A stretch of 64,000 nt of DNA from Acidobacteriota bacterium (GTDB lineage: Bacteria > Acidobacteriota > Vicinamibacteria > Vicinamibacterales > UBA2999), in NCBI GenBank assembly GCA_030650395.1, contig JAUSDY010000176.1, positions 1-64,000 on the forward strand, read 5' to 3'. Shown here in pieces: positions 1 to 64,000 of the stretch. The stretch's first letter is position 1. Each line of letters begins with the position of its first letter. A model generated the notes under the pieces. That model worked only from the letters and a program-made list of their open reading frames with translations. It was not told where the DNA came from and ran no database searches. Position numbers and translations under genes: made by a program.

Positions 1-6
1 CGTCGA

Positions 7-102
7 CGCGACGAGAGGGTGCTTTGAGAAAAAGCGGTGAGCTTACGTGGCGCTTCATGAGCTGGGCCCAACGCTTTTTGCTCAAAGCAACCTCTCGTCG
101 CG
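7..102. repeat. long inverted repeat (foldback) 3' of kinase gene
   Basis: Positions 7-36 and 72-102 are near-perfect reverse complements (about 30 bp per arm, one mismatch and one indel) around a 35-bp loop. The element lies immediately downstream of the minus-strand kinase gene that ends at 135. It may act as a transcription terminator or 3' stability structure; the role is inferred from position only. Confidence 0.7.
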
Positions 103-134
103 TAGCGGGGCCGGCTGCCACCCGCGGAAACGAG

Positions 135-1121
135 TTACTGCGGCTCCTGGCAGAACGGGCAGCGGTCGGCGCGGGCGTGTAGCGCCTTGCCGCACTTCCA
201 GCAGAAGCGGGGCTGCAGCGTTTCGCGCGCCTTCAGGCGTGCCTGGATATCGCTCAGTTCGTCGGATGCGGCGCTGCCGGGCGACAGGCCCGGCGCGGGC
301 CGCCACGGCCGGCGCGCTGGTGACGGGCTGCGCGCGGCGAGCACGGCTTCCAGCAGGTCCGCCGCGCGCGGGTAGCGCGACGGAATGTCGGGCGCGATCG
401 CCTTCATCACGATGTCGCTGATCGCCTTGGGCAGTTTCGGATTCTTCAGCTTCGGCGGCTTGGCCAGCTCGCCCCTCATCAGCTTGTCCATGTCGCCCGG
501 CATCGGCGTGTCGTAGGGCAGCACGCCCGTGAACATCTGATACATCGTGACGCCGAGCGAGTAGATGTCGGACGCGAACACGGCTTTGCCCAGGAACTGC
601 TCGGGCGCCATGTACGGAGGGCTGCCGATCACCGTGGTGCCGTGCGCGGCGATTTCGAGGAAGCGCGACGTGCCGAAATCGGCGACCTTGATCATGCCCT
701 GCTCGGTCACCAGCACGTTGCCTGGGCGCAGGTCGCGGTGGATGATGCCGTGCTTGTGGGCGTGGTCCATCGCGTTGCAGATCTGGCAGGTGTAATCGAG
801 CGCGCGCGCGAGGTCGAGCGTGCCGTCTCGCGCGATCACGGCTTCGAGCGTGTCGCCCTGCACGTACTCCATCACGATGAAAAACACATCGTCCTGCCGC
901 TCGGCCGTGAGCACGGTGACGATGTTGGGATGGCTGAGCGAGGCGAGCAGCCGCGGCTCGCGGACCAGCTCGCCGAAGTCGAGGTTCTGCCGGTGCGGAA
1001 CCTTGATGGCGACCTTCTTGTCGATCCACGTGTCTTCGGCGAGATAGACGCTGCCAAAGCCGCCGCTTCCCAGGGGTGAGAGGATGCGGTACTTCCCGAC
1101 TGTCTGGCCGCGAAAGAACAT
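135..1121 (-). CDS. serine/threonine protein kinase with C-terminal zinc ribbon
   Basis: A 328-aa Hanks-type kinase. Visible motifs are the glycine loop GSGGFGSV (residues 18-25), catalytic lysine in VAIKV (about residue 40), the catalytic loop HRDLRPGN, DFG in VADFGTS and the APE-like PYMAPEQF, so it should be active. After the kinase fold comes a Pro/Arg-rich linker and a C-terminal four-cysteine zinc ribbon (CWKCGK...CPFC). Acidobacterial kinases often carry such a ribbon at the N-terminus, so the C-terminal placement is uncommon. No transmembrane segment is evident, so it is probably cytosolic. An upstream in-frame start at 1223 would run through the promoter and into rsmE; ATG 1121 is preferred because the kinase fold begins there. 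The gene is divergent from rsmE with 24 bp between starts. Confidence 0.9.
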   Translation of the reverse strand: MFFRGQTVGKYRILSPLGSGGFGSVYLAEDTWIDKKVAIKVPHRQNLDFGELVREPRLLASLSHPNIVTVLTAERQDDVFFIVMEYVQGDTLEAVIARDGTLDLARALDYTCQICNAMDHAHKHGIIHRDLRPGNVLVTEQGMIKVADFGTSRFLEIAAHGTTVIGSPPYMAPEQFLGKAVFASDIYSLGVTMYQMFTGVLPYDTPMPGDMDKLMRGELAKPPKLKNPKLPKAISDIVMKAIAPDIPSRYPRAADLLEAVLAARSPSPARRPWRPAPGLSPGSAASDELSDIQARLKARETLQPRFCWKCGKALHARADRCPFCQEPQ

Positions 1122-1131
1122 CGGTGCGATG

Positions 1132-1139
1132 AGTATACT
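1132..1139. promoter_or_regulatory. symmetric -10 element of a bidirectional promoter
   Basis: The 10-bp perfect palindrome GAGTATACTC (1131-1140) reads TATACT on both strands. On the plus strand initiation about 7 bp downstream would fall at the rsmE GTG (1146); on the minus strand it would fall near 1125, just before the kinase ATG (1121). One sequence could therefore drive both genes with leaderless or nearly leaderless transcripts. No clear -35 was seen. Confidence 0.4.
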
Positions 1140-1145
1140 CTCCGC

Positions 1146-1886
1146 GTGCGTCCGCGTTTTTATGCGCCCGGCCTGGATCCGTCGGCCGAGCGCGTGCCGT
1201 TGCCGGCGGAGGAGGCCGAACACCTCGCGCGCGTGCTGCGGTTGGGCGCCGGCGCCCTCGTCCTCGTGATCGACGGACGCGGCGGTTTATGGAGCGCGGA
1301 AGTCATCGAAGCCGGCAAACGCTCCGCGGTGGTTCGGTTGATCGAGCGCGAGCAGCCGGCCGCCGAATCACGCGTGCCGATCACGCTCGTGATGGGCGTG
1401 CTGAAAGCCGACAAAATGGACGACGTCGTGCGCGACGCGGTGATGCTGGGCGTGACCGCCATTCAGCCGGTGGTCAGCGAACGCGCAGAGATTCGGATGG
1501 CCACGCTGGTGAAGAGCGAGCGGGTGAGCCGCTGGCAACGCATTGCGGTGTCGTCGGCCAAACAATGCGGGCGCGCGGTGGTGCCCGTGGTCCACGACGC
1601 TGTGCCGCTCGCCTGGTACTGGGCCGAGCCGACCGACGCCGTACGGGTGATGTGCGTCGAGCCGTCGGCGGTGCTCGGCCAGGTCGCGTCGGTCCACGAC
1701 GTGCCCCGGCCGCGCGCGGCGCATGTCATCGTCGGCCCGGAAGGGGGATGGACGGTGCCCGAAGTGGCCGAGGCCCACGCGTCCGGCGTTATCCTGATGT
1801 CGCTCGGCGCCCGGACGCTTCGCGCCGATGCGGTTCCGATCGTCGCCCTGACGGCGCTGCTTACGACCTGGAGTGAACTGACATGA
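1146..1886 (+). CDS. rsmE: 16S rRNA (uracil(1498)-N(3))-methyltransferase RsmE
   Basis: A 246-aa SPOUT-family enzyme that methylates N3 of U1498 in 16S rRNA using S-adenosylmethionine. The N-terminus (RFYAPG..., AEHLARVLRLGAG) matches the RsmE PUA-like domain. The C-terminal knot carries the signature IVGPEGGW near residue 200 and SLGARTLRADAVP near the end. Length is normal for the family. The start is GTG at 1146. In many genomes rsmE follows prmA in the heat-shock operon; here it is on the opposite strand from hrcA-grpE-dnaJ-prmA but still within 2 kb, suggesting a local rearrangement. Its stop overlaps the next gene in an ATGA. Confidence 0.95.
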   Translation: MRPRFYAPGLDPSAERVPLPAEEAEHLARVLRLGAGALVLVIDGRGGLWSAEVIEAGKRSAVVRLIEREQPAAESRVPITLVMGVLKADKMDDVVRDAVMLGVTAIQPVVSERAEIRMATLVKSERVSRWQRIAVSSAKQCGRAVVPVVHDAVPLAWYWAEPTDAVRVMCVEPSAVLGQVASVHDVPRPRAAHVIVGPEGGWTVPEVAEAHASGVILMSLGARTLRADAVPIVALTALLTTWSELT

Positions 1887-2650
1887 TCAGACCGATTCTT
1901 CTCTCATTCTTTGTGGCGGGCCTGGGCATGAGCGCGATCGCCGCGCAGCCGCAAGAGCCGCTGCCGCCGACCGTGGCGACGTTCTCGATTCTCGGCTTCG
2001 ATCCCGAGACCGGTGAAGTGGGCGGCGCGGTGCAGTCGCGCGTCTTCACGCTCACCGGGGTGCTGACCGCGGATGCCGACGCGGGCGTCGTGGCGACCCA
2101 GGCGATCGTCGACGTGAGCTACGGACCGAAGGCCGTCGCGCTGCTCAAGGTGGGAATGACCCCGGACGCGATCATCAAGGCCGTTTGGGAGAGCGATCCG
2201 GACCCCGTGCCGAATCGGTGGACCAAGCAGGGCCGCCAGTTCGCGGTGATCAATCTCAAAGGCGAGACCGCCACCTTCACCGGTCCGAAAGCCACGACGT
2301 GGGCAGGCGGCAAGCAGGGCAAGTACTGCACCGCACAAGGCAACATCCTTGCGGGTCCGGCCGTGGTCGAGAACATGGTGAGGGCGTTCGAGGAGACGAA
2401 AGGCCATCTCTCCTTGCGGTTGATGGCGGCGCTCGATGCCGGCCAGGCCGCAGGCGGCGACACCCGCGGCATGCAGGCGGCGTCGATGGTGATCGTGAAA
2501 AAGGGCGCCGGCGTGTGGCTCAACAACGACACGGTGCTGCGGTTCCAGGTGGACGACAGTCCAGATCCGTTCAAGGAACTGCGGCGCGTGGTGGAAAGCT
2601 GGAATGCTGTGCGGGCCAAGAACGGCGCGCGGCCGGTGAGGCCGCAATAA
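1883..2650 (+). CDS. DUF1028 domain-containing secreted protein
   Basis: A 255-aa protein with an N-terminal signal peptide (hydrophobic run after MIRPI, Ala-rich cleavage region near residue 20) followed by a DUF1028 fold. Family features are ATFSILGFDPETGEVG at the mature N-terminus, the alternating GVVATQA strand and the GKYCTAQGNIL segment. DUF1028 proteins resemble Ntn hydrolases; the substrate is unknown. It starts inside the rsmE stop codon (ATGA overlap), so the two are probably co-transcribed and translationally coupled, although a functional link is not obvious. Confidence 0.85.
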   Translation: MIRPILLSFFVAGLGMSAIAAQPQEPLPPTVATFSILGFDPETGEVGGAVQSRVFTLTGVLTADADAGVVATQAIVDVSYGPKAVALLKVGMTPDAIIKAVWESDPDPVPNRWTKQGRQFAVINLKGETATFTGPKATTWAGGKQGKYCTAQGNILAGPAVVENMVRAFEETKGHLSLRLMAALDAGQAAGGDTRGMQAASMVIVKKGAGVWLNNDTVLRFQVDDSPDPFKELRRVVESWNAVRAKNGARPVRPQ

Positions 2651-2731
2651 AACGGGACACCGAGTGGGCGTGCAAAAGTGAGCAGCAGTGATTAAGCCCG
2701 GCTGATCGGACGATAGACCCGTTGAGGGCAC

Positions 2732-3016
2732 ATGTCCGACGTCGACCCGCAGCAGATGAGACATTACGCGGCGCTGGCGAATTCGACGGCAGGACCGTTG
2801 GGCGACGTCTATCGATTGCTGTCGCGGCCGCGCATGCATTACGGCGGGGCCGAAGCGTCCTGTCAGCAGTTCCTCATCGTGCTCGAGCTTGCCTCCTCTC
2901 CCGAGGAGTTGACCGACGTGCGCGCCGCGATTGAAGCCTTCGAGCAGGGCGGCTGGGGCATGTTCGCCGCCAAACTACGGCCCGCTCTCGCCGCCGCCGA
3001 AGCGCGTTTAAGGTAG
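2732..3016 (+). CDS. hypothetical protein, 94 aa
   Basis: I do not recognise this protein. It is 94 aa, soluble and mostly helical in appearance, rich in Ala, Glu and Leu, with no cysteine cluster or transmembrane segment. A GAGGG ribosome-binding site lies about 5 bases before ATG 2732, which supports expression. It follows the DUF1028 gene after 81 bp and is followed by the large inverted repeat at 3051-3233. Confidence 0.55.
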   Translation: MSDVDPQQMRHYAALANSTAGPLGDVYRLLSRPRMHYGGAEASCQQFLIVLELASSPEELTDVRAAIEAFEQGGWGMFAAKLRPALAAAEARLR

Positions 3017-3050
3017 GCCTCGAACCGCCGCCGCAGATTCTCCAACGAGG

Positions 3051-3233
3051 CCGCAGATGACGCAGATAACACAGATCTAAATACAGCCGCAGATGACACA
3101 GATTACGCAGATCGATTTAGGCCCCTGACCTAACTTCTGCGTCATCTGCGTCATCTGCGGCTGCGTTTAGAAAGAATTTGATCTGCGTAATCTGTGTCAT
3201 CTGTGGCCCCGTGGTATTTCTTATCTGCGTCAT
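3051..3233. repeat. nested inverted repeats built from CAGAT words
   Basis: The interval is made of repeated CAGATGAC/CAGATTAC words with reverse complements downstream. Arms 3088-3114 and 3180-3206 pair over 26 of 27 bp; arms 3051-3068 and 3144-3161 pair over 18 of 18. The last copy overlaps the prmA stop codon (3230-3232). It separates two converging genes, so a bidirectional terminator role is plausible. Confidence 0.8.
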
Positions 3234-4135
3234 CGGCGGCTCACGAGGTGCAGCGCCATCCAGCTGTCTTCCGTGAGGCGTGCGTGTTCGGCGAAGTTGC
3301 TAAAGGCCTCTCGTACGGCATCCACCTCCGTGTGATCGAAGCCGCTGATAATCAGCGTGCCGCCCGGCCGGACGAAGGTGGCCAGAATCGCAGCGGTTGA
3401 GGTGAGCATTCCACCAGTCAGGTTGGCGAGCACTACGTCTGCCGCGTTCGGTGGCGCCGCTCGGAAATCGGCCACGCGAAACTCGATCGTGTCAGGCAGC
3501 GTGTTCAAACTCGCGCTCGCTTCCGCTGACGAGATCGCATCGATGTCGACATCGATCCCCACCACTCTGCGTGCGCCGCGCAGCGCCGCCGCCATCGACA
3601 GCACGCCCGAACCGGTTCCCAGATCGAGCACATCGAGATCCGACACGTCGAGATCCGACAACAGCCGCAGGCACATGCGCGTCGTGGCGTGATGGCCCGT
3701 GCCGAATCCCATCGACGGCTCGATCACGATCACGGTGACAGCGTCTGGCGGTGCGTCGGGCAGATCCCACGGCGGGGCCACGATGAACGAGCCGGCCCGT
3801 ACCGCGGTTAGTGATTTCTGCGAGCGTGCCGCCCAGTCGTCATCGGGAACGTCGACGAGCTCGATGGTGAGGGTCGGGAACGCCGCGCGAAGCGCATCGA
3901 CGGCCTGTGCGCGCTCGGCTTCGTGCTGAAAAAATACCCGCCACTGCACGGGCGTTGGTGGCGGATCGGGAATGGGCGGGTAAGTCGGATCCCACAGCCC
4001 GCCCGGCGGCAGCGGCCGCTCTGCCAGGTCTTCGATCGCGGCGGGGGAGTAATCGTCGAGCGCAGCGGCCAACGCGTCTTCTGAAGGATCGTCGAGCGTT
4101 GACGCCCGCACGATCAACGCCGGCCAGCTAGCCAA
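3230..4135 (-). CDS. prmA: ribosomal protein L11 methyltransferase PrmA
   Basis: A 301-aa class I methyltransferase that trimethylates ribosomal protein L11. The N-terminal domain ([12 protein letters not shown]...) is followed by the SAM-binding motif [16 protein letters not shown], the family signature [16 protein letters not shown] just before it, and VLANLTGG, the PrmA-type NxxxG catalytic region. The start is a TTG (4133-4135) that overlaps the end of dnaJ by 8 bp, indicating translational coupling. The stop codon lies inside the CAGAT-type inverted repeat. It is the last gene of the hrcA-grpE-dnaJ-prmA operon. Confidence 0.92.
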
Positions 4136-5264
4136 AAATGTCCTTCACCTTGCCGAAGATGCCGCGGTCGTCGTCTTCGTCGCGCGACTGCGGCTTGACC
4201 TTCTGCTCGGGCAGCGTCGCGGCGAGCTCTTCGAGCAGCTTCTTCTGCTCTTTGCTCAGCTTCTTCGGCGTCACGGCCTGGACGGTCACCAGCAGATCGC
4301 CGCGCCCCCGTCCCGAGACATCGGGCATGCCCTTGGCGCGGAGGCGGAACGTGGTTCCGGTCTGCGTACTCTCGGCAATCTTGATCGTCTCGTTACCGTC
4401 GATGCCTGGCACCTTGATCTCGCCGCCAAGCGCGAGCGTGGTGAAGGGCAGCGGCACGTGGCAGTGCAGGTCGTTGCCGTCACGCTGGAAGAACTCGTGT
4501 TCGCGGACGATGATGACGACGTAGAGATCGCCGGTGGGTCCGCCCTGCGTGCCGGCTTCGCCTTCGCCGGTCAGGCGCAGGCGTTGCCCGGTCGCGATGC
4601 CGGCGGGAATCTTGACTGTCAGCTTGCGCGTTTGCTCGATCGTGCCTCCGCCCTTGCAGGTCGGGCACGGTTTCGTGATGACCTTGCCCGCGCCGCGGCA
4701 TTGGCCGCACGTTCGAGCCACCGTGAAGAAGCCTTGCTGATACCGCAACTGGCCGGCGCCCCGGCACTGGGGACAGGTCGTCGGCGAGCTGCCGGCGGCC
4801 GCGCCCGAGCCTTTGCAGGTCCCGCAGGTCTCATGGCGCGGGATCTGAATCGAGGTCTCGACACCCTTGGCGGCCTGCTCGAATTCGATCTCGAGGTCAT
4901 AGCGCAGGTCGGCGCCGCGCTGCGGCCCGCCGCGACGGCCGCCGCCAAAGCCGAAAATATCGCCGAGCCCGCCGAAGATGTCCTGGAATTCGGTGAAGAC
5001 CGACGGGTCGAATCCCGCGCCGCCCGGACCTGACGCGCCGCCGCCGCCGGCGTGGCCGAAGCGGTCGTAGCGCGCCCGCTTGGTGTCGTCGCACAACACG
5101 GCGTACGCCTCGGCCGCTTCCTTGAAGCGCTCTTCCGCCGGCTTGTCGCCGGCGTTGCGATCGGGATGGTATTGAAGCGCGAGTTTTCGGTACGCGCTCT
5201 TGATGTCCTGGTCGCTCGCCGAACGGCCGACGCCGAGGGTCTCGTAATAGTCGCGCTTGCTCAC
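4128..5264 (-). CDS. dnaJ: molecular chaperone DnaJ
   Basis: A 378-aa type I Hsp40 co-chaperone. It has a J-domain with the HPD motif (YHPDRN), a Gly/Phe-rich linker, four CxxCxGxG zinc-binding repeats ([32 protein letters not shown]) and the C-terminal substrate-binding domains. It stimulates the DnaK ATPase and delivers unfolded clients. Length is typical. The ATG overlaps the grpE stop by 4 bp (ATGA). dnaK, often between grpE and dnaJ, is not here and must lie elsewhere. Confidence 0.97.
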
Positions 5265-5785
5265 GACGCCTTCGCCACTTTCACCATGGCGGGGCGCAGC
5301 AGGCGATCGCCGAGCTTGTAGCCTTTGGCCATCACGCCGACGACCTCGCCCTCACGAGCGCCGGGCACTTCTTCGTATGCCACCGCCTGGTGGTGGTGCG
5401 GATCGAAATCGGCGCCGAGCGCATCGATGGTGATGACGCCGCGCTTCTTGAGCATGTCGGCGAGCTGCTTCTGGATCAGCTCGAGCCCGGCCTTGTAGGG
5501 CAGCGCCTCGGGCGGCGCCGGCGCGGCCAGCGCGCGATCGAAATCGTCGGCGATGTTGATGACCTCGCCGAGCACGTCAGCGGCGGCCCATTCGATCATG
5601 TCCTTGCGATCGCGATCGACGCGCTTACGGAAATTGTCGAACTCGGCGGTCTTGCGGAGCAGGCGATCGTAGAGCTCGTCGCGCTCGCGCGGGACGGCGT
5701 CAGGACCCGTTTCAGGAACGTCCGCCTCGGTCACGCCGCGGGCGGTCTCGCCGTTATCTATCGAATCGCTCGGATCGTCACTCAT
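5261..5785 (-). CDS. grpE: nucleotide exchange factor GrpE
   Basis: A 174-aa GrpE, the ADP-release factor for DnaK. An acidic disordered N-terminus is followed by the long dimerising helix ([20 protein letters not shown]) and the beta-wing domain with [14 protein letters not shown]. Length is typical. It sits 44 bp downstream of hrcA and overlaps dnaJ by 4 bp. A possible extra promoter (TACAAT, 5797-5802) lies in the gap to hrcA. Confidence 0.95.
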
Positions 5786-5796
5786 GAACAGTAGAT

Positions 5797-5802
5797 ATTG
5801 TA
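5797..5802 (-). promoter_or_regulatory. -10-like element upstream of grpE
   Basis: On the minus strand TACAAT ends 11 bases before the grpE ATG. Initiation 7 bases downstream would give a leader of about 4 nt. It lies in the 44-bp hrcA-grpE gap, so grpE-dnaJ-prmA could be transcribed separately from hrcA. No convincing -35 was found. Confidence 0.3.
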
Positions 5803-5829
5803 GCGCCCGGCGTCAGCCGGACCGTTGAC

Positions 5830-6885
5830 TCAATTGTTGTTGCGAAGCACGCGCGCGATCGCAATCGCGGCGACGTCCACCACGCTGATCGCCTTGGAAT
5901 AGCGCATGCGCGTGGGGCCGATCACGCCGACCGTGCCGGTGCTGCGGCCGTCGAAGTAGGTCGCGGCAATCAGGCTGAAGGGCCGCAGCTCGGGGTCGTT
6001 GTGTTCGGCGCCGATCACCACCGTGAGGCCGGGGCCGTCGATGTATTCGGTCAGCATGCGGACCAGCCGTTGCTTCTCTTCGACCATCCTCAACAGGCCG
6101 CGCAGCGTCGCCGCCGAGATGCCGCTGGCTTGCACGACTTCGTCGAGCAGCGTCGAGGCGCCGTCGATGTAGACAGCGGTCGGGCTCTCGAGATCTTCGA
6201 ACGAGCTGCTGGCCAGCCGCAGCGCGAGACCGAGCAGTTGGTCGTACAGCGATCGCTCTTCCTTGAGCCGCTCGACCACGCCGTTGCGGACCTCTTCGAG
6301 CGTGCAACCGGCGAACTCGGAGTTGAGGAAGTTGGCCGCCTGCTCGAGCTCCGATCCGTTCACCGCTTCGCCAATGTCTACCGTTTTCTGCGACACCTGG
6401 TTGCCGCTGGCCACCATCACCACGAGAATGCGGCTGCCGCTGAGCGGCACGAACTCGATGCGTTGGAACAAGGCCTGCGCATTCGGCGGCGCGATCGCAA
6501 AGCCGACGCTCCGCGATGCTTCAGAGAGAACATGAGAGGTCGACGACAACAGGTCGTCCATCAGAGGCGCGTCGCCGGCTTCCTGGCGCAGCCGCGCTTC
6601 GACCGCCGAGACGTCCTTGGTGGGGCGCCGGACTTCGAGCAGCATGTCGACGTAAAAGCGATAGCCGACGTCGGTCGGCACGCGGCCGGCAGAGGTGTGC
6701 GGCTGCCACACGTAGCCCATCTCCTCGAGCTGCGCCAGCACGTTGCGGACGGTCGCCGAAGACAGGTTGAGCCCCGCGCGGTGCGCGAGGCTCGCCGACG
6801 CCACGGGCTCGCCCGTCTCGATGTACGAGCGCACGAGCGTAGCGAGGATGCGTCGGGTGCGGTCGGAAAGGGCCGGACCAGTCAT
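5830..6885 (-). CDS. hrcA: heat-inducible transcriptional repressor HrcA
   Basis: A 351-aa HrcA repressor. The N-terminal winged-helix segment (RRILATLVRSYIETGEPVAS) binds CIRCE operators, and the C-terminal GAF-like domain includes GPTRMRYSKAI. It should repress this operon and other chaperone genes until titrated by misfolded protein through GroEL, as known for the family. A CIRCE-like inverted repeat overlaps its own start codon (6885-6911), which fits autoregulation. It heads the operon hrcA-grpE-dnaJ-prmA. A small zinc-ribbon reading frame upstream ends in an ATGA overlap with this start. Confidence 0.95.
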   Translation of the reverse strand: MTGPALSDRTRRILATLVRSYIETGEPVASASLAHRAGLNLSSATVRNVLAQLEEMGYVWQPHTSAGRVPTDVGYRFYVDMLLEVRRPTKDVSAVEARLRQEAGDAPLMDDLLSSTSHVLSEASRSVGFAIAPPNAQALFQRIEFVPLSGSRILVVMVASGNQVSQKTVDIGEAVNGSELEQAANFLNSEFAGCTLEEVRNGVVERLKEERSLYDQLLGLALRLASSSFEDLESPTAVYIDGASTLLDEVVQASGISAATLRGLLRMVEEKQRLVRMLTEYIDGPGLTVVIGAEHNDPELRPFSLIAATYFDGRSTGTVGVIGPTRMRYSKAISVVDVAAIAIARVLRNNN

Positions 6886-7118
6886 TGGCAGTCGGTTAAG
6901 TGGACTGCTAATAGTGTAACACGGGGTTCCTCACGGGCGTTCCCGCAGGGGTTTTGGTCTTTGACAGTTGTTTGCGAATCGAGCCGGTACTTGTTGTCGA
7001 GCACCTTGCCAATGTGTTTGAGCTCCGAAGGCTGATCGGGCTCGAGCACGGTACCGTCATGAGGGCACAGACGCTCGTTGGCGCTGAAGCGTGTGCCGCA
7101 TTTTGGACACGTCGTCAT
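6882..7118 (-). pseudogene. zinc-ribbon remnant of a Ser/Thr kinase (78 aa)
   Basis: The first 50 residues are a CPKCGTRF...CPHDG zinc ribbon followed by IGKVLDNKYRL, which is the usual opening of an acidobacterial zinc-ribbon Ser/Thr kinase just before the glycine loop. The sequence then leaves the family and reads through the hrcA promoter region to a stop overlapping the hrcA start. I read it as the 5' stub of a deleted kinase gene, although the ATGA overlap with hrcA means a short zinc-ribbon protein coupled to hrcA cannot be excluded. Confidence 0.5.
6885..6911. promoter_or_regulatory. CIRCE-like HrcA operator
   Basis: Plus strand TTGGCAGTC, then 9 bases, then GACTGCTAA. The family consensus is TTAGCACTC-N9-GAGTGCTAA; spacing and half-site length agree exactly, and both halves carry the same C/G swap (AGTC/GACT), so symmetry is kept except for one base. 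It abuts the hrcA start codon (6883-6885), so bound HrcA would block both initiation and early translation. Confidence 0.75.
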
Positions 7119-7152
7119 GGCTCGAGAATTTTACCTTGAGTGTCGGTTGGCG

Positions 7153-7178
7153 GATCGCGGAACTAAAGTTCCGCGATC
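7153..7178. repeat. 26-bp perfect palindrome (family A)
   Basis: Arms of 12 bp (GATCGCGGAACT and its complement) surround a central AA. It lies 2 bp downstream of the amidohydrolase stop codon on the minus strand and is a likely terminator or 3' hairpin. A relative with core CGCGGAACT-TT-AGTTCCGCG occurs at 30899. Confidence 0.8.
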
Positions 7179-7180
7179 TG

Positions 7181-8563
7181 TCAAAAACCCGCGCGGGACG
7201 CAAGCGCGGCGGCCTCGTGTTTGGCCGCGTCCGCGACCTCCGACGGGTCCCAGCGCGTCGCGGTGAAGTTGTCGACCAGCACTTCGCCATCGACCACCGT
7301 CGTGCGGACGTCGGTCCCTCGCGCGGCGTAGACCAGGGTGGAGTACGGATCGATCCCGAGCGCGAGGTGCGGCCGGTGGCGATCCACGAGGATGAAGTCG
7401 GCACGCTTGCCCGGCGCGATGCAGCCAATCTCGGCCTCGAGCCCGAGCGCCCGGGCGCCTTCGCGCGTGGCCATCCAGACGGCGTCTCTGGCCGTCAGTG
7501 CTCCCGGCGCGTGACGCACCGACTGCAGGACCGCCGCGAGCCGCATCTCTTCGAACATGTCGAGATGGTTATTGCACGCGGCGCCGTCGGCGCCGAGCGA
7601 CACGGAAATGCCTTTCGCACGCATCTCGACGACAGGCGCGAGGCCGGATCCGAGCTTCAGATTCGACCCAGGGCAGTGCAGCACCTTGACCTGGTGATCG
7701 GCGATCACAGCCTGCTCGGACTCGTCCACCCACACGCAGTGGGCCAGGCACAGGCGGGGCGATGCCAGACCGGTGTCCGCGAGGTAGTGAATGTTCGACA
7801 GGCCGGTGCGCGATCGGATCAACGCGACCTCGTCGCGATTCTCGGACGCGTGTGTGTGGATCACGAGGCCGTGTTCGCGCGACAGGTGCGCGACGGCTTC
7901 GAGCAGCTCGCGCGAGCACGAGATGGCAAAGCGTGGTGCGAATGCCGCGCGCAGGCGTCCGTTGGCGCGGCCGTGCCATCGCTTGGCGATCGCGACGCTC
8001 TCGTCGATCGAATTCCCGGTCTGCTCGAGCAGCCGCGCCGGCACCGCCGAGTCTGAATCCATCATGCACTTGCCGACCACGGCGCGAAGGCCCGTTGGCT
8101 CGAGCGCTTCGAATACCGCATCGGTGTCGTGCACGGTTTCCATCGACAGAATCGTGGTGGTGCCGCTGTGGAGAAGTTCTGACGCGGCGTAGCGCGCCGA
8201 CGCCGCCAGCGACGCCGCGGTATGGGCGGCCTCCATCGGCCAGATCCGCGTCTTGAGCCAGTCGAGCAGCGCCAGGTCGTCCGCGTAGCCGCGGAAGATG
8301 GTCTGACACAAGTGAATGTGGGTCTGGATGAACCCGGGCAGCAGGTACGCGCCGCGGGCATCGATGGTGCGGTCAACCCGCTCGTTGGCATCGACGCGCC
8401 CGACCGCCGCGATGCGCCCGTTCCGGACCAGCAGATCGCCTTCGACAATGTCGAAGGCGTCGTTCATGGTGAGGATGGTCGCGCCGCGGACGGCAAGGCC
8501 ACCCACGCGCGGCTGCCGCGCGTGGGGCCCGGCTAACGAAGGGCCTTGAGCGTGGGCATCCAT
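7181..8563 (-). CDS. amidohydrolase, TRZ/ATZ family (nucleoside/triazine deaminase-like)
   Basis: A 460-aa metal-dependent hydrolase of the amidohydrolase superfamily, closest in layout to S-adenosylhomocysteine/methylthioadenosine deaminases (MtaD) and chlorohydrolases. Metal ligands are visible in THIHLCQTIFRG, HTHASE and SLGADGAACNNHLDMFEE. It probably deaminates a purine nucleoside or aminated ring; the exact substrate cannot be read. The most upstream ATG (8561-8563) overlaps the XdhC-family gene by 31 bp; an in-frame GTG at 8506, just before GGLAVRGATILTM, is an alternative start. Adjacency to XdhC suggests purine salvage or catabolism. A perfect palindrome follows the stop. Confidence 0.88.
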   Translation of the reverse strand: MDAHAQGPSLAGPHARQPRVGGLAVRGATILTMNDAFDIVEGDLLVRNGRIAAVGRVDANERVDRTIDARGAYLLPGFIQTHIHLCQTIFRGYADDLALLDWLKTRIWPMEAAHTAASLAASARYAASELLHSGTTTILSMETVHDTDAVFEALEPTGLRAVVGKCMMDSDSAVPARLLEQTGNSIDESVAIAKRWHGRANGRLRAAFAPRFAISCSRELLEAVAHLSREHGLVIHTHASENRDEVALIRSRTGLSNIHYLADTGLASPRLCLAHCVWVDESEQAVIADHQVKVLHCPGSNLKLGSGLAPVVEMRAKGISVSLGADGAACNNHLDMFEEMRLAAVLQSVRHAPGALTARDAVWMATREGARALGLEAEIGCIAPGKRADFILVDRHRPHLALGIDPYSTLVYAARGTDVRTTVVDGEVLVDNFTATRWDPSEVADAAKHEAAALASRAGF

Positions 8564-9369
8564 TGCAGCGACGCGGCCTTGAGCGCTTGGGCTTTGCCGC
8601 GCCGCACCGCGATCAGCTCGGCGGCGATGCTGACCGCAATTTCCTGCGGGGTCACGGCGCCGATATCCAGGCCGATGGGCGCATGGATGCGCTCGAGCTG
8701 TTCCGGCGCGATCTGGCCCTCGGCCACGACCGCGTCGTACAGCCGCGCGACCTTGGCGCGGCTGCCGATCAAGCCGATGTAGCGCAGATCCCGCGGTGCG
8801 ATCTCACGCAGCACGTCGAGATCGTTTCGGTGGCCGCGCGTCACGATCACCGCGTAGGCCGTGGCGGGAATGGTGGTGCGCGCCAGCCATCCCGGAATGT
8901 CATCCACGACGATCGACGCGGCCTTCGGGAAGCGCTCGGCGTTGGCGAACGCGGCGCGATCGTCGATCACGTGCACGCCGAACCCGGCCTCGTGAATCAG
9001 ACGACCGAGGTAGAACCCCACGTGACCGGCGCCGAAGATGTAGACCGACGGCGAGGCTTCGATTGGCTCGATGAAGACTTCCATCTGCCCGCCGCACACC
9101 AGGCCCGTCTCTTCCGCGAAGTCGTCGTTCAGGTCGTATTTCACCGTGCGCGCCTTGCGGGTCGCCAGCACCTGCTTCGCCACGCCGATCGCGTCGTGTT
9201 CGTAGCAGCCGCCGCCGACGGTGCCGACGATGTGGCCGTCGCCGAACACGAGCATCTTCGCGCCGACGCGTTGCGGCGTAGAGCCGTTGGACGAGACGAT
9301 TGTCACCAGGGCCGCCTCTTCGCCGCGCGACAGCGCCTCCCCGAGCGCGGCGAAGACCTCATGGTTCAT
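8533..9369 (-). CDS. XdhC/CoxI family protein
   Basis: A 278-aa XdhC/CoxI-type protein. The N-terminal XdhC_CoxI motif (SSNGSTPQRVGAKM, VGTVGGGCYE) is followed by a Rossmann-like XdhC_C domain with VYIFGAGHVG and the conserved IGLIGSRAK. XdhC proteins bind and sulfurate molybdenum cofactor for xanthine dehydrogenase-type hydroxylases. No such hydroxylase is in the window; the overlapping downstream amidohydrolase supports a purine-related role. A -10-like TAGAAT 7 bases before the ATG suggests a leaderless start. Confidence 0.88.
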   Translation of the reverse strand: MNHEVFAALGEALSRGEEAALVTIVSSNGSTPQRVGAKMLVFGDGHIVGTVGGGCYEHDAIGVAKQVLATRKARTVKYDLNDDFAEETGLVCGGQMEVFIEPIEASPSVYIFGAGHVGFYLGRLIHEAGFGVHVIDDRAAFANAERFPKAASIVVDDIPGWLARTTIPATAYAVIVTRGHRNDLDVLREIAPRDLRYIGLIGSRAKVARLYDAVVAEGQIAPEQLERIHAPIGLDIGAVTPQEIAVSIAAELIAVRRGKAQALKAASLQWMPTLKALR

Positions 9370-9376
9370 AAAGGTG

Positions 9377-9382
9377 ATTCTA
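9377..9382 (-). promoter_or_regulatory. -10-like element for XdhC gene
   Basis: Minus-strand TAGAAT lies 7 bases before the ATG at 9369, so transcription would begin at the start codon or one base before it. The corresponding -35 position falls in the repeat at 9386-9462. Confidence 0.35.
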
Positions 9383-9385
9383 CCT

Positions 9386-9462
9386 AGAGTTCAGAGTTCA
9401 GAGTTAAGAGTTAAGAGTTCAGAAGGGGGTTCTTAACTCTGCACTCTGAACTCTGCACTTCA
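9386..9462. repeat. inverted repeat made of AGAGTTC/AGAGTTA heptads
   Basis: About five direct heptads on the left (9386-9424) are followed by their imperfect reverse complement (9430-9462), giving a long imperfect hairpin. The right end contains the stop codon of the penicillin-binding protein gene (9460-9462), so the element is at that gene's 3' end and also fills the gap to the next gene. Confidence 0.75.
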
Positions 9463-11847
9463 GTTTTGTATTCGGTGAATTTCGCAGGCGGTGCGCGGCT
9501 CGGTGCCCGACAGGAACGCCTCGAGCGTCACCCGCGGGCAGATCGGAGTGGCGATCTGGCCGGTGTCGCGATCGACTTCGACAAAGCTGATGCCGGCGGG
9601 CGCTTCGAAGCCGACGTTGGGCCGCCCGGCCAGCGCCTTCATCATGAAGGTCGTCCAGATCGGCAGCGCCGCTTGCGCGCCGCTCAGCCCGAGCGGCTGG
9701 TTGTTGTCGAGCCCGACCCAGACCACCGTGAGCAGCTCCGGCGTGAAGCCGACAAACCACGCGTCGCGCAGGTCGTTGGTCGTGCCGGTCTTGCCGGCCG
9801 CGTCGGGCGTGAAACCGGCCCCGCGCGCCCCCGCGGCGGTGCCCTCGTTCATCACGCTGCGCATCATGTGCGTGACGAGAAACGCGGGGGCGGGCTTGGC
9901 GACGCTGGCGCCGGGCACGACCTTGGGTGTGACTGCGTCCTCGCCGCTGACGATGCTCGTGATGGTTCGCAGCTTTCGCGTGGTGCCGCTTCCCGGGAAC
10001 ACCGTGTACGCTTCGGCCAGCTCGAGCGGCGTCGCTTCCACGGTGCCGAGCGCCACCGAGGGATATGCCTGAACATCTTGCTGCCCGACTTTGGTTTTCT
10101 TCCACAGCGCGACGACGCGGTCGTATCCCGTTTGCTCGGCGACTTTGATGGTCGCGATGTTGCGGGACATTGCCAGCGCGCGGCGCAGCGTGATGCCGCC
10201 GTCGTACTCGTTGTCGTAATTGCCGGGCGACCACTCCTGGTTGTCGAACGTCCACGTGGTCGGCTCGTCAAACACGATCGACCCAGGCGTGAGGTCGATG
10301 CCCTCGTCAGCCGCCTTCTCGAAGGCGGCGAGATAGACGAAGGGCTTAAATGTGGAGCCGGTCTGCCGGCGCGCCGACACCGCGCGATTGAACTGCGACT
10401 GGTTGTACGAGCGCCCGCCGATCATCGACAGAATCTCGCCGGTGCGCGGATCGATCGCCACCAGTGCGGCTTGTGCGACTCGCTGCGGGCCGCGCTTGCG
10501 TCGCGCCAGCGCGGCGTCGACCCTGACCAGGCCGGCGACGAGCGCATCGTGCGCGTAGCGCTGCAGGTTGAGATCGAGCGTCGTATAGATGTCCAGCACC
10601 CCGGGCTTCGCCGCGACGCCGGGGAAATCGGTGTCGAGCACCCCGGCCAGGTAGTCGACGAAGTACGGCGCCTCGTTCTCGATCGCCCGCGCGACCACCG
10701 CCACCGGTTCCTTCGAGGCGCGTTCCGCCGCGTCGGGCGTGATGTACTCCGCGTCGGCCATGGCGCGCAGCACGACGTTGCGCCGTTGCTTGGCGCGCTC
10801 GGGGTTGTTGAACGGCGAGTGATTGAACGGCGATTGAATCACGCCGGCAATCAGCGCCGCTTCGCTCAGCGAGAGATTGCGGACGTCCTTGCTGTAGAAC
10901 ATCTTCGCCGCCTCGGGCACGCCGTGCAGCGCGAACGATCCGCGGTGGCCGAGATACACATCGTTGAGATACAGCTCCAGGATTTCGGCCTTGGTGGCCC
11001 TGGTCTCGAGGATCACGGCCATGATCTGTTCGCGGACCTTCCGCAGCGGCGATCGCTGGCGCGTCTGTTGCTCGACGGCCATTTCGCCGGTGAGGAAGAA
11101 GTTGCGCGCCAGCTGCTGCGTGATGGTGCTCGCGCCCGAGAGATACCCCCTGTTACCGAAGGTGTTGTCGATCAACGCCCCGACGATGCGAATCGGGTCG
11201 ATGCCGGGGTGGTAGTAGAACCGCCGGTCTTCGATGGCGAGCACCGCTTCCTGCATGCGCGGCGGGATGGCCTCGAGCGCGACCCGGCGGCGCTTCTCGC
11301 GCGTGCCGGTCATGAAGGCCGTGATCAGCGGCGCGTCGAGCGTGACCCGGTTGACCGGTTTGCCCGCCGACAGCAGTTTCGTGATCCGCTGCGGCACCGG
11401 TGGCGGCGGCTTGGCCGTTTTCCTGCGTATCACCGGCGGCTCCGGGAACATCACGGTCACCGCCTTGCCGGCGTGATCGCCGCTGCGCGAGATCAGGACC
11501 ACCGTGTGGCGATCGATCGCGAACTCACCGGGACGCTCGACCCGGGCGCGCTGCGCGTAGCCGACGTCATTCAGCCGGGCGATCAGCTCCGCCTGGTTGA
11601 TGCGCTGGTTCGCCTGCAGCGCGAGGGGACGCGCGAACACCCGCGGCACCGTGCGGTCGCGCTCGCCGTGCAGGCGGGCGTCGATGATGCGCCCGTACGA
11701 GACGTACAGATACGCAGCGGCGCCGAACAGGGCCACCGCCATCACGCCCAGGCCGATCAGAATCTGCCGCCGCCACGGCGCCAGCCATGCCGGCCACGAC
11801 AGCCGCGCCAGGCGCACGCGAAAGCCGCGCTTGCTCTTCTTCTTCAA
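9460..11847 (-). CDS. bifunctional penicillin-binding protein, PBP1b-like
   Basis: A class A peptidoglycan synthase of about 795 aa. Order: short cationic cytoplasmic tail, one transmembrane helix (about residues 27-51), a UB2H-like domain (RVFARPLALQANQR region) that marks PBP1b rather than PBP1a, a GT51 glycosyltransferase (EDRRFYYHPGIDP, GASTITQQLARNFF), then the transpeptidase with STFK, SRN and KTGT active-site motifs. It polymerises lipid II and crosslinks peptides in the periplasm. TTG 11847 overlaps the bshC stop (TTGA) and begins directly at the KKKSKRGF tail; an in-frame ATG at 11937 would overlap bshC by 94 bp. Confidence 0.92.
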   Translation of the reverse strand: MKKKSKRGFRVRLARLSWPAWLAPWRRQILIGLGVMAVALFGAAAYLYVSYGRIIDARLHGERDRTVPRVFARPLALQANQRINQAELIARLNDVGYAQRARVERPGEFAIDRHTVVLISRSGDHAGKAVTVMFPEPPVIRRKTAKPPPPVPQRITKLLSAGKPVNRVTLDAPLITAFMTGTREKRRRVALEAIPPRMQEAVLAIEDRRFYYHPGIDPIRIVGALIDNTFGNRGYLSGASTITQQLARNFFLTGEMAVEQQTRQRSPLRKVREQIMAVILETRATKAEILELYLNDVYLGHRGSFALHGVPEAAKMFYSKDVRNLSLSEAALIAGVIQSPFNHSPFNNPERAKQRRNVVLRAMADAEYITPDAAERASKEPVAVVARAIENEAPYFVDYLAGVLDTDFPGVAAKPGVLDIYTTLDLNLQRYAHDALVAGLVRVDAALARRKRGPQRVAQAALVAIDPRTGEILSMIGGRSYNQSQFNRAVSARRQTGSTFKPFVYLAAFEKAADEGIDLTPGSIVFDEPTTWTFDNQEWSPGNYDNEYDGGITLRRALAMSRNIATIKVAEQTGYDRVVALWKKTKVGQQDVQAYPSVALGTVEATPLELAEAYTVFPGSGTTRKLRTITSIVSGEDAVTPKVVPGASVAKPAPAFLVTHMMRSVMNEGTAAGARGAGFTPDAAGKTGTTNDLRDAWFVGFTPELLTVVWVGLDNNQPLGLSGAQAALPIWTTFMMKALAGRPNVGFEAPAGISFVEVDRDTGQIATPICPRVTLEAFLSGTEPRTACEIHRIQN

Positions 11848-13547
11848 ATCGTCAGGACCCAGTGGTGGCCCATCTCGAGCGGGAGCTCCTCGAGCAGCCG
11901 ATCCACCAGGGCCGGTCCGTAGCGGTTGAGGAACCACACGAAGCCGACTTCGCGTTCCTGCGGGTGGCCCTGGGGGAAGGTCAGGGCCTGCGCGCGCTGG
12001 AACTGGCGTCGCAGCGTATCGTCACGCCGCTTCGCCGCCTGAATGACCTTATTGTGCAGCGATTGCACTTCATGCTGCAGCTTGCCGAGCGTCGAATTGA
12101 CCGCGCCCTCGAGCGTCGGGTCGATCTGCGGCACCGCGGCGCCGACGTCGGCCATCCGCTCGGTGAGTACCGCGGCCAGCGCCGACAGCGACTGTTCGAC
12201 GGTCGGCGGCAACTGGCTTTCGAGTAACTGATTCAATGTCGCTTCGTCTTGCGCGCGAAGTGCGGTCAGCGGCAGCTCGTATTTGGTCAGGAACCGCAGC
12301 GTCGCCGAATCGACCAGCGTCGCGGTGGCGCGCTGATACATCAGCGGCATCGGGACGCCGAAGTGCGCGTAGACCTCTTTGAGCTGGCCGAGGTAGGCGA
12401 GCTCGTTGGGACCCGCCACGTAACAGATCGTCGGGAAAATCGTGTCTTGCACCAGCGGACGCAGCAACACGTTAGGGCTGAAGTGCTCCGGGTGCTTGGT
12501 GGCCTCGTCGATCAGATCGGGAAGGCTGATCGCGCGATCGCCGATGAACGCCTGGTTGCCGTCGACGCGGACCGGCGCGCGCTCGGCATTCAAGTGAAAG
12601 AGCGAGACGGTGCCGCCGGCCAGCGTGGCCTGTGCGTGATAGCCCTTGGCCACCAGTGCTTCGCCGGCCCGCGCCGCAATGCGCGCGGTGTTGCCCGGCT
12701 GGCTGACTTCCTTGACGAAGACGTCTCGCGCCAGCGGCTTGGCCGCGGGGTCCGATGAGTCGTACACGACCAGGCCGTGCGGGCCGAGCACCTCTTCCAT
12801 CCATTGGCCAAACGCCTGGGCCATGCCTGCGCCCGGACGGTACGCCTGGCGCAACTTGCTGATGATGTCGTCTCGGAATTCAGTTTCGGGAAGGACCGCA
12901 GCCAGCGCGTCGAGGGCGGCAGAGATTTCGTCGGTGAGCGTCAGCCGCGCGATCGGCAGATGGCCGGCGCCAGGCAGGTCGGCAAGCTTGATCGAACTCG
13001 GCGCCAGCTCGGCGTCGAGCACCGTACACCCGTTCACCTCAGGCCAATCGTGATCTTCGGCGTCAATCCAGAACACCGGTACCACCGCGACGCGGTGATC
13101 GCGCGACACTTGTGCGGCCAGCTTCATCGCCGTCAACGCCTTGAGCAGCGTGAACAGCGGTCCGCCAAACGCGCCCGCTTGTTGCCCGGTGATGACGACG
13201 CGCGTGGCGGCGTCGGCCAGCCTGGCGGCAGCGTCGCGCGCGGCACGTGGCGCGCCGCGCTGTTCCTGTTGCGCGGCAATCACGCGCGCGACCTCGGCGG
13301 GCCGGCGCACGTACGATTGCGAGCGCTTGATAATGTCGGCCCAGGCGGTGGGGAGCGCCGGGTTGCCCGCGAAGAACGGCGCGACCTGCTCGTACGCAAA
13401 CGCGTAGTCCGACGCCAAACGCCGAATCCAGGGGAATATGCGAATGTCAACCGCGAGCGAGGATGCGGTTGCAGACGTGACGTCGGGCGGCACCGCCACG
13501 TACTGTCTCAAACGGTCACTGAAGCTGTCAACCGTGCGTGGTAACAT
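11844..13547 (-). CDS. bshC: bacillithiol biosynthesis cysteine-adding enzyme BshC
   Basis: A 567-aa BshC, which adds cysteine to glucosaminyl-malate in bacillithiol synthesis. Diagnostic segments are VVITGQQAGAFGGPLFTLLK, VPVFWIDAEDHDWPEV, the C-terminal coiled-coil helix and GFVWFLNRYGP near the end. Length is slightly above the usual 540 aa. bshA and bshB are not in the window. It overlaps the downstream PBP start by 4 bp and is divergent from the pseudokinase gene with only 13 bp between starts, so the true start could be somewhat further in. Confidence 0.93.
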   Translation of the reverse strand: MLPRTVDSFSDRLRQYVAVPPDVTSATASSLAVDIRIFPWIRRLASDYAFAYEQVAPFFAGNPALPTAWADIIKRSQSYVRRPAEVARVIAAQQEQRGAPRAARDAAARLADAATRVVITGQQAGAFGGPLFTLLKALTAMKLAAQVSRDHRVAVVPVFWIDAEDHDWPEVNGCTVLDAELAPSSIKLADLPGAGHLPIARLTLTDEISAALDALAAVLPETEFRDDIISKLRQAYRPGAGMAQAFGQWMEEVLGPHGLVVYDSSDPAAKPLARDVFVKEVSQPGNTARIAARAGEALVAKGYHAQATLAGGTVSLFHLNAERAPVRVDGNQAFIGDRAISLPDLIDEATKHPEHFSPNVLLRPLVQDTIFPTICYVAGPNELAYLGQLKEVYAHFGVPMPLMYQRATATLVDSATLRFLTKYELPLTALRAQDEATLNQLLESQLPPTVEQSLSALAAVLTERMADVGAAVPQIDPTLEGAVNSTLGKLQHEVQSLHNKVIQAAKRRDDTLRRQFQRAQALTFPQGHPQEREVGFVWFLNRYGPALVDRLLEELPLEMGHHWVLTI

Positions 13548-13560
13548 TGTGGGTCGTTAG

Positions 13561-15264
13561 GTGAACGAGGAAGGCTCACTGTTCGACGTCCCCCCGGCGG
13601 CCATCGGCCGCTATCTTGTGCGGCAGCCGCTCGGCACCGGCACCACAGGATCTGTTTTTCAAGCACAAGACCCCGCGTCGCACGCGCTGGTCACGATCAA
13701 GCTGCTCAAAGTCGATCTGTCTCCGGACGAGGCGCACGGGGTCGCCGCGGCGCTCAGGCGTCTGGTCGACGAAACCCCCCGGCACGACGCGCTGGTGGAA
13801 CCGCTCGATGCAGGGTTAGATGAGATCGAGGCCTATTTCGTTACGGCCTTCGTCGAAGGCGACTCGCTGGAGTCGGCGCTGCGCGATTTCGGCCCGGCGG
13901 CGATCGAAGACCTGGTGCCCCGGTTACGGAGCCTGGCCGGCGCGCTCGACGCCGCTCACGGCGCCGGGCTCGTCCACGGCGCGCTTCATCCCAGGGATAT
14001 CCTGATTTCGCCCGACACGACGCACCTCACCGGCGTCGGCGTGGCGCCGATTCTCGCCAAGGCCGCGGTCGCGTTGCCGCTTCGCCGGCCGTATTCCGCG
14101 CCCGAGGTCGCCAAGGGGACGGGTGCCACCGCAGCCGCGGACCAGTTTTCGCTGGCCGCGATCGCATTCGAGTGGCTCTTCGGCCGCCGCATCACCGGTC
14201 CGGCCGAGCGTTTGGTTGAAGTGCGCGCCTTGCCCGGCGTCGATCGAGACGCGCTCTCGAACGCATTCACGATCGCGCTGGCGCCCGATCCGGAGACGCG
14301 CTTCGACTCATGCCACGCGTTTGCCGAAGCCGTCGCAGGCGCCCTCGACACCCACCACCTCGCCGACGTGCTGGACGACGCCGTGATGGCGGCGCCGCTC
14401 ATCGCCGATGACGATCCGGTCGCGTCTGCGCCGATCGAGCGTGCCGCGATTCCGATCGACATCGCCCCTGCGCCGGTGCGAGCGCAGCGCGATGAACCCG
14501 TGGCGTGGAATTCCGGCATGGCCACCCCCGGGAAGACGCCGGAACGCTTCGGCGGCGGCGTGCTCATCGCGACGGCGGTCGTTTGCCTGCTCGCCGGCTT
14601 CGCGGCGGGTTACATGGCAAAGCCGAGAGCGCTGCAGTCTCGGCCAACGCCGGACCAAGCGGTCGCTTCGGGAACGGAGGCAGCCGTCGCACCTGCACCG
14701 TTGGCACCTGCACCCGTGGCACCGGCACCCAAGGCACCAACCCCGGCACCCAAGGCACCCGAGGCACCTAAGGCACCGTCGAACGCGGGGCGCCTGTTAG
14801 TGCGTTCGAGCCCGAGCGGAGCGACAGTGCAAGTCGACGGCGTCACACGAGGGGTCACGCCGCTAGCGTTGAGGGATCTCGAACTGGGATCGAGGAGCGT
14901 CGTCGTTGCCCGCCGCGGCTATATCGCCGAAGACCAGCGCGTGGTGTTGACGAGCGCACGGCCGTCACGCTCGCTCGAAGTGCGCCTGACCGCGGAATCG
15001 GCCAAGCCCGCGCCGCTGCGGCCCCCCCCCGCATCGGCCTCGACCGGCACGCTCGCCGTGGAGTCGCGGCCGCCAGGCGCGTCGGTGACGATCAATGGCC
15101 GGCCGAGCGGCACCACGCCGCTGAGCCTCGACGCGCTCGCACCCGGCGAGTACCGCGTTGGCCTGGCGATGCAGGGTTACCAGCCTTTTTCGACCACCGT
15201 GCGCGTGGTCGCCGGCGCGCGCGCGCGCGCCGCCGCATCGTTGAGCGTACAGGAGAGGGAATGA
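13561..15264 (+). CDS. membrane-anchored pseudokinase with two PEGA domains
   Basis: A 567-aa protein (GTG start). Residues 15-270 have a Ser/Thr kinase fold: glycine loop [10 protein letters not shown] and the lysine in VTIKLLK are kept, but the catalytic loop reads HGALHPRD instead of HRDxKxxN and the DFG position reads TGVGVA, so catalysis is unlikely. A transmembrane helix follows (about 333-352), then a Pro/Ala linker coded by a GGCACC-type tandem repeat (about 14690-14778), then two PEGA domains ([16 protein letters not shown] and [16 protein letters not shown]) outside the membrane. PEGA domains are surface-layer-like modules; a sensing or scaffold role is inferred. Its stop overlaps carA by 4 bp, an odd partner. 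Confidence 0.85.
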
Positions 15265-16394
15265 ACGCGATTCTGGCATTGGAAGACGGCACGTTCTTCA
15301 AGGGCGTGTCGGCTGGCGCCACGGGCGAGACCAGCGGCGAAGTGGTGTTCAACACCAGCATGACGGGTTACCAGGAGGTCCTGACCGATCCGTCGTACGC
15401 GGGCCAGATCGTCACGATGACCGCGCCGCAGATCGGCAATTACGGCGTGGCCGGCGGCGACGCCGAGTCGGGGAAGCCGCAGGTCGCCGGCTTCGTGATG
15501 CGCGATCCCTCGCCGATCTCGAGCAACTGGCGTGCCCAGGGCACGCTGCGCGATTACCTCACGCGCCACAGCATCGTCGCCATCGGCGACGTCGATACCC
15601 GCGCGCTCACGAAGAAGCTGCGCTCAGGCGGCGTCATGCGCGGGGTCATCGCCACCGGCTCGGTCAATCCGCAGGAGCTTGTTGAACGCGCCCGCCGCAT
15701 CACTCACATGGAAGGCACCGACCTGGTGAAAGACGTCACCTGTGCCGAGGCGTACGACTTCGAGACCTCGCTCGCCGATGCGGTGAGCGACGCGAGCTTT
15801 GGCGTCACGCCGTTGCGACGGGCTAAGCGCCCGCTGAAAGTGGCCGCGTACGATTTCGGGATCAAGCTGAACATCCTGAGGCGCCTTGCCGCGCACGGCT
15901 GCCAGGTGCGCGTGTTTCCCGCGTCGACGCCAGCGTCAGAAGTGATCGCCTGGGAGCCGGATGGAATCTTTCTGAGTAACGGGCCCGGCGATCCGGCCGC
16001 CGTCACGTATGCCGTCGACGCCGTGAAAGAGCTGGCGAAGGGTGACGTCCCGATGTTCGGCATCTGCCTCGGTCATCAGCTGATGGGCCTCGCGCTCGGC
16101 GCGAAGACCTACAAGCTGAAGTTCGGCCATCGCGGCGGCAATCATCCCGTCAAGCAGCTCGATTCGGGCGCCATCGAGATCACCTCGCAGAACCATGGCT
16201 TCTGCGTGGATCCCGATTCGCTGCCGGCCAATACCCGCGTGACGCATTTGAACTTGTACGACGGCACCATCGAAGGACTGCGCCACACCGACAAGCCGAT
16301 GTTCTCGGTGCAGTACCATCCCGAGGCCTCGCCGGGCCCTCACGACGCCGATTACCTCTTCGAGGAGTTCCTGACTGAAATGGAAAAGAAGTAG
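15261..16394 (+). CDS. carA: carbamoyl-phosphate synthase small subunit
   Basis: A 377-aa glutaminase subunit of carbamoyl-phosphate synthase, feeding ammonia to CarB for arginine and pyrimidine synthesis. The N-terminal CPSase_sm_chain domain ([29 protein letters not shown]) is followed by a class I glutamine amidotransferase with the nucleophile in [14 protein letters not shown] and the His/Glu pair in [12 protein letters not shown] strong AGGAGAGGGA ribosome-binding site precedes ATG 15261, which overlaps the upstream stop. carB follows with no spacing. Confidence 0.97.
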
Positions 16395-19667
<3,273 letters not shown>

Positions 19668-19691
19668 TTTTCGCCACATCGTCTTCGTCCT

Positions 19692-19714
19692 GACGTCGCA
19701 ATTACTGCGACGTC
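19692..19714. terminator. hairpin downstream of carB
   Basis: A 9-bp perfect stem (GACGTCGCA and its complement) closes a 5-nt ATTAC loop, 24 bp after the carB stop. There is no poly-T tail, so it may be a 3' stability hairpin or a Rho-assisted terminator. Confidence 0.5.
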
Positions 19715-19778
19715 GAGCGATCAGATCGGCGATTTTCCTCGCGAACCCGCATGCCCCGGTCTTTGCAGCCGGAGCGGC

Positions 19779-22235
19779 ATGCCACTCTCACTTAATCTCG
19801 CCATTGCCGTGTCCGCGGGTGTCGCTGCGGGCGTGTTTCTCGATCCATCCCTGACGACCTTGTCGCCGTGGGTCGTCGTTGCTGCGATGCTGATCGCAGT
19901 CGCCGCCTATTCGCGCAACCGGGCCGATCTTGCCAGATGGCCCGCGCTGATCGCGCTTGCGGCGATCTGCTCGATCCTCGCCGCCGCCGCGCAGGACCGC
20001 GCGCTGCACCCGCCTCTGCGCAACCTGCTCGAGCAGCGCCTTGGAGGCTTTGCGATCGACGGAGCCGACGGTCCGCGCGGCGAGGCGCCGATTGTGATCG
20101 AAGGAACGTTGTTGGCGGATGCGACACCGACGGACAGCGGGGCCGCGATGCGCATGCAGGTCGAGCGCGTCTGGCTCGGCGAGTGTCCCGAGCCGGCTGC
20201 CGGCGGGGTCTCGCTGGGGGTGTCTGGGTCTTTCGCGGCCGCCGCAGCCACCGAGTGGCGGGCCGGCCGACTGGTAAAAGCGTCGGCCTTATTACGGCGC
20301 CCGGCGCGGTATCTCAATGACGGCGTGCCGGACCAGGAGCGTCTGCTGGCGCGGCGTGGCATTGCCCTCGTCGGCAGCATCAAGAGCGCGGCGCTGGTCG
20401 AGGTGATTGAGAAGGGGACCTGGTTTGACGAGACCGCGGCACAGGCCCGCGCGGCGGTGCGGTCCGCGATGGCGCGTCACGTCGGCGTGCGAGCGCCGCA
20501 ATCCGCGGCCGTGGCCACCGCGATCCTGATCGGGGACCGCGGCTCGCTCGACCCTGAAGTGGAGCGCCGCCTGCAGGAAGCGGGCACGTATCACGTGATC
20601 GCGATCTCGGGCGGCAACATCGCGATTCTCGCCGGCCTGGTGCTGTGGTCGCTGCGCTGGTTGCGCGTCGGCGCCGGGTCGGCGGCCGCCACCGCGATTG
20701 CCGTCCTGGTCGCGTACGCCTTCATCGCCGGCGGCGGGCCATCGGTGGTGCGTGCCACGGTGATGGCGGCGATCTACCTGTCGCTGCGGATGATCGATCA
20801 GCGGACGGCACCGGCGCACGCCATGGCGCTGACGGCGGCGGTGTTGCTGGTCGTATCGCCGCTCTCGATCGCCGACGTCGGCTTCTGGCTGACGTTCGGC
20901 GCCACGGCGGCGATCGTCGTGGGCGTCTCGCGCGCGACGCTCCCCACGACCGCGTGGCTACGGGCGCCGGTCGCGCTGGTGCTGGCGTCGGCATGCGCGG
21001 AAGCGGTGCTGGCGCCGGTCGGGGCCCTGGTGTTCCAGCGCGTCACGCTCGCGGGATTGCTGCTCAACCTCGCCGCGGTGCCCTGCATGGCGCTGGTGCA
21101 GGTGGGCGCGATGGTCACGGCCGCAGCCGACGCCGTTGGTGCCGCACCGATCGCGTCGGCCGCTGGTTGGCTCACCCACTTGTCGGTGCGCGGCCTCGTC
21201 GAAAGCGCGGCCCTCGTCGACTTCGCGCCGTGGCTCACTTGGCGTGTGCCGTCCCCGCCTTTGCTCGTCGTGACCGCCTATTACGCGTGTGTGGTCTTTT
21301 GGTTGTTCGCTTCGTGGTCTTCGTGGCCTTCGTGGTTTCTTTTGAAGCGTTGGGCTGGAGTGGCCGCAGCGGCGCTGTTCCTGTGGATTTCCATCGCCCC
21401 ACAGACGCTGGCACGCATCGCCGGTGATGGCCGGCTGCGCTTGACCGCGATGGACGTCGGCCAGGGCGACGCGTTCCTCGTCACGTTCCCGAACGGCCGC
21501 ACGTTAATGGTCGACACTGGCGGCGTGTCGATTCGTGGCGATTTCGACATCGGCGATCGCGTGCTCGGCCCGGCCCTCCGCGCCCGCGGCCTGGCGCGGC
21601 TGGATTACCTGTCGTTCACGCACGGCGACCCCGATCACATCGGCGGCGCCGGGTCGCTGGCCAGGGACTTCGCGCCGCTCGAGATCTGGGACGGCGTGTT
21701 CGTCGCCAACCACGCGCCCACCATGACACTGCGCAGCCTCGCCGCCCGCCGGCGCGCGGCGTGGCGCTCGTTGCAGAGAGGCGACCGCCTGAACATCGCC
21801 GGCGTCGAGATCAGGATCCACCATCCACCGCCGCCCGACTGGGAGCGCCAGAAGGTCCGCAATGACGACTCGCTGGTGATCGAGCTGCGCTACGGACAGG
21901 TGTCGATGCTGCTGACCGGCGACATCGGCAGGGAAGTGGAGCAGGCGCTCGTTCCGACGCTGGACCTGTTACCGATCGTCGTCTTGAAGTCGCCGCACCA
22001 CGGCAGCGGCACCTCGAGCTCGAGGGAGTTCGTGGAGGCGATCAAGCCGAAGGTGGTGGTGATCAGCTGCGGCCGCGGCAACCCGTACGGTCACCCGGTC
22101 CCGTACGTGCTCGATCGGTACAAGACAGTCGGAGCGCAGGTGTTCAGAACCGATCTCGAGGGACAGATTGAGGTCTCGACGGATGGAACACGCCTAGTGA
22201 TTGAAACGTTCACGGGCAGAAAGGTCGCGCGGTGA
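19779..22235 (+). CDS. comEC: ComEC/Rec2-family DNA internalisation protein
   Basis: An 818-aa polytopic membrane protein forming the inner-membrane channel for transforming DNA. It has an N-terminal DUF4131 region with hydrophobic helices (1-190), the competence domain (about 225-500; IAISGGNIAILAGLV), more helices, and a C-terminal metallo-beta-lactamase domain (about 545-810) with MDVGQGDAFLV, FTHGDPDHIGG and LKSPHHGSG. A short segment reading FASWSSWPSW is encoded by a direct CTTCGTGG-type repeat (21311-21345). The GGAGC ribosome-binding site supports ATG 19779. The stop codon lies inside the terminal inverted repeat of the foldback element at 22225. Confidence 0.93.
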   Translation: MPLSLNLAIAVSAGVAAGVFLDPSLTTLSPWVVVAAMLIAVAAYSRNRADLARWPALIALAAICSILAAAAQDRALHPPLRNLLEQRLGGFAIDGADGPRGEAPIVIEGTLLADATPTDSGAAMRMQVERVWLGECPEPAAGGVSLGVSGSFAAAAATEWRAGRLVKASALLRRPARYLNDGVPDQERLLARRGIALVGSIKSAALVEVIEKGTWFDETAAQARAAVRSAMARHVGVRAPQSAAVATAILIGDRGSLDPEVERRLQEAGTYHVIAISGGNIAILAGLVLWSLRWLRVGAGSAAATAIAVLVAYAFIAGGGPSVVRATVMAAIYLSLRMIDQRTAPAHAMALTAAVLLVVSPLSIADVGFWLTFGATAAIVVGVSRATLPTTAWLRAPVALVLASACAEAVLAPVGALVFQRVTLAGLLLNLAAVPCMALVQVGAMVTAAADAVGAAPIASAAGWLTHLSVRGLVESAALVDFAPWLTWRVPSPPLLVVTAYYACVVFWLFASWSSWPSWFLLKRWAGVAAAALFLWISIAPQTLARIAGDGRLRLTAMDVGQGDAFLVTFPNGRTLMVDTGGVSIRGDFDIGDRVLGPALRARGLARLDYLSFTHGDPDHIGGAGSLARDFAPLEIWDGVFVANHAPTMTLRSLAARRRAAWRSLQRGDRLNIAGVEIRIHHPPPPDWERQKVRNDDSLVIELRYGQVSMLLTGDIGREVEQALVPTLDLLPIVVLKSPHHGSGTSSSREFVEAIKPKVVVISCGRGNPYGHPVPYVLDRYKTVGAQVFRTDLEGQIEVSTDGTRLVIETFTGRKVAR

Positions 22236-22411
22236 GGTGCCGTCCGGCGTTCGCTCTCGCTCGCCGGTCAAATCTCGCTCGGCGCATTAAGCGCCCCAGC
22301 GATGGACGCGCCAAAGACGGCAAGGCGCCTGCGTAGCCTACGCTCTATTTGACCGTGTTTCTTGTGTCGGCTCGCTCGAACGCTCACGCCGGCCGGCACC
22401 TCACCGCGCGA
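22225..22411. mobile_element. MITE-like foldback element 1
   Basis: An 18-bp perfect terminal inverted repeat (22225-22242 and 22394-22411, TCGCGCGGTGAGGTGCCG) continues inward imperfectly to GGTCAAAT/ATTTGACC. Total about 187 bp, no coding capacity. It includes the comEC stop. Internal sequence resembles the element at 34133-34363 (CGGTCAAAT, CTCGCTCGGCGCA). I see no target-site duplication. Confidence 0.55.
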
Positions 22412-22429
22412 CCCGCCGTGTGCGATTAC

Positions 22430-22623
22430 GGCGAGGCGTCCCGATCCCGTCGCGACTCTGAGGCGTCCTCGTCCAGATTCACCGAGAAATGTGCCGGAGG
22501 CTGTGCCGACCGCGTGGGGTGACATAGTGGGGCCCCGCGCGCGGGCGTTAGATCCCCAAAGAAAGCCGCAGGCGCATTTCTCCGAGGCGCCGAAGCGGAG
22601 CGACGGGAGCGGGACGCCTCGCC
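22430..22623. repeat. foldback element 2 between comEC and mazG
   Basis: The left arm begins GGCGAGGCGTCCCGATCCCG (22430) and the right arm ends with its near-complement (to 22623); a second matched block pairs GAGAAATG near 22486 with CATTTCTC near 22575. The interval 22236-22643 between the converging comEC and mazG genes thus holds two tandem foldback elements and no convincing gene. Confidence 0.5.
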
Positions 22624-22643
22624 GCGCCAATCACGAGGGAGCG

Positions 22644-23459
22644 CTACGTAGGCTTCGTGGTTTCTTTCGCGGACTGCCAATGTAGTTCAAGCTGCTCAAG
22701 TGGCAGGTCGCGCAGTCGGCGTCCGCTTTCGGTAACCTGGCGTTCGACCTCATCGAATCTGCGCTGAAACTTGTCGTTCGCGATTCGCAGCGCCGCCTCG
22801 GGCTCGATCCCCATCTTCCTCGCAAGGTTCGCCATCGCGAACAGCAGGTCGCCAAGCTCCTCTTCCGCTTCCGCCGAGCTCGTGCCCTTCTGCGCGACAG
22901 CTTCCCGCAACTCGCGCGCTTCTTCGTCGATCTTGTCGAGCACGTCGTCCGCCTTCACCCAATCGAACCCGACCGTCGCCGCGCGCGTGCTGAGCTCGTG
23001 CGCCCTCAGCAGCGACGGCATCGATCGCGGCACGCCGCTGAGCACCGTCTGCTCGCGCGTCGGCGCGTCCTTTCGCTCCTTCGCCTTGATGTCCTCCCAC
23101 TGCTCCTTGACCTGGCCCGGATTGAGTGCGGCGCTGCCATCCTTTTCAAACACATGCGGATGCCGGCGGACCAGCTTGTCCGACACCGCCTGGATCGAAT
23201 CGGCGATCGAGAACCGCCCCTCTTCTTCGCAAATCTGCGCGAGGAACACCGCTTCGAACAGGAAGTCGCCGAGCTCGGCCTTCAGCGCGTCGTAGTCTTC
23301 ACGGTCGAGCGCGTCGAGCAGCTCGTAGGTTTCTTCCAGCACGAACGGCCGCAGCGTGCGCAGCGTCTGCTGGCGATCCCACGCGCACCCCTCGGGTGAG
23401 CGCAGCGTCCGCATGATCCCGACGAGTTGCTGAAAGCGCGCGCCGGCCAGTTCGCTCAT
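22644..23459 (-). CDS. mazG: nucleoside triphosphate pyrophosphohydrolase MazG
   Basis: A 271-aa two-domain MazG all-alpha NTP pyrophosphatase, which hydrolyses (d)NTPs to NMP and PPi for housecleaning. Domain 1 has CAWDRQQT, the metal-binding EETYELLDAL and ELGDFLFEAVF; domain 2 repeats this as EEARELREAV and EELGDLLFAMANLARK. Length is typical. The last codons (SAKETTKPT) fall in a TTCGTGGTTTCTTT sequence resembling the repeat inside comEC. It is divergent from an MBL gene with 27 bp between starts. Confidence 0.94.
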   Translation of the reverse strand: MSELAGARFQQLVGIMRTLRSPEGCAWDRQQTLRTLRPFVLEETYELLDALDREDYDALKAELGDFLFEAVFLAQICEEEGRFSIADSIQAVSDKLVRRHPHVFEKDGSAALNPGQVKEQWEDIKAKERKDAPTREQTVLSGVPRSMPSLLRAHELSTRAATVGFDWVKADDVLDKIDEEARELREAVAQKGTSSAEAEEELGDLLFAMANLARKMGIEPEAALRIANDKFQRRFDEVERQVTESGRRLRDLPLEQLELHWQSAKETTKPT

Positions 23460-23464
23460 CCGCG

Positions 23465-23476
23465 TATGCTAGCATT
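23465..23476. promoter_or_regulatory. symmetric -10-like motif between mazG and MBL gene
   Basis: The palindrome ATGCTAGCAT (23466-23475) gives TATGCT on the plus strand and AATGCT on the minus strand, within the 27 bp separating the two divergent start codons. It fits a shared bidirectional promoter. The motif is a weak match to the consensus. Confidence 0.3.
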
Positions 23477-23486
23477 CGATCTTTTG

Positions 23487-24278
23487 ATGAAGGCGCACGT
23501 CACCATCCTGGGCAGCGGCACCTCGTCCGGCGTACCGATGATCGGCTGCAGGTGCGCCGTGTGCCGCTCGACGGATCCGCGCGACACGCGGACGCGGCCG
23601 TCGATCTTCGTCGACGTCGAAGGCGGTCCGAACATCCTCGTCGACACCTCGACCGACCTGCGGCAGCAGGCGCTGGCGCATGGCATCAATCGCGTCGACG
23701 CCATCGTGTTCACCCACAGCCATGCCGATCACGTCATGGGCCTGGACGATTCGCGCCGCTTCAGCCAGATGCAGAAAGGGCCGATTCCCTGTTACGCCGA
23801 CGCCCGCACCTGCGAGGCGCTGCGACGGTCGTTCTTCTACGTGTTCGACCCCGCGGCCGACAAGGGCGGCGGCCTGCCGCAGATCGAGCTCACCACCATC
23901 ACCGGCCCGTTCAACATTGGCGGCGTCGGGCTGCAGCCTGTGCCGCTGCTGCACGGCTCGAGGGAGATACTGGGATTCCGTTTCGGCAACTTTGCCTATC
24001 TGACCGATTGCAGCAAGGTGCCCGATGAGTCGTGGCCGCTGATCGAGGGACTCGACATCCTGATCCTTGATGCGCTGCGTCACCGCCCGCATCCGACCCA
24101 CTTCACCGTCGCTGAAGCGCTCGACGTCGTGGCGCGCGTGAAGCCGAGACAGACGTATCTGACACACATCTGTCACGACCTGCCGCACGCCAAGACCAAT
24201 GCCGCGCTGCCCGCGTCGGTGGAACTCGCATATGATGGCCTGCGGTTGACCATCGAAGCCGGCGCGGCATGGACGTAA
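23487..24278 (+). CDS. MBL-fold metallo-hydrolase (PhnP-like phosphodiesterase)
   Basis: A 263-aa metallo-beta-lactamase-fold protein. The N-terminus HVTILGSGTSSGVPMIGCRC, two-cysteine segment CAVCRS, metal motif FTHSHADHVMG and C-terminal THICHDLPH match the PhnP/cyclic phosphodiesterase-like group. The substrate is probably a cyclic or linear phosphodiester. ATG 23487 is preferred over 23427/23466 because the fold starts there and the longer forms overlap mazG or the promoter. The stop overlaps ribF by 10 bp. Confidence 0.85.
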   Translation: MKAHVTILGSGTSSGVPMIGCRCAVCRSTDPRDTRTRPSIFVDVEGGPNILVDTSTDLRQQALAHGINRVDAIVFTHSHADHVMGLDDSRRFSQMQKGPIPCYADARTCEALRRSFFYVFDPAADKGGGLPQIELTTITGPFNIGGVGLQPVPLLHGSREILGFRFGNFAYLTDCSKVPDESWPLIEGLDILILDALRHRPHPTHFTVAEALDVVARVKPRQTYLTHICHDLPHAKTNAALPASVELAYDGLRLTIEAGAAWT

Positions 24279-25207
24279 TTCATTTTCCAGACGATCCGCG
24301 CCCCGCCACGTGGCGCCAGCCCGTGCTCGCGCTCGGCAACTTCGACGGGCTCCATCGCGGTCACGTCAAGATCGTCGAGCGCATCCAGCGCGGCGCCAAC
24401 GAGCGCGGCGGCACGAGCGTGGTGCTGACGTTCGATCCCCATCCGCCCCGGATTCTTCGCCCCGACAAGGCCCCGGCGCTGCTGATGACCAAGGCGCAAA
24501 AGATCGACGCGCTCGCCAAAGCCGGCATTCAGGGCGTGGCCGTGGTCCGCTTCACCCGCGAGATGTCGCAGTGGGAGCCGGAGACGTTCGTGCGCACCGT
24601 GCTGGTGGAGTGGCTGCGCGTGGCCGAGGTCTGGGTCGGCGCCGACTTCCTGTTCGGCCGCGACCGCAGCGGCAACTTCACGCTGCTGAAGTCGCTCGGC
24701 GCTCAATACGGGTTTCGCGCGGAGAAGATCGATCCGATCCGTTACAAAGACTTTGTGGTGTCGAGCACCCGTATCCGCCGTCTGGTGAGCGAGGGACGCG
24801 TCGACGAGGCGGGCGCGCTGCTCGGCCATCACTACGCAATCGACGGAGTTGTGGTCGAAGGCGCCAAGCGCGGACGGGAGATCGGATTTCCCACCGCCAA
24901 TCTGTCGACCGAGAACGACCTGATTCCGCCGCATGGCGTCTACGCCACCGCGCTCAGCGTCGACGGCGCCGTGTATCCCAGTGTGACCAACATCGGCCAG
25001 CGGCCCACATTCGGCGATCAACTGGCCACCACCGTCGAATCTCACGTGATCGGCCGGTCGATGGACCTGTATGGCCAGACGCTGCGGCTGGCATTCGTCC
25101 AGCGCCTGAGGGACGAGCGGAAATTCACCGATATCGAGGGCCTGCAGGAACAGATTGCGGCGGATGTTCGCCGCGCGACACGGTTGTTCGATAGACTATC
25201 GGTCTGA
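24269..25207 (+). CDS. ribF: bifunctional riboflavin kinase/FAD synthetase
   Basis: A 312-aa RibF that phosphorylates riboflavin to FMN and adenylates FMN to FAD. The N-terminal nucleotidyltransferase domain has LALGNFDGLHRGH, the HPP-containing TFDPHPPRIL and SSTRIRRLVSEGRV; the C-terminal riboflavin kinase domain has GREIGFPTANLS and GVYATAL. Length is typical. It overlaps the upstream MBL gene by 10 bp and is followed 2 bp later by a small gene and then cysS, forming an operon. Confidence 0.96.
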   Translation: MDVIHFPDDPRPATWRQPVLALGNFDGLHRGHVKIVERIQRGANERGGTSVVLTFDPHPPRILRPDKAPALLMTKAQKIDALAKAGIQGVAVVRFTREMSQWEPETFVRTVLVEWLRVAEVWVGADFLFGRDRSGNFTLLKSLGAQYGFRAEKIDPIRYKDFVVSSTRIRRLVSEGRVDEAGALLGHHYAIDGVVVEGAKRGREIGFPTANLSTENDLIPPHGVYATALSVDGAVYPSVTNIGQRPTFGDQLATTVESHVIGRSMDLYGQTLRLAFVQRLRDERKFTDIEGLQEQIAADVRRATRLFDRLSV

Positions 25208-25209
25208 CG

Positions 25210-25479
25210 ATGACTCCGGGTGCGTTCACGTTCAAGCTCACCGTTCCTCGCGACCCGGCCCTGGCCGACGTCGTGTCCGACCTCGTCCAGCACGCGGTCG
25301 GCTACGCCGGCATGACTGAGGAGGGCGGCGCCGGATTCGTGAAAAAGGTGAAGGTCGCCACCGCGGCGGAGCTCGCCCCGGGCGCGACCCCTCACTGCCT
25401 GGTCGTGATCGCCGCCACCGGCGGCGAGCTGCGCGTGACCATCGGCAGCCAAACCGTTTCCCAGCCGATCGCCGCTTAA
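25210..25479 (+). CDS. hypothetical protein, 89 aa (possible anti-sigma-like fragment)
   Basis: An 89-aa soluble protein. FKLTVPRDPALADVVSDLV followed by a helix recalls the N-terminal strand-helix of HATPase anti-sigma factors (RsbW-like), but the ATP-binding N and G boxes are absent, so no function is assigned. It sits 2 bp after ribF and 3 bp before cysS, so it is certainly co-transcribed with them. Confidence 0.6.
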   Translation: MTPGAFTFKLTVPRDPALADVVSDLVQHAVGYAGMTEEGGAGFVKKVKVATAAELAPGATPHCLVVIAATGGELRVTIGSQTVSQPIAA

Positions 25480-25482
25480 GGC

Positions 25483-26895
25483 ATGCGTCTCTACAACACC
25501 CTCAGCCGGCAGCAGGAGGACTTTGCGCCGGTGCGCGACGGCACGGTGCGCATGTACACTTGCGGCCTCACCGTCTACGCCCGCGGCCACATCGGCAACT
25601 TCCGCACGTTTATCGCCGTCGATGTGCTGCGCCGCGCGCTGAAATACGTCGCCGGCCACAAGATGCATCACGTCATGAACTTCACCGACGTCGACGACAA
25701 GACCATCGTCGGCGCCGAGAAGGCGGGGCTGCCACTGCGGGAGTACACCGACACCTACATCGCGGCGTTCCGTGAAGACGCGCAGGCGCTCGGCATCGAG
25801 GCGGTTGAAGACACGCCGCGGGCCACGGACGAGGCCAACCTGCAGGCGATGGCCGGCATGATCAACCAGCTCGAACAGAACGGGCATACCTATCGCACCG
25901 ACGGCTCGATCTATTTCAAGATCTCTACCTTCCCGGCCTACGGCAAGCTCGCGCGGCTGGATCACGAGGCCTTGCAGTCGGGTGCGCGCGTCGATGCGGA
26001 TGAATACGAGAAGGAAAACGTCCGCGACTTCGTGTTGTGGAAGGCGACCAAGCCGGGCGAGCCGACGTGGGACTGCGGCTGCGGCCCGGGCCGGCCCGGC
26101 TGGCACATCGAGTGCTCGGCGATGGCGCTGCGCCTGCTCGGCGAGGCGCCGATCGACATCCACACCGGCGGCGTTGACCTGGTGTTTCCGCATCACGAGA
26201 ACGAGATCGCGCAAAGCGAAGGCGCGACCGGCAAGGAGTTCGTGCGCTTCTGGTTCCACGTTGAGCACCTGCTGGTTGACAACCAGAAGATGTCGAAGTC
26301 GGCCGGGAACTTCTACACCGTGCAGGACGTGGTCGATAAAGGCTACCGCCTGTCGGCGCTGCGCTACCTGCTGCTGTCGGCCTACTACCGGAAGCAGCTG
26401 AACTTCACGTGGATCGGGCTGGAGCAGGCGGAAGAGGCGCTGCGGCGCATCACCGATTTCCTCGGCCGCGTCGATGCGCTGACGTCGGCCGGTGAGCATG
26501 GTGAGGTGGCCGAGCGTGTGCAACAGGCCGTGACCGCGTTTGATGCGGCGCTCGGCGACGACCTCAACACCGCCCAGGGTCTGGGCGAGATTTTCGATTT
26601 GATCCGGGCGCTCAACATCGCGATGGACGCCAAGCAGGTGGGGAAGGGCGACGCCGATCGCATCCGCAGCGCTTTTGCGCATTTCGACCAGGTGCTCGGC
26701 GTGCTCGCGATGCGGCGGGACGAAGACGCCAGGCCGCCGATCCCGGAGGCCGAGATCCTGGCCGCCATCGAAGCCCGCCACGCGGCGCGCCGTAGCCGCA
26801 ACTTCGCGGAAGGCGATCGCATCCGCCAGGAGCTGCTCGACAAGGGCATCATCCTCGAAGACAGCCCGCAGGGCACGCGTTGGAAGCGCAAGTAA
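25483..26895 (+). CDS. cysS: cysteinyl-tRNA synthetase
   Basis: A 470-aa class I aminoacyl-tRNA synthetase charging tRNA-Cys, which is itself encoded at 35151. HIGH-type signature in ARGHIGNFRTFI, zinc ligands including IECSAMALRLL and HHENEIAQSE, KMSKS in NQKMSKSAGNF, and a C-terminal DALR-like helical domain ending ILEDSPQGTRW. Length and motifs are canonical. The upstream AAGG gives a modest ribosome-binding site. The stop is immediately followed by the inverted repeat at 26897. Confidence 0.97.
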   Translation: MRLYNTLSRQQEDFAPVRDGTVRMYTCGLTVYARGHIGNFRTFIAVDVLRRALKYVAGHKMHHVMNFTDVDDKTIVGAEKAGLPLREYTDTYIAAFREDAQALGIEAVEDTPRATDEANLQAMAGMINQLEQNGHTYRTDGSIYFKISTFPAYGKLARLDHEALQSGARVDADEYEKENVRDFVLWKATKPGEPTWDCGCGPGRPGWHIECSAMALRLLGEAPIDIHTGGVDLVFPHHENEIAQSEGATGKEFVRFWFHVEHLLVDNQKMSKSAGNFYTVQDVVDKGYRLSALRYLLLSAYYRKQLNFTWIGLEQAEEALRRITDFLGRVDALTSAGEHGEVAERVQQAVTAFDAALGDDLNTAQGLGEIFDLIRALNIAMDAKQVGKGDADRIRSAFAHFDQVLGVLAMRRDEDARPPIPEAEILAAIEARHAARRSRNFAEGDRIRQELLDKGIILEDSPQGTRWKRK

Positions 26896-26896
26896 T

Positions 26897-27012
26897 CTCA
26901 GATCTCAGAATGCAGATTGCAGATCAATTGCAGATTGCAGATTGGTGGATTTGTTGTCCAATCCGGCCTTCTGCAATCTAAGATTGATCTGCAATCTGAC
27001 ATCTGAGATCTG
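26897..27012. repeat. inverted repeat made of CAGATTG words
   Basis: Direct CAGATTG/CAGATC words on the left are followed by their reverse complement on the right; the outer arms of 30 bp (starting CAGATCTCAGA and ending TCTGAGATCTG) match at about 27 positions. It fills the whole gap between the cysS stop and the aminotransferase start. Confidence 0.8.
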
Positions 27013-27014
27013 AA

Positions 27015-28340
27015 ATGGACAAACCGTCGCTCAAGACAGCTCTGCCTGGCCCGAAGGCAAAGGCAATCATCGAACGCGACGGTAAGGTAGTCTCGCCTTC
27101 CTACACCCGCGGCTATCCATTCGTCATGGCGCGCGGCACCGGCGCCATCGTCGAAGACGTTGACGGCAACCAGTTTCTGGACTGCGCGGCCGGCATTGCC
27201 GTCAACTCGACGGGGCATTCGCATCCGGACGTGGTCGCGGCGATCGTCGACCAGGCGCAGAAGTTCCTCCACATGTCGGGCACGGACTTCTACTACGAGC
27301 CGCAGGTCCGGCTCGGCGAAGAGTTCGATGCGATCAAGCCGTTCGCGGGGCCATCGCGATCGTTCTTCTCCAACTCGGGCACCGAGGCGATCGAAGCGGC
27401 GATCAAGCTCGCGCGCTATTCCACCAAGCGTTACGGCATGATCGCGTTCCTCGGCAGCTTTCACGGTCGCACGCTCGGCGCGCTGTCGCTGACGTCGAGC
27501 AAGGCGATCCAGCGTAAGGGCTTCGGCCCGATGCAGGCGGGTGTCTTCCATACACCCTACGGCAACTGCTATCGCTGCCCGGTCGGCCTGAAGCCCGAGT
27601 CGTGCCAGGCCGAGTGCCTCGACTTTCTCGAGCACCAGATCCTGGTGCACTTGATCTCGCCCGACGAAGTCGCCGGCGTCGTCGTGGAACCGATCCAGGG
27701 CGAAGGCGGATACGTGGTGCCCGAGCCGAAGTTTCATCAACGATTGCGCGACATCACGAAGACGCACGGCATCCTGTTGATCGCGGACGAAGTGCAGTCG
27801 GGCATGGGCCGCACCGGCAAGATGTTCGGGATTGAGCACTTTGGCGTCGAGCCGGACATGATCGCGGTCGCCAAAGGCGTGGCGTCGGGCATGCCGCTCG
27901 GCGTCACTACGGCGAGGGCGGACGTGATGACGTGGCCGCCGGGCTCGCATGCCAGCACGTTTGGCGGCAACCCGGTGTCGGCGGCGGCGGCGCTCGCCAC
28001 GATCACGTTGATCAAGGATTCGCTGATGAAGAACGCGGCGGAGGTCGGCGCGTTCATGATGGAGCGGCTCAAGGAGCTGCAGCAGAAGCACCAGATCATC
28101 GGCGACGTCCGCGGGCGCGGGCTGATGATCGGCATCGAGCTGGTGCGCGACCGGGTCACCAAGGAGCGCGCCACCACCGAGCGCGACAAGCTCGTCAACG
28201 AGTGCTTCGCGCGCGGCCTGCTGGTGCTCGGCGCCGGCAAGAACGCCCTCCGCATCTCGCCGCCGCTGGTGCTGACGAAGGCTCAGGCCTCAACCGCCGT
28301 CGAGATTCTCGATCAAGCATTAGCGGCGACAAACCTGTAG
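27015..28340 (+). CDS. class III aminotransferase (4-aminobutyrate/acetylornithine type)
   Basis: A 441-aa PLP-dependent fold-type I aminotransferase. Motifs: FFSNSGTEAIEAAIKLAR, GSFHGRTLGALSLT, VVEPIQGEGGYVVPEP, LIADEVQSGMGRTG and the Schiff-base lysine in IAVAKGVASGMPLG. It resembles the GabT group in length and in the extra cysteine-containing insert (YRCPVGLKPESCQAECL). Substrate could be 4-aminobutyrate, acetylornithine or another omega-amino acid. The stop TAG (28338-28340) is inside a family B palindrome. Confidence 0.88.
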   Translation: MDKPSLKTALPGPKAKAIIERDGKVVSPSYTRGYPFVMARGTGAIVEDVDGNQFLDCAAGIAVNSTGHSHPDVVAAIVDQAQKFLHMSGTDFYYEPQVRLGEEFDAIKPFAGPSRSFFSNSGTEAIEAAIKLARYSTKRYGMIAFLGSFHGRTLGALSLTSSKAIQRKGFGPMQAGVFHTPYGNCYRCPVGLKPESCQAECLDFLEHQILVHLISPDEVAGVVVEPIQGEGGYVVPEPKFHQRLRDITKTHGILLIADEVQSGMGRTGKMFGIEHFGVEPDMIAVAKGVASGMPLGVTTARADVMTWPPGSHASTFGGNPVSAAAALATITLIKDSLMKNAAEVGAFMMERLKELQQKHQIIGDVRGRGLMIGIELVRDRVTKERATTERDKLVNECFARGLLVLGAGKNALRISPPLVLTKAQASTAVEILDQALAATNL

Positions 28341-28346
28341 GTTTGT
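28329..28346. repeat. 18-bp palindrome (family B)
   Basis: ACAAACCT-GT-AGGTTTGT carries the stop codon of the aminotransferase and abuts the proposed TTG start of the helicase. A longer copy with the same core is at 61935-61956. Confidence 0.7.
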
Positions 28347-30898
28347 TTATCAATAGTCCTTCAGCTCGTTGGACCGCGGGGTCCTATCTCACGCATCGCT
28401 TCAATCCCGAGTTGGGGATCGGACGGGTGACCGCCCTCGAGGGCCGCGTCCTTGTGGTGGAGTTCCCGCGTGGCCGAACGACGCTCCGACTCGCCGCAAA
28501 TACCGCGGCCCTGGTCCCCGTTGATCTCAGCGTCGGACGCGCCGTCCGCATCACCGGCACAAACGAAGAAACGACAATCGCGTGGCCACGGCCCGACGGA
28601 ACGTTCGCGCTGGCGAACGGCAAAACGGTAGCGGCTGATGTCTTGTGGCCACTGGAGCTTGAAGGTGCGCTGCTCGAGCGCCTCGCCGTGGGCGACCTCG
28701 ACGATGTGGACGATTTCGTCACGCGGATGAACATCCTGCACCTGCTCGGGCTGCGAGAGGCGGATGGCCTGGGAACATTTCTCGGAGGGCGCGTGCGGCT
28801 GTATCCGCACCAGCTATACGTGGCTGAACGGGCCAGCAAGAGCGATCCGGTGCGCTGGTTGCTCGCGGACGAAGTGGGACTCGGAAAAACCATCGAAGCA
28901 TCGCTGATCCTGAACCGGCTGGTTCACCTCGGCAAAGTGACCCGTTGCCTGGTGGTGGCCCCTGACACACTGACCGTCCAGTGGCTCGGCGAGCTGTGGC
29001 GGAAGTACCACCAGGTGTTCACGCTGCTCGACTCGGATCGGCTCGCCGATGTGGCGCGGGACTTTGGCGACGGCTTCAACCCGTTCGAGCTTCATCGTCG
29101 CACCGTGGTGTCGCTCGAAATGCTGATCGAGCGGCCGGAGTTGACCGGGCAGGCGGTCAAGGCCGGCATCGATCTGCTCGTCGTGGATGAGGCGCAGCAT
29201 CTGCGACGTCCGCCAGGACACCCTGGCGATGCGGCCTGGCGTGCAGTCGCCCCCATTGCGGGCTTGGGCCGTCACGTGTTGTTGCTCAGCGCGACGCCGC
29301 TTGAAGACGACGCGCACGGGTTCTTCCGATTGCTGCAGTTGCTGCGGCCGCAGGACTTTCCGGAAGATATGAGCATTGAGGCGCGTCTCGCTCAAGGCAC
29401 GCCGCTGCCGGCGTGCACGAGTGCCACGCGTCGAGCCGACATCGGCGGGTTGCCGCCGCGGGTCGGCATTCCAATCGAGCTGACCGCGACCGCGAAGGCC
29501 AAGTCGCAGAGCGTGGTGGAGACCGTTGTAAGAAGCGCCGCAACGACCAACGTCGTCACAGAGCGCGACAAGATCGATCGCGTGCGTCGTGCGCTCGCAT
29601 CCGGCGCCGCGCTCGCCGCCGTGCTCGGTCCGAACGAAAACGACTTGCGAACGCAGGCCGTCGCAATGGACGGCACCGATCCTCGTGTCGATTGGCTGGT
29701 GTCTCAGGCGCCGCGCTGGCGCAACGCGAAAGAGAAGACGCTGGTGTTCGTGGCGCACCGCGAGACGCTCGAGATGCTTCGCGACAAGCTCAGCCAGCGC
29801 GCACAACTGGCGACCGGGATGTTTCACGAGGCGCTTACGCCCGCACGCCGAGACACCGAAGTGGCGCGGTTTCGCGAGCACGATGGTCCCAGCCTGCTGG
29901 TGTCTACCGAGTGCGGCGGTGAAGGCCGCAACTTCGAGTTCTGCCGCCGGATCGTCATGTTCGATCTGCCTTGGAAGCCATCGGTGGTCGAGCAACGCAT
30001 TGGACGGCTCGATCGCATCGGCCGCAAAATCCGCGTGGAGGTCGTCTACTTTCGTCCCGCCGCAGGAATTGGCCGCGATGTCGTGCGGCTGTTCGAGGCC
30101 CTGGGGTTGTTCCGAGAGCCGCTCGCGGGGCTCGAGCCGCAGTTGGCGCCAGTGGAAGGTGCGCTCGAACAGGTCGCACTCGATCCAGACGCGTCACTCT
30201 CCGACTCGCGCTTTGACACGCTCGTCGAGCAGGCCCATGCCGCGCGCACTCGCATTCGCGAAGCGGCGTATCAACAGCTGCACCGCGATCCCTATCGACC
30301 GGACATGGCGCCCGGCATTCTCGCGCGGGTGCCCACAGAACTGGACGCGCTCAACGAGGAAGTGGTGATCACCGCGTCGATCGGGCTGGGATTCACGATT
30401 GCGCATCCGCCCGGCCATCGCGTGTTCTCTATTGAGATCGGCAACGCTGCAACGGTGGATGGTTTACCCGGCGTTCCCGCCGGTTCCGGTTATGTCGGCA
30501 CCTTCGATCGTGAGGAAGCCGTCGAGAACGAGTTCATCGACTTCTTCGCGTCGGGGCATCCGTTGGTCGAAGGCATCTTTGCGCATTACGAGGAGAACGC
30601 CCTGGGTCGCGCCGTGCGTTTCGAGATCAAGATGGGCAATGAGATCGATGCGGGGCTCATCGCCATCTACAAAGACGGACCAGCTTTCGAGGTGATCGCG
30701 ATCGACGTCGGCGGCAACGCGCGCCCCGATTGGGCCGCCGCGGTACTCCGTCGGCCGATCAACGTCCGCCCCGTCACCGGTGAGGCCGCGAAGGACGTGG
30801 AGTGGCGGAGCATGGTTCGCCGGCTGGGAGCGCAGCTCGACCCCACCCGTCGTCTGCACGCCGTCGCGGCGATTGAAGTTCGTCCGGCAACCCTGTAG
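28343..30898 (+). CDS. RapA/SNF2-type DEAD-like helicase
   Basis: An SF2 helicase of about 851 aa. The N-terminal GSYLTHRFNPELGIGRV segment is typical of RapA/HepA-like proteins. Motif I DEVGLGKTIEAS is near residue 177, motif II DEAQ near 283, LLSATPLEDD is motif III, and the C-terminal helicase half has GGEGRNFEFCRR and VEQRIGRLDRIGR (motif VI). RapA proteins recycle stalled RNA polymerase; relatives also occur in defence loci, and the role here is open. The open frame extends upstream into the aminotransferase; TTG 28343 right after that gene's stop is the likely start. A family A palindrome abuts its stop. Confidence 0.85.
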   Translation: MFINSPSARWTAGSYLTHRFNPELGIGRVTALEGRVLVVEFPRGRTTLRLAANTAALVPVDLSVGRAVRITGTNEETTIAWPRPDGTFALANGKTVAADVLWPLELEGALLERLAVGDLDDVDDFVTRMNILHLLGLREADGLGTFLGGRVRLYPHQLYVAERASKSDPVRWLLADEVGLGKTIEASLILNRLVHLGKVTRCLVVAPDTLTVQWLGELWRKYHQVFTLLDSDRLADVARDFGDGFNPFELHRRTVVSLEMLIERPELTGQAVKAGIDLLVVDEAQHLRRPPGHPGDAAWRAVAPIAGLGRHVLLLSATPLEDDAHGFFRLLQLLRPQDFPEDMSIEARLAQGTPLPACTSATRRADIGGLPPRVGIPIELTATAKAKSQSVVETVVRSAATTNVVTERDKIDRVRRALASGAALAAVLGPNENDLRTQAVAMDGTDPRVDWLVSQAPRWRNAKEKTLVFVAHRETLEMLRDKLSQRAQLATGMFHEALTPARRDTEVARFREHDGPSLLVSTECGGEGRNFEFCRRIVMFDLPWKPSVVEQRIGRLDRIGRKIRVEVVYFRPAAGIGRDVVRLFEALGLFREPLAGLEPQLAPVEGALEQVALDPDASLSDSRFDTLVEQAHAARTRIREAAYQQLHRDPYRPDMAPGILARVPTELDALNEEVVITASIGLGFTIAHPPGHRVFSIEIGNAATVDGLPGVPAGSGYVGTFDREEAVENEFIDFFASGHPLVEGIFAHYEENALGRAVRFEIKMGNEIDAGLIAIYKDGPAFEVIAIDVGGNARPDWAAAVLRRPINVRPVTGEAAKDVEWRSMVRRLGAQLDPTRRLHAVAAIEVRPATL

Positions 30899-30918
30899 CG
30901 CGGAACTTTAGTTCCGCG
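30899..30918. repeat. 20-bp perfect palindrome (family A)
   Basis: CGCGGAACT-TT-AGTTCCGCG begins at the base after the helicase stop codon. It shares its core with the palindrome at 7153. The remaining 108 bp to the next gene show no other feature I can support. Confidence 0.75.
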
Positions 30919-31026
30919 ATCCAGGCTCAGCTGAAAACTGTTCTCGTCCGCCTCCAGGCCCATGTCCAAATCGCGATTTGCGGTGTCTAATGCTGGAGCT
31001 GATTACCGGCGCCCCTCGCAGACACC

Positions 31027-32184
31027 ATGAAGTTCAAACACTTCGTCGACCTCGTCGCGATCGGTTTGCAGGCGCGGATTCCGATGCACATCACCGGTTT
31101 CCCCGGCGTCGGCAAGACGGAGTTCACCAAGAGCCTCGAGGACGCGTTCACCCGCGCCGGCATCAAGTGCAAGGTCATCATCCTCATCGGATCCATCCGC
31201 GAGCCGCAGGATTTCGGCGGTTTCCCGGTGTCGACCCCTGATGGCGTGCGCCTGTTGCCGATGGCCTGGGCCAGGGATGCGCGACAGCTCGCCGAAGACG
31301 GCCACATGGTCATCGTCTTTCTCGACGAGCTGACCACCGTTCCCCCGACGACGCAGGCGGCGATGTTACGGCTGCTCACCGAGAACGTGTGCGGCGAGCT
31401 GCAGTTGCCCGACTACGAACCCGGCAAGGGCGGCGTCGTCTATCTCTGCGCCAGCAACGCCGTCGAATGGGCGGCCGGCGGACAGGACATCCAGGCGCCG
31501 ATGGCGAATCGCCTGTGGCACGGCGAGTTCCCGATGGACCACGAAACGTGGTGCGACATGATGGTGAGCGACTTTCCCGCGCCCACCGACCTGCCGGTGG
31601 TGCCGGCAGCCTTCCTGCACACGCATCACCATCGGCAACGGGCGCTCATCGCCGCCTATGTGAGATCGGCCGGCCGCGATGCATGGCTGGCCCCTCCCGA
31701 GGATCCGGTGCGACGCAGCGGTCCGTGGCCGTCGGGCCGCACGTGGTATCTCGCGTCACGATTTCTCGCGGCCATCGAAGCGGTGTCGCCGGGCAACCGG
31801 TTGCTGCAGGGCGCCGCGCTCGCGGGCCTGGTCGGCGATCAGGCCTTGCCCTTCCTCGAATACGCCGAGCAGTTGAACCTGCCGGACCCCGAGGACATCC
31901 TGCGCAATCCCCGCAGCCTCGTGTTGCCCGATCGCACCGACCGCGCCTACGCCATCTGCTACTCGCTGGTCGGCGCCGTCCTCAACAACAAGACGACGGC
32001 GCGATGGGAGGCGGCGATGATCGCGCTCGGCGTCGCCGGGGCGAAGAATTCGGACATTCCCACGGCGGCGGCTCGGACCCTCTGTGACAAGCGCAATCGC
32101 CCCGAGGGCCACATCAAGTTGCCGCCCGAGTGCCGGCCTTTCTACGATTTGATGCAGGCCGCCAACCTGCTGCCGCGAGAGTGA
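31027..32184 (+). CDS. MoxR-like AAA+ ATPase
   Basis: A 385-aa AAA+ ATPase. The P-loop GFPGVGKTEF is at residues 24-33, Walker B VIVFLDELT near 98-106, sensor 1 in CASNAVEW. MoxR ATPases work with VWA-domain partners to remodel or load protein complexes. The next gene, 3 bp away, is a HExxH/VWA protein, giving a conserved ATPase-VWA pair. The C-terminal 170 residues are helical and unassigned. An AAA lid with the usual arginine finger (MANRLWHGEF) is visible. Confidence 0.85.
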   Translation: MKFKHFVDLVAIGLQARIPMHITGFPGVGKTEFTKSLEDAFTRAGIKCKVIILIGSIREPQDFGGFPVSTPDGVRLLPMAWARDARQLAEDGHMVIVFLDELTTVPPTTQAAMLRLLTENVCGELQLPDYEPGKGGVVYLCASNAVEWAAGGQDIQAPMANRLWHGEFPMDHETWCDMMVSDFPAPTDLPVVPAAFLHTHHHRQRALIAAYVRSAGRDAWLAPPEDPVRRSGPWPSGRTWYLASRFLAAIEAVSPGNRLLQGAALAGLVGDQALPFLEYAEQLNLPDPEDILRNPRSLVLPDRTDRAYAICYSLVGAVLNNKTTARWEAAMIALGVAGAKNSDIPTAAARTLCDKRNRPEGHIKLPPECRPFYDLMQAANLLPRE

Positions 32185-32187
32185 TCC

Positions 32188-33498
32188 GTGCTGAGCCGAA
32201 TCGCGAGCCTGATTCGTGCCTCGGATCGCAAGGCCGACGGCTATTCGCGCGATCTCCAGACGGCGCGCCTGCGCGCGTCGTATCAGCGCGCCTACTTCGC
32301 GCCCGCGCTCTTCAACCTGGTTCCCGTCAAGACCGACCTGATCGCGACCATGGCCGTCGATGCGTATTGGCGCCTGTACTACAACGAATCGTGGCTGGCG
32401 ACGCACACGGTCGAGGAGAACGCGGCATTGCTAATTCACGAAGTCAGCCACCTGCTGCGCGATCACGAGGCCCGCAAAAAGGCCGCGGCCGTCAGGGACG
32501 CGCGGCTGTGGAACACCGCGGCTGATTGCGAAATCAACGACGATCTGGCCGCGGAAGGCCTGCCGTTGCCGGGCGATCCGCCGCAGCCTGGCAAGTACGG
32601 CCTCGCCACTGGTGAAACCGCGGAGCTCTATTACAAGGAGCTCGCCCAGCCCGCTCAGCCGTCGCCGCACGAGCAGGAGTGCGAGGATTGCGGATCGGGC
32701 GCACACGGCGAGGGCCGGCCGTGGGAGCTGCCGCCTGATGAAGAGACGTCGGGCGGCACGCCCGGCGTCGATGCCGTGAAGGGGGAGATGGTGAAACGCG
32801 ACGTCGCGCAGCGCATCATGGATCTCTCCGGCTTCTTCGGCGACGTTCCGCTCGGCTGGCGGCGCTGGGCGCACGGCGTGATGACGCCCAAGGTCGACTA
32901 CCTTGCGGTTATTCGGCGGACGGTTCGGACCGCGCTGCGGGAAAGCACGCTAGGGCGCTACGATCGCACCTACCGCAGGCCGCATCGCCGCCAGGCCTGT
33001 TACGGCGAGTTCATCATGCCGTCGTTCTATCAGCCGCGGCCGCGGCCGGGATTCCTCATCGATACCTCGAGCTCGATGCAGAACGAGCAGTTATCCAGGG
33101 CGATCACCGAGCTGGGTGCGCTGACTCGACAGCTTGGCTATGCCAGCGAAGTGGTGGTCGCCTGTTGCGACGCCGCCGTGCACGGCGTGAAGAAGGTGTT
33201 CAACCCGTCGCAGCTGCAGTTGTATGGCGGCGGCGGAACCGACATCGCCAAGGGGCTCGAATGGTTTGTCTCGAAGAAGAGCGGACCGATCGATCTCCTG
33301 ATCGTGGTGACCGACTGTGAAACCGCGTGGCCGCCCGAGGTCCCGCCCTTCCCGGTGATTACGATTCGTGTCGGCAACGGCCTGCCACCGCCTTGGGGCG
33401 ATCGCGGCGCGAACAAGGTGATCACGATTGAGGACCGTGAGATGCAGATCGCGCGCTCGATGGCGCGAAAGGAGAAGCAATGGCCCGTCGATCGGTGA
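32188..33498 (+). CDS. putative metallopeptidase/VWA-like protein (DUF2201 type)
   Basis: A 436-aa protein with GTG start. The N-terminal domain has the zinc-peptidase motif IHEVSHLLRDH (HExxH at about residue 84) and a downstream D/E-rich helix; the middle is a low-complexity acidic linker with a CxxC (ECEDCGS); the C-terminal VWA-like domain has a MIDAS-type DTSSSM (about residue 291) and GGGGTDIAKGL. This layout matches the DUF2201 family found beside MoxR ATPases. Whether it is proteolytic or only a metal-binding adaptor is unknown. It overlaps the next gene by 19 bp. Confidence 0.85.
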   Translation: MLSRIASLIRASDRKADGYSRDLQTARLRASYQRAYFAPALFNLVPVKTDLIATMAVDAYWRLYYNESWLATHTVEENAALLIHEVSHLLRDHEARKKAAAVRDARLWNTAADCEINDDLAAEGLPLPGDPPQPGKYGLATGETAELYYKELAQPAQPSPHEQECEDCGSGAHGEGRPWELPPDEETSGGTPGVDAVKGEMVKRDVAQRIMDLSGFFGDVPLGWRRWAHGVMTPKVDYLAVIRRTVRTALRESTLGRYDRTYRRPHRRQACYGEFIMPSFYQPRPRPGFLIDTSSSMQNEQLSRAITELGALTRQLGYASEVVVACCDAAVHGVKKVFNPSQLQLYGGGGTDIAKGLEWFVSKKSGPIDLLIVVTDCETAWPPEVPPFPVITIRVGNGLPPPWGDRGANKVITIEDREMQIARSMARKEKQWPVDR

Positions 33499-34067
33499 GC
33501 GCGGTCTCGCCGTGGCGGCTGCGCGCGCTCACGATTCCGCCGAAGTCCGTCCATGACTGGGTGCGGCTGGGGGCGTGGGGAGTGTGGATGGGCAGCCTGG
33601 TCTGCGCGCTGCTGTGGGCCGGCGGGGTGCTGATCGCGACGGCTCCGGATCGCATCATCACGGCCGAAGACCTCTCCGGCTGTTACGCGTCGCCGCCCGT
33701 GGTGCTGCCCTGCGAGCGCATCGTCTACCGGACCGGCGCCATGAATGCCGCTTTCAGCGGGCTGACCGGACTGTTCATGATCGTCGCCGCATTATGGCTG
33801 TTGTGGGAGTTGTGGGATGCGGTGGCGCCGCCGCCGATCACAGACGACTTCCTGCGGCTGCTCCATTATTCGTTCGCCCGAAAGTGGCGCGATCCACGGA
33901 CGTGGCCGTGGTCGCGGCTGGCCTGGGCATATGGATTCGCCGTTGTTGGCGCCGCGGTCTCTGCCTCAATCGGGCTCGCGCTCTGGACGATACTCACGCC
34001 CTCGACGCCGGTCAAAGCGCCGGTGATCAGGATCGAAACGTCGCAAGACTACAGACTGGGTCAATAA
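33480..34067 (+). CDS. hypothetical membrane protein, 195 aa, three TM helices
   Basis: I do not recognise a family. Three hydrophobic segments are visible (around residues 31-53, 93-112 and 149-172), with a short extracytoplasmic loop containing two cysteines (SGCYASPPVVLPCER) that could form a disulfide. It overlaps the VWA gene by 19 bp, so it is the third gene of the MoxR-VWA operon and may anchor or be the target of that complex. A palindrome follows 33 bp after the stop. Confidence 0.7.
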   Translation: MARRSVSAVSPWRLRALTIPPKSVHDWVRLGAWGVWMGSLVCALLWAGGVLIATAPDRIITAEDLSGCYASPPVVLPCERIVYRTGAMNAAFSGLTGLFMIVAALWLLWELWDAVAPPPITDDFLRLLHYSFARKWRDPRTWPWSRLAWAYGFAVVGAAVSASIGLALWTILTPSTPVKAPVIRIETSQDYRLGQ

Positions 34068-34099
34068 TCCCGAAGACCACTTGGATTGCGCGGTCGTAG

Positions 34100-34120
34100 G
34101 GCACCCCTTTATGGGGCGCC
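34100..34120. repeat. palindrome (family C)
   Basis: GGCACCCC-TTTAT-GGGGCGCC, one mismatch in the 8-bp stem, preceded by GTAG. A second copy in opposite orientation is at 51677-51697. It is a plausible terminator for the three-gene MoxR operon. Confidence 0.65.
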
Positions 34121-34132
34121 TATGTCCTGATC

Positions 34133-34363
34133 GCGGAAAGGTGCCTCCCGGCACTCGCGACTCGGCTCGGCGGTCAAATTCTCCCTCGGCACACCAAGCG
34201 CTTGGGCGAACTCGCGCACTTCTTGGCTCAAACAGCGCCGGGTCTTGGCCTCCGACCTTCGACAAGCTCAGGTCGCCCCGAGCATCGTCGAGGGGCGGTC
34301 GATTTGACGGCGGACTCTTGTCGTCGCCTCGCTCGACGCGATTGCCGTGAGGCACCTTTCCGC
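34133..34363. mobile_element. MITE-like foldback element 3
   Basis: A 15-bp perfect terminal inverted repeat (GCGGAAAGGTGCCTC at 34133-34147 and its complement at 34349-34363) continues inward imperfectly and shares internal words (CGGTCAAAT, CTCGGC) with element 1 at 22225. The interior holds CTTCGACAAGCTCAGG-type sequence. The gap 34068-34416 contains only this element and the family C palindrome. Confidence 0.5.
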
Positions 34364-34416
34364 TCTCACGTGTGGCGCCCCTCGTCTTCCGGTACGCGCC
34401 TTGCTATATCGAGCGC

Positions 34417-34785
34417 GTGACGTTCGCTCGACAACGATTAGGCCTCGAAGGCGAAGAGATGGCGCGCCTCGAGTTGGAGCGCCTTGGGTATCAAATACTC
34501 ATTCGGCGCTTTCGTTCCCGCTTCGGCGAGATCGACATCATCGCCAAGGACGGACCGTTCGTCGCGTTCGTTGAGGTAAAAACGAAAACAGATGGCAGAT
34601 TCGGCAATCCGGTCGAGATGGTGGATGCGAAGAAACAGCGACGCCTGGTCTCGATGGCGGAGGAATACGTCGCCAACCAGTCGCTGCACAACACGCCGTG
34701 CCGCTTCGACGTCGTCGCGATCGACGCCGCGATCCAGCCGCCAACCATAACGGTTTACAAGGACGCCTTTCGGCCCGGTTGGTGA
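34417..34785 (+). CDS. YraN family (UPF0102) endonuclease-fold protein
   Basis: A 122-aa UPF0102 protein with a restriction-endonuclease-like fold: GLEGEEMARLELERLGY, RRFRSRFGEIDIIA and FVEVKTKTDGRFG carry the D-(10-14)-ExK catalytic pattern. The molecular role in bacteria is poorly defined. GTG 34417 gives the normal family length; an in-frame GTG at 34372 would add 15 residues unlike the family. It is followed by two tRNA genes. Confidence 0.88.
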   Translation: MTFARQRLGLEGEEMARLELERLGYQILIRRFRSRFGEIDIIAKDGPFVAFVEVKTKTDGRFGNPVEMVDAKKQRRLVSMAEEYVANQSLHNTPCRFDVVAIDAAIQPPTITVYKDAFRPGW

Positions 34786-34860
34786 TGCGAGGGCGCCGGC
34801 GCCGGTGCCGTAAGTCGTGTAAAGGCGGGTCTTTAGACTGACCTGCAGGCTTTCCGTATC

Positions 34861-34890
34861 TTGCTTCGCCCGTAACCCATCTGATAGAGT
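34861..34890 (+). promoter_or_regulatory. promoter of tRNA-Gly
   Basis: TTGCTT (34861-34866), 18-bp spacer, TAGAGT (34885-34890). Initiation would be about 10 bp before the tRNA-Gly gene at 34907. Confidence 0.45.
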
Positions 34891-34906
34891 AAGTTGTTCG
34901 CAGCGA

Positions 34907-34981
34907 GCGGGAATAACTCAGTGGTAGAGTGCGACCTTGCCAAGGTCGAAGTCGCGGGTTCGAATCCCGTTTCCCGCTCCA
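34907..34981 (+). tRNA. tRNA-Gly(GCC)
   Basis: Acceptor stem GCGGGAA pairs with TTCCCGC, anticodon loop TTGCCAA gives anticodon GCC, T-arm GCGGGTTCGAATCCCGT is intact, and the CCA end is encoded (34979-34981). The 169 bp after it hold a hairpin (TTACGCTT...AAGCGTAA) and GTCCTGAGCGAGCC-type repeat sequence. Confidence 0.95.
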
Positions 34982-35125
34982 TTCGACTCACCTTACGCTT
35001 GCCTTCGGCGAAGCGTAAGCCTCGCTCATGGCAAGCCACGTACAGGGGAGAATGTCCTGAGCGAGCCGTTAGGCAGCCGAAGGCTGGCTAGAGGCGAGTC
35101 GAAGGGCAACCGATCGGTCCCGCGC

Positions 35126-35131
35126 TAGAAT
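35126..35131 (+). promoter_or_regulatory. -10 element of tRNA-Cys
   Basis: TAGAAT lies 19 bp before the tRNA-Cys gene; initiation would be near 35138. The -35 region is weak. Confidence 0.35.
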
Positions 35132-35150
35132 CACAACTGCACTTCTAATC

Positions 35151-35225
<75 letters not shown>

Positions 35226-35362
35226 CCTTCGCTCAGAAATGTAGGCGAAGGGTGTCCACCGTAGCTGGCTACAACTCAGGCCAGCGAAGGTGGACCGCTG
35301 CCGCAGCTCGTGAGCTACGGTTGGCAAGCCACATCCGCTAATTCCACGGGCGCAAGTTCCCC

Positions 35363-37789
35363 TCACTCCGTGCGCAGCGCGTCAACCGGGCTCAGGCGCG
35401 CGGCGCGCCGAGCTGGAACCAGGCACGCGGCGAGCACAATCGCCGAGAGCATGACGGGAATCGACACGAACGTCACGAGGTCCAGTGGCGTGACTTCAAA
35501 GAGGACACTTGCGAGAAGCCGGCTCACGGCGATCGCCAAGGCCATTCCGATCGGCAACGCCAGCGCGAGCTGCCTCAGACCGGACCCGAGCACCAGCCAG
35601 ACGACATCACGAGTGCCTGCCCCCAGCGCGATTCGGATGCCGATTTCCTGCGTCCGCTGGCTGACGGCGTAGGCCGTGACCGCGTAGATGCCGAGAGCGG
35701 ACAGGAGGAGACCGATCAGCGCAAACGCGGAAAACAGCGTGCTGAGGATTCTCATCTCGCCACTCAACCTGTCGAGGTATTCATCGAGGGTCCACATGTT
35801 GATGAGCGGAAGGTCGGGATCCAGCTGGCGCACTTCCTCTCGCAGCACGTTCGCTGCCGCGGCAGGGGAACGGACGCGTGCCATGATGCTGAACCAGAAC
35901 GGCGGGCCCTGGCGGAACGGCAGGTACACCAGGGCCTCCACGTCAGGACGAAGACTCGTTTGACGAATGGTTGGACTGACGCCCACCACCGTGCTCCAGG
36001 GACGCTGCCCGAGGGGACCCCAACCGAGCCGAATCTTTTTTCCAACGGGATCCTCGCCGGGCCAGTACTGCGCGGCAAATCGCTGATTCACGATCGCGGC
36101 TTCGGCTCCGGGGTTGCCGTCTGCAGGCGTGAACTCCCGGCCACTTGGCATCGTCAGTCCAAGCGCCTCAAAGTATCCGGCCCCGATGGCCGTTGTGGCG
36201 ATGCGTGGCGGCGTGCCGTCGGCATTGGCAATCACGTGGTCGGCCAGGTCCAGAAACATCCGCCCTGCGCCACTCGCAGGAATCCCTGATGCGATCGTGA
36301 ACGACTCGAGACCTGGCAGCGAGGCCAGACGTTCGTTGAGCCGATCCGCGAATGCCACGCGATCCGCGTCCTCCGGATACTTCCGCTCGTCGAGCGGCAC
36401 GGTCATGGTGAGCACGTTGGCGGTTCGAAATCCCAGGTTCACGGTCTGCAAGGTGAACAAGCTGCGAACGAGGAGACCCGCGCCCACCATCAGGACGAAC
36501 GTCAGGCTGATCTCCGCCACGACGAGTGCGTGAGTCAGGAGCCGGGTACGACTCCCACCTGTCGCCTGGCGTCCTGTTTCCTTCAATCCCCCGGTGACGT
36601 CGGTCCTGGAGATCTGCAGCGCCGGCGCGAGACCGAACAGGACTCCGGACATGACGCAGATGACCAGCAGGTACACGAACGATGTCGCATCCATCGACCA
36701 GTCGACCCAATACGGGATGCCCATGGGCTGAATCGCCACGACGAACAGACGAATGAAGATCAGGGTGAGGCCGAGGCCGACGGCCCCGCCCAACAGGCTG
36801 AGCAGGACGCTCTCGATCAGAAGCTGACGCACGATGCGCCAGCGGCTGGCGCCCAGGGCGACCCTGATGGAGGTCTCGCGCGACCGGTGCACCGCGCGCG
36901 AGAGGAGCAGATTGGCGACATTCGCGCACGCGATCAGCAACACGAAGGACACAGCGCCCATCAGTGTCTGGGCCATCAGCTTTCTCTGCGGGTTGATGCC
37001 CCATTCGATGTAGGGCAACACGACCGGCTCCCTGCCCGGTCTGGTAAGGCCCGCCGCAACAATACGCTGTTCGATGCCGCGCAATTCCGTCTGGGCCTGT
37101 AGCAGCGGCACCGAAGACGGCAGCCGGCCAATCACCTCGAACCCGTCGCGGAGGTACCACGAGTCGCGGTTCTCGGGGGTGTCGACGACCGGAACCCACA
37201 GCGTGCTTCGGTCCGGAAACGCCATGTCCCTCGGCATGATTCCCACGATGGTGTAGGACTCAGCGCTCAACGTCACCGCTCGGCCGAGAATCGACGGGTC
37301 GCCGCCGTATTGCGTTTGCCACAAGCCGTAACTGAGGATGGCGACCTTGTTGGCTTCAGGCATGGCGTCATCGGCACGAAAATCACGTCCGAGCAGCGGC
37401 TTCTGTCCGATCAGCGAAAACGTATTCGGCGTCACCAGGCACCCCTCTGTCCGGTGCGGTGCGCCGCGTTCGTCGCGGATGGTGTAGCCGTAATAGCTCT
37501 GGAAGGCGGCGAGGCCCTCGAACGATCGGGCCTGCGCGCGATACTCCAGGAAATCCTCATACCAAATGCCACGCCTGTCCCATCCCTGGACGAGATTCCG
37601 AGTGTGGATGTGGACGATCTGCCGGGGGTTCTCGAACGGCAGGGTCTTGAACAGCGCCGCGTTGTAGATGGTGAACATCATGCTGTTCACACCGATGCCA
37701 AGCGCGATCGCGACCACGGCCGCCAGCGTGAATCCAGGGCTTTTCGCAAGGATTCGCCAACCGAATCGAATGTCCGGAAGGATGCTCAT
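35363..37789 (-). CDS. ADOP-type ABC transporter permease (FtsX/MacB-like)
   Basis: An 808-aa membrane protein of the acidobacterial duplicated orphaned permease (ADOP) type: N-terminal TM helix (GFTLAAVVAIALGIGVNS), MacB_PCD periplasmic domain, three-helix FtsX domain (LLIACANVANLLLSRA, ETSIRVALGASRWRIVRQLL), then a second PCD-FtsX copy (QEIGIRIALGAGTRDVVWLV, ARRAARLSPVDALRTE at the end). No ATPase partner is adjacent, as usual for the group. Substrate unknown. ATG 37789 with an AGGGCAG ribosome-binding site fits family starts; the frame extends upstream to 38134 but that part is antisense to a cytochrome gene. Confidence 0.92.
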   Translation of the reverse strand: MSILPDIRFGWRILAKSPGFTLAAVVAIALGIGVNSMMFTIYNAALFKTLPFENPRQIVHIHTRNLVQGWDRRGIWYEDFLEYRAQARSFEGLAAFQSYYGYTIRDERGAPHRTEGCLVTPNTFSLIGQKPLLGRDFRADDAMPEANKVAILSYGLWQTQYGGDPSILGRAVTLSAESYTIVGIMPRDMAFPDRSTLWVPVVDTPENRDSWYLRDGFEVIGRLPSSVPLLQAQTELRGIEQRIVAAGLTRPGREPVVLPYIEWGINPQRKLMAQTLMGAVSFVLLIACANVANLLLSRAVHRSRETSIRVALGASRWRIVRQLLIESVLLSLLGGAVGLGLTLIFIRLFVVAIQPMGIPYWVDWSMDATSFVYLLVICVMSGVLFGLAPALQISRTDVTGGLKETGRQATGGSRTRLLTHALVVAEISLTFVLMVGAGLLVRSLFTLQTVNLGFRTANVLTMTVPLDERKYPEDADRVAFADRLNERLASLPGLESFTIASGIPASGAGRMFLDLADHVIANADGTPPRIATTAIGAGYFEALGLTMPSGREFTPADGNPGAEAAIVNQRFAAQYWPGEDPVGKKIRLGWGPLGQRPWSTVVGVSPTIRQTSLRPDVEALVYLPFRQGPPFWFSIMARVRSPAAAANVLREEVRQLDPDLPLINMWTLDEYLDRLSGEMRILSTLFSAFALIGLLLSALGIYAVTAYAVSQRTQEIGIRIALGAGTRDVVWLVLGSGLRQLALALPIGMALAIAVSRLLASVLFEVTPLDLVTFVSIPVMLSAIVLAACLVPARRAARLSPVDALRTE

Positions 37790-37842
37790 CTGCCCTGTAA
37801 GACGATGGGAAGCATTGCACGAAAACGCATCCGGCACGTGCG

Positions 37843-37848
37843 TATAAT
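37843..37848 (+). promoter_or_regulatory. TATAAT -10-like element
   Basis: TATAATCCAG on the plus strand, upstream of the truncated cytochrome b gene. The same TATAATCCAG string occurs before the kinase pseudogene at 39123, suggesting a recurring promoter type; -35 elements are not clear at either. Confidence 0.35.
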
Positions 37849-37879
37849 CCAGTCGTCGGCGACATGCACTCAGCCCTGA

Positions 37880-38329
37880 CGTCCAGCCCCGTTCACTCGT
37901 ATAGGCCTCGTCTACGTCGGGTGGAATCTCTACACGGCGCATTTTCGCAAGCAGATGTTGCCGGAGCGTTCGGAGCTCACGACGGCGAATATCTGGGCCG
38001 ACCTGCGCGACCATCTGCGCTGGCGATCGCGCCGGCATACGTCCGGCAGCGCCTATGGCACACTGCAGAAGACGTCGTACTTGCTCCTCATTTGTGTGTT
38101 CGTGCCGTTCATGATCCTGACTGGTGTCGCACAATCACCTGGCTACACCGCGGCGATGCCGGTGTTGCTCGATCTATTCGGTGGCCGTCAGTCGGCGCGC
38201 ACCCTGCATACCATCGGCACGGTCCTGCTCGTGTTGTTCGTCGTGGTCCATCTGCTGGAGATCGCCGCCGCGGGATTCTTGACGCGAGTCCGTTCGATGA
38301 TCACCGGGAAGGAGTCGATTCGTGGATAG
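37880..38329 (+). pseudogene. truncated cytochrome b561-type subunit
   Basis: The frame opens after a stop at 37877 and reads IGLVYVGWNLYTAHFRKQ then MLPERSELTTANIWADLRDH and two or three TM helices (LLLICVFVPFMILTGVAQS, TLHTIGTVLLVLFVVVHLL with a heme-ligand-type histidine). In complete family members these are the second half of a four-helix cytochrome b that partners a molybdopterin oxidoreductase; the first helices and their heme ligands are missing and no start codon precedes GLVYVGW. An ATG at 37955 could express only a fragment. The stop overlaps the next, also broken, gene. Confidence 0.7.
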
Positions 38330-39093
38330 GATGCTCATGATGAACCGGCGCATCTCACGCCGCACGTGGCTGGCGAGCGTCCCGGTCGTGGGTGGTCTGT
38401 TGCTGACCACAGGATGTTCGCGCGAGAAGTTCATTCCGCCGGTCGTGCGAGGCGGCCTGATCGGCGCCGCCGATGCTGACGATGAGCTCCAATCGGCTCC
38501 TGCTGTCCGGTCAGCAGTTGGCGCGCGAGTACTCGCTGAGCGATGTTGCCGACCCATTCCCGACGTGGAACCAGACCAATCCAAAGAACGATGAGTATCA
38601 ACGGCATGCCGCCGAGGGTTTCAGAAACTGGCAGCTTCCGATCAGTGGTCTGGTCGCGCGTCCTTCGGCGTTGTCACTCGATCAGATCAAGGGGCTGGCC
38701 TCCCGCACGCAGATCACGGCTCACGTGTGTGAGCAGGGCTGGTCGGCCATTGGCGAATGGACCGGCGCGCCGCTCCAGCGGGTGCTCGAAGCCGCGGGCG
38801 GCGTCACGGCGGCGGCACGCTACGTGGTCGTCGATACCTACGACCGCTGGTACGAGGCGTACGATCTGTTCGAGGTCGAACATCCGCAGACGATCCTTGC
38901 GTACCGCCTCAATGGCCGCGATCTTCCCAGGGGCAACGGCGCGCCACTCCGCCTGCGGGTCGAACGGCAATGCGGCTACAAGAATCTCAAGTTCGTGAAG
39001 TCGATTCGGGTCGTCGACTCGATCGCCGGTATCGGCAAGGGCACTGGCGGCATCAACTCAGACGCTGGGTTCCATTGGTTTGCGGGCGTCTAA
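38322..39093 (+). pseudogene. frameshifted sulfite oxidase-family molybdopterin oxidoreductase
   Basis: Frame 1 (38322-about 38475; likely ATG 38340) gives a Tat/lipoprotein-like leader MNRRISRRTWLAS...LLLTTGC and GGLIGAAD. The protein continues in another frame from 38473 (LTMSSNRLLLSGQQLAREY) through HVCEQGWSAIGEWTG, whose cysteine would ligate molybdenum, to ERQCGYKNLKFVKSI. A net two-base loss (or one-base gain) near 38475 separates the halves. The enzyme would be a periplasmic sulfite/sulfoxide-type oxidoreductase taking electrons to or from the adjacent cytochrome b; both are broken. Confidence 0.75.
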
Positions 39094-39122
39094 CACCCGA
39101 CGGCGCCTCGCCCTCCTGCCCA

Positions 39123-39128
39123 TATAAT
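39123..39128 (+). promoter_or_regulatory. TATAAT -10 element upstream of kinase pseudogene
   Basis: TATAATCCAG, 13 bases before the TTG at 39142. Initiation would be close to the start codon, giving a near-leaderless message. Confidence 0.4.
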
Positions 39129-39141
39129 CCAGCTCAGCCCC

Positions 39142-41769
39142 TTGTCCCTCACCTCCGGCCGGCGCCTCGGCGTCTATGAGATCACCGCGCAGATTGGCGA
39201 AGGCGGGATGGGGCAGGTGTATCGAGCGACCGACACCAAGCTGAAACGCCAGGTCGCGATCAAGATCCTGCCGCCGGCGTCGCCGCTGATCACGATCGGC
39301 TCGCGCGGTTTCAACGCGAAGCGGAAGTGCTCGCGTCGTTGAACCATCCGCACATTGCCGGCATCTACGGGCTCGAAGAAAGCGATGGCGTCTCGGCCCT
39401 CGTGATGGAATTGGTCGAAGGCGAGGATCTGTCGCAGCGCATCGCGCGCGGCGCGATTCCGGTCGATGAAGCGCTGCCAATCGCGAAACAGATCGCCGAC
39501 GCTCTCGAAGCCGCACACGAGCAGGGGATCGTTCACCGCGATCTGAAACCGGCGAACATCAAGGTGCGCGAGGATGGCACCGTGAAGGTGCTGCAAGACC
39601 TCAGGACCTCAAGACCTCGTTAATTCGCCGACGATCACATCTCCCGCGATGACGCAGGCTGGGATGATCCTCGGTACGGCGGCGTACATGGCGCCGGAAC
39701 AGGCGAAGGGCCGTAGCGTAGACAAACGGTGCGATGTGTGGGCGTTCGGCGCCGTGCTCTACGAAATGCTGACGGGCACGCGCGCATTCGCCGGCGAGGA
39801 CATCACCGACACGATCGTCTCCGTGATCAGCAAGGAGCCGGACTGGGCCGCGCTCCCTCCTTCGACGTCGTTGCCGGTGCGGTCGCTGTTGCGGCGCTGT
39901 CTCGACAAGGATTCCCGGCGGCGGTTGCGCGACATTGGTGAAGCCCGCCTCGCGCTCGAAACCGCGAACGATCCGGCGCCGGCCCCGGTCAGTCAGGTCC
40001 GCCTGCGCCAGAGCCCACTCGTGTGGGTACTCGCCGTGATTGCCGTCCTGTCACTGGCGGGTTCCGCGGTTGCGCTGTGGCAGCGGCCCGCGGCCGTTGA
40101 GAAGATCTCGGCTCGCCTGACCATCCCGCTTCCGCCGGGTGCTGAAATCACTTCGTATCCGGCGATCACTCGTGACGGCCGTACCGTAGCTTACGTTACC
40201 CAACAAGGCACCGAAGACTCGCAGCTCTATCTGCGCGATCTGAATTCGTTCGAGGCCCGCGCAGTTGTTGGTTCGAGCGGCGCCAAGCAACCGTTCTTTT
40301 CGCCGGATGGCAAATGGGTCGCGTTTTTCGCACAGGGGCAGCTTCAGAAAGCAGAGGTCGCCGGGGGCGCCCCCATCCGGATCGTCGAAGCGAGCTATAG
40401 CTTCGGTGGCACGTGGAACGACGACAACACCATCATCTACACCGCGACGATCCGCTCCGGGCTCTTGCGGATTCCTGCCAGCGGAGGAACGCCCGAAACT
40501 CTGACCAGTCCGGACGGCGCCGCAGCGGGCTACGCCCACGTGTTTCCGCAAGCGCTTCCCGGAGGACGCCGCGTCCTGTTCACGACTTGGGGGCAAACAC
40601 AGGGCAGCGCGATGCTCTCGCTGGATTCCGGCAAATGGGAAATGGTCTTGCCCGCGACGACGTTTGCCGCCGCGATGTTCGACGCGTCTGGCGGTTCGAT
40701 CGGCCGCCTCCTGGTCGTCGACCCGACCGCCGGCATCCGAGCCGCGCCGTTCGATCCCGCGAGCCCGGCGCGCACCAGCGCTGATGCGTCCCTGCTGTCC
40801 GGCGTGTACTCCGACATCGAAAACGAGACTCAGGCCTGGCTGGCCATCTCGAACGCTGGTCCTGCGGTCTACGTGCCAGGCAACCCTGCCGGGAGTTCGC
40901 TGGTGTGGGTCGACCGGCAAGGAAAGATCGAATCGTTTGGCAAGGAGCATGATGTCTATCGCGAGGTGAGCATCGCGCCGGATGGGACGAAGGCGGTCGT
41001 CCGACATGGAACCAACCTCTGGATTCATGACTTGCAGCGCGGGACTCGAATACCGCTGACGTCTGGGAACAACAGCAGCAACTTTCTTCCGCAATGGAGC
41101 TCTGACGGCCAGCGGATCGTGTTCGCCTCGAATCGCGGCGGCGACTGGGACTTCTACTCGCAACCTGCCGACGTATCGGGGCCCGCGGAACCGCGGCTCA
41201 AGCGGCCGTACGATCAATTCCCGTACTCGTCCTTGCCGGACGGGACGATTCTGTTCAGTGAACTCCATCCCAGGACGGGTCGCGATCTGTGGATCGTGGC
41301 GCCGGACGGCAAGACGTCGCCCGTGCGAGTCACCCCATACAACGAAATGGCCGGGCAATTCTCGCCTGGTCCCGCAGGCGGGCCGCACCGCATCGCGCAC
41401 TCGTCCGACGAGTCGGGTCGTTACGAGATCTATGTGCAGGCGTACCCTGGCGGAGCGAATCGTGTTCCGGTTTCGAATGAAGGCGGAACGTGGCCCACGT
41501 GGTCGCGCGATGGGAAAGAGCTCTTCTACGTGACGGGCGACGCTCTTGTTGTGGCGGCTGCGCAGCCCGACGGATCATTCGGCGCTCCGCTCAAGCTGTT
41601 CGACCGCTCGAACTTCCTCTTGAACTACCGGTTCCGGTCCTACGATGTCTCGGCGGACGGCAAACGGTTCCTGATGATCCAGCGCGATCCAGCGTCGGTG
41701 CCGCGCCAGCTCAATGTGATTCTCAATTGGCCAGAAGAGCTGAAGCGTCTGGTGCCGACAGGGAAGTAG
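39142..41769 (+). pseudogene. Ser/Thr kinase with PD40 repeats, broken in two places
   Basis: Three frames together spell one acidobacterial kinase. 39142-39342 encodes the glycine loop [12 protein letters not shown] and lysine VAIKILPPA, then shifts frame near 39278. 39327-39623 encodes [18 protein letters not shown], the catalytic HRDLKPANIKV and KVLQ, then stops. At this point the DFG loop is missing and replaced by ACCTCAGG/ACCTCAAG repeats (39594-39618). 39649-41769 (706 aa) carries GTAAYMAPEQAKG, the rest of the C-lobe, a TM helix (VLAVIAVLSLAGSAVALW) and a TolB/PD40 beta-propeller (FSPDGKWVAFF and repeats). The last part could still be expressed from ATG 39649 without kinase activity. 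Confidence 0.85.
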
Positions 41770-41782
41770 ACTGACTCCAGCT

Positions 41783-42286
41783 GTGGGCCAGTTTCGCGAC
41801 GTACTGCTACTCCTGAGCCGCCTGAAGTCGGACGGCGTGATTCACGACTACGCCATCGGCGGCGCGGTGGCGGTGAGTCTGTGGGCAGAGCCGGTCGCCA
41901 CACAAGATCTCGATGTGATCGTGACCATCGCCGGCGACGCACATCCGCTCGATCCGCTGCGCCCGCTGTTGGATTGGTTCAATCAACACGGACAGCGCTT
42001 TGAGGGGGAGCACGTCCTGATCGCAGGAGTGCCGGTCCAGTTTCTGCTGGCGTGGTCGTCGCTCGTCCAGGAGGCAGTGGCCACGGCCTCGGAGACAGTT
42101 TACGATCCGGCGGATTCCGAATCTCCGACTATCCGATTGATTCAGCCGACGTATCTCGTCGCGATGTGGCAAACGGACCAGGGGGCCGACACACCCCGAC
42201 GGCGAGAACGCGCCGCTCGCCTGCGCGAGGCCGGCTTGGTGGACGAGGCCCTGCTGACGGAGCTAGTCTCGAGGACGAGAACGTGA
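41783..42286 (+). CDS. nucleotidyltransferase-fold protein
   Basis: A 167-aa protein with GTG start. YAIGGAVAVSLWAEPVATQDLDVIV matches the nucleotidyltransferase motif hG(G/S)-x-DxD-like of AbiEii/DUF6036-type proteins, though only DLD is clearly seen. Such proteins occur in toxin-antitoxin and abortive infection modules. It is followed by a small protein in a GTGA overlap, consistent with a two-gene module. Function is not established. Confidence 0.65.
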   Translation: MGQFRDVLLLLSRLKSDGVIHDYAIGGAVAVSLWAEPVATQDLDVIVTIAGDAHPLDPLRPLLDWFNQHGQRFEGEHVLIAGVPVQFLLAWSSLVQEAVATASETVYDPADSESPTIRLIQPTYLVAMWQTDQGADTPRRRERAARLREAGLVDEALLTELVSRTRT

Positions 42287-42471
42287 CGATGAAGCCGACC
42301 ACGCCGTTTGGCGGAAAGGCCCAGTGGCACGCGCAACAGCGCCAATTGCCGCCGCGGGAAAAGATCCGCATTCTGATCGAGTTGCAGCGTCGCGAAGCTG
42401 AAAGCAACCGGATCCGAGAATCGCTCGGTCGGCCGGCCGTCGCGATGAAGCCCTGGGATACGCAGGCGTAG
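42283..42471 (+). CDS. small protein, 62 aa, partner of nucleotidyltransferase-like gene
   Basis: Starts at GTG 42283, overlapping the upstream stop by 4 bases, or at ATG 42289. The sequence (PFGGKAQWHAQQRQLPPREK then a charged helix RILIELQRREAESNRIRESL) is basic and helical, with no recognised domain. Context suggests it works with the upstream protein, for example as antitoxin or DNA-binding partner. Confidence 0.55.
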   Translation: MTMKPTTPFGGKAQWHAQQRQLPPREKIRILIELQRREAESNRIRESLGRPAVAMKPWDTQA

Positions 42472-42615
42472 CCTCAAGGCCCAGACGCGAGCTGCGGATG
42501 CCATGCGTTCGTTAGACGATACGCCAAACTGGAAAGCCTGAGTAAGCTCACAGCCAAGGAGGTATAACCTACCGACGCGGACATCCGGGAAATCTTGACG
42601 ACCTGAGGAGGCGAG

Positions 42616-45600
42616 ATGGTGGGATTCGTATCGAGAGTGGCCCTGGGTGTGGCGATTGCTGCGGCGTTGGTGACGGGCAGCGCCGCGGATGGGCCCGGAT
42701 CAACCGACTGGCCAACGACCAACTTCGATCAGACCGCCAACCGCTACAGCCCGCTCGATCAGATCACCGCGGGCAACGTGCGCACGTTGCAGCAGGTCTG
42801 GAGCTTTCATCTCAAGCCTGCCGGCTTTAACGGCGGCATGCGCGAAGACGAAGCCATTCCACTCGTGATCGGCAACACGATGTATATCGCATCGCCGTAC
42901 GGCGCCGTCCACGCGCTCGACGCCACCACCGGCACGGAACAATGGAAGTGTCAGCTTCCCAACATCGACCGGCCGTCGAAGCGCGGGCTGGCGTACTGGC
43001 CGGGTGGCGGCGGCGTGCCGCCGTCGATCATCTTCGGCGTGCTCTCGGGCTCGATGTACTCGATCAAGGCGTCGGACGGCACGCCGAATGCCGGGTTCGG
43101 CCAGAACGGCGTCATCAACCTCAAGACGCCTGACGTGATGCAGACCGGCATGGATGCAACGTATTCCCTGCTGTCGTCGCCAACCATCTACAAGAATCTC
43201 ATCATCATCGGCGCCGGCACCGGCGAAGGGGCGGGTGGTTCAGGTGCGGGCACCGGACCCGCCGGCGATACGCGCGCCTTCGACGCCATCACCGGTAAGC
43301 TGGTGTGGACCTTCCACACCGTGCCGAGGCCGGGAGAGTTTGGCTACGACACCTGGAAAGAAAACAGCGCGAAGGATCGGTCCGGCGTCAACGTCTGGGG
43401 CTATACGTCGCTCGATGTCGAGCGCGGCATTCTGTATATGCCGATCGGCGCCCCCAACAACGACCGCGTCGGTGTCGATCGTCCCGGCAACAATCTCTTT
43501 TCATCCTCGGTGGTCGCCGTCGACGCGAACACCGGCAAGTATCTCTGGCACTTTCAGGTCGTGCATCACGACATCTGGGATTACGACACGCAGTCGGCGC
43601 CGTTGCTCGTCGATCTGCAGCGGGACGGGAAGACGGTTCCCGCCGTGATCATCGCCACGAAGATGGGATTGATGTTCACGCTCAACCAGCCGCCGCCGCT
43701 GACGCAGAACACGATCTCGCGCGATCACCTTTACCAGGGCGAGCCGCAGCATCAGTCCTACTGCGAGCACATGGTCGACGACAACGATATGAAGCTCGGC
43801 GGGCCGTACCTGCCGATCGCTTTCAATCGCTACAGCGTGTCCCCTCCAGGACCAGCAGGCGGCATCAACTTCTGGGGATCCTCCTACGATCCCAAGCTGC
43901 ACTTGTTTATCTCGAACACCAGCAACATCTTTCAGCCGATGCGACTGATCCTCCGGCCCGACGGCAGCTACATCAATTCCGGTCCGCTCGCGGGCGTTCG
44001 CCGCTTCGGCGACGCCGATCGGCGTCTGTTGTGCGGGCCGACGCCGTGGGGTGAACTCGTCGCGGTCAATATGGATACCGGCGACATCGCGTATCGCAAG
44101 ACGCTTGGCGTGTCCGACATGTTGCCTGCGGGTTTCCAGGACACCGGCCGGCCCAGTTCCGGCGGCGTCATGTTGACGGCCAGCGGCCTCACGTTTGTCG
44201 GCGGCACGGACGACTTCAGGTTCCGCGCGTTTGCGACGGCGACCGGCGACCAGCTCTGGGAAATCAAGATGCCGTCATCGATCGAAACGACACCGATCAC
44301 CTACCTGGGATCGGATGGACGCCAGTTCGTGACGGTGGTGAGCACCGGTGGCGGGCTCACGGGATCCGCGGTCACCAACGACGAGATCATCGCCTTCGCC
44401 TTGCCAAATCGGAGCGCCGCGCCGCAGCAAACGGGATATCCCATCACGCTCGTCGCACCGGGACAGGGCCCGTATACATTTCCCGACGGCTACCAGACGC
44501 CGTGGGATCGCATTGAGATCATGGTGACCGAAAAAATGTCGCCGAATCTCTTCGTGCTGCACGGATCCCAGGGCCTTGATCCCGCACACCCGGATGCGTC
44601 CGGCGGAAGAGCGATGGCGCTCTTCGGACCGGATGGCGTGCTGATGGTGGATACGCAGAACCGGCAGGTCGCCGACAAGACGCTGAACGCGCTGCGGTCA
44701 TTCACCGACGGCCCCATCAAGATACTGGTCAACACTCATCTTCACAGCGATCACACCGGCGCGAACGCGTTCTTCGCCAAACAGGGAGCGTTGATCTACT
44801 CGCAGGACAATCTTCGCAACGAGATGCTGCGTCCGCCGCGGCGCGCCAACGGCCAGCCGTTGCCGGCGCCCGACATGGCGAGCATTCCGGTAGCGACGTA
44901 TGCGTGTGACGCCGCCACGGCCGGCCAGCCGGCCGTGACTTTCAACATGAACGGCGAAACGGTGGACTTCATCCCGACGATGCCATCCCACACCGCCGGC
45001 GACACCATCGTGCGCTTTCGCAAGGCCAACGTGATCTATATCGAGGACTTCTACCGCAACTTCGGTTATCCGTTTGCCGATCAGGCCAACGGCGGATCGA
45101 TCAGAGGCATGATCGATGCGGTTGACCTGATCCGAAGGCTGGCCGATCCCGAGACCGCGCTCGTCCCCGGACATGGCACGTTGATCAAGAAGGATGATCT
45201 GCTGCCGTACCGCGCCATGCTGGTGGACATCCTGGCCAAGGTGAAGACGCTACGCGATCAGGGCAAATCATTGAAGGACGTGCTGGCCGCAAACTTGACG
45301 GCGCCGTATGACAAGAGTACCCAGGGCGACACGCAGCAGAGCAAAGACCGTTTCATCACCGAGGTGTATGACGAGGTGAAGGATTTTCCGCCTGTCGTTG
45401 ACGGAAAGCGGACCATGCCTGCGGTTGTTCCCGGCCAGACAGGCGTGCAGTCGGTGCAATACCGGTCACCCGCGGGCGTGGATTATCGCTCGCTTCCCGA
45501 TACCGACGCCGTCAAGAGCGCGCGGGCCGCTCTCGAAGCCAACCCAAAGACCATTCCTCGCATCATCGACCTTGGCGTGGCACAGTCCGGTGCGCGGCAG

Positions 45601-45642
45601 TTTCTCTTTTCCCCGGAGCGGAGCTGGACGCTATCGGTTTAA
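42616..45642 (+). CDS. chimeric quinoprotein dehydrogenase - MBL hydrolase - TPR-leader fusion
   Basis: A 1008-aa exported protein with signal peptide (ALGVAIAAALVTGSA) and strong GGAGG ribosome-binding site. Residues 25-600 form a PQQ-dependent dehydrogenase beta-propeller (WPTTNFDQTANRYSPLDQIT, GQNGVINLKTPDVM, WHFQVVHHDIWDYD, FVGGTDDFRFRAF). Residues 625-930 form an MBL domain with THLHSDHTG near residue 705 and PGHGTL. Residues 940-996 are a copy of the N-terminal part of the TPR protein at 47704 (172-bp direct repeat), followed by an unrelated tail. The first two modules may be a genuine fusion; the third is a recombination product. Confidence 0.8.
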   Translation: MVGFVSRVALGVAIAAALVTGSAADGPGSTDWPTTNFDQTANRYSPLDQITAGNVRTLQQVWSFHLKPAGFNGGMREDEAIPLVIGNTMYIASPYGAVHALDATTGTEQWKCQLPNIDRPSKRGLAYWPGGGGVPPSIIFGVLSGSMYSIKASDGTPNAGFGQNGVINLKTPDVMQTGMDATYSLLSSPTIYKNLIIIGAGTGEGAGGSGAGTGPAGDTRAFDAITGKLVWTFHTVPRPGEFGYDTWKENSAKDRSGVNVWGYTSLDVERGILYMPIGAPNNDRVGVDRPGNNLFSSSVVAVDANTGKYLWHFQVVHHDIWDYDTQSAPLLVDLQRDGKTVPAVIIATKMGLMFTLNQPPPLTQNTISRDHLYQGEPQHQSYCEHMVDDNDMKLGGPYLPIAFNRYSVSPPGPAGGINFWGSSYDPKLHLFISNTSNIFQPMRLILRPDGSYINSGPLAGVRRFGDADRRLLCGPTPWGELVAVNMDTGDIAYRKTLGVSDMLPAGFQDTGRPSSGGVMLTASGLTFVGGTDDFRFRAFATATGDQLWEIKMPSSIETTPITYLGSDGRQFVTVVSTGGGLTGSAVTNDEIIAFALPNRSAAPQQTGYPITLVAPGQGPYTFPDGYQTPWDRIEIMVTEKMSPNLFVLHGSQGLDPAHPDASGGRAMALFGPDGVLMVDTQNRQVADKTLNALRSFTDGPIKILVNTHLHSDHTGANAFFAKQGALIYSQDNLRNEMLRPPRRANGQPLPAPDMASIPVATYACDAATAGQPAVTFNMNGETVDFIPTMPSHTAGDTIVRFRKANVIYIEDFYRNFGYPFADQANGGSIRGMIDAVDLIRRLADPETALVPGHGTLIKKDDLLPYRAMLVDILAKVKTLRDQGKSLKDVLAANLTAPYDKSTQGDTQQSKDRFITEVYDEVKDFPPVVDGKRTMPAVVPGQTGVQSVQYRSPAGVDYRSLPDTDAVKSARAALEANPKTIPRIIDLGVAQSGARQFLFSPERSWTLSV
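45433..45604 (+). repeat. 172-bp direct repeat, copy 1 (end of chimeric gene)
   Basis: About 90 percent identical by eye to 47785-47956, same frame and orientation, no length difference. Copy 2 is at its native place in a TPR gene, so copy 1 is the derived one. Confidence 0.85.
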
Positions 45643-45816
45643 AGGTTAGGGACGAGCAGCAATTAAGAATTGGGGAGTCGATTCAAGAGGCGCGAGAGGC
45701 TTGGGATCGCGTCGGCAAACGCCTGCTCGGGCTATAGCTTAACTTTCGCGTATCGACCGATCACAGCCCGCCTCAGCGCTCCAGGCCGCACGTGATTGGC
45801 CTTCTGACCTTACCTT

Positions 45817-46185
45817 TTATCGTGTCACTACCCGGCGTCTTTGCGCCTTCCTGCTGGCGACGGCCCGTCTGCGCCCGGTTCGGCCTGGGTGCCCCTTCGG
45901 AGTGATTGATACTTCGATGCGGCCGTTCATCGCCTTGACGGCGCGCACCAGCGTCTGGAGCCCGATGTTGCGCGTCTTGCCAGCCTCCAGCTTGGCGATC
46001 ACAGGCTGCTTAACGCCGAGTTTCTCGGCGAGCTGTCGTTGAGATAGTCCGCTGGCATTGCGCAGCGCAACGAGTTCCTGTTCGATCCGCATGGCCTGTA
46101 GTTCCGCGTCGACAGCCGCCGCGAAATCAGGATCGTTTTTCGCGCGCTGGTCGATGGTGGCGACGGTGCTTTTGGTCAGCGGCAT
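45817..46185 (-). CDS. XRE-family antitoxin (HigA/Gp49-partner type)
   Basis: A 122-aa helix-turn-helix protein: ALRNASGLSQRQLAEKLGVK and PVIAKLEAGKTRNIGLQTL form the HTH, followed by a basic tail (RTGRRRAVASRKAQRRR). It starts 2 bp after the stop of the upstream toxin gene, a toxin-first order typical of HigBA-like modules. It should neutralise the toxin and autoregulate. The 174 bp between it and the chimeric gene hold nothing I can identify. Confidence 0.85.
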   Translation of the reverse strand: MPLTKSTVATIDQRAKNDPDFAAAVDAELQAMRIEQELVALRNASGLSQRQLAEKLGVKQPVIAKLEAGKTRNIGLQTLVRAVKAMNGRIEVSITPKGHPGRTGRRRAVASRKAQRRRVVTR

Positions 46186-46187
46186 GA

Positions 46188-46550
46188 TTAGCGGCCTTTC
46201 TTCGGCTTCTTGAGCTCGGCGTTCACGGCAGCCTGCAACGCCCGAAGCCGTTTCATCGTCGCGTCCGGGATGTCGTCGCGCTTTTTCGTCATGCCGTCGA
46301 GCAGCGCAGCATGATTGTCGGGCAGCAACACGTAAAACAACCGGACGCCTGTCCCGACATCCCTGAGCTCATGAAGCCCGTCACCTAACGAGCGCGAATG
46401 GGGAAGGCGCAGCTCGTAACCGAGCGCCTCGAGCAGCTTCACGAGCGCCGCTGCCTTGGTCGCCGCCGTCCCTTCGAGCCCCGCGATGTACTCGTCCACC
46501 GGAGCGTTGCCGCCCGGCGTCTGATACGTGAGCACCGTGCAGCGGGGCAC
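46188..46550 (-). CDS. RelE/Gp49-like toxin (phage-derived Gp49 family)
   Basis: A 120-aa RelE-superfamily toxin: VDEYIAGLEG, ALGYELRLPHSRSLGDGLHELR and VRLFYVLLPDNHAALLDGMTKK match the Gp49-like group (HELR, R-x-FY strand, GxxKK). Such toxins are ribosome-dependent mRNA endonucleases. The start is preceded by A/T-rich sequence. It forms a TA pair with the downstream XRE gene at the right end of the island, where it may stabilise the element. Confidence 0.85.
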   Translation of the reverse strand: MPRCTVLTYQTPGGNAPVDEYIAGLEGTAATKAAALVKLLEALGYELRLPHSRSLGDGLHELRDVGTGVRLFYVLLPDNHAALLDGMTKKRDDIPDATMKRLRALQAAVNAELKKPKKGR

Positions 46551-46728
46551 GAACGAAGTATAGCTTATAGGCTATCGCCTGGCAAACGCGTCCGGAGCCT
46601 CGTTCGACTGAATGCGGCTCGGAACGTGGGAACAACTAGGGAACACGCGCGCCCAAACACCGGGCAAAACGAGGGAGTAGGGCCGACCAGCGAGCAAGAC
46701 GAGTCAACAACTTAGCGACCCCGGCCCT

Positions 46729-46775
46729 GTCTGCAAAACCTCCATCCCCGGTTCAAATCCGGGCGGCGCCTCCAA
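46729..46775 (+). repeat. attR-like 47-bp fragment of tRNA-Cys
   Basis: Identical to 35179-35225. It lacks the acceptor 5' strand and D-arm, so it is not a tRNA gene. The surrounding interval 46551-46923 has no other supported feature. Confidence 0.8.
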
Positions 46776-46966
46776 TTTTCCTAGGAAATCAGAGACTCGC
46801 CCTCAGGTGGGAACCGCAGTTGGTCGATTGGTTGCCGCCGAGGAAATCCTCCGGGCGCCTAGGTCGCGGGCAGGTCTTTAGTGCTACTTGACCAGATTAG
46901 TACGGAATGCGTAATATCGTATTGTGATTCGGTCGTTCGATCAGGCAGCCGCAGAGGACCTTTTCT

Positions 46967-47218
46967 ATGGCCGGGCGGGACACGAAATCTGCACGGCGCT
47001 TCGCTAAGGATCTTTGGCCTTCAATTCGGCGCAAACTGGCGAGTCTCGACGCGACCGCCAGTCTGGCTGATCTTGCCGCGGTGCCTGGCTACCGTTTGGA
47101 GGCGCTGAAGGGCGATCAGAAGGGTCGACATAGCATCCGCGTGAACGCTCAATACCGAATCACGTTCCGCTTCGAGGAGGGGCATGCGAGCGCCGTACGA
47201 TGCGAGGACTATCACTAG
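46967..47218 (+). CDS. HigB-type toxin, N-terminus probably frameshifted
   Basis: The 83-aa frame matches the HigB family C-terminal two-thirds (RKLASLDATASLADL, PGYRLEALKGDQKGRHSI, RITFRF, EDYH). Canonical HigB begins IRSF...; that segment is present in another frame from GTG 46924 (VIRSFDQAAAEDLFYG) and runs to a stop at 47005. One extra base within CCGGGCGGGAC (46971-46980) would explain it. ATG 46967 could still give a shortened toxin. The antitoxin gene follows 77 bp later and is intact. Confidence 0.7.
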   Translation: MAGRDTKSARRFAKDLWPSIRRKLASLDATASLADLAAVPGYRLEALKGDQKGRHSIRVNAQYRITFRFEEGHASAVRCEDYH

Positions 47219-47295
47219 CTAACTGTAACTAACTAACTAAACCCAATAACTATTCTAATTATGTCCGCAATCGCGGCGGCATAGGAGTATCCGCG

Positions 47296-47601
47296 ATGAA
47301 GACCGCAGAACCGATCCATCCGGGAGAGATCCTGCTCGAGGAATTTCTGAAAGCCTACGATCCGCCCGTTTCTCAGACTGAGGCGGCTGAGCGTCTGGGC
47401 TGGTCGTTTGTGCGCCTGAACCAGTTGATCAATCAGAAGCGCGGCGTGACGGCTGAGAACGCCGTGGACCTTGCGGCGCTTACCGGGACGTCGTCGATGT
47501 TCTGGATGAACCTGCAGCAGCGCTATGACCTTTGGCACGCGGAGCGCCAGCGTGAGCGGCGCGGTGCACCGAAGATCCGGCCGTTGAAGAAGACGGCCTG
47601 A
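47296..47601 (+). CDS. higA: HigA-family XRE antitoxin
   Basis: A 101-aa HigA: IHPGEILLEEFL at the N-terminus, HTH SQTEAAERLGWSFVRLNQLI, then GVTAENAVDLAALTGTSSMFWMNLQQRYDL, all diagnostic. It represses its own operon and inhibits HigB. The upstream toxin appears damaged at its 5' end, leaving a possibly solitary antitoxin. Confidence 0.9.
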   Translation: MKTAEPIHPGEILLEEFLKAYDPPVSQTEAAERLGWSFVRLNQLINQKRGVTAENAVDLAALTGTSSMFWMNLQQRYDLWHAERQRERRGAPKIRPLKKTA

Positions 47602-47703
47602 CGGGACGCCAATGTTCACCCGCGAGACAACTTTTGCCCGTAGGTCTTGAATTGTTCCTCGTCGATGCGAAGGTGGACCGCCCCCGAAGTAGAATCCGGG
47701 CCT

Positions 47704-48573
47704 ATGCCTTTTAGAGACACTCACCGTGCCGCGTTGACGTCCATCATCGCCGCGGCGATCACCCTGGGGCCTGCGCTCGATGCGGGCCAGACCGGCGTGC
47801 AATCGGTGCAATACCGGTCACCCGAGGGAGTGGAGTATCGCTCGCTTCCCGATACGGACGCGGTTAAGAGCGCGCGAGCCGCTCTCGAAGCCAACCCAAA
47901 GACCATTACTCGCATCATCGACCTCGGCGTTGCCCAGTCCGGCGCGCGGCAGTTTCGCGAAGCCATCGCGACGTTCACGCGGGGGCTCGAGATCGAGCCG
48001 AACAACGCGCTGCTCCTCCGATGGCGCGGCCATCGATATCTTTCCCTGCGTGAATTCGATCGCGCGTTCGCCGACCTCACGCGCGGCGGCGCCATCGACA
48101 GCACGATCTACGGAATCTGGTACCACCTCGGTGTCGTCCAGTACCTGCGCGGAGACTTTGCCGAAGCGGCCGCATCGTTCGCCAAGGCTCAGCCGATCGC
48201 ACCGGACGCCGGCGAACTGGCGGGTTCCACGGACTGGTTGTGGATGTCGCTCAGCCGGGCCGGGCGCGGCGCGGAAGCGAGGTCTATGCTTGATCGGATG
48301 CTCGATCGGCGGCCGGATTCGAAGCCCGTGACCAACGCGTACACGCGGCGCCTGCAACTCTATCGTGGCGAGATCGGTCCGGAAGCCGTGGTAACGGCGG
48401 CGGATACGGACGAAGTGCAGGTCGCCACGCTCGCCTACGGCCTTGGCAACTGGTACCTCCTGCGGGGCGACAAGGCGCAGGCGCGCAGTTGGTTCGAGCG
48501 ATCGATCCAGTCGGGCGGTTGGCCCGGGTTCGGATTCATCGTGTCGGAGGTGGAGCTCCGACGGCTTCGTTAA
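47704..48573 (+). CDS. TPR-repeat secreted protein
   Basis: A 289-aa protein with a signal peptide (ALTSIIAAAITLGPALDA) and a set of tetratricopeptide repeats (ARQFREAIATFTRGLEIEPN, REFDRAFADLTRG, LGVVQYLRGDFAEAAASF, KAQARSWFERSIQSG). Likely a periplasmic scaffold. ATG 47704 gives a clean signal peptide. Codons for residues 28-84 are duplicated at the 3' end of the quinoprotein-MBL gene (45433-45604). Confidence 0.8.
   Translation: MPFRDTHRAALTSIIAAAITLGPALDAGQTGVQSVQYRSPEGVEYRSLPDTDAVKSARAALEANPKTITRIIDLGVAQSGARQFREAIATFTRGLEIEPNNALLLRWRGHRYLSLREFDRAFADLTRGGAIDSTIYGIWYHLGVVQYLRGDFAEAAASFAKAQPIAPDAGELAGSTDWLWMSLSRAGRGAEARSMLDRMLDRRPDSKPVTNAYTRRLQLYRGEIGPEAVVTAADTDEVQVATLAYGLGNWYLLRGDKAQARSWFERSIQSGGWPGFGFIVSEVELRRLR
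47785..47956 (+). repeat. 172-bp direct repeat, copy 2 (native, in TPR gene)
   Basis: Partner of 45433-45604; the two copies bracket the island right end and both toxin-antitoxin loci. Confidence 0.85.
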
Positions 48574-48612
48574 GGTCTCTGCTCGCCGGACCTTGCGTTC
48601 AAGGGCCCTAGT

Positions 48613-48945
48613 CTAGAAACTGTGCTCAGTTAGCGCCTCGATGGTGCGTGCCAGTCGGCCGGCAGCGTCGCGGTCCAAATCGACGAAACGAACAGCGACG
48701 CCAGACGCGTCGCGATACACCGCCTCGGCGTTTACCATGATTGGACCTTCGCGAAGCAGGTCGATTTTCAGCCGTAACGTCGCGCCCGTCGGCTGCTCGT
48801 CACCGAAATTCACGAAGCCGCCACCGAGGTTCAAGTCGTAAATCAGGACCTGTGTCCTGGGCGTGTCCAAATGGTCACCGTCGAATGGACCGCGTACCCG
48901 AACGTACTTGCGTGCCGAATGAGTACTCCTGATTTCTTGCGCCAT
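48613..48945 (-). CDS. PilZ domain protein
   Basis: A 110-aa single-domain PilZ protein. RKYVR resembles the RxxxR and YDLNLGGGFV the (D/N)xSxxG motif that bind cyclic di-GMP, although the serine is replaced by asparagine. It may be a c-di-GMP effector related to motility or surface functions, or a reduced-affinity variant; the GGDEF-EAL protein at 55535 is a possible regulator of its ligand. The 273 bp upstream hold no other supported feature. Confidence 0.8.
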   Translation of the reverse strand: MAQEIRSTHSARKYVRVRGPFDGDHLDTPRTQVLIYDLNLGGGFVNFGDEQPTGATLRLKIDLLREGPIMVNAEAVYRDASGVAVRFVDLDRDAAGRLARTIEALTEHSF

Positions 48946-49218
48946 GCTCGGTCTCTCCTACTGTTATCGGGTGCGGGTGTGGACTACGAGAGCCTCTCGA
49001 GGACGTGCGCTCGGCATTACGAATTCCGTGCGCGTGTTACGAAAGCGTTAACTACATTCGTCACCTAGCCAAGGGCTTCAAGCCCACATGGCCTGTAATG
49101 CAATCCGCGAACCGGCCCAGCTGATCGGTGGCGCGCAAGCGGACTCCTCTCATTTCTATTGCGGCTGACCTGACGCTACGCCACCACGCCGCTACACTGG
49201 AAGAGGAGGAGACAAGAA

Positions 49219-49338
49219 ATGTGGGCAAGACTTGGAATGGTCGGCGGCGGCGTCGTCGCCGTCGCGTGGTCAGTGCTGTGGTTCGGCAAGCGCATGAGGC
49301 GGAGCCGGCCGATTGTGACAAGAATCGCGTATCGTTGA
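49219..49338 (+). CDS. small single-pass membrane protein, 39 aa
   Basis: ATG 49219 has a very strong ribosome-binding site (GAGGAGGAG, 8 bases upstream). The product MWARLGMVGGGVVAVAWSV then a cationic tail (GKRMRRSRP) looks like a one-helix membrane protein. It ends 4 bp before the DoxX gene, so it is probably co-transcribed with it. No homology assigned. Confidence 0.45.
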   Translation: MWARLGMVGGGVVAVAWSVLWFGKRMRRSRPIVTRIAYR

Positions 49339-49342
49339 CCGC

Positions 49343-49804
49343 ATGTCAGACCAAACGATGCGCGCCGTGGGCATCCTCACCGCCCGCGTCATTCTTGGGC
49401 TGATCTTCGGCATGGCCGGCTACTGGAAGACCTTCGAGCTCACGCCGATTGGCCACGCTCAGAAGCTGTTCATCGTTCCTTACGCCAACACCTGGATTCC
49501 GATCTGGATGCTCTGGGCCACCGGCACCATCATCCCCGTCGTCGAATTCGTCGCGGGTTGGATGGTGGTGCTCGGGTGGCGCGTCCGAGAGTGCCTGGTG
49601 GCGCTTGGGCTGATCCTGATGACGGTGACCTACGGCCACCTGCTGATCGAGCCGCTCTATAATTTCAACGGCCACGTCATTCCGCGCACGCTGCTACTGC
49701 TCGCCGTCGCATTCATGCCGCGCGATTCTGATTGGTATTCGCTAGACTACTGGCTTGATCGCCGGCGCCGCGAAGTCCGTAATCAACCGGTAGATGGTCA
49801 CTAA
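49343..49804 (+). CDS. DoxX-like integral membrane protein
   Basis: A 153-aa protein with four hydrophobic helices: TARVILGLIFGMAGYWKTF, WIPIWMLWATGTIIPVVEFV, CLVALGLILMTVTYGHLLI and TLLLLAVAF. The layout and GxxFxxAGxxK-like first helix match DoxX/DoxD-type proteins, whose role ranges from quinone-linked oxidation to unknown. No catalytic motif is certain. Confidence 0.75.
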   Translation: MSDQTMRAVGILTARVILGLIFGMAGYWKTFELTPIGHAQKLFIVPYANTWIPIWMLWATGTIIPVVEFVAGWMVVLGWRVRECLVALGLILMTVTYGHLLIEPLYNFNGHVIPRTLLLLAVAFMPRDSDWYSLDYWLDRRRREVRNQPVDGH

Positions 49805-49831
49805 CCAGGCAACTTCAGCTAGGAGCGTCGG

Positions 49832-50665
49832 ATGCTAAAGACCGCAAAACTGTTGGTACCGTTGGCGGTGGCAATACTCATCGGGCTAGCCGTAGGGTGT
49901 CGAACGGTTCAACCTGACGCCGGACACGAAGCCGTGCTCGTGCGGAAGCCGCTGATCTTTGGCAGTGGTGGTGTGGACCCAACGCCGGTGAAGACGGGCC
50001 TAAAGTACGTCGCATTCACGACCACTGGCATCGACGTCAACATGCAGCCGATGCGCATCGACGTCGAATTCAGCGACTTGATGACCACTGACGGCGTGCC
50101 GATCGACTTTCATGCCGTGCTGACACTGCAAGTCAGCGACAGCGTGAAGCTGGTGCGCGACTTCGGTCAAGACAACGTGGGTGGCAAGCCAGGGTTCTGG
50201 GTCCGGAATCTCGATCAACCGTACCGAACGGCCGTGCGTGATGCGGTGAAGGCACACGGCATGAACGAGATGGCCATTCAAGCCACGGCCGCCGAACAGG
50301 TCGATCGGGTCGTCACGGAGCACCTGTTGGCGATCATCAAAGAAACCGGCGTGCCGATACGCGTCCTCGACATGTCGCTGGGCCGTGCCAACCCGCCGGA
50401 TGCGATCCTGCACCAGCGCGTCGAAACGGCGGCACAGGAACAGCGCATCAATACGGAAAAACAGAAGAAGCTTGCTGAGGACCAGCGCAAGATGGCGGAA
50501 GAAAGCCGCGCCGCTGCCGACCAGGCCTACAACCAGAAGATGGGATTGAACCCGGAGCAGTACGTGGCTTTGCAGGCTATTGCGATGCAACGCGACGTCT
50601 GCTCGAAGGGCGGCTGCACCTTTCTCTACGGCGGCAACGCCGTGCCGCTCATCAATATGAAATAG
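49832..50665 (+). CDS. SPFH/band 7-domain lipoprotein
   Basis: A 277-aa protein with a lipoprotein signal (LAVAILIGLAVGC, cysteine near residue 23), then an SPFH (stomatin/prohibitin) domain (PDAGHEAVLVRKP, RIDVEFSDLMTTDGVPIDFHAVL) and a long charged coiled coil (RINTEKQKKLAEDQRKMAEE). SPFH proteins form membrane-associated oligomers. A lipid anchor instead of a TM helix is less usual. GGAG ribosome-binding site precedes ATG 49832. It converges on the ATPase gene with a 14-bp overlap. Confidence 0.82.
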   Translation: MLKTAKLLVPLAVAILIGLAVGCRTVQPDAGHEAVLVRKPLIFGSGGVDPTPVKTGLKYVAFTTTGIDVNMQPMRIDVEFSDLMTTDGVPIDFHAVLTLQVSDSVKLVRDFGQDNVGGKPGFWVRNLDQPYRTAVRDAVKAHGMNEMAIQATAAEQVDRVVTEHLLAIIKETGVPIRVLDMSLGRANPPDAILHQRVETAAQEQRINTEKQKKLAEDQRKMAEESRAAADQAYNQKMGLNPEQYVALQAIAMQRDVCSKGGCTFLYGGNAVPLINMK

Positions 50666-51716
50666 CGGCGGCGTTGAGTGCCGCGACACACACCACGGCG
50701 ACCGCGACACGTTTTGTCCACACGCGCCTGAGCCGCTGCAGATAGGTCTCGGACCGCAACTCGCCCTGCATATCCTTCCATGCGGCTTGCGACCCTACCT
50801 CACGCCTCACGACGGTGTTACGCAGTAACGCCGGTCGCGGCGCAAGCCTCCCGGTTGGCTCCTTCGCGAATTCCTGGCGCCGAGGCGGTTGGCGGGACGC
50901 TGGAGCGAGGTCCTGGGCCAGCCATTCGTCGACGAGCTCGGGAAAGTCCTTCTCTTCGTAGAGGTTGTCGGGGGTCTCGGCCGGCGTCAAGGCTGCTGCA
51001 GCCGGCGCCTCCGGTGCCGCGACCGGTGGTGCGACCGGCGGACGCGGCCGTTCGACGGTCTCAACCTGCGGGGCGACGATCGACGCCCACGTCGGCGTGA
51101 GAGTGGTCGGCCCGACTTCAAGGAGCGCCGCCTCGAGAACCTCGCGCTCGACGCTTGTCGCCTGGCGCTGGTGCGCCAGGTGCAACGCGCGGTCGCAGAT
51201 TCGATTGATCAATCGCGGCACGCCGCCGGATCGCCGATGGAGGATGTCGATGACGTCGGGCGCAAACAGCACGCGCTCCCGGTTGAGACCCGCGACGTGC
51301 AGTCGGTGTTGGATGTATCCGGCCACGGCATCGCGAGTCAACGGGGCGAGACGGTTGTAGCCGCAGACCCGCTGATCGACTTGTCGCATCTCCGGCAGCT
51401 GCAACTTGGCGTGAAGCTCGGGCTGTCCGACGAACACGATCTGCAGGTGCCCCTTGCTGCCGAAGGAATCAGCCAGGATGCGCGTTTCCTCGATCAGTGG
51501 CAGCGACATGTTCTGCGCTTCATCGATGATCACGACGACGAATGCCTTGAGATCCGGACCGATGTCCGCCACGCGTTCAAGCCGGTACTGAATGGCGTTG
51601 ACCGGATCGCGCTCGGCTTGATCGACGATCGTCGCCTCCGCGGAGGCCGCCGAGAGTGCGATCGTTGCGATGATGAGGCACCCCATAAAGGGGTGCCCTA
51701 CGTACTGAGGCAGCAT
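50652..51716 (-). pseudogene. ExeA/GspA-like AAA ATPase lacking its P-loop
   Basis: A 354-aa frame. Walker B VVVIIDEAQNMS, sensor region HLQIVFVGQPEL and SGGVPRLINRICDRAL are those of ExeA/GspA secretion ATPases, followed by a Pro/Ala linker and an Arg-rich region with a C-terminal TM helix. The N-terminal third, including Walker A, is missing; the frame instead begins with YVGHPFMGCL, which is simply a translated family C palindrome (51677-51697). I read it as a 5'-truncated gene, although a fragment could be made. Confidence 0.7.
51677..51697. repeat. palindrome (family C), second copy
   Basis: GGCACCCC-ATAAA-GGGGTGCC, perfect 8-bp stem, minus-strand flank GTAG as in the copy at 34100. It sits at the truncation end of the ATPase gene. 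Confidence 0.75.
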
Positions 51717-51868
51717 GGCGATGCAGATAGCAAGAGCAACGCCAACGGCAGAGGTCGCGTTCGCGCCTAATCCGCGCCGTCACAGCTGGCTATCAGGTAA
51801 CTTCGACGAGCAGACCGTGAATAATTGTCTTACCCTTGTCGCGGTTCGATCGTCGACACACGCGAGCC

Positions 51869-52837
51869 TCAGATCCCGAGCCGCATCAGATCTTCACCCC
51901 AGATCACCTTACCCTCGAAGACCTCCTGGATTTCATGGACGATCTGCTCCCGAATCCCCGGGTGATCGATCTGTGCGAGCAGGTGTGTCAGCACGAGCGT
52001 CTTGACGCCCGCGCGCTTTGCGATGATGGCGTTGTCGCGGTGATTGCCGCAGGCCGCGCGATACGCCGGCGTTGGCTCGGTGCCACTGAAATAGTGGTTC
52101 ATGTGAATCAGGATGTCGCAGCCCTTTGCCAGTTCAACGATAGTGTCACTGGGCCCGCTATCGCCGGTGTAACAGATTGAGCCTTCCTTGGTATCAAGGC
52201 GGAAGGCGAGGCACTCGAGATAGGGCTGCACGTGCTGGGCGTGGCCGACCGTCACCTTCCAGCCGTTGCCCTCAACCACCGAGCTGGCGTGGATCTCGGT
52301 CACCCGCGGCGCCGGACGCTTCCGCGGCGACTTGCCTCCGCGCGCTTCGAAGACGTCGAGGCTGCTGCGATGCTCGACGCGCGCACGGATGTCCGGACCG
52401 TAGACGCCGTCCTGCCCGAATAACTGTTCCGTCATGCGGGCGATCGGGGGCGGGCCGTAGACCTGGAGGTCCGGAATCCGATCGGCGCCCTGGTCTCACC
52501 GCTGCAGCACCAGGCGCCCGTAGTCCATGCAGTGGTCGTAGTGAAGGTGCGTGAAGAACGCGTGGGTCACGTCGATGGTGCGGTGCCCGCTTTCGATCAG
52601 CCGGTGGTGCGCGCCGGGCCCGTGGTCCCACACGATCAGGTCGGTTCCGACTTCGATGAGGTAACCGGAACTCTGCCGCTCCATCGAGGGGGCAGGGGTG
52701 CCCGTGCCCAGCAGCGTAATGGTGAGGGGCCGGGGCTGAGGCAGCGGGGATGTGGGGGCCGGCTGTTGCACGCCGGCGGCCGTGACCGCCGCGGCTGGGG
52801 AGACCGCAAGCGTTGCGATGAAGTCTCTGCGGTTCAA
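51869..52837 (-). pseudogene. Tat-exported MBL-fold hydrolase with in-frame TGA
   Basis: One continuous frame of 322 codons interrupted only by TGA at 52496-52498. The N-terminal part has a Tat signal (MNRRDFIATL), LLGTGTPAPSMERQ and THLHYDHCMDYGRLVLQR; after the TGA come 20 sense codons (DQGADRIPDLQVYGPPPIAR) then MTEQLFG..., ICYTGDSGPSD and VLTHLLAQ. The context R-stop-DQG fits a Trp codon (TGG) mutated to TGA. Both halves are otherwise well preserved, so the lesion is recent or the codon is read through. Confidence 0.8.
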
Positions 52838-52857
52838 GGAATGGTCCTTTCGGGGCG

Positions 52858-53247
52858 TCAGCCCGTAATCGCTTTGATCACCGCTTGCGGATCGCTCGAG
52901 GCGATCACGAGTCGATTGCCGGTCGCCAGGTAGCTGTAGCGAACGTTAATGTGCGCGTCGGCAATCCGCTGAAAGACTCGGGCCGCCGCGCCGGGTTCGT
53001 CCGCGACCGGCACCACCACGACGTCCTGCTCCTGCACTTCGCGAAACCCCGCCGCGGTGAGGCACTTCCGCGCGGCCGCCAGGTCGACGGCGAGGACGTG
53101 CACCACGCCGCCCATCTCGTTGTAGCCGTCGATGTTGATGCCGGCGGCGCTGACACACCCCAGGACCTTGGCCAGGACGCCAGGACGATCGTGGTCGTGG
53201 GTGACGGCAATGTCTGCGGCGACGTGGGGCTGATCGAGGTCTGCCAT
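52858..53247 (-). CDS. tandem ACT-domain protein
   Basis: A 129-aa protein with two ACT modules: ADIAVTHDHDRPGVLAKVLG...INIDGYNEM and VVVVPVADEPGAAARVFQRI...INVRYSYLATGNRLV. ACT pairs bind small ligands, often amino acids, to regulate enzymes or act as free-standing sensors. It is divergent from the next gene with 24 bp between starts and shares a symmetric -10 motif with it. Confidence 0.85.
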   Translation of the reverse strand: MADLDQPHVAADIAVTHDHDRPGVLAKVLGCVSAAGINIDGYNEMGGVVHVLAVDLAAARKCLTAAGFREVQEQDVVVVPVADEPGAAARVFQRIADAHINVRYSYLATGNRLVIASSDPQAVIKAITG

Positions 53248-53255
53248 GGCCCTGA

Positions 53256-53262
53256 TGATAAC
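53256..53262. promoter_or_regulatory. bidirectional -10-like motif
   Basis: TGATAAC gives GATAAC on the plus strand (predicted start near 53269, GTG at 53272) and TTATCA on the minus strand (predicted start near 53249, ATG at 53247). Both transcripts would be almost leaderless. Confidence 0.35.
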
Positions 53263-53271
53263 CTCGCCTCA

Positions 53272-54090
53272 GTGGCAAAAGACGACGAGATCGATGGCCT
53301 CTACCAGCTGCCGCTCGACGAGTTCACCCCCGCGCGCAACGCCCTCGCCAAGGACGCGGGCAAGGGTGCGCCCGAGATTAAACGCCTCGAAAAGCCCAAG
53401 GCCGCGGCCTGGGCCGTCAATCAGTTGTATTGGCGGGAACGGAAGCTCTACGACAGTTTGATCGCCGCGTCAGAACAGCTGCGCGCGGCGTATCGTCTGC
53501 AGCTGGCCGGCAAGTCCTCCGACGTCAAGAGCGCAGAGACGACCCATCGCGACCTGGTGAAGAAGGCGACGCAAGCCGCGCGCGAGATCCTGGAGGCGGC
53601 CGGAAACGCATCCGCCCCGGTGATGGAGGCGATCCGCGAAACCCTCGACACCTTGCCCGGCGCCGATCGGCCCGGGCGGCTGACGAAGCCGCTCAAGCGT
53701 ACCGGCTTCGAGGCCCTGCAAGGCTTCACCGTGTCGGCCAGTCCGCGGCCGATCAAGACGAAGCCTCAGCCCGCCAAGAAAGAGCCTGCGGCGAGCGAGC
53801 TGACCGCGAAAGAGCGGAAGGCGAGCGAGGCGGAAGAGCGCGAGCGCAAGATGACCACCGAGCGGCTGCGCTTCGCCGAAGCGGCCGAGAGGGAAGCCGA
53901 CGCCGCCCTCGAGCGGACCCGCCGCGCCGTCGAGCGCGCCCAGCGCATGCGCGAGCGGATCGAAGGCGAGTTGGCCGACGCCGCGGAAGCGGAGAAGAAG
54001 CTGCGTAAAGAGGAGACCGCTCGCGAGGGCGCGCACGAAAAGACGGTGGCGGAGCGCGAGCGGCTAGAGGAGTTAAGAGTTAAGAGTTAA
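53272..54090 (+). CDS. coiled-coil protein of unknown function, 272 aa
   Basis: GTG 53272 opens AKDDEIDGLYQLPLDEFTPARN; the N-terminal half (KRLEKPKAAAWAVNQLYWRE, then helices) resembles small 'transposase-like/uncharacterised' acidobacterial and actinobacterial proteins with the LPLDEFTPARNALAK pattern, but no function is known. The second half is a long highly charged coiled coil (ERTRRAVERAQRMRERIEGE). The last codons (ELRVKS) and the stop are encoded by the TTAAGAG tandem repeat, so its C-terminus is repeat-derived. The frame extends upstream to 52885 but that part is antisense to the ACT gene. Confidence 0.75.
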   Translation: MAKDDEIDGLYQLPLDEFTPARNALAKDAGKGAPEIKRLEKPKAAAWAVNQLYWRERKLYDSLIAASEQLRAAYRLQLAGKSSDVKSAETTHRDLVKKATQAAREILEAAGNASAPVMEAIRETLDTLPGADRPGRLTKPLKRTGFEALQGFTVSASPRPIKTKPQPAKKEPAASELTAKERKASEAEERERKMTTERLRFAEAAEREADAALERTRRAVERAQRMRERIEGELADAAEAEKKLRKEETAREGAHEKTVAERERLEELRVKS

Positions 54091-54187
54091 GAGTTAAGAG
54101 TTAAGAGTTAAGAGTTAAGAGTTAAGAGTTAAGAGTTAAGAGTTAAGAGTTAAGAGTTAAGAGTTTAGGGTTAAGAGTTTAGGGTTA
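54071..54187. repeat. tandem heptad repeat AGTTAAG, about 13 copies plus variants
   Basis: A near-perfect array of the 7-bp unit AGTTAAG from 54071 to about 54160, ending in AGTTTAGGG variants. It lies between two converging genes and provides the stop of the upstream gene and borders the stop of the creatininase-family gene. No inverted half is present here, unlike the other word repeats. Confidence 0.9.
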
Positions 54188-55111
54188 GCTCGATTTCTTT
54201 TCGGCAATTGCCCGTTTGATGAGCTCGACGGTACGGGTGGCGCGGGCTTCGACGATGGCGCGGGCCCATTCCTGCGACTGCTTCAAGTTCGAAATGTCCA
54301 CGCCGTTGATGGTCGCCTTCTTCGCCGTCACGCGCGCGTCCCACCGGACTGAATTCGGATCGGTCAGCAGCATGTTCAACGTAATCCCCGGGCTGTCGTG
54401 CAAGCCATCGTCGGGCATCCCGTCTTTCGTGACGCCGAGACTGCGCAGCACATTCGGCGTGCCGGGAGGCGCGGTGTAATAGCCGGGAATGGTCGCCACA
54501 AACGCGCTGCCGGCAAACTGCGCGGTGAGCTTGTCGGCGACCGCTTTCTGGCCAGCCTGATTCCCGCCGCTGTCGCCGATGAAGATGATGTTCGTGAAGC
54601 CGTGCATCTTCAGGCTGGACGCGATATCGGTGAGGAGCGCCTGGAATGTTTCCTCGCGCAGGCTGATTGTCCCGGCGCTTCGCATGTGCCCGCTCGGTGG
54701 ATCGATGCGGCCTTCGGGCACGAACTCGACGATCGGCGCGCACAAGGCGTTGCCCAGCTTGCGCGCAATCGCGTCGCAGTTCGTGCGCAGCACGTAGTTG
54801 TGCTTGCCGGTGACGAGCCACGGGCCGTTTGGTTCCATCCCGCCGGTCGGGATGATCGCCGTCGTCTTGCCTGCCTTGATCGCATCGCGGACGTCCATCC
54901 ACGTCATTTCTTCGAGCCAGGTCGTGTTCGGCGCGGGCAATGGATTGGGCGCATCAGCGCAGTTGTAGGCGCTGTCGCGGCAGTCACCGCCGCCTCTCGA
55001 TCGAGGATCGGGCGGCCGCTGCTGGCCGCCGGCAGGCGCCTGCGCGAACGACAGCGCAGTAATAAACGTGATGGCGGCAGCAATAACAACGGTCTTGGTC
55101 ATGGCAGGCAT
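54185..55111 (-). CDS. creatininase-family amidohydrolase, exported
   Basis: A 308-aa protein with a signal peptide (TVVIAAAITFITALSFAQA) and a creatininase fold: TAIIPTGGMEPNGPWLVTGKHN, a Gly-rich IGDSGGNQAGQ, and GHMRSAGTISL. In canonical enzymes the first motif reads GSxEQHGPHLP with metal ligands; here it is EPNGPWL, so metal binding or substrate may differ. Creatininases hydrolyse cyclic amides or formamides. Start could be ATG 55111 or 55102. Confidence 0.82.
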   Translation of the reverse strand: MPAMTKTVVIAAAITFITALSFAQAPAGGQQRPPDPRSRGGGDCRDSAYNCADAPNPLPAPNTTWLEEMTWMDVRDAIKAGKTTAIIPTGGMEPNGPWLVTGKHNYVLRTNCDAIARKLGNALCAPIVEFVPEGRIDPPSGHMRSAGTISLREETFQALLTDIASSLKMHGFTNIIFIGDSGGNQAGQKAVADKLTAQFAGSAFVATIPGYYTAPPGTPNVLRSLGVTKDGMPDDGLHDSPGITLNMLLTDPNSVRWDARVTAKKATINGVDISNLKQSQEWARAIVEARATRTVELIKRAIAEKKSS

Positions 55112-55467
55112 TTTACGGGATTCACTGCCAAGGGGTCAGCCGGGGTCCCCGCCACGCGGACTTTGCGTGGTGGGGTGGAGACCCCTCGGCAATTCTCACT
55201 CGGGGTCAGACCCCCAATTCGCGTGTTCCAAGCGCGCTGGATGTGTGCCTAAATGACTCAGACCTGTTATGTATATGAAAATAAAGTAGTTACAGTAAAA
55301 CTTGCCTCACTTGTGTGATGTTAATGTTCCATTAAGTCACATTGTGGCTTAAATTGCGTTCCGTTTCCTAACTGTAAGAGGCTCGTTAAACACAGTATTA
55401 AAATGACTTATATGCTTCATCTGCAAAACTGTCTGAGCGGCTACGAAATTGAATTTGAGTCCTCTAG
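55112..55467. other. non-coding interval with AT-rich block
   Basis: 55130-55222 contains hairpin-forming CCACGCGGAC...GCGTGG and GGGGTCAGACCCC. From about 55255 to 55467 the base composition switches to clearly AT-rich (for example TATGTATATGAAAATAAAGT), unlike anything else in the window. No gene is apparent. It ends at the remnant of a sensor kinase, so it probably marks an insertion/deletion junction or foreign DNA. Confidence 0.65.
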
Positions 55468-55632
55468 ATGTCTAAAGACGACAGTAAAAACCCTGTGTCG
55501 CGCTTCTGCGACCTGATGGGCGGCGCGATCTCAGTTGAAAGCGAGCTTGGTAAGGGATCCTGTTTCGTGGTGCGGTTGCCGGTCGAAATGGCCGACGTGG
55601 CCGAACCCGAAGTTCCGGCGTTTGCCGTCTAA
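55468..55632 (+). pseudogene. C-terminal remnant of a sensor histidine kinase
   Basis: The 54-aa frame reads SRFCDLMGGAISVESELGKG then SCFVVRLPVEM, which is the end of a HATPase_c domain (G2 box and last strand). Everything upstream of the G2 box is missing and replaced by AT-rich DNA. It overlaps the truncated receiver gene that follows. Confidence 0.75.
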
Positions 55633-57703
55633 GAGCCGAGACGCGCTGGCGAGGCGCCTCGAGCGGCGCGGCTATGAGGTGGTGGTCGCGACCGATGGCG
55701 TCGAAGCATTGACGTTGATCGATCAACAGCCCTTCGATCTGGTGTTGCTCGACGTCGAGATGCCTGGGATGAGCGGGCTCGAGGTGCTCGGCCAGATCCG
55801 GCTGCGCCACTCGCGCACGCACCTGCCGGTGATCATGGTCACCGCCAGGAGCGCAGGCGAAGACATCGTCGAAGCCTTCCGGCTCGGTGCCAACGACTAC
55901 GTCACCAAGCCGGTTGACTTTCCGGTCGCGGTCGCGCGGATCGCCACGCATCTGTCTCACAAATGGCTGGTCGAGGACCTGCGCGACAGCGAGGAGCGTT
56001 ACGCGCTCGCGCTGCACGGCGCGAATGATGGCTTGTGGGACTGGAACCTCGTCACCAACGCGGTGCACTGGTCGACTCGCTGGAAGGCGATGCTCGGCTA
56101 CGGCGAATCGGGGATCAGCGACGATCCCGAAGAGTGGTTCAGGCGCGTGCATCCGGAAGACATCGGGCACGTCAAGGAGGCGCTCGAACAGCACCTGGCC
56201 AGCGGATCCGGTCACTACGAATGCGAACATCGCCTGCTGCATCGGGATGAGACCTACCGCTGGGTCCGCTGCCGGGGCGCCGCCGTCAGGAGCGCTGGTG
56301 GCGTCGCGACGCGGCTGGCAGGCTCATTCACCGATGTCACCGACGCGAAACTGGCCGACCCGCTCACGGGGTTGCCGAACCGGCTGCTGTTTGTCGACCT
56401 CGTCGACCGCGCCATCAAGCGCACTGAGCGCCGGGCGGAGTATGTGTTCGGGCTGCTCGTGCTGGGGCTCGATCGCTTCAAAGTCGTGCAAGACAGCCTT
56501 GGGCCGCTCGCGGCCGATCGCCTGATCGTGGCGGTGGCGCGTCGCCTGCAAACCAGCCTGCGCGCCACCGACGTCGTCACGCGAGACGAGCCGGGCTACA
56601 CGCTGGCGCGGCTCGACGGCAACGAGTTCAACGTGATGCTCGACGACATCACCGACGTCCGCGACGCGGTGCGGGTGGCCACGCGGCTGCGGCGGGCGCT
56701 CGAAGCGCCGTTTGACGTCGACGGCCACCAGGTATTCGTGTCGGCGACGATGGGGATTGCGATCAGCACGACCGGCTATACGCGGGCCGACGAAATCCTG
56801 CGGGATGCAGCGGTCGCGCTCAATCGCGCCATCGCCTCCGGAACACTGTCCTACGAAATCTTCGATCCCGCCATGCGGCAGCGCGCGTTGTCGCGGCTGC
56901 AAGTGGAAACCGATCTGCGCAAAGCGATCGACAATCGCGAATTCGAGCTGCACTACCAGCCGATCATCTCGCTGCCGACTGGCCGCATTGCCGGGTTCGA
57001 AGCGCTGGCGCGCTGGCGGCATCCGGTGCGGGGGCTCCTCAGCCCGGCGGAGTTCATCCCGATCGCCGAAGACACCGGCATGATCGTCGACCTGGGCCGG
57101 CTGACGCTGGCGGAATCATGCCGGCAGATGGCTGTGTGGCTAACGCAGTTTGGCCCGGCCGCACCGCGCTTCATGTGCGCGAACCTCTCGAGCAAGGAGT
57201 TCGCCGATACCGAGCTGATGAAGGGCGTCGGCAACATCCTCGAGATCGCCGGTCTCGGCTCCTCGCACCTCAAGCTGGAGATCACCGAAAGCGCGTTCAT
57301 CAACGACGTGCCGGCGGCGCAGGTCACGCTGAAGCGCGCACAGTCCATGGGCATCGAGTGCAGCCTGGATGACTTCGGCACCGGCTATTCATCGCTCAGT
57401 TACCTCCATCGCCTTGAGGTGGCCACCGTCAAGGTGGACCGATCGTTTGTGGGTGAGATGGGTGTCGGGCGCAGCGGCTCGGCGATGGTTCGTTCCATCG
57501 TCGCGCTGGCGCATACCCTCGGCTTGAGTGTCGTGGCCGAAGGCGTCGAGACCGCCGAGCAGTTTGCCGAGCTGCGCAAGGTCGGCTGCGAATACGCGCA
57601 AGGGTTTTACCTATCGCAGCCCGTCGATGCCGAGGCAGCTGGACTGTTGATCGCCGCGCAACCGTGGGAAACCGTTTCTTGCGCCAGGCGCGCATATAAC
57701 TAA
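55535..57703 (+). CDS. receiver-PAS-GGDEF-EAL protein with truncated receiver
   Basis: Up to 722 aa. The receiver starts at RDALARRLERRGYEVVVATDG and keeps the phospho-acceptor in LVLLDVEMPGMSG and the lysine in VTKPVD, but the first strand with the acidic pair (normally VDDxxxNR) is missing. Then a PAS domain (GANDGLWDWNLVTNAVHWS), a GGDEF domain whose active site reads DGNEF, hence degenerate, and an EAL domain with EALARWRHP, ITESAF, DDFGTGYSSLSYL and EGVET that looks competent for c-di-GMP hydrolysis. The true start is unclear because upstream sequence belongs to the kinase remnant. Confidence 0.85.
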   Translation: MKASLVRDPVSWCGCRSKWPTWPNPKFRRLPSKSRDALARRLERRGYEVVVATDGVEALTLIDQQPFDLVLLDVEMPGMSGLEVLGQIRLRHSRTHLPVIMVTARSAGEDIVEAFRLGANDYVTKPVDFPVAVARIATHLSHKWLVEDLRDSEERYALALHGANDGLWDWNLVTNAVHWSTRWKAMLGYGESGISDDPEEWFRRVHPEDIGHVKEALEQHLASGSGHYECEHRLLHRDETYRWVRCRGAAVRSAGGVATRLAGSFTDVTDAKLADPLTGLPNRLLFVDLVDRAIKRTERRAEYVFGLLVLGLDRFKVVQDSLGPLAADRLIVAVARRLQTSLRATDVVTRDEPGYTLARLDGNEFNVMLDDITDVRDAVRVATRLRRALEAPFDVDGHQVFVSATMGIAISTTGYTRADEILRDAAVALNRAIASGTLSYEIFDPAMRQRALSRLQVETDLRKAIDNREFELHYQPIISLPTGRIAGFEALARWRHPVRGLLSPAEFIPIAEDTGMIVDLGRLTLAESCRQMAVWLTQFGPAAPRFMCANLSSKEFADTELMKGVGNILEIAGLGSSHLKLEITESAFINDVPAAQVTLKRAQSMGIECSLDDFGTGYSSLSYLHRLEVATVKVDRSFVGEMGVGRSGSAMVRSIVALAHTLGLSVVAEGVETAEQFAELRKVGCEYAQGFYLSQPVDAEAAGLLIAAQPWETVSCARRAYN

Positions 57704-57809
57704 GAAATGGATAAGAACACGTGAACAAGTTGGTCCGTAGTTAGTAAGCAGAAGGCTCAGAAAGCGGATTGACTCCGCCTGAGCTAAGCGTTAGTGTTGA
57801 AGGTTGAAT

Positions 57810-58952
57810 ATGACAGTTTACCGACGCTTCACAATCTCGCTTGCCGCTGCATGCGCGCTCGTCTTATGGCTGGGCTCGCCGGCGGGACTGGCGCGCGCGC
57901 CGCAGGCCGGCGTTCACCTGACGCCGAGCGGCTACCGGGTGCCGGTGTACGGCATGTCGCGAGTCAAAGCGGCTGACGGCTCGTTCTCGAACGAGTGCGT
58001 GCGCCTCAACGACCCGCAGATTGAATCGCTCCGATTCGGCCGCTCGGTGAGCCGCGCGATGGCGCGCTGGTCGCCGCAGGCGACGGTGCAGGCCGTGGGC
58101 GACCCGGTCAAGGCGACCTTCAAGATCCTCTACACCGACGCCGCGGGCGCAGGGTTCAACGATGCGCGCGATGGCGCCGCTCGCAAGCGGGCGCTGGAAG
58201 CGTCGGTTGCCGCGTGGTCGAAAGTCCTGCAGGGCACCGTCGAGATCGTGATCCAGGCCCGCATGGAAGCGCCGAAAGATGGCAAGAGCCAGATGCTGGC
58301 GTCGGCGGGCCCGGTCGATTTGGTCGGCCTCGAGAACATCGGCGTGGCCACCGCGCTGGCGTCGCAGATGCTGGATCTTGACGTGAGGAACGAGCTTGGC
58401 AACGAGGCCGACATCGAGATCGTGTTCAGTCCAGACATCGATTGGGACTACTCGGTCAACGGCGCCGCGGCGCGCGACAGGGCGAGCTTCGTCTACGTCA
58501 CCATCCACGAGATCGCTCACGGCCTCGGCTTCATCGACAGCTTCGTCTCCGAGACGGGCGAGCTGCTGAACCCGATTCCATTCTCCTATGACGTGTTCGT
58601 CAACCGCGGCTCAGGCCGCGCCAACAAGGTGACCGATCACGCAGCGGAAGAGCGCAAGCGCGACCTGATCAGCCGGGACCTGTTCTTCTCTGGACCGAAG
58701 TCAATCGAGGCCAGCAAGAAGTCGATCCGTCCGGGGCCGATGGTCAAGCTCTACGCGCCCGATCCCTACGAGTCCGGTTCGAGCATCGCCCACGTCGATC
58801 AGGAAACCTATTCCGATTTCAAAACCGGCCTGATGACGCCGCGCGACTTCGGCTCCGGCACCGACAAGATCGACATCCTCACGCTCGGCATCATGGCAGA
58901 CATGGGCTACAAGCTCGTGGCCGAGGCCGTGACCGCCAGAGTGAAGCAGTAA
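57810..58952 (+). CDS. secreted zinc metalloprotease-like protein (HExxHxxGF)
   Basis: A 380-aa protein with signal peptide (ISLAAACALVLWLGSPAGLA). The zinc motif IHEIAHGLGFID (about residue 233) is of the HExxHxxG type, with a downstream methionine turn candidate (GLMTPRDF). The surrounding fold resembles NF038122-type bacterial metalloproteases. Predicted to be extracellular or periplasmic. Start at ATG 57810 (TTG 57804 possible). An imperfect hairpin follows the stop. Confidence 0.8.
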   Translation: MTVYRRFTISLAAACALVLWLGSPAGLARAPQAGVHLTPSGYRVPVYGMSRVKAADGSFSNECVRLNDPQIESLRFGRSVSRAMARWSPQATVQAVGDPVKATFKILYTDAAGAGFNDARDGAARKRALEASVAAWSKVLQGTVEIVIQARMEAPKDGKSQMLASAGPVDLVGLENIGVATALASQMLDLDVRNELGNEADIEIVFSPDIDWDYSVNGAAARDRASFVYVTIHEIAHGLGFIDSFVSETGELLNPIPFSYDVFVNRGSGRANKVTDHAAEERKRDLISRDLFFSGPKSIEASKKSIRPGPMVKLYAPDPYESGSSIAHVDQETYSDFKTGLMTPRDFGSGTDKIDILTLGIMADMGYKLVAEAVTARVKQ

Positions 58953-58956
58953 GAAA

Positions 58957-59011
58957 ACAGGAGATCAGGACACCAGGAGAATATGTTTCTCCTGATCTCC
59001 TAGTCTCCTGT
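58957..59011. repeat. inverted repeat made of AGGAGATC words
   Basis: Arms of 25 bp (58957-58981 and 58987-59011) match at 21 positions around a 5-nt loop. It lies between two converging genes (stops at 58952 and 59022), so it could terminate both. Confidence 0.8.
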
Positions 59012-59021
59012 GAAGTCCTCT

Positions 59022-61055
59022 TTATCTCCGGACTCCCGAATATTCCAGCATCTGCTTCGTCAGATCCATCGGGTACGAGATCGTCACGTCCGTCAGCTTC
59101 CCGTCCGCGCCCTTGACCGGCGTGAGCTTCGGCATCACGAAACCCGAATAGGACGGCAGGTTCAGGGCCTGCACGCGGGAGACGATCTGGTCGCGCAGCT
59201 TCGGATCGAAGTGCACGCCGTAGGCATCGAATAGCTTCTTGGCCGGCGCATAGTCGCCTTCCGACTTGATGCGCTGCACATCCGACAACAACCGGCCGAC
59301 GCCCTCGCGGAACGCCTTCGGATCCACCATCACCAGATAGCTCTTGCCGTCGCGCGTCCGCTCTTCGATCGCCTTGGTGTTGGCGACCAGCCAGCGGACG
59401 ATCATCTGCCGGTTGCGCATGTGGTCTTCTTCGATCTGCGTGCCTTCACGAATGCGCCGCAGCTGCACCAGCGCGTTGCGGGTGTACGACTCGTACTCGG
59501 CCCGGACGATGTTGTCGTGATCGGCGGCGGGGATGATGCCGAGCTCCACCAGCTTGGGATCCGCGAGGAAGTAGAGTCCGATCAGGTCGGCGCGGCCTTC
59601 CTCGAGCGCCGAGAACTGTTCCTTGATCAGGGCCTGGGGATTCTCCTTGCCCGGCGCCTGACGTCCCGACGCATGTCCGATCACTTCGTGCATGTCGGTG
59701 GTGAGCGACGCGCCCAGCTCGGAGAACTTCGTGGCGCGCCCGGCTTCTTCGGGCGTCCAGCTGAACTCGCTGCGCATCGTGCCGGGCGTCGCGCGATTCG
59801 AGGCGTCGGTCACGTTCGACAGCGCCACCGACTTGCTGCCGTATTTCTCGCGGATCGCCTGATCGTTCGGCAGGTTGATGCCGATCGGCGTCACCGGGCC
59901 GGAGTCGCCGGTCTCGACCACGACGTCGATGGCGTTGGCGACAATGCCTTGCACGCTGGGCTTACGGTACTTGGCATCCCACGGCATGTGATCCTCGAAC
60001 CACTGCGCGTTGGCCGCCAGCGTCTTGATGCGGCCGGTCTTCTCCTGGTTGACGTAGAACACCAGCGCCTCCCAGGCACCCTTGGTGCCGCGCGGATCGA
60101 GGTAGACCTCGATGAAGCCGTTGATGGTGTCGACCGGCGACGCCTTGTCTTCGACCCACGCGATGTCGTACGCCTCGCGATCGGCGACCTCGCCGGTGCG
60201 ATAGAACCTGGCCAGGGCGGCCAGCGCCTTCGCCGTCGGCGGCTCGGCAAACGGCAGCGCCGCCTCGAGGTGCTTCACGATGTCGGTGATGTACGATCCG
60301 TACTTGCCGTCGATGCGATAGACCTCTTCGACCAGCTTGCCGTTCTGCTTGGCGAGCCGCGAGTTCAGGCCGTACTGTTCGGTGAAGCCCTTCAGGTCGG
60401 CGAGGCTGACACCCAGGTACAGATTGTTGGCGCTGGCCTGGAGAATGTCCTTGCCGGGCGGCGGATTCTTGTTGGTGACAATCGGGTCGACAGCAGGGTC
60501 GAAGAACATCGGCTGCAGCCGCGCGAGCATCGCGTCGAGCGATTCGCCGGCCGGCGGCGTGAACGTGCCGCCGCTGGCCGCCGACGCTTTGGCCGCGGCG
60601 GCAAACGCCTGCGGCGTGCACGTCAGCACGAACTTGCGCGCCGTCAGGTTGTTGTAGGGACCGTTATTGAGCCAGAACAGCTTCGTGTAGCGCTGCACGT
60701 CGGTGAGGGTCGCGGCATCGACACCCTGGGGGTGCGCGACGATCTGTTCGATCACGCCCCGCATTTCGAGCGCGTTGCTGTGTTTCTGATCGATGAAGAT
60801 GTCGCGCCCGGCGAGCGCGGCCTCGTAGAGGTGCCAGATCAGCGTCTTCTCTTTGAGCGGCAGGGCGGAGAACCCGTCCGCATACAACTGCACCACCGAC
60901 GCGTCGTCGACTCGTTCGAGCAGATACTTGCGATCGGCGGGGGGTGTTGCTGGAGCGGCGGCCGGCGGGGCCGGAGACGGACTCTGGGACGGTTGCGGGC
61001 TGGAACACGCGGCCAGCGCCAGCAGAGGCAGGGTGAGCAGTCGATGCGTTCTCAT
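59022..61055 (-). CDS. dipeptidyl-peptidase III-like (M49) lipoprotein
   Basis: A 677-aa protein with a lipoprotein signal (LLALAACSS) and a Pro/Ala-rich linker. The M49 zinc motif HEVIGH (HExxGH) is near residue 452 and the second ligand motif EEGRAD near 484. Family members remove dipeptides from the N-terminus of short peptides. Lipid anchoring suggests action in the periplasm or at the surface, whereas eukaryotic members are cytosolic. A TATACC -10-like motif lies 9 bases before the ATG, implying a very short leader. Confidence 0.88.
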   Translation of the reverse strand: MRTHRLLTLPLLALAACSSPQPSQSPSPAPPAAAPATPPADRKYLLERVDDASVVQLYADGFSALPLKEKTLIWHLYEAALAGRDIFIDQKHSNALEMRGVIEQIVAHPQGVDAATLTDVQRYTKLFWLNNGPYNNLTARKFVLTCTPQAFAAAAKASAASGGTFTPPAGESLDAMLARLQPMFFDPAVDPIVTNKNPPPGKDILQASANNLYLGVSLADLKGFTEQYGLNSRLAKQNGKLVEEVYRIDGKYGSYITDIVKHLEAALPFAEPPTAKALAALARFYRTGEVADREAYDIAWVEDKASPVDTINGFIEVYLDPRGTKGAWEALVFYVNQEKTGRIKTLAANAQWFEDHMPWDAKYRKPSVQGIVANAIDVVVETGDSGPVTPIGINLPNDQAIREKYGSKSVALSNVTDASNRATPGTMRSEFSWTPEEAGRATKFSELGASLTTDMHEVIGHASGRQAPGKENPQALIKEQFSALEEGRADLIGLYFLADPKLVELGIIPAADHDNIVRAEYESYTRNALVQLRRIREGTQIEEDHMRNRQMIVRWLVANTKAIEERTRDGKSYLVMVDPKAFREGVGRLLSDVQRIKSEGDYAPAKKLFDAYGVHFDPKLRDQIVSRVQALNLPSYSGFVMPKLTPVKGADGKLTDVTISYPMDLTKQMLEYSGVRR

Positions 61056-61124
61056 TCTGCTAGGGTATAGTTAACCGGAGGGCGGCGCTAGAGTTCCGCC
61101 CTACATTTTCAAAGGACAACACCC

Positions 61125-61838
61125 ATGCGTCTCGTTTACGGTTCCGCTTTCGCAGTCGCGCTCGCTCTGTGTAGCTCCTCGCTCATTGGAGCGCAGGCTC
61201 CCGCTCAGCCCGATGGCGCCGTCGCCATCAAAGACGGCGGCATCTTCGCCAAGGGATGGGCCGGGAAGATCGATGATCAGGAGACCAAGGCTGGCCAGGT
61301 CCTGAACAACTCGAGGCTGACCCAGAAGGGCGCTGACCTCGAAGTGCGGACCGGGCCCGCGGTGACCTACTGGAACCCGGCCAACAAGGCGGCCGGCAAC
61401 TACACGGTGAAGGCCACGTTCACCGAGTCCAACTACATGGGCCTGATGAACCACCCGCATCCGTATGGCATCGTCATCGCGGGCAACGACCTCGGGACGG
61501 ATCTGCAGAGCTTCATCTACTGCTCGGCCTACGGCAACGGCACCTTCATCGTTCGCGGCATGGGCCCGGCGCCGTTTGCCGTCAGCGAGCGCAAGCCTGT
61601 GCCGCACGATGCCATCGCCAAGGCCGCCGGCAAGGGCTCGGCCGTGACGCAGGAAATCGCGATGTCCGTGAAGGGCGACAAGATCGAATGCGCGGTCAAC
61701 GGCACTGTCGTTGGCAGCTACGACAAGGCCGCGGTCGTTACCGCCGGCAAGTTGAAGACCACCGACGGCGTCTACGGCATCCGCTTCGCGCACAACACCG
61801 AGGCCAGCGTCAAAGGCCTCTCGATGACGAAGCAGTAA
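61125..61838 (+). CDS. hypothetical secreted protein, 237 aa (LamG/DUF1080-like)
   Basis: Signal peptide (AFAVALALCSSSLIGAQA) followed by a beta-rich domain: GNYTVKATFTESNYM, PYGIVIAGNDLGT, TQEIAMSVKGDKIECAVNG, GVYGIRFAHNT. The strand pattern resembles concanavalin-like (DUF1080/LamG) domains found in secreted carbohydrate-active or binding proteins, but no active site is visible. The 69 bp before it contain a degraded GGCGG...CCGCC palindrome. A good terminator follows. Confidence 0.7.
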   Translation: MRLVYGSAFAVALALCSSSLIGAQAPAQPDGAVAIKDGGIFAKGWAGKIDDQETKAGQVLNNSRLTQKGADLEVRTGPAVTYWNPANKAAGNYTVKATFTESNYMGLMNHPHPYGIVIAGNDLGTDLQSFIYCSAYGNGTFIVRGMGPAPFAVSERKPVPHDAIAKAAGKGSAVTQEIAMSVKGDKIECAVNGTVVGSYDKAAVVTAGKLKTTDGVYGIRFAHNTEASVKGLSMTKQ

Positions 61839-61890
61839 TCCGCCTACGCGCGAACGCTTCGGCGGGACAGGCCTCGCTGGCGTACACACG

Positions 61891-61926
61891 AAGGGCGGGA
61901 TCCTCACGGGTCCCGCCCTTTTCTTG
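61891..61926 (+). terminator. rho-independent terminator
   Basis: A 10-bp stem (AAGGGCGGGA and TCCCGCCCTT) with a 10-nt loop and a following TTCTTGTT run. Located 52 bp after the stop of the secreted protein gene. Confidence 0.8.
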
Positions 61927-61934
61927 TTGCGTGG

Positions 61935-61956
61935 CGACAAACCTTTAGGTTTGTCG
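61935..61956. repeat. 22-bp palindrome (family B)
   Basis: CGACAAACCT-TT-AGGTTTGTCG, perfect 10-bp arms, directly adjacent to the aminotransferase stop codon (61957-61959). Shares its core with the copy at 28329. Confidence 0.8.
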
Positions 61957-63357
61957 TTAGACCAGATTGGTCTGATTCGTCTTCAGCGCATTCGCGAGGT
62001 TGGTCAGCGCGAGCTCGACCAGCTTGCGCGACGTCGCGACGTTCATGCGCATGTGGTTGGCGCCGCCCGTGCCGTACGACGCGCCCTGGTTCATGTGAAC
62101 CTTAGCCGTCTTGACGAAGTAGCGCTCCACCATCTGCTCCGGCGTCAACGACGGGGCGCCGGCCGGCTTGGTGCGGTTGTGCTCGGCGGCGAGCGCCTTC
62201 GAGTTGATCTTGTCGGCGACCGCCGTGACGTCGAGCCACGCCAGGTAGGTGCCCTCGGGCTTCACATACTTGATCGACGGGATGTTGGCCGCGATGAACT
62301 TCGCCACGAAGTCGTGGTTGCCGTCGATGTACTCAACACACTGGTTGAGCCAGTCTTCGCCGCCGGTGACCGCCGCCTGGCTGGCGATGATGCCCATGGT
62401 ATTGAGGTCGGCGCGGTGATTGACCTTGACGCGCGCCAGCAGGTCGGGGTTCGTCGAGTAGTACCACGCGACCTTGTGCGCCGCCAGGCCGAACGACTTG
62501 CTGGCCGCTTTGAACGTCAGGCTGTTGTTGACAATCGCCTTGTTCGGGAGGCTGGCAAACGGCGTGTAGTTGTGGCCCTTGGTGACCCAGTCGCAGTGGA
62601 TTTCGTCGGCGAGCACCACGACGCGATGCTTCAGGCAGATCTCGCCGATGCGAGTGAGGTCTTCGGCCGACCAGCAATTACCGGTCGGGTTCTGCGGGTT
62701 GCACAGGATGAACGAGTGGGTGTCGAGGCTGATGCGGCGCTCGAACTCGTCGAAGTCCATCGAGAACTTGCCGTTTGCGACTTTGAGCGGCACGTCTTCG
62801 GCCTTCGTCCCCGTGAAGGTGAGGTCGGAGTAGAAGCCGTTGTAGGTCGGCGTCTGCAACAGCACCTTGCTGCCGCGCGGCGAGAAGGTCAGTAGCGCGG
62901 CGATCAACGCCGGATGCACCCCGGCAGAAAGCACCATCGTGTCCGGGTCGATGTCGACGCCGTAACGCTTCTTGTTCCAGGCGGCGACCGCGTTGGTCAG
63001 GGCCGGCGTGGCCTTGCCCATGTCGAGGTAGCCCCAGTTTTCGTGCGTCATCCGGGCCTGCAGCGCCTCGGTGATGGCGGGCGCGGCCCTGAAGTCCATG
63101 TCGGCAATGCCCATCCCGACCTGGACGCTGTCTTTGCCGTAGTTTCTGATCTGCTGATCGAACTTGGTCGAATCGGTCCCGAAACGGTTGTAGACGGTAT
63201 CGAAGTCGTACTTCCCGTTTGACGGCTGCAGGCTGGTGCCCGCGGCTGCGGCCGCGGCGGCGGCCAGGGGAGTGCTCGATCCAACGGCGCCTGCCAGGGC
63301 CGTGAATCCCGCGTTCCTGAGAAATGATCTGCGGTTCAGTCCATCGGTTCGTGACAT
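61957..63357 (-). CDS. Tat-type exported PLP enzyme (MalY/PatB-like aminotransferase)
   Basis: A 466-aa class I/II aminotransferase-fold protein with an N-terminal twin-arginine signal (NRRSFLRNAGFTALAGAVG). The fold is of the MalY/PatB (cystathionine beta-lyase) group: QVGMGIADMDF, LQTPTYNGFYSD, ILCNPQNPTGNCW, VLADEIHCDW and the Schiff-base region AASKSFGLAAHKVAW. It may cleave C-S bonds or transaminate. Export of a PLP enzyme by Tat would allow cofactor loading before translocation. Confidence 0.85.
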   Translation of the reverse strand: MSRTDGLNRRSFLRNAGFTALAGAVGSSTPLAAAAAAAAGTSLQPSNGKYDFDTVYNRFGTDSTKFDQQIRNYGKDSVQVGMGIADMDFRAAPAITEALQARMTHENWGYLDMGKATPALTNAVAAWNKKRYGVDIDPDTMVLSAGVHPALIAALLTFSPRGSKVLLQTPTYNGFYSDLTFTGTKAEDVPLKVANGKFSMDFDEFERRISLDTHSFILCNPQNPTGNCWSAEDLTRIGEICLKHRVVVLADEIHCDWVTKGHNYTPFASLPNKAIVNNSLTFKAASKSFGLAAHKVAWYYSTNPDLLARVKVNHRADLNTMGIIASQAAVTGGEDWLNQCVEYIDGNHDFVAKFIAANIPSIKYVKPEGTYLAWLDVTAVADKINSKALAAEHNRTKPAGAPSLTPEQMVERYFVKTAKVHMNQGASYGTGGANHMRMNVATSRKLVELALTNLANALKTNQTNLV

Positions 63358-63404
63358 GCGTGGGCCCTCAGGCGGAAATACTACACCCGCGGGCGAAGGA
63401 ATTG

Positions 63405-63878
63405 CTACTTCTTCATCTTGGACACGTCAGGCACGTCTTCGCCCAGCGCGGTGGCGAGGTCGATCTGGTGTTCCTGTTCCTGTCGCAAGATCTCGCGAAT
63501 CTCTTCGGCCATCGCGAACTCGCCGAGCGCCTCGCACTGCCGGACGCGCTCGCGGTAGGCGCGGATGGTATTGTTCTCGTTCTGCAAGTCGGCCCGCAGC
63601 ATCTCCTTGGCGTCTTCGGTGAGCTTCACCGGCAACGCGGTGGCGTTTGGCATGCCGCCGAGATAATCGATCTGCTTGGCGATGGTCAGCGCATGGGCGA
63701 GCTCTTCGCCGGCGTGCACCTCGAGCTCCTTCGCGATCGCCATGTAGGCCGCGCCCTTGAGCGCCTGCGAGTACACCACGTACGCCAGGATGGCCTGGTA
63801 CTCGCGCGACAGGTCTTCTTGCAGGCCCTTCAGCAACTGCTCGCGCGTGGCGGCGCCCGTCTTGTTGTCCTTGCCCAT
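63405..63878 (-). CDS. ferritin-like (bacterioferritin/rubrerythrin-type) protein
   Basis: A 157-aa four-helix ferritin-like protein: EDLSREYQAILAYVVYSQAL, AKELEVHAGEELAHAL, NENNTIRAYRERVRQC and EEIREILRQEQEHQIDLA provide the two E...ExxH metal motifs of a diiron site. It may store iron or detoxify peroxide. ATG 63878 has a GAGAGGG ribosome-binding site; an upstream in-frame start at 63926 would overlap the neighbouring gene. It follows that gene by 2 bp. Confidence 0.88.
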   Translation of the reverse strand: MGKDNKTGAATREQLLKGLQEDLSREYQAILAYVVYSQALKGAAYMAIAKELEVHAGEELAHALTIAKQIDYLGGMPNATALPVKLTEDAKEMLRADLQNENNTIRAYRERVRQCEALGEFAMAEEIREILRQEQEHQIDLATALGEDVPDVSKMKK

Positions 63879-63880
63879 CG

Positions 63881-64000
63881 TTACCCTCTCACGTAGTTGT
63901 TGAAGTGGGCGATGGTCCGCTGCCACGCGAGCTTGGCGGCCGCCGCGTCGTAACGAGGCGTGGTGTCGTTGTTGAAGCCGTGCTGCGTGCCGGCGTAGAT
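63881..64000 (-). CDS. dienelactone hydrolase-family protein, C-terminal end (partial)
   Basis: The last 39 codons of a gene that continues beyond the window: [20 protein letters not shown] then [16 protein letters not shown]. The [20 protein letters not shown] pattern is the C-terminus of dienelactone hydrolase-family alpha/beta hydrolases; the histidine in HGF is the usual catalytic histidine. It is the upstream partner of the ferritin-like gene in one transcript. Confidence 0.8.

Follow-up and report, generated by a model that had tools for sequence, protein, structure and literature searches.

A single open reading frame joining PQQ propeller, MBL and TPR-gene sequences in a putative tRNA-Cys island of an Acidobacteriota bacterium

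The proteins described to date that come closest to the first two parts of the frame reported here are the quinoprotein dehydrogenases and the MBL-fold hydrolases. The propeller resembles the former (PF01011, 477 bits), with TIGR03074 (glucose/quinate/shikimate type) as its best NCBIfam match and the quinohaemoprotein alcohol and methanol dehydrogenases, such as 1kb0, as the nearest solved structures. The MBL domain finds its best NCBIfam match in TIGR04559 (SoxH-like quinoprotein relay system zinc metallohydrolase 2), aligned over positions 5–279 of 283, and has the same fold as the chlorothalonil dehalogenase 6uxu (Z 25.7, rmsd 2.8, 275 aligned) and the MBL-fold hydrolase 8d2z (Z 23.2, rmsd 2.9, 261 aligned). 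In Pseudomonas putida the gene beside pedH is annotated as a SoxH-like ‘quinoprotein relay’ hydrolase (PMC12997753). The locus examined here lies in a 64,000-nucleotide stretch of the Acidobacteriota assembly GCA_030650395.1 (contig JAUSDY010000176.1), hereafter the window, in which propeller and MBL domain are encoded by one gene inside what looks like a tRNA-bracketed genomic island.

Architecture of the fused frame

The frame on the forward strand starts with ATG, runs for 1008 codons with zero internal stops and ends at its sole stop codon. In a Pfam profile search it matches PQQ (PF01011, E 1.1e-142, best stretch residues 32–357) and Lactamase_B (PF00753, E 3.8e-07, residues 669–723). Residues 1–597 comprise a signal-peptide-like start and the propeller, residues 602–936 the MBL domain and residues ~935–996 the copy of a TPR-gene start, followed by 12 final residues outside the repeat. 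The features of the frame, and of the gene from which its third part can be recognized, are as follows.

42605–42611 (+): Shine-Dalgarno-like GAGGAGG upstream of the ATG, found by eye
42616–45642 (+): fused ORF of 1008 aa; PQQ propeller, MBL domain, TPR-gene fragment and unmatched tail
42616–44406 (+): signal-peptide-like start (judged by eye) and PQQ propeller, residues 1–597, to the native end IIAFALP
43686–43687 (+): 33-codon in-frame loss within the propeller (residues 357/358), from orthologue alignment
44407–44430 (+): propeller–MBL junction, residues 598–605, at the position of the MBL signal peptide in relatives
44419–45423 (+): MBL domain, mature part only, with H708, H710, D712, H713, H792, D811 and H853
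45417–45604 (+): 188-nt copy of the TPR-gene start, joined at the native C-terminus of the MBL domain
45605–45642 (+): end of the frame, LFSPERSWTLSV, outside the repeat
47704–48573 (+): TPR-repeat gene, of which 47769–47956 matches the fused fragment (nucleotide repeat and profile match)

The initial annotation, which had described three gene pieces in one 1008-codon frame and a THLHSDHTG motif in the MBL domain, is borne out on both counts by the ORF, the Pfam matches and the 188-nt repeat, the motif occupying residues 707–715. To that description we add the gap of 33 residues in the propeller, the missing MBL signal peptide, the Shine-Dalgarno-like site and the tRNA-Cys island. Every block of the frame has a third-position GC content of 0.70–0.90. 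No promoter or terminator was detected in scans of 42280–46000. All signal peptides, of the fused ORF and of its relatives, were judged by eye.

The propeller scores 477.2 bits against PF01011 (gathering cut-off 26.7) and is incomplete, lacking 33 residues in frame between residues 357 and 358. All ten orthologues of at least 67% identity have exactly 33 extra residues at this point; among 49 wider relatives, at least 15 extra residues are present in 35, and fewer or none in 14. With this conserved stretch missing, the propeller is probably impaired. Residues D319, D322 and K349, which we take to be the conserved Asp and Lys residues near the PQQ cofactor, are invariant across the five aligned sequences. 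The propeller of the fusion may or may not bind PQQ. The model of this domain, built from five aligned rows, has a mean pLDDT of 63.7, with low stretches at 357–383 and 389–416 around the gap and others elsewhere. Two full-length alignments, A1 and A3, were left out because they misplaced the propeller rows. Orthologous propellers terminate in IIA(F/L)ALP plus two residues in the eight that show this end, and the fused frame continues beyond the native end as NRSAAPQQTGYPITLV.

The MBL domain reaches 30.7 bits against PF00753 (cut-off 22.7) and falls short of the class B β-lactamases, at 40.9 of 100 bits for the class B core and 31.3 of 200 bits for subclass B1. Residues H708, H710, D712, H713, H792, D811 and H853 are invariant in all 17 aligned MBL sequences; they are the metal-site residues of the domain, the chemistry of which may be lactonase-like. 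This zinc hydrolase site is complete in sequence and may still be working; the model of the domain has a pLDDT of 81.3. Stand-alone MBLs have a signal-peptide-like start, which in most stops immediately before xxYPI; the fused ORF has lost it. At the other end the native C-terminus reads GKRTMP plus two to three residues in 9 of 17 sequences, the remainder being similar, and in the fused ORF GKRTMPA leads directly into the TPR copy. Broken MBL genes occur elsewhere in the same family, in G034 (L053 1087–1971; a frame change with loss) and in G014 (L055 8356–9000; cut at both ends).

The third part of the frame and the TPR gene downstream share 188 nt (45417–45604 and 47769–47956) at 90% identity, with 19 differences and a common reading frame, the protein stretch common to both being 62 residues (90%). 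The longest exact match between the two copies is at most 30 bases. In DNA identity the closest match of the fragment is the TPR gene of the window itself (90%), followed by a shortened TPR gene of genome G088 (88%). By codon position 1, 2 and 3 the differences number 3, 2 and 14. Since 14 of 19 lie at third positions, the divergence took place between coding genes, and the identity of the two copies thus dates their split and not the join; the initial annotation had read the roughly 90% identity as a clearly recent recombination, and that reading loses its support. The TPR tail of the fusion is presumably without function. In G088 the contig of the shortened TPR gene, 6.8 kb long, also carries genes for a Phage_integrase and tRNA-Pro (L145 4581–5057, 563–1432 and 6613–6689); on L140 of the same genome the nearest propeller orthologue directly adjoins a tRNA-Pro (L140 2114–4285).

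Branch dN/dS was estimated from triplets, with six outgroups for the propeller and five for each MBL comparison. For the propeller the window branch gives 0.15–0.26 vs 0.11–0.25 for G088, being higher with four of the six outgroups; dN on the window branch is roughly double the G088 value, and dS is also longer in four of six. For the MBL domain the window branch gives 0.12–0.20 vs 0.10–0.30 for G083 and G088. Both domains thus show purifying selection on the window branch, in the range of the sister branches and with no clear sign of relaxation, although most of that branch may predate the fusion. At otherwise invariant propeller sites the window has 18 changes of its own and other members 1 to 25 (G088 1, G043 3, G145 3, G151 4, G149 6, G034 23, Gemm91 25), and at otherwise invariant MBL sites it has 2, the others having 1 to 9. 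The 18 window-only changes of the propeller and its approximately twofold dN are compatible with an accidental fusion as well as with a working enzyme.

The fused parts in related genomes

The 17 named MBL loci, from metagenome-assembled genomes of Acidobacteria, Gemmatimonadota and Proteobacteria, show 61–85% identity to the domain, and all 17 stand alone with their own start. These loci and the genome counts that follow overlap, some genomes being the same (e.g. L082 and G088:C392). At E ≤ 1e-60 the MBL domain is matched in 18 of 162 genomes of the order, the window's included; among the 17 others, four matches lie in open frames of more than 500 aa (G089, G092, G052 and G084) and the rest in frames of at most 438 aa. 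Inspection of the four long frames revealed no propeller fusion. That of G089, an open frame of 1113 aa, was considered as a second fusion and set aside, as the MBL there begins with a Met and a signal-peptide-like stretch of its own, and the part of the frame upstream loses its resemblance to a propeller; here the propeller gene lies directly upstream of the MBL gene and is separate from it. The long frames of G092 and G052 were likewise rejected, the MBL having its own start in each, as was that of G084, where the part preceding the MBL does not resemble a propeller and a run of Ns comes after it. A phylum sample gave an MBL match in 5 of 396 genomes, again including the window's and two others also present in the order, the two new frames being of 307 and 325 aa.

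Propeller matches at E ≤ 1e-110 occur in 15 of the 162 order genomes, the window's included. The C-terminal end of the propeller is visible in 13 of the 14 others, in frames of at most 712 aa, and in G076 it is cut by the contig end. No plasmid record among the 366 that match covers 80% of the query, nine pattern-matching stretches of viral contigs encode no MBL relatives, and the titles and abstract openings of the literature searched name no PQQ–MBL fusion. The same fusion is thus found in no other genome examined, and the fused gene is probably a one-off. The initial annotation had called for a search for PQQ–MBL fusions elsewhere and had named separate PQQ and MBL genes in all relatives as evidence against its view; the search returned no fusion from the order, the phylum sample, the named loci or the plasmids examined, and separate genes are what the relatives examined present.

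The evidence that such propeller and MBL partners are functionally linked is modest. In L091, a contig from a member of the Gemmatimonadota, 4 kb separates the two orthologues, which are on opposite strands and have a gene for an FMN-binding/4Fe-4S protein between them (L091 1999–8975). Both orthologues are present in 4 of the 161 other order genomes, where about one would be expected (P 0.008, uncorrected for kinship). In all four they are on different contigs, and G034, one of these four, has a broken MBL gene. A different propeller gene occurs within 8 kb of several MBL loci. Against a functional link, a conserved neighbourhood of the MBL gene, looked for by eye, was not found, and the propeller is followed by the same gene, presumably for an S1-like RNA-binding protein, in only three of the four family f8 genomes examined (L051 6764–8215, L143 9577–11022 and L149 519–1718; not L144).

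The tRNA-Cys island

The fused frame lies towards the right end of a stretch of ~11.6 kb that is bracketed by an exact 47-bp direct repeat of the 3′ part of tRNA-Cys.

35151–35224 (+): tRNA-Cys (gca)
35179–35225 (+): left exact 47-bp repeat, 3′ part of tRNA-Cys, putative attL
35179–46775 (strand not assigned): putative genomic island, ~11.6 kb, bracketed by the tRNA-Cys repeat
39124–41766 (+): broken Pkinase/PD40 gene, in frames 3, 2 and 3, with ~18 homologue residues unmatched
45817–46550 (−): toxin-antitoxin-like pair at the right end of the island (Gp49-like 46188–46550, HTH 45817–46185)
46729–46775 (+): right exact 47-bp repeat, putative attR
46967–47601 (+): second, different toxin-antitoxin-like pair just outside the island (HigB-like 46967–47218, HTH 47296–47601)

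Besides the fused frame and the toxin-antitoxin-like pair, the island contains a MacB/FtsX permease, a molybdopterin oxidoreductase, the Pkinase/PD40 gene and a nucleotidyltransferase-like ORF, the last named by eye and without a Pfam match. At 38322–39093, overlapping ORFs in different frames resemble, by eye, one frame-shifted molybdopterin oxidoreductase. None of the eight island ORFs scanned, a set that leaves out small and overlapping ORFs, matched an integrase, and because no integrase was found the mobility of the island is presumptive. With a GC content of 0.629, as compared with 0.659 for the left flank and 0.615 and 0.636 for the right, composition does not separate the island from its right flank.

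In the siblings G002 and G006 a genome-wide search at E ≤ 1e-10 found the 47-bp repeat sequence only once, and DNA like positions 30000–30873 of the window begins ~200–270 bp from the 3′ end of tRNA-Cys. The island thus appears to be absent from this site in both genomes, as judged from the tRNA side only because the far side is arranged differently in the window and in the siblings. G008, of the same genus, has no second repeat copy and carries other ORFs. A second copy does occur in G004 (L167), ~15.5 kb away and with a Phage_integrase 1 kb from the same tRNA-Cys, and in G007 (L168) an integrase lies 2.9 kb from tRNA-Cys, with no second repeat copy seen. Taken together, the setting of the fused gene looks like decaying mobile DNA.

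Origin of the fusion and comparison with known systems

We consider it probable that the gene is a one-off fusion made within a decaying tRNA-Cys island, with an intact MBL site and a propeller that is probably impaired. As the gene lies in what looks like decaying mobile DNA and its parts are separate genes in the relatives examined, an accident of DNA shuffling is more likely than a new enzyme. Under this explanation the propeller gene would have dropped 33 codons in frame together with its stop codon, and would have come to continue into an MBL gene immediately past the MBL signal peptide; the MBL gene would in turn have lost its stop codon and come to run into the beginning of a TPR gene, which is truncated after ~62 residues. 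We infer the order and the cause of these rearrangements inside the island. The product would be exported by way of the propeller's signal peptide and the Sec route, the MBL domain folding outside the cytoplasm. Several observations count against an accident. The joins of propeller and MBL domain fall at natural domain ends, as selection would favour; dN/dS of both domains on the window branch is in the range of the sister branches, with few window-only changes in the MBL domain; and 3 kb of sequence contain neither a stop nor a frameshift, three in-frame joins being expected by chance about once in 27, although the last of them may be irrelevant to the protein.

These same observations lend some credence to a working, exported bifunctional enzyme, in which the PQQ propeller would oxidize an alcohol or aldose and the MBL domain would hydrolyse the product, for example a lactone or an ester, although on balance we regard this as doubtful. 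The intact frame with its domain-end joins, signal-peptide-like start and Shine-Dalgarno-like site, the signs of purifying selection on propeller and MBL domain, and the conservation of D319, D322, K349 and the MBL metal residues are what such an enzyme would present. So are the L091 orthologues 4 kb apart, the presence of both genes in 4 of 161 order genomes (P 0.008, uncorrected for kinship) and the SoxH-like hydrolase annotated beside pedH in P. putida (PMC12997753). However, the propeller lacks 33 conserved residues, the fusion is seen in no other genome examined and sits in a decaying setting, the two genes are on different contigs in the four order genomes that have both, one of which, G034, has a broken MBL, and the selection estimates may reflect the time before the fusion. 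The initial annotation had proposed an exported oxidoreductase-hydrolase; the first two modules do look exported and keep their conserved residues, but their combined function is possible rather than proven. The stricter form of this proposal, an island-borne exported quinoprotein–metallohydrolase fusion acting as one enzyme, with the dehydrogenase product passed to the zinc hydrolase, we judge unlikely. An assembly artefact joining pieces of separate genes would agree with the separate genes in relatives and with an assembly of 180 contigs, but is improbable: the other matches in the same genome reach at most 46% identity for the propeller and 29% for the MBL domain and the two TPR copies have no exact match longer than 30 bases, so repeat-driven misassembly is unlikely, and all three joins are in frame with third-position GC of 0.70–0.90 in every block.

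Compared with the known systems, the propeller scores 330.6 of the 832.65 bits required for TIGR03074, three orthologues scoring 406–411, and the N-terminal part of that profile is absent from the propeller and its orthologues alike. Unlike the quinoprotein dehydrogenase orthologues, the fused propeller lacks 33 mid-propeller residues and carries an MBL domain. The MBL domain scores 61 of the 280 bits required for TIGR04559, two stand-alone relatives scoring 73.7 and 64.7, and differs from that family in being fused to a dehydrogenase; at 15–20% identity to 6uxu and 8d2z, the substrates of these proteins are not transferable to it. If functional, the fusion would connect quinoprotein dehydrogenases with the uncharacterized MBL hydrolases of SoxH-like type and make the substrate of these hydrolases testable, and if propeller and MBL domain do act as one enzyme, SoxH-like MBLs near quinoproteins would be shown to act on the quinoprotein's product. 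Should it be accidental, it would clearly exemplify how a tRNA island can assemble in-frame chimeras out of almost complete domains, and would warn against treating fusions of this kind as proving a common pathway. The island itself resembles tRNA islands with tyrosine integrases in the exact tRNA 3′ repeat at both ends, the sibling G004 having both an integrase and a second copy, and differs from them in that none of its eight scanned ORFs is an integrase.
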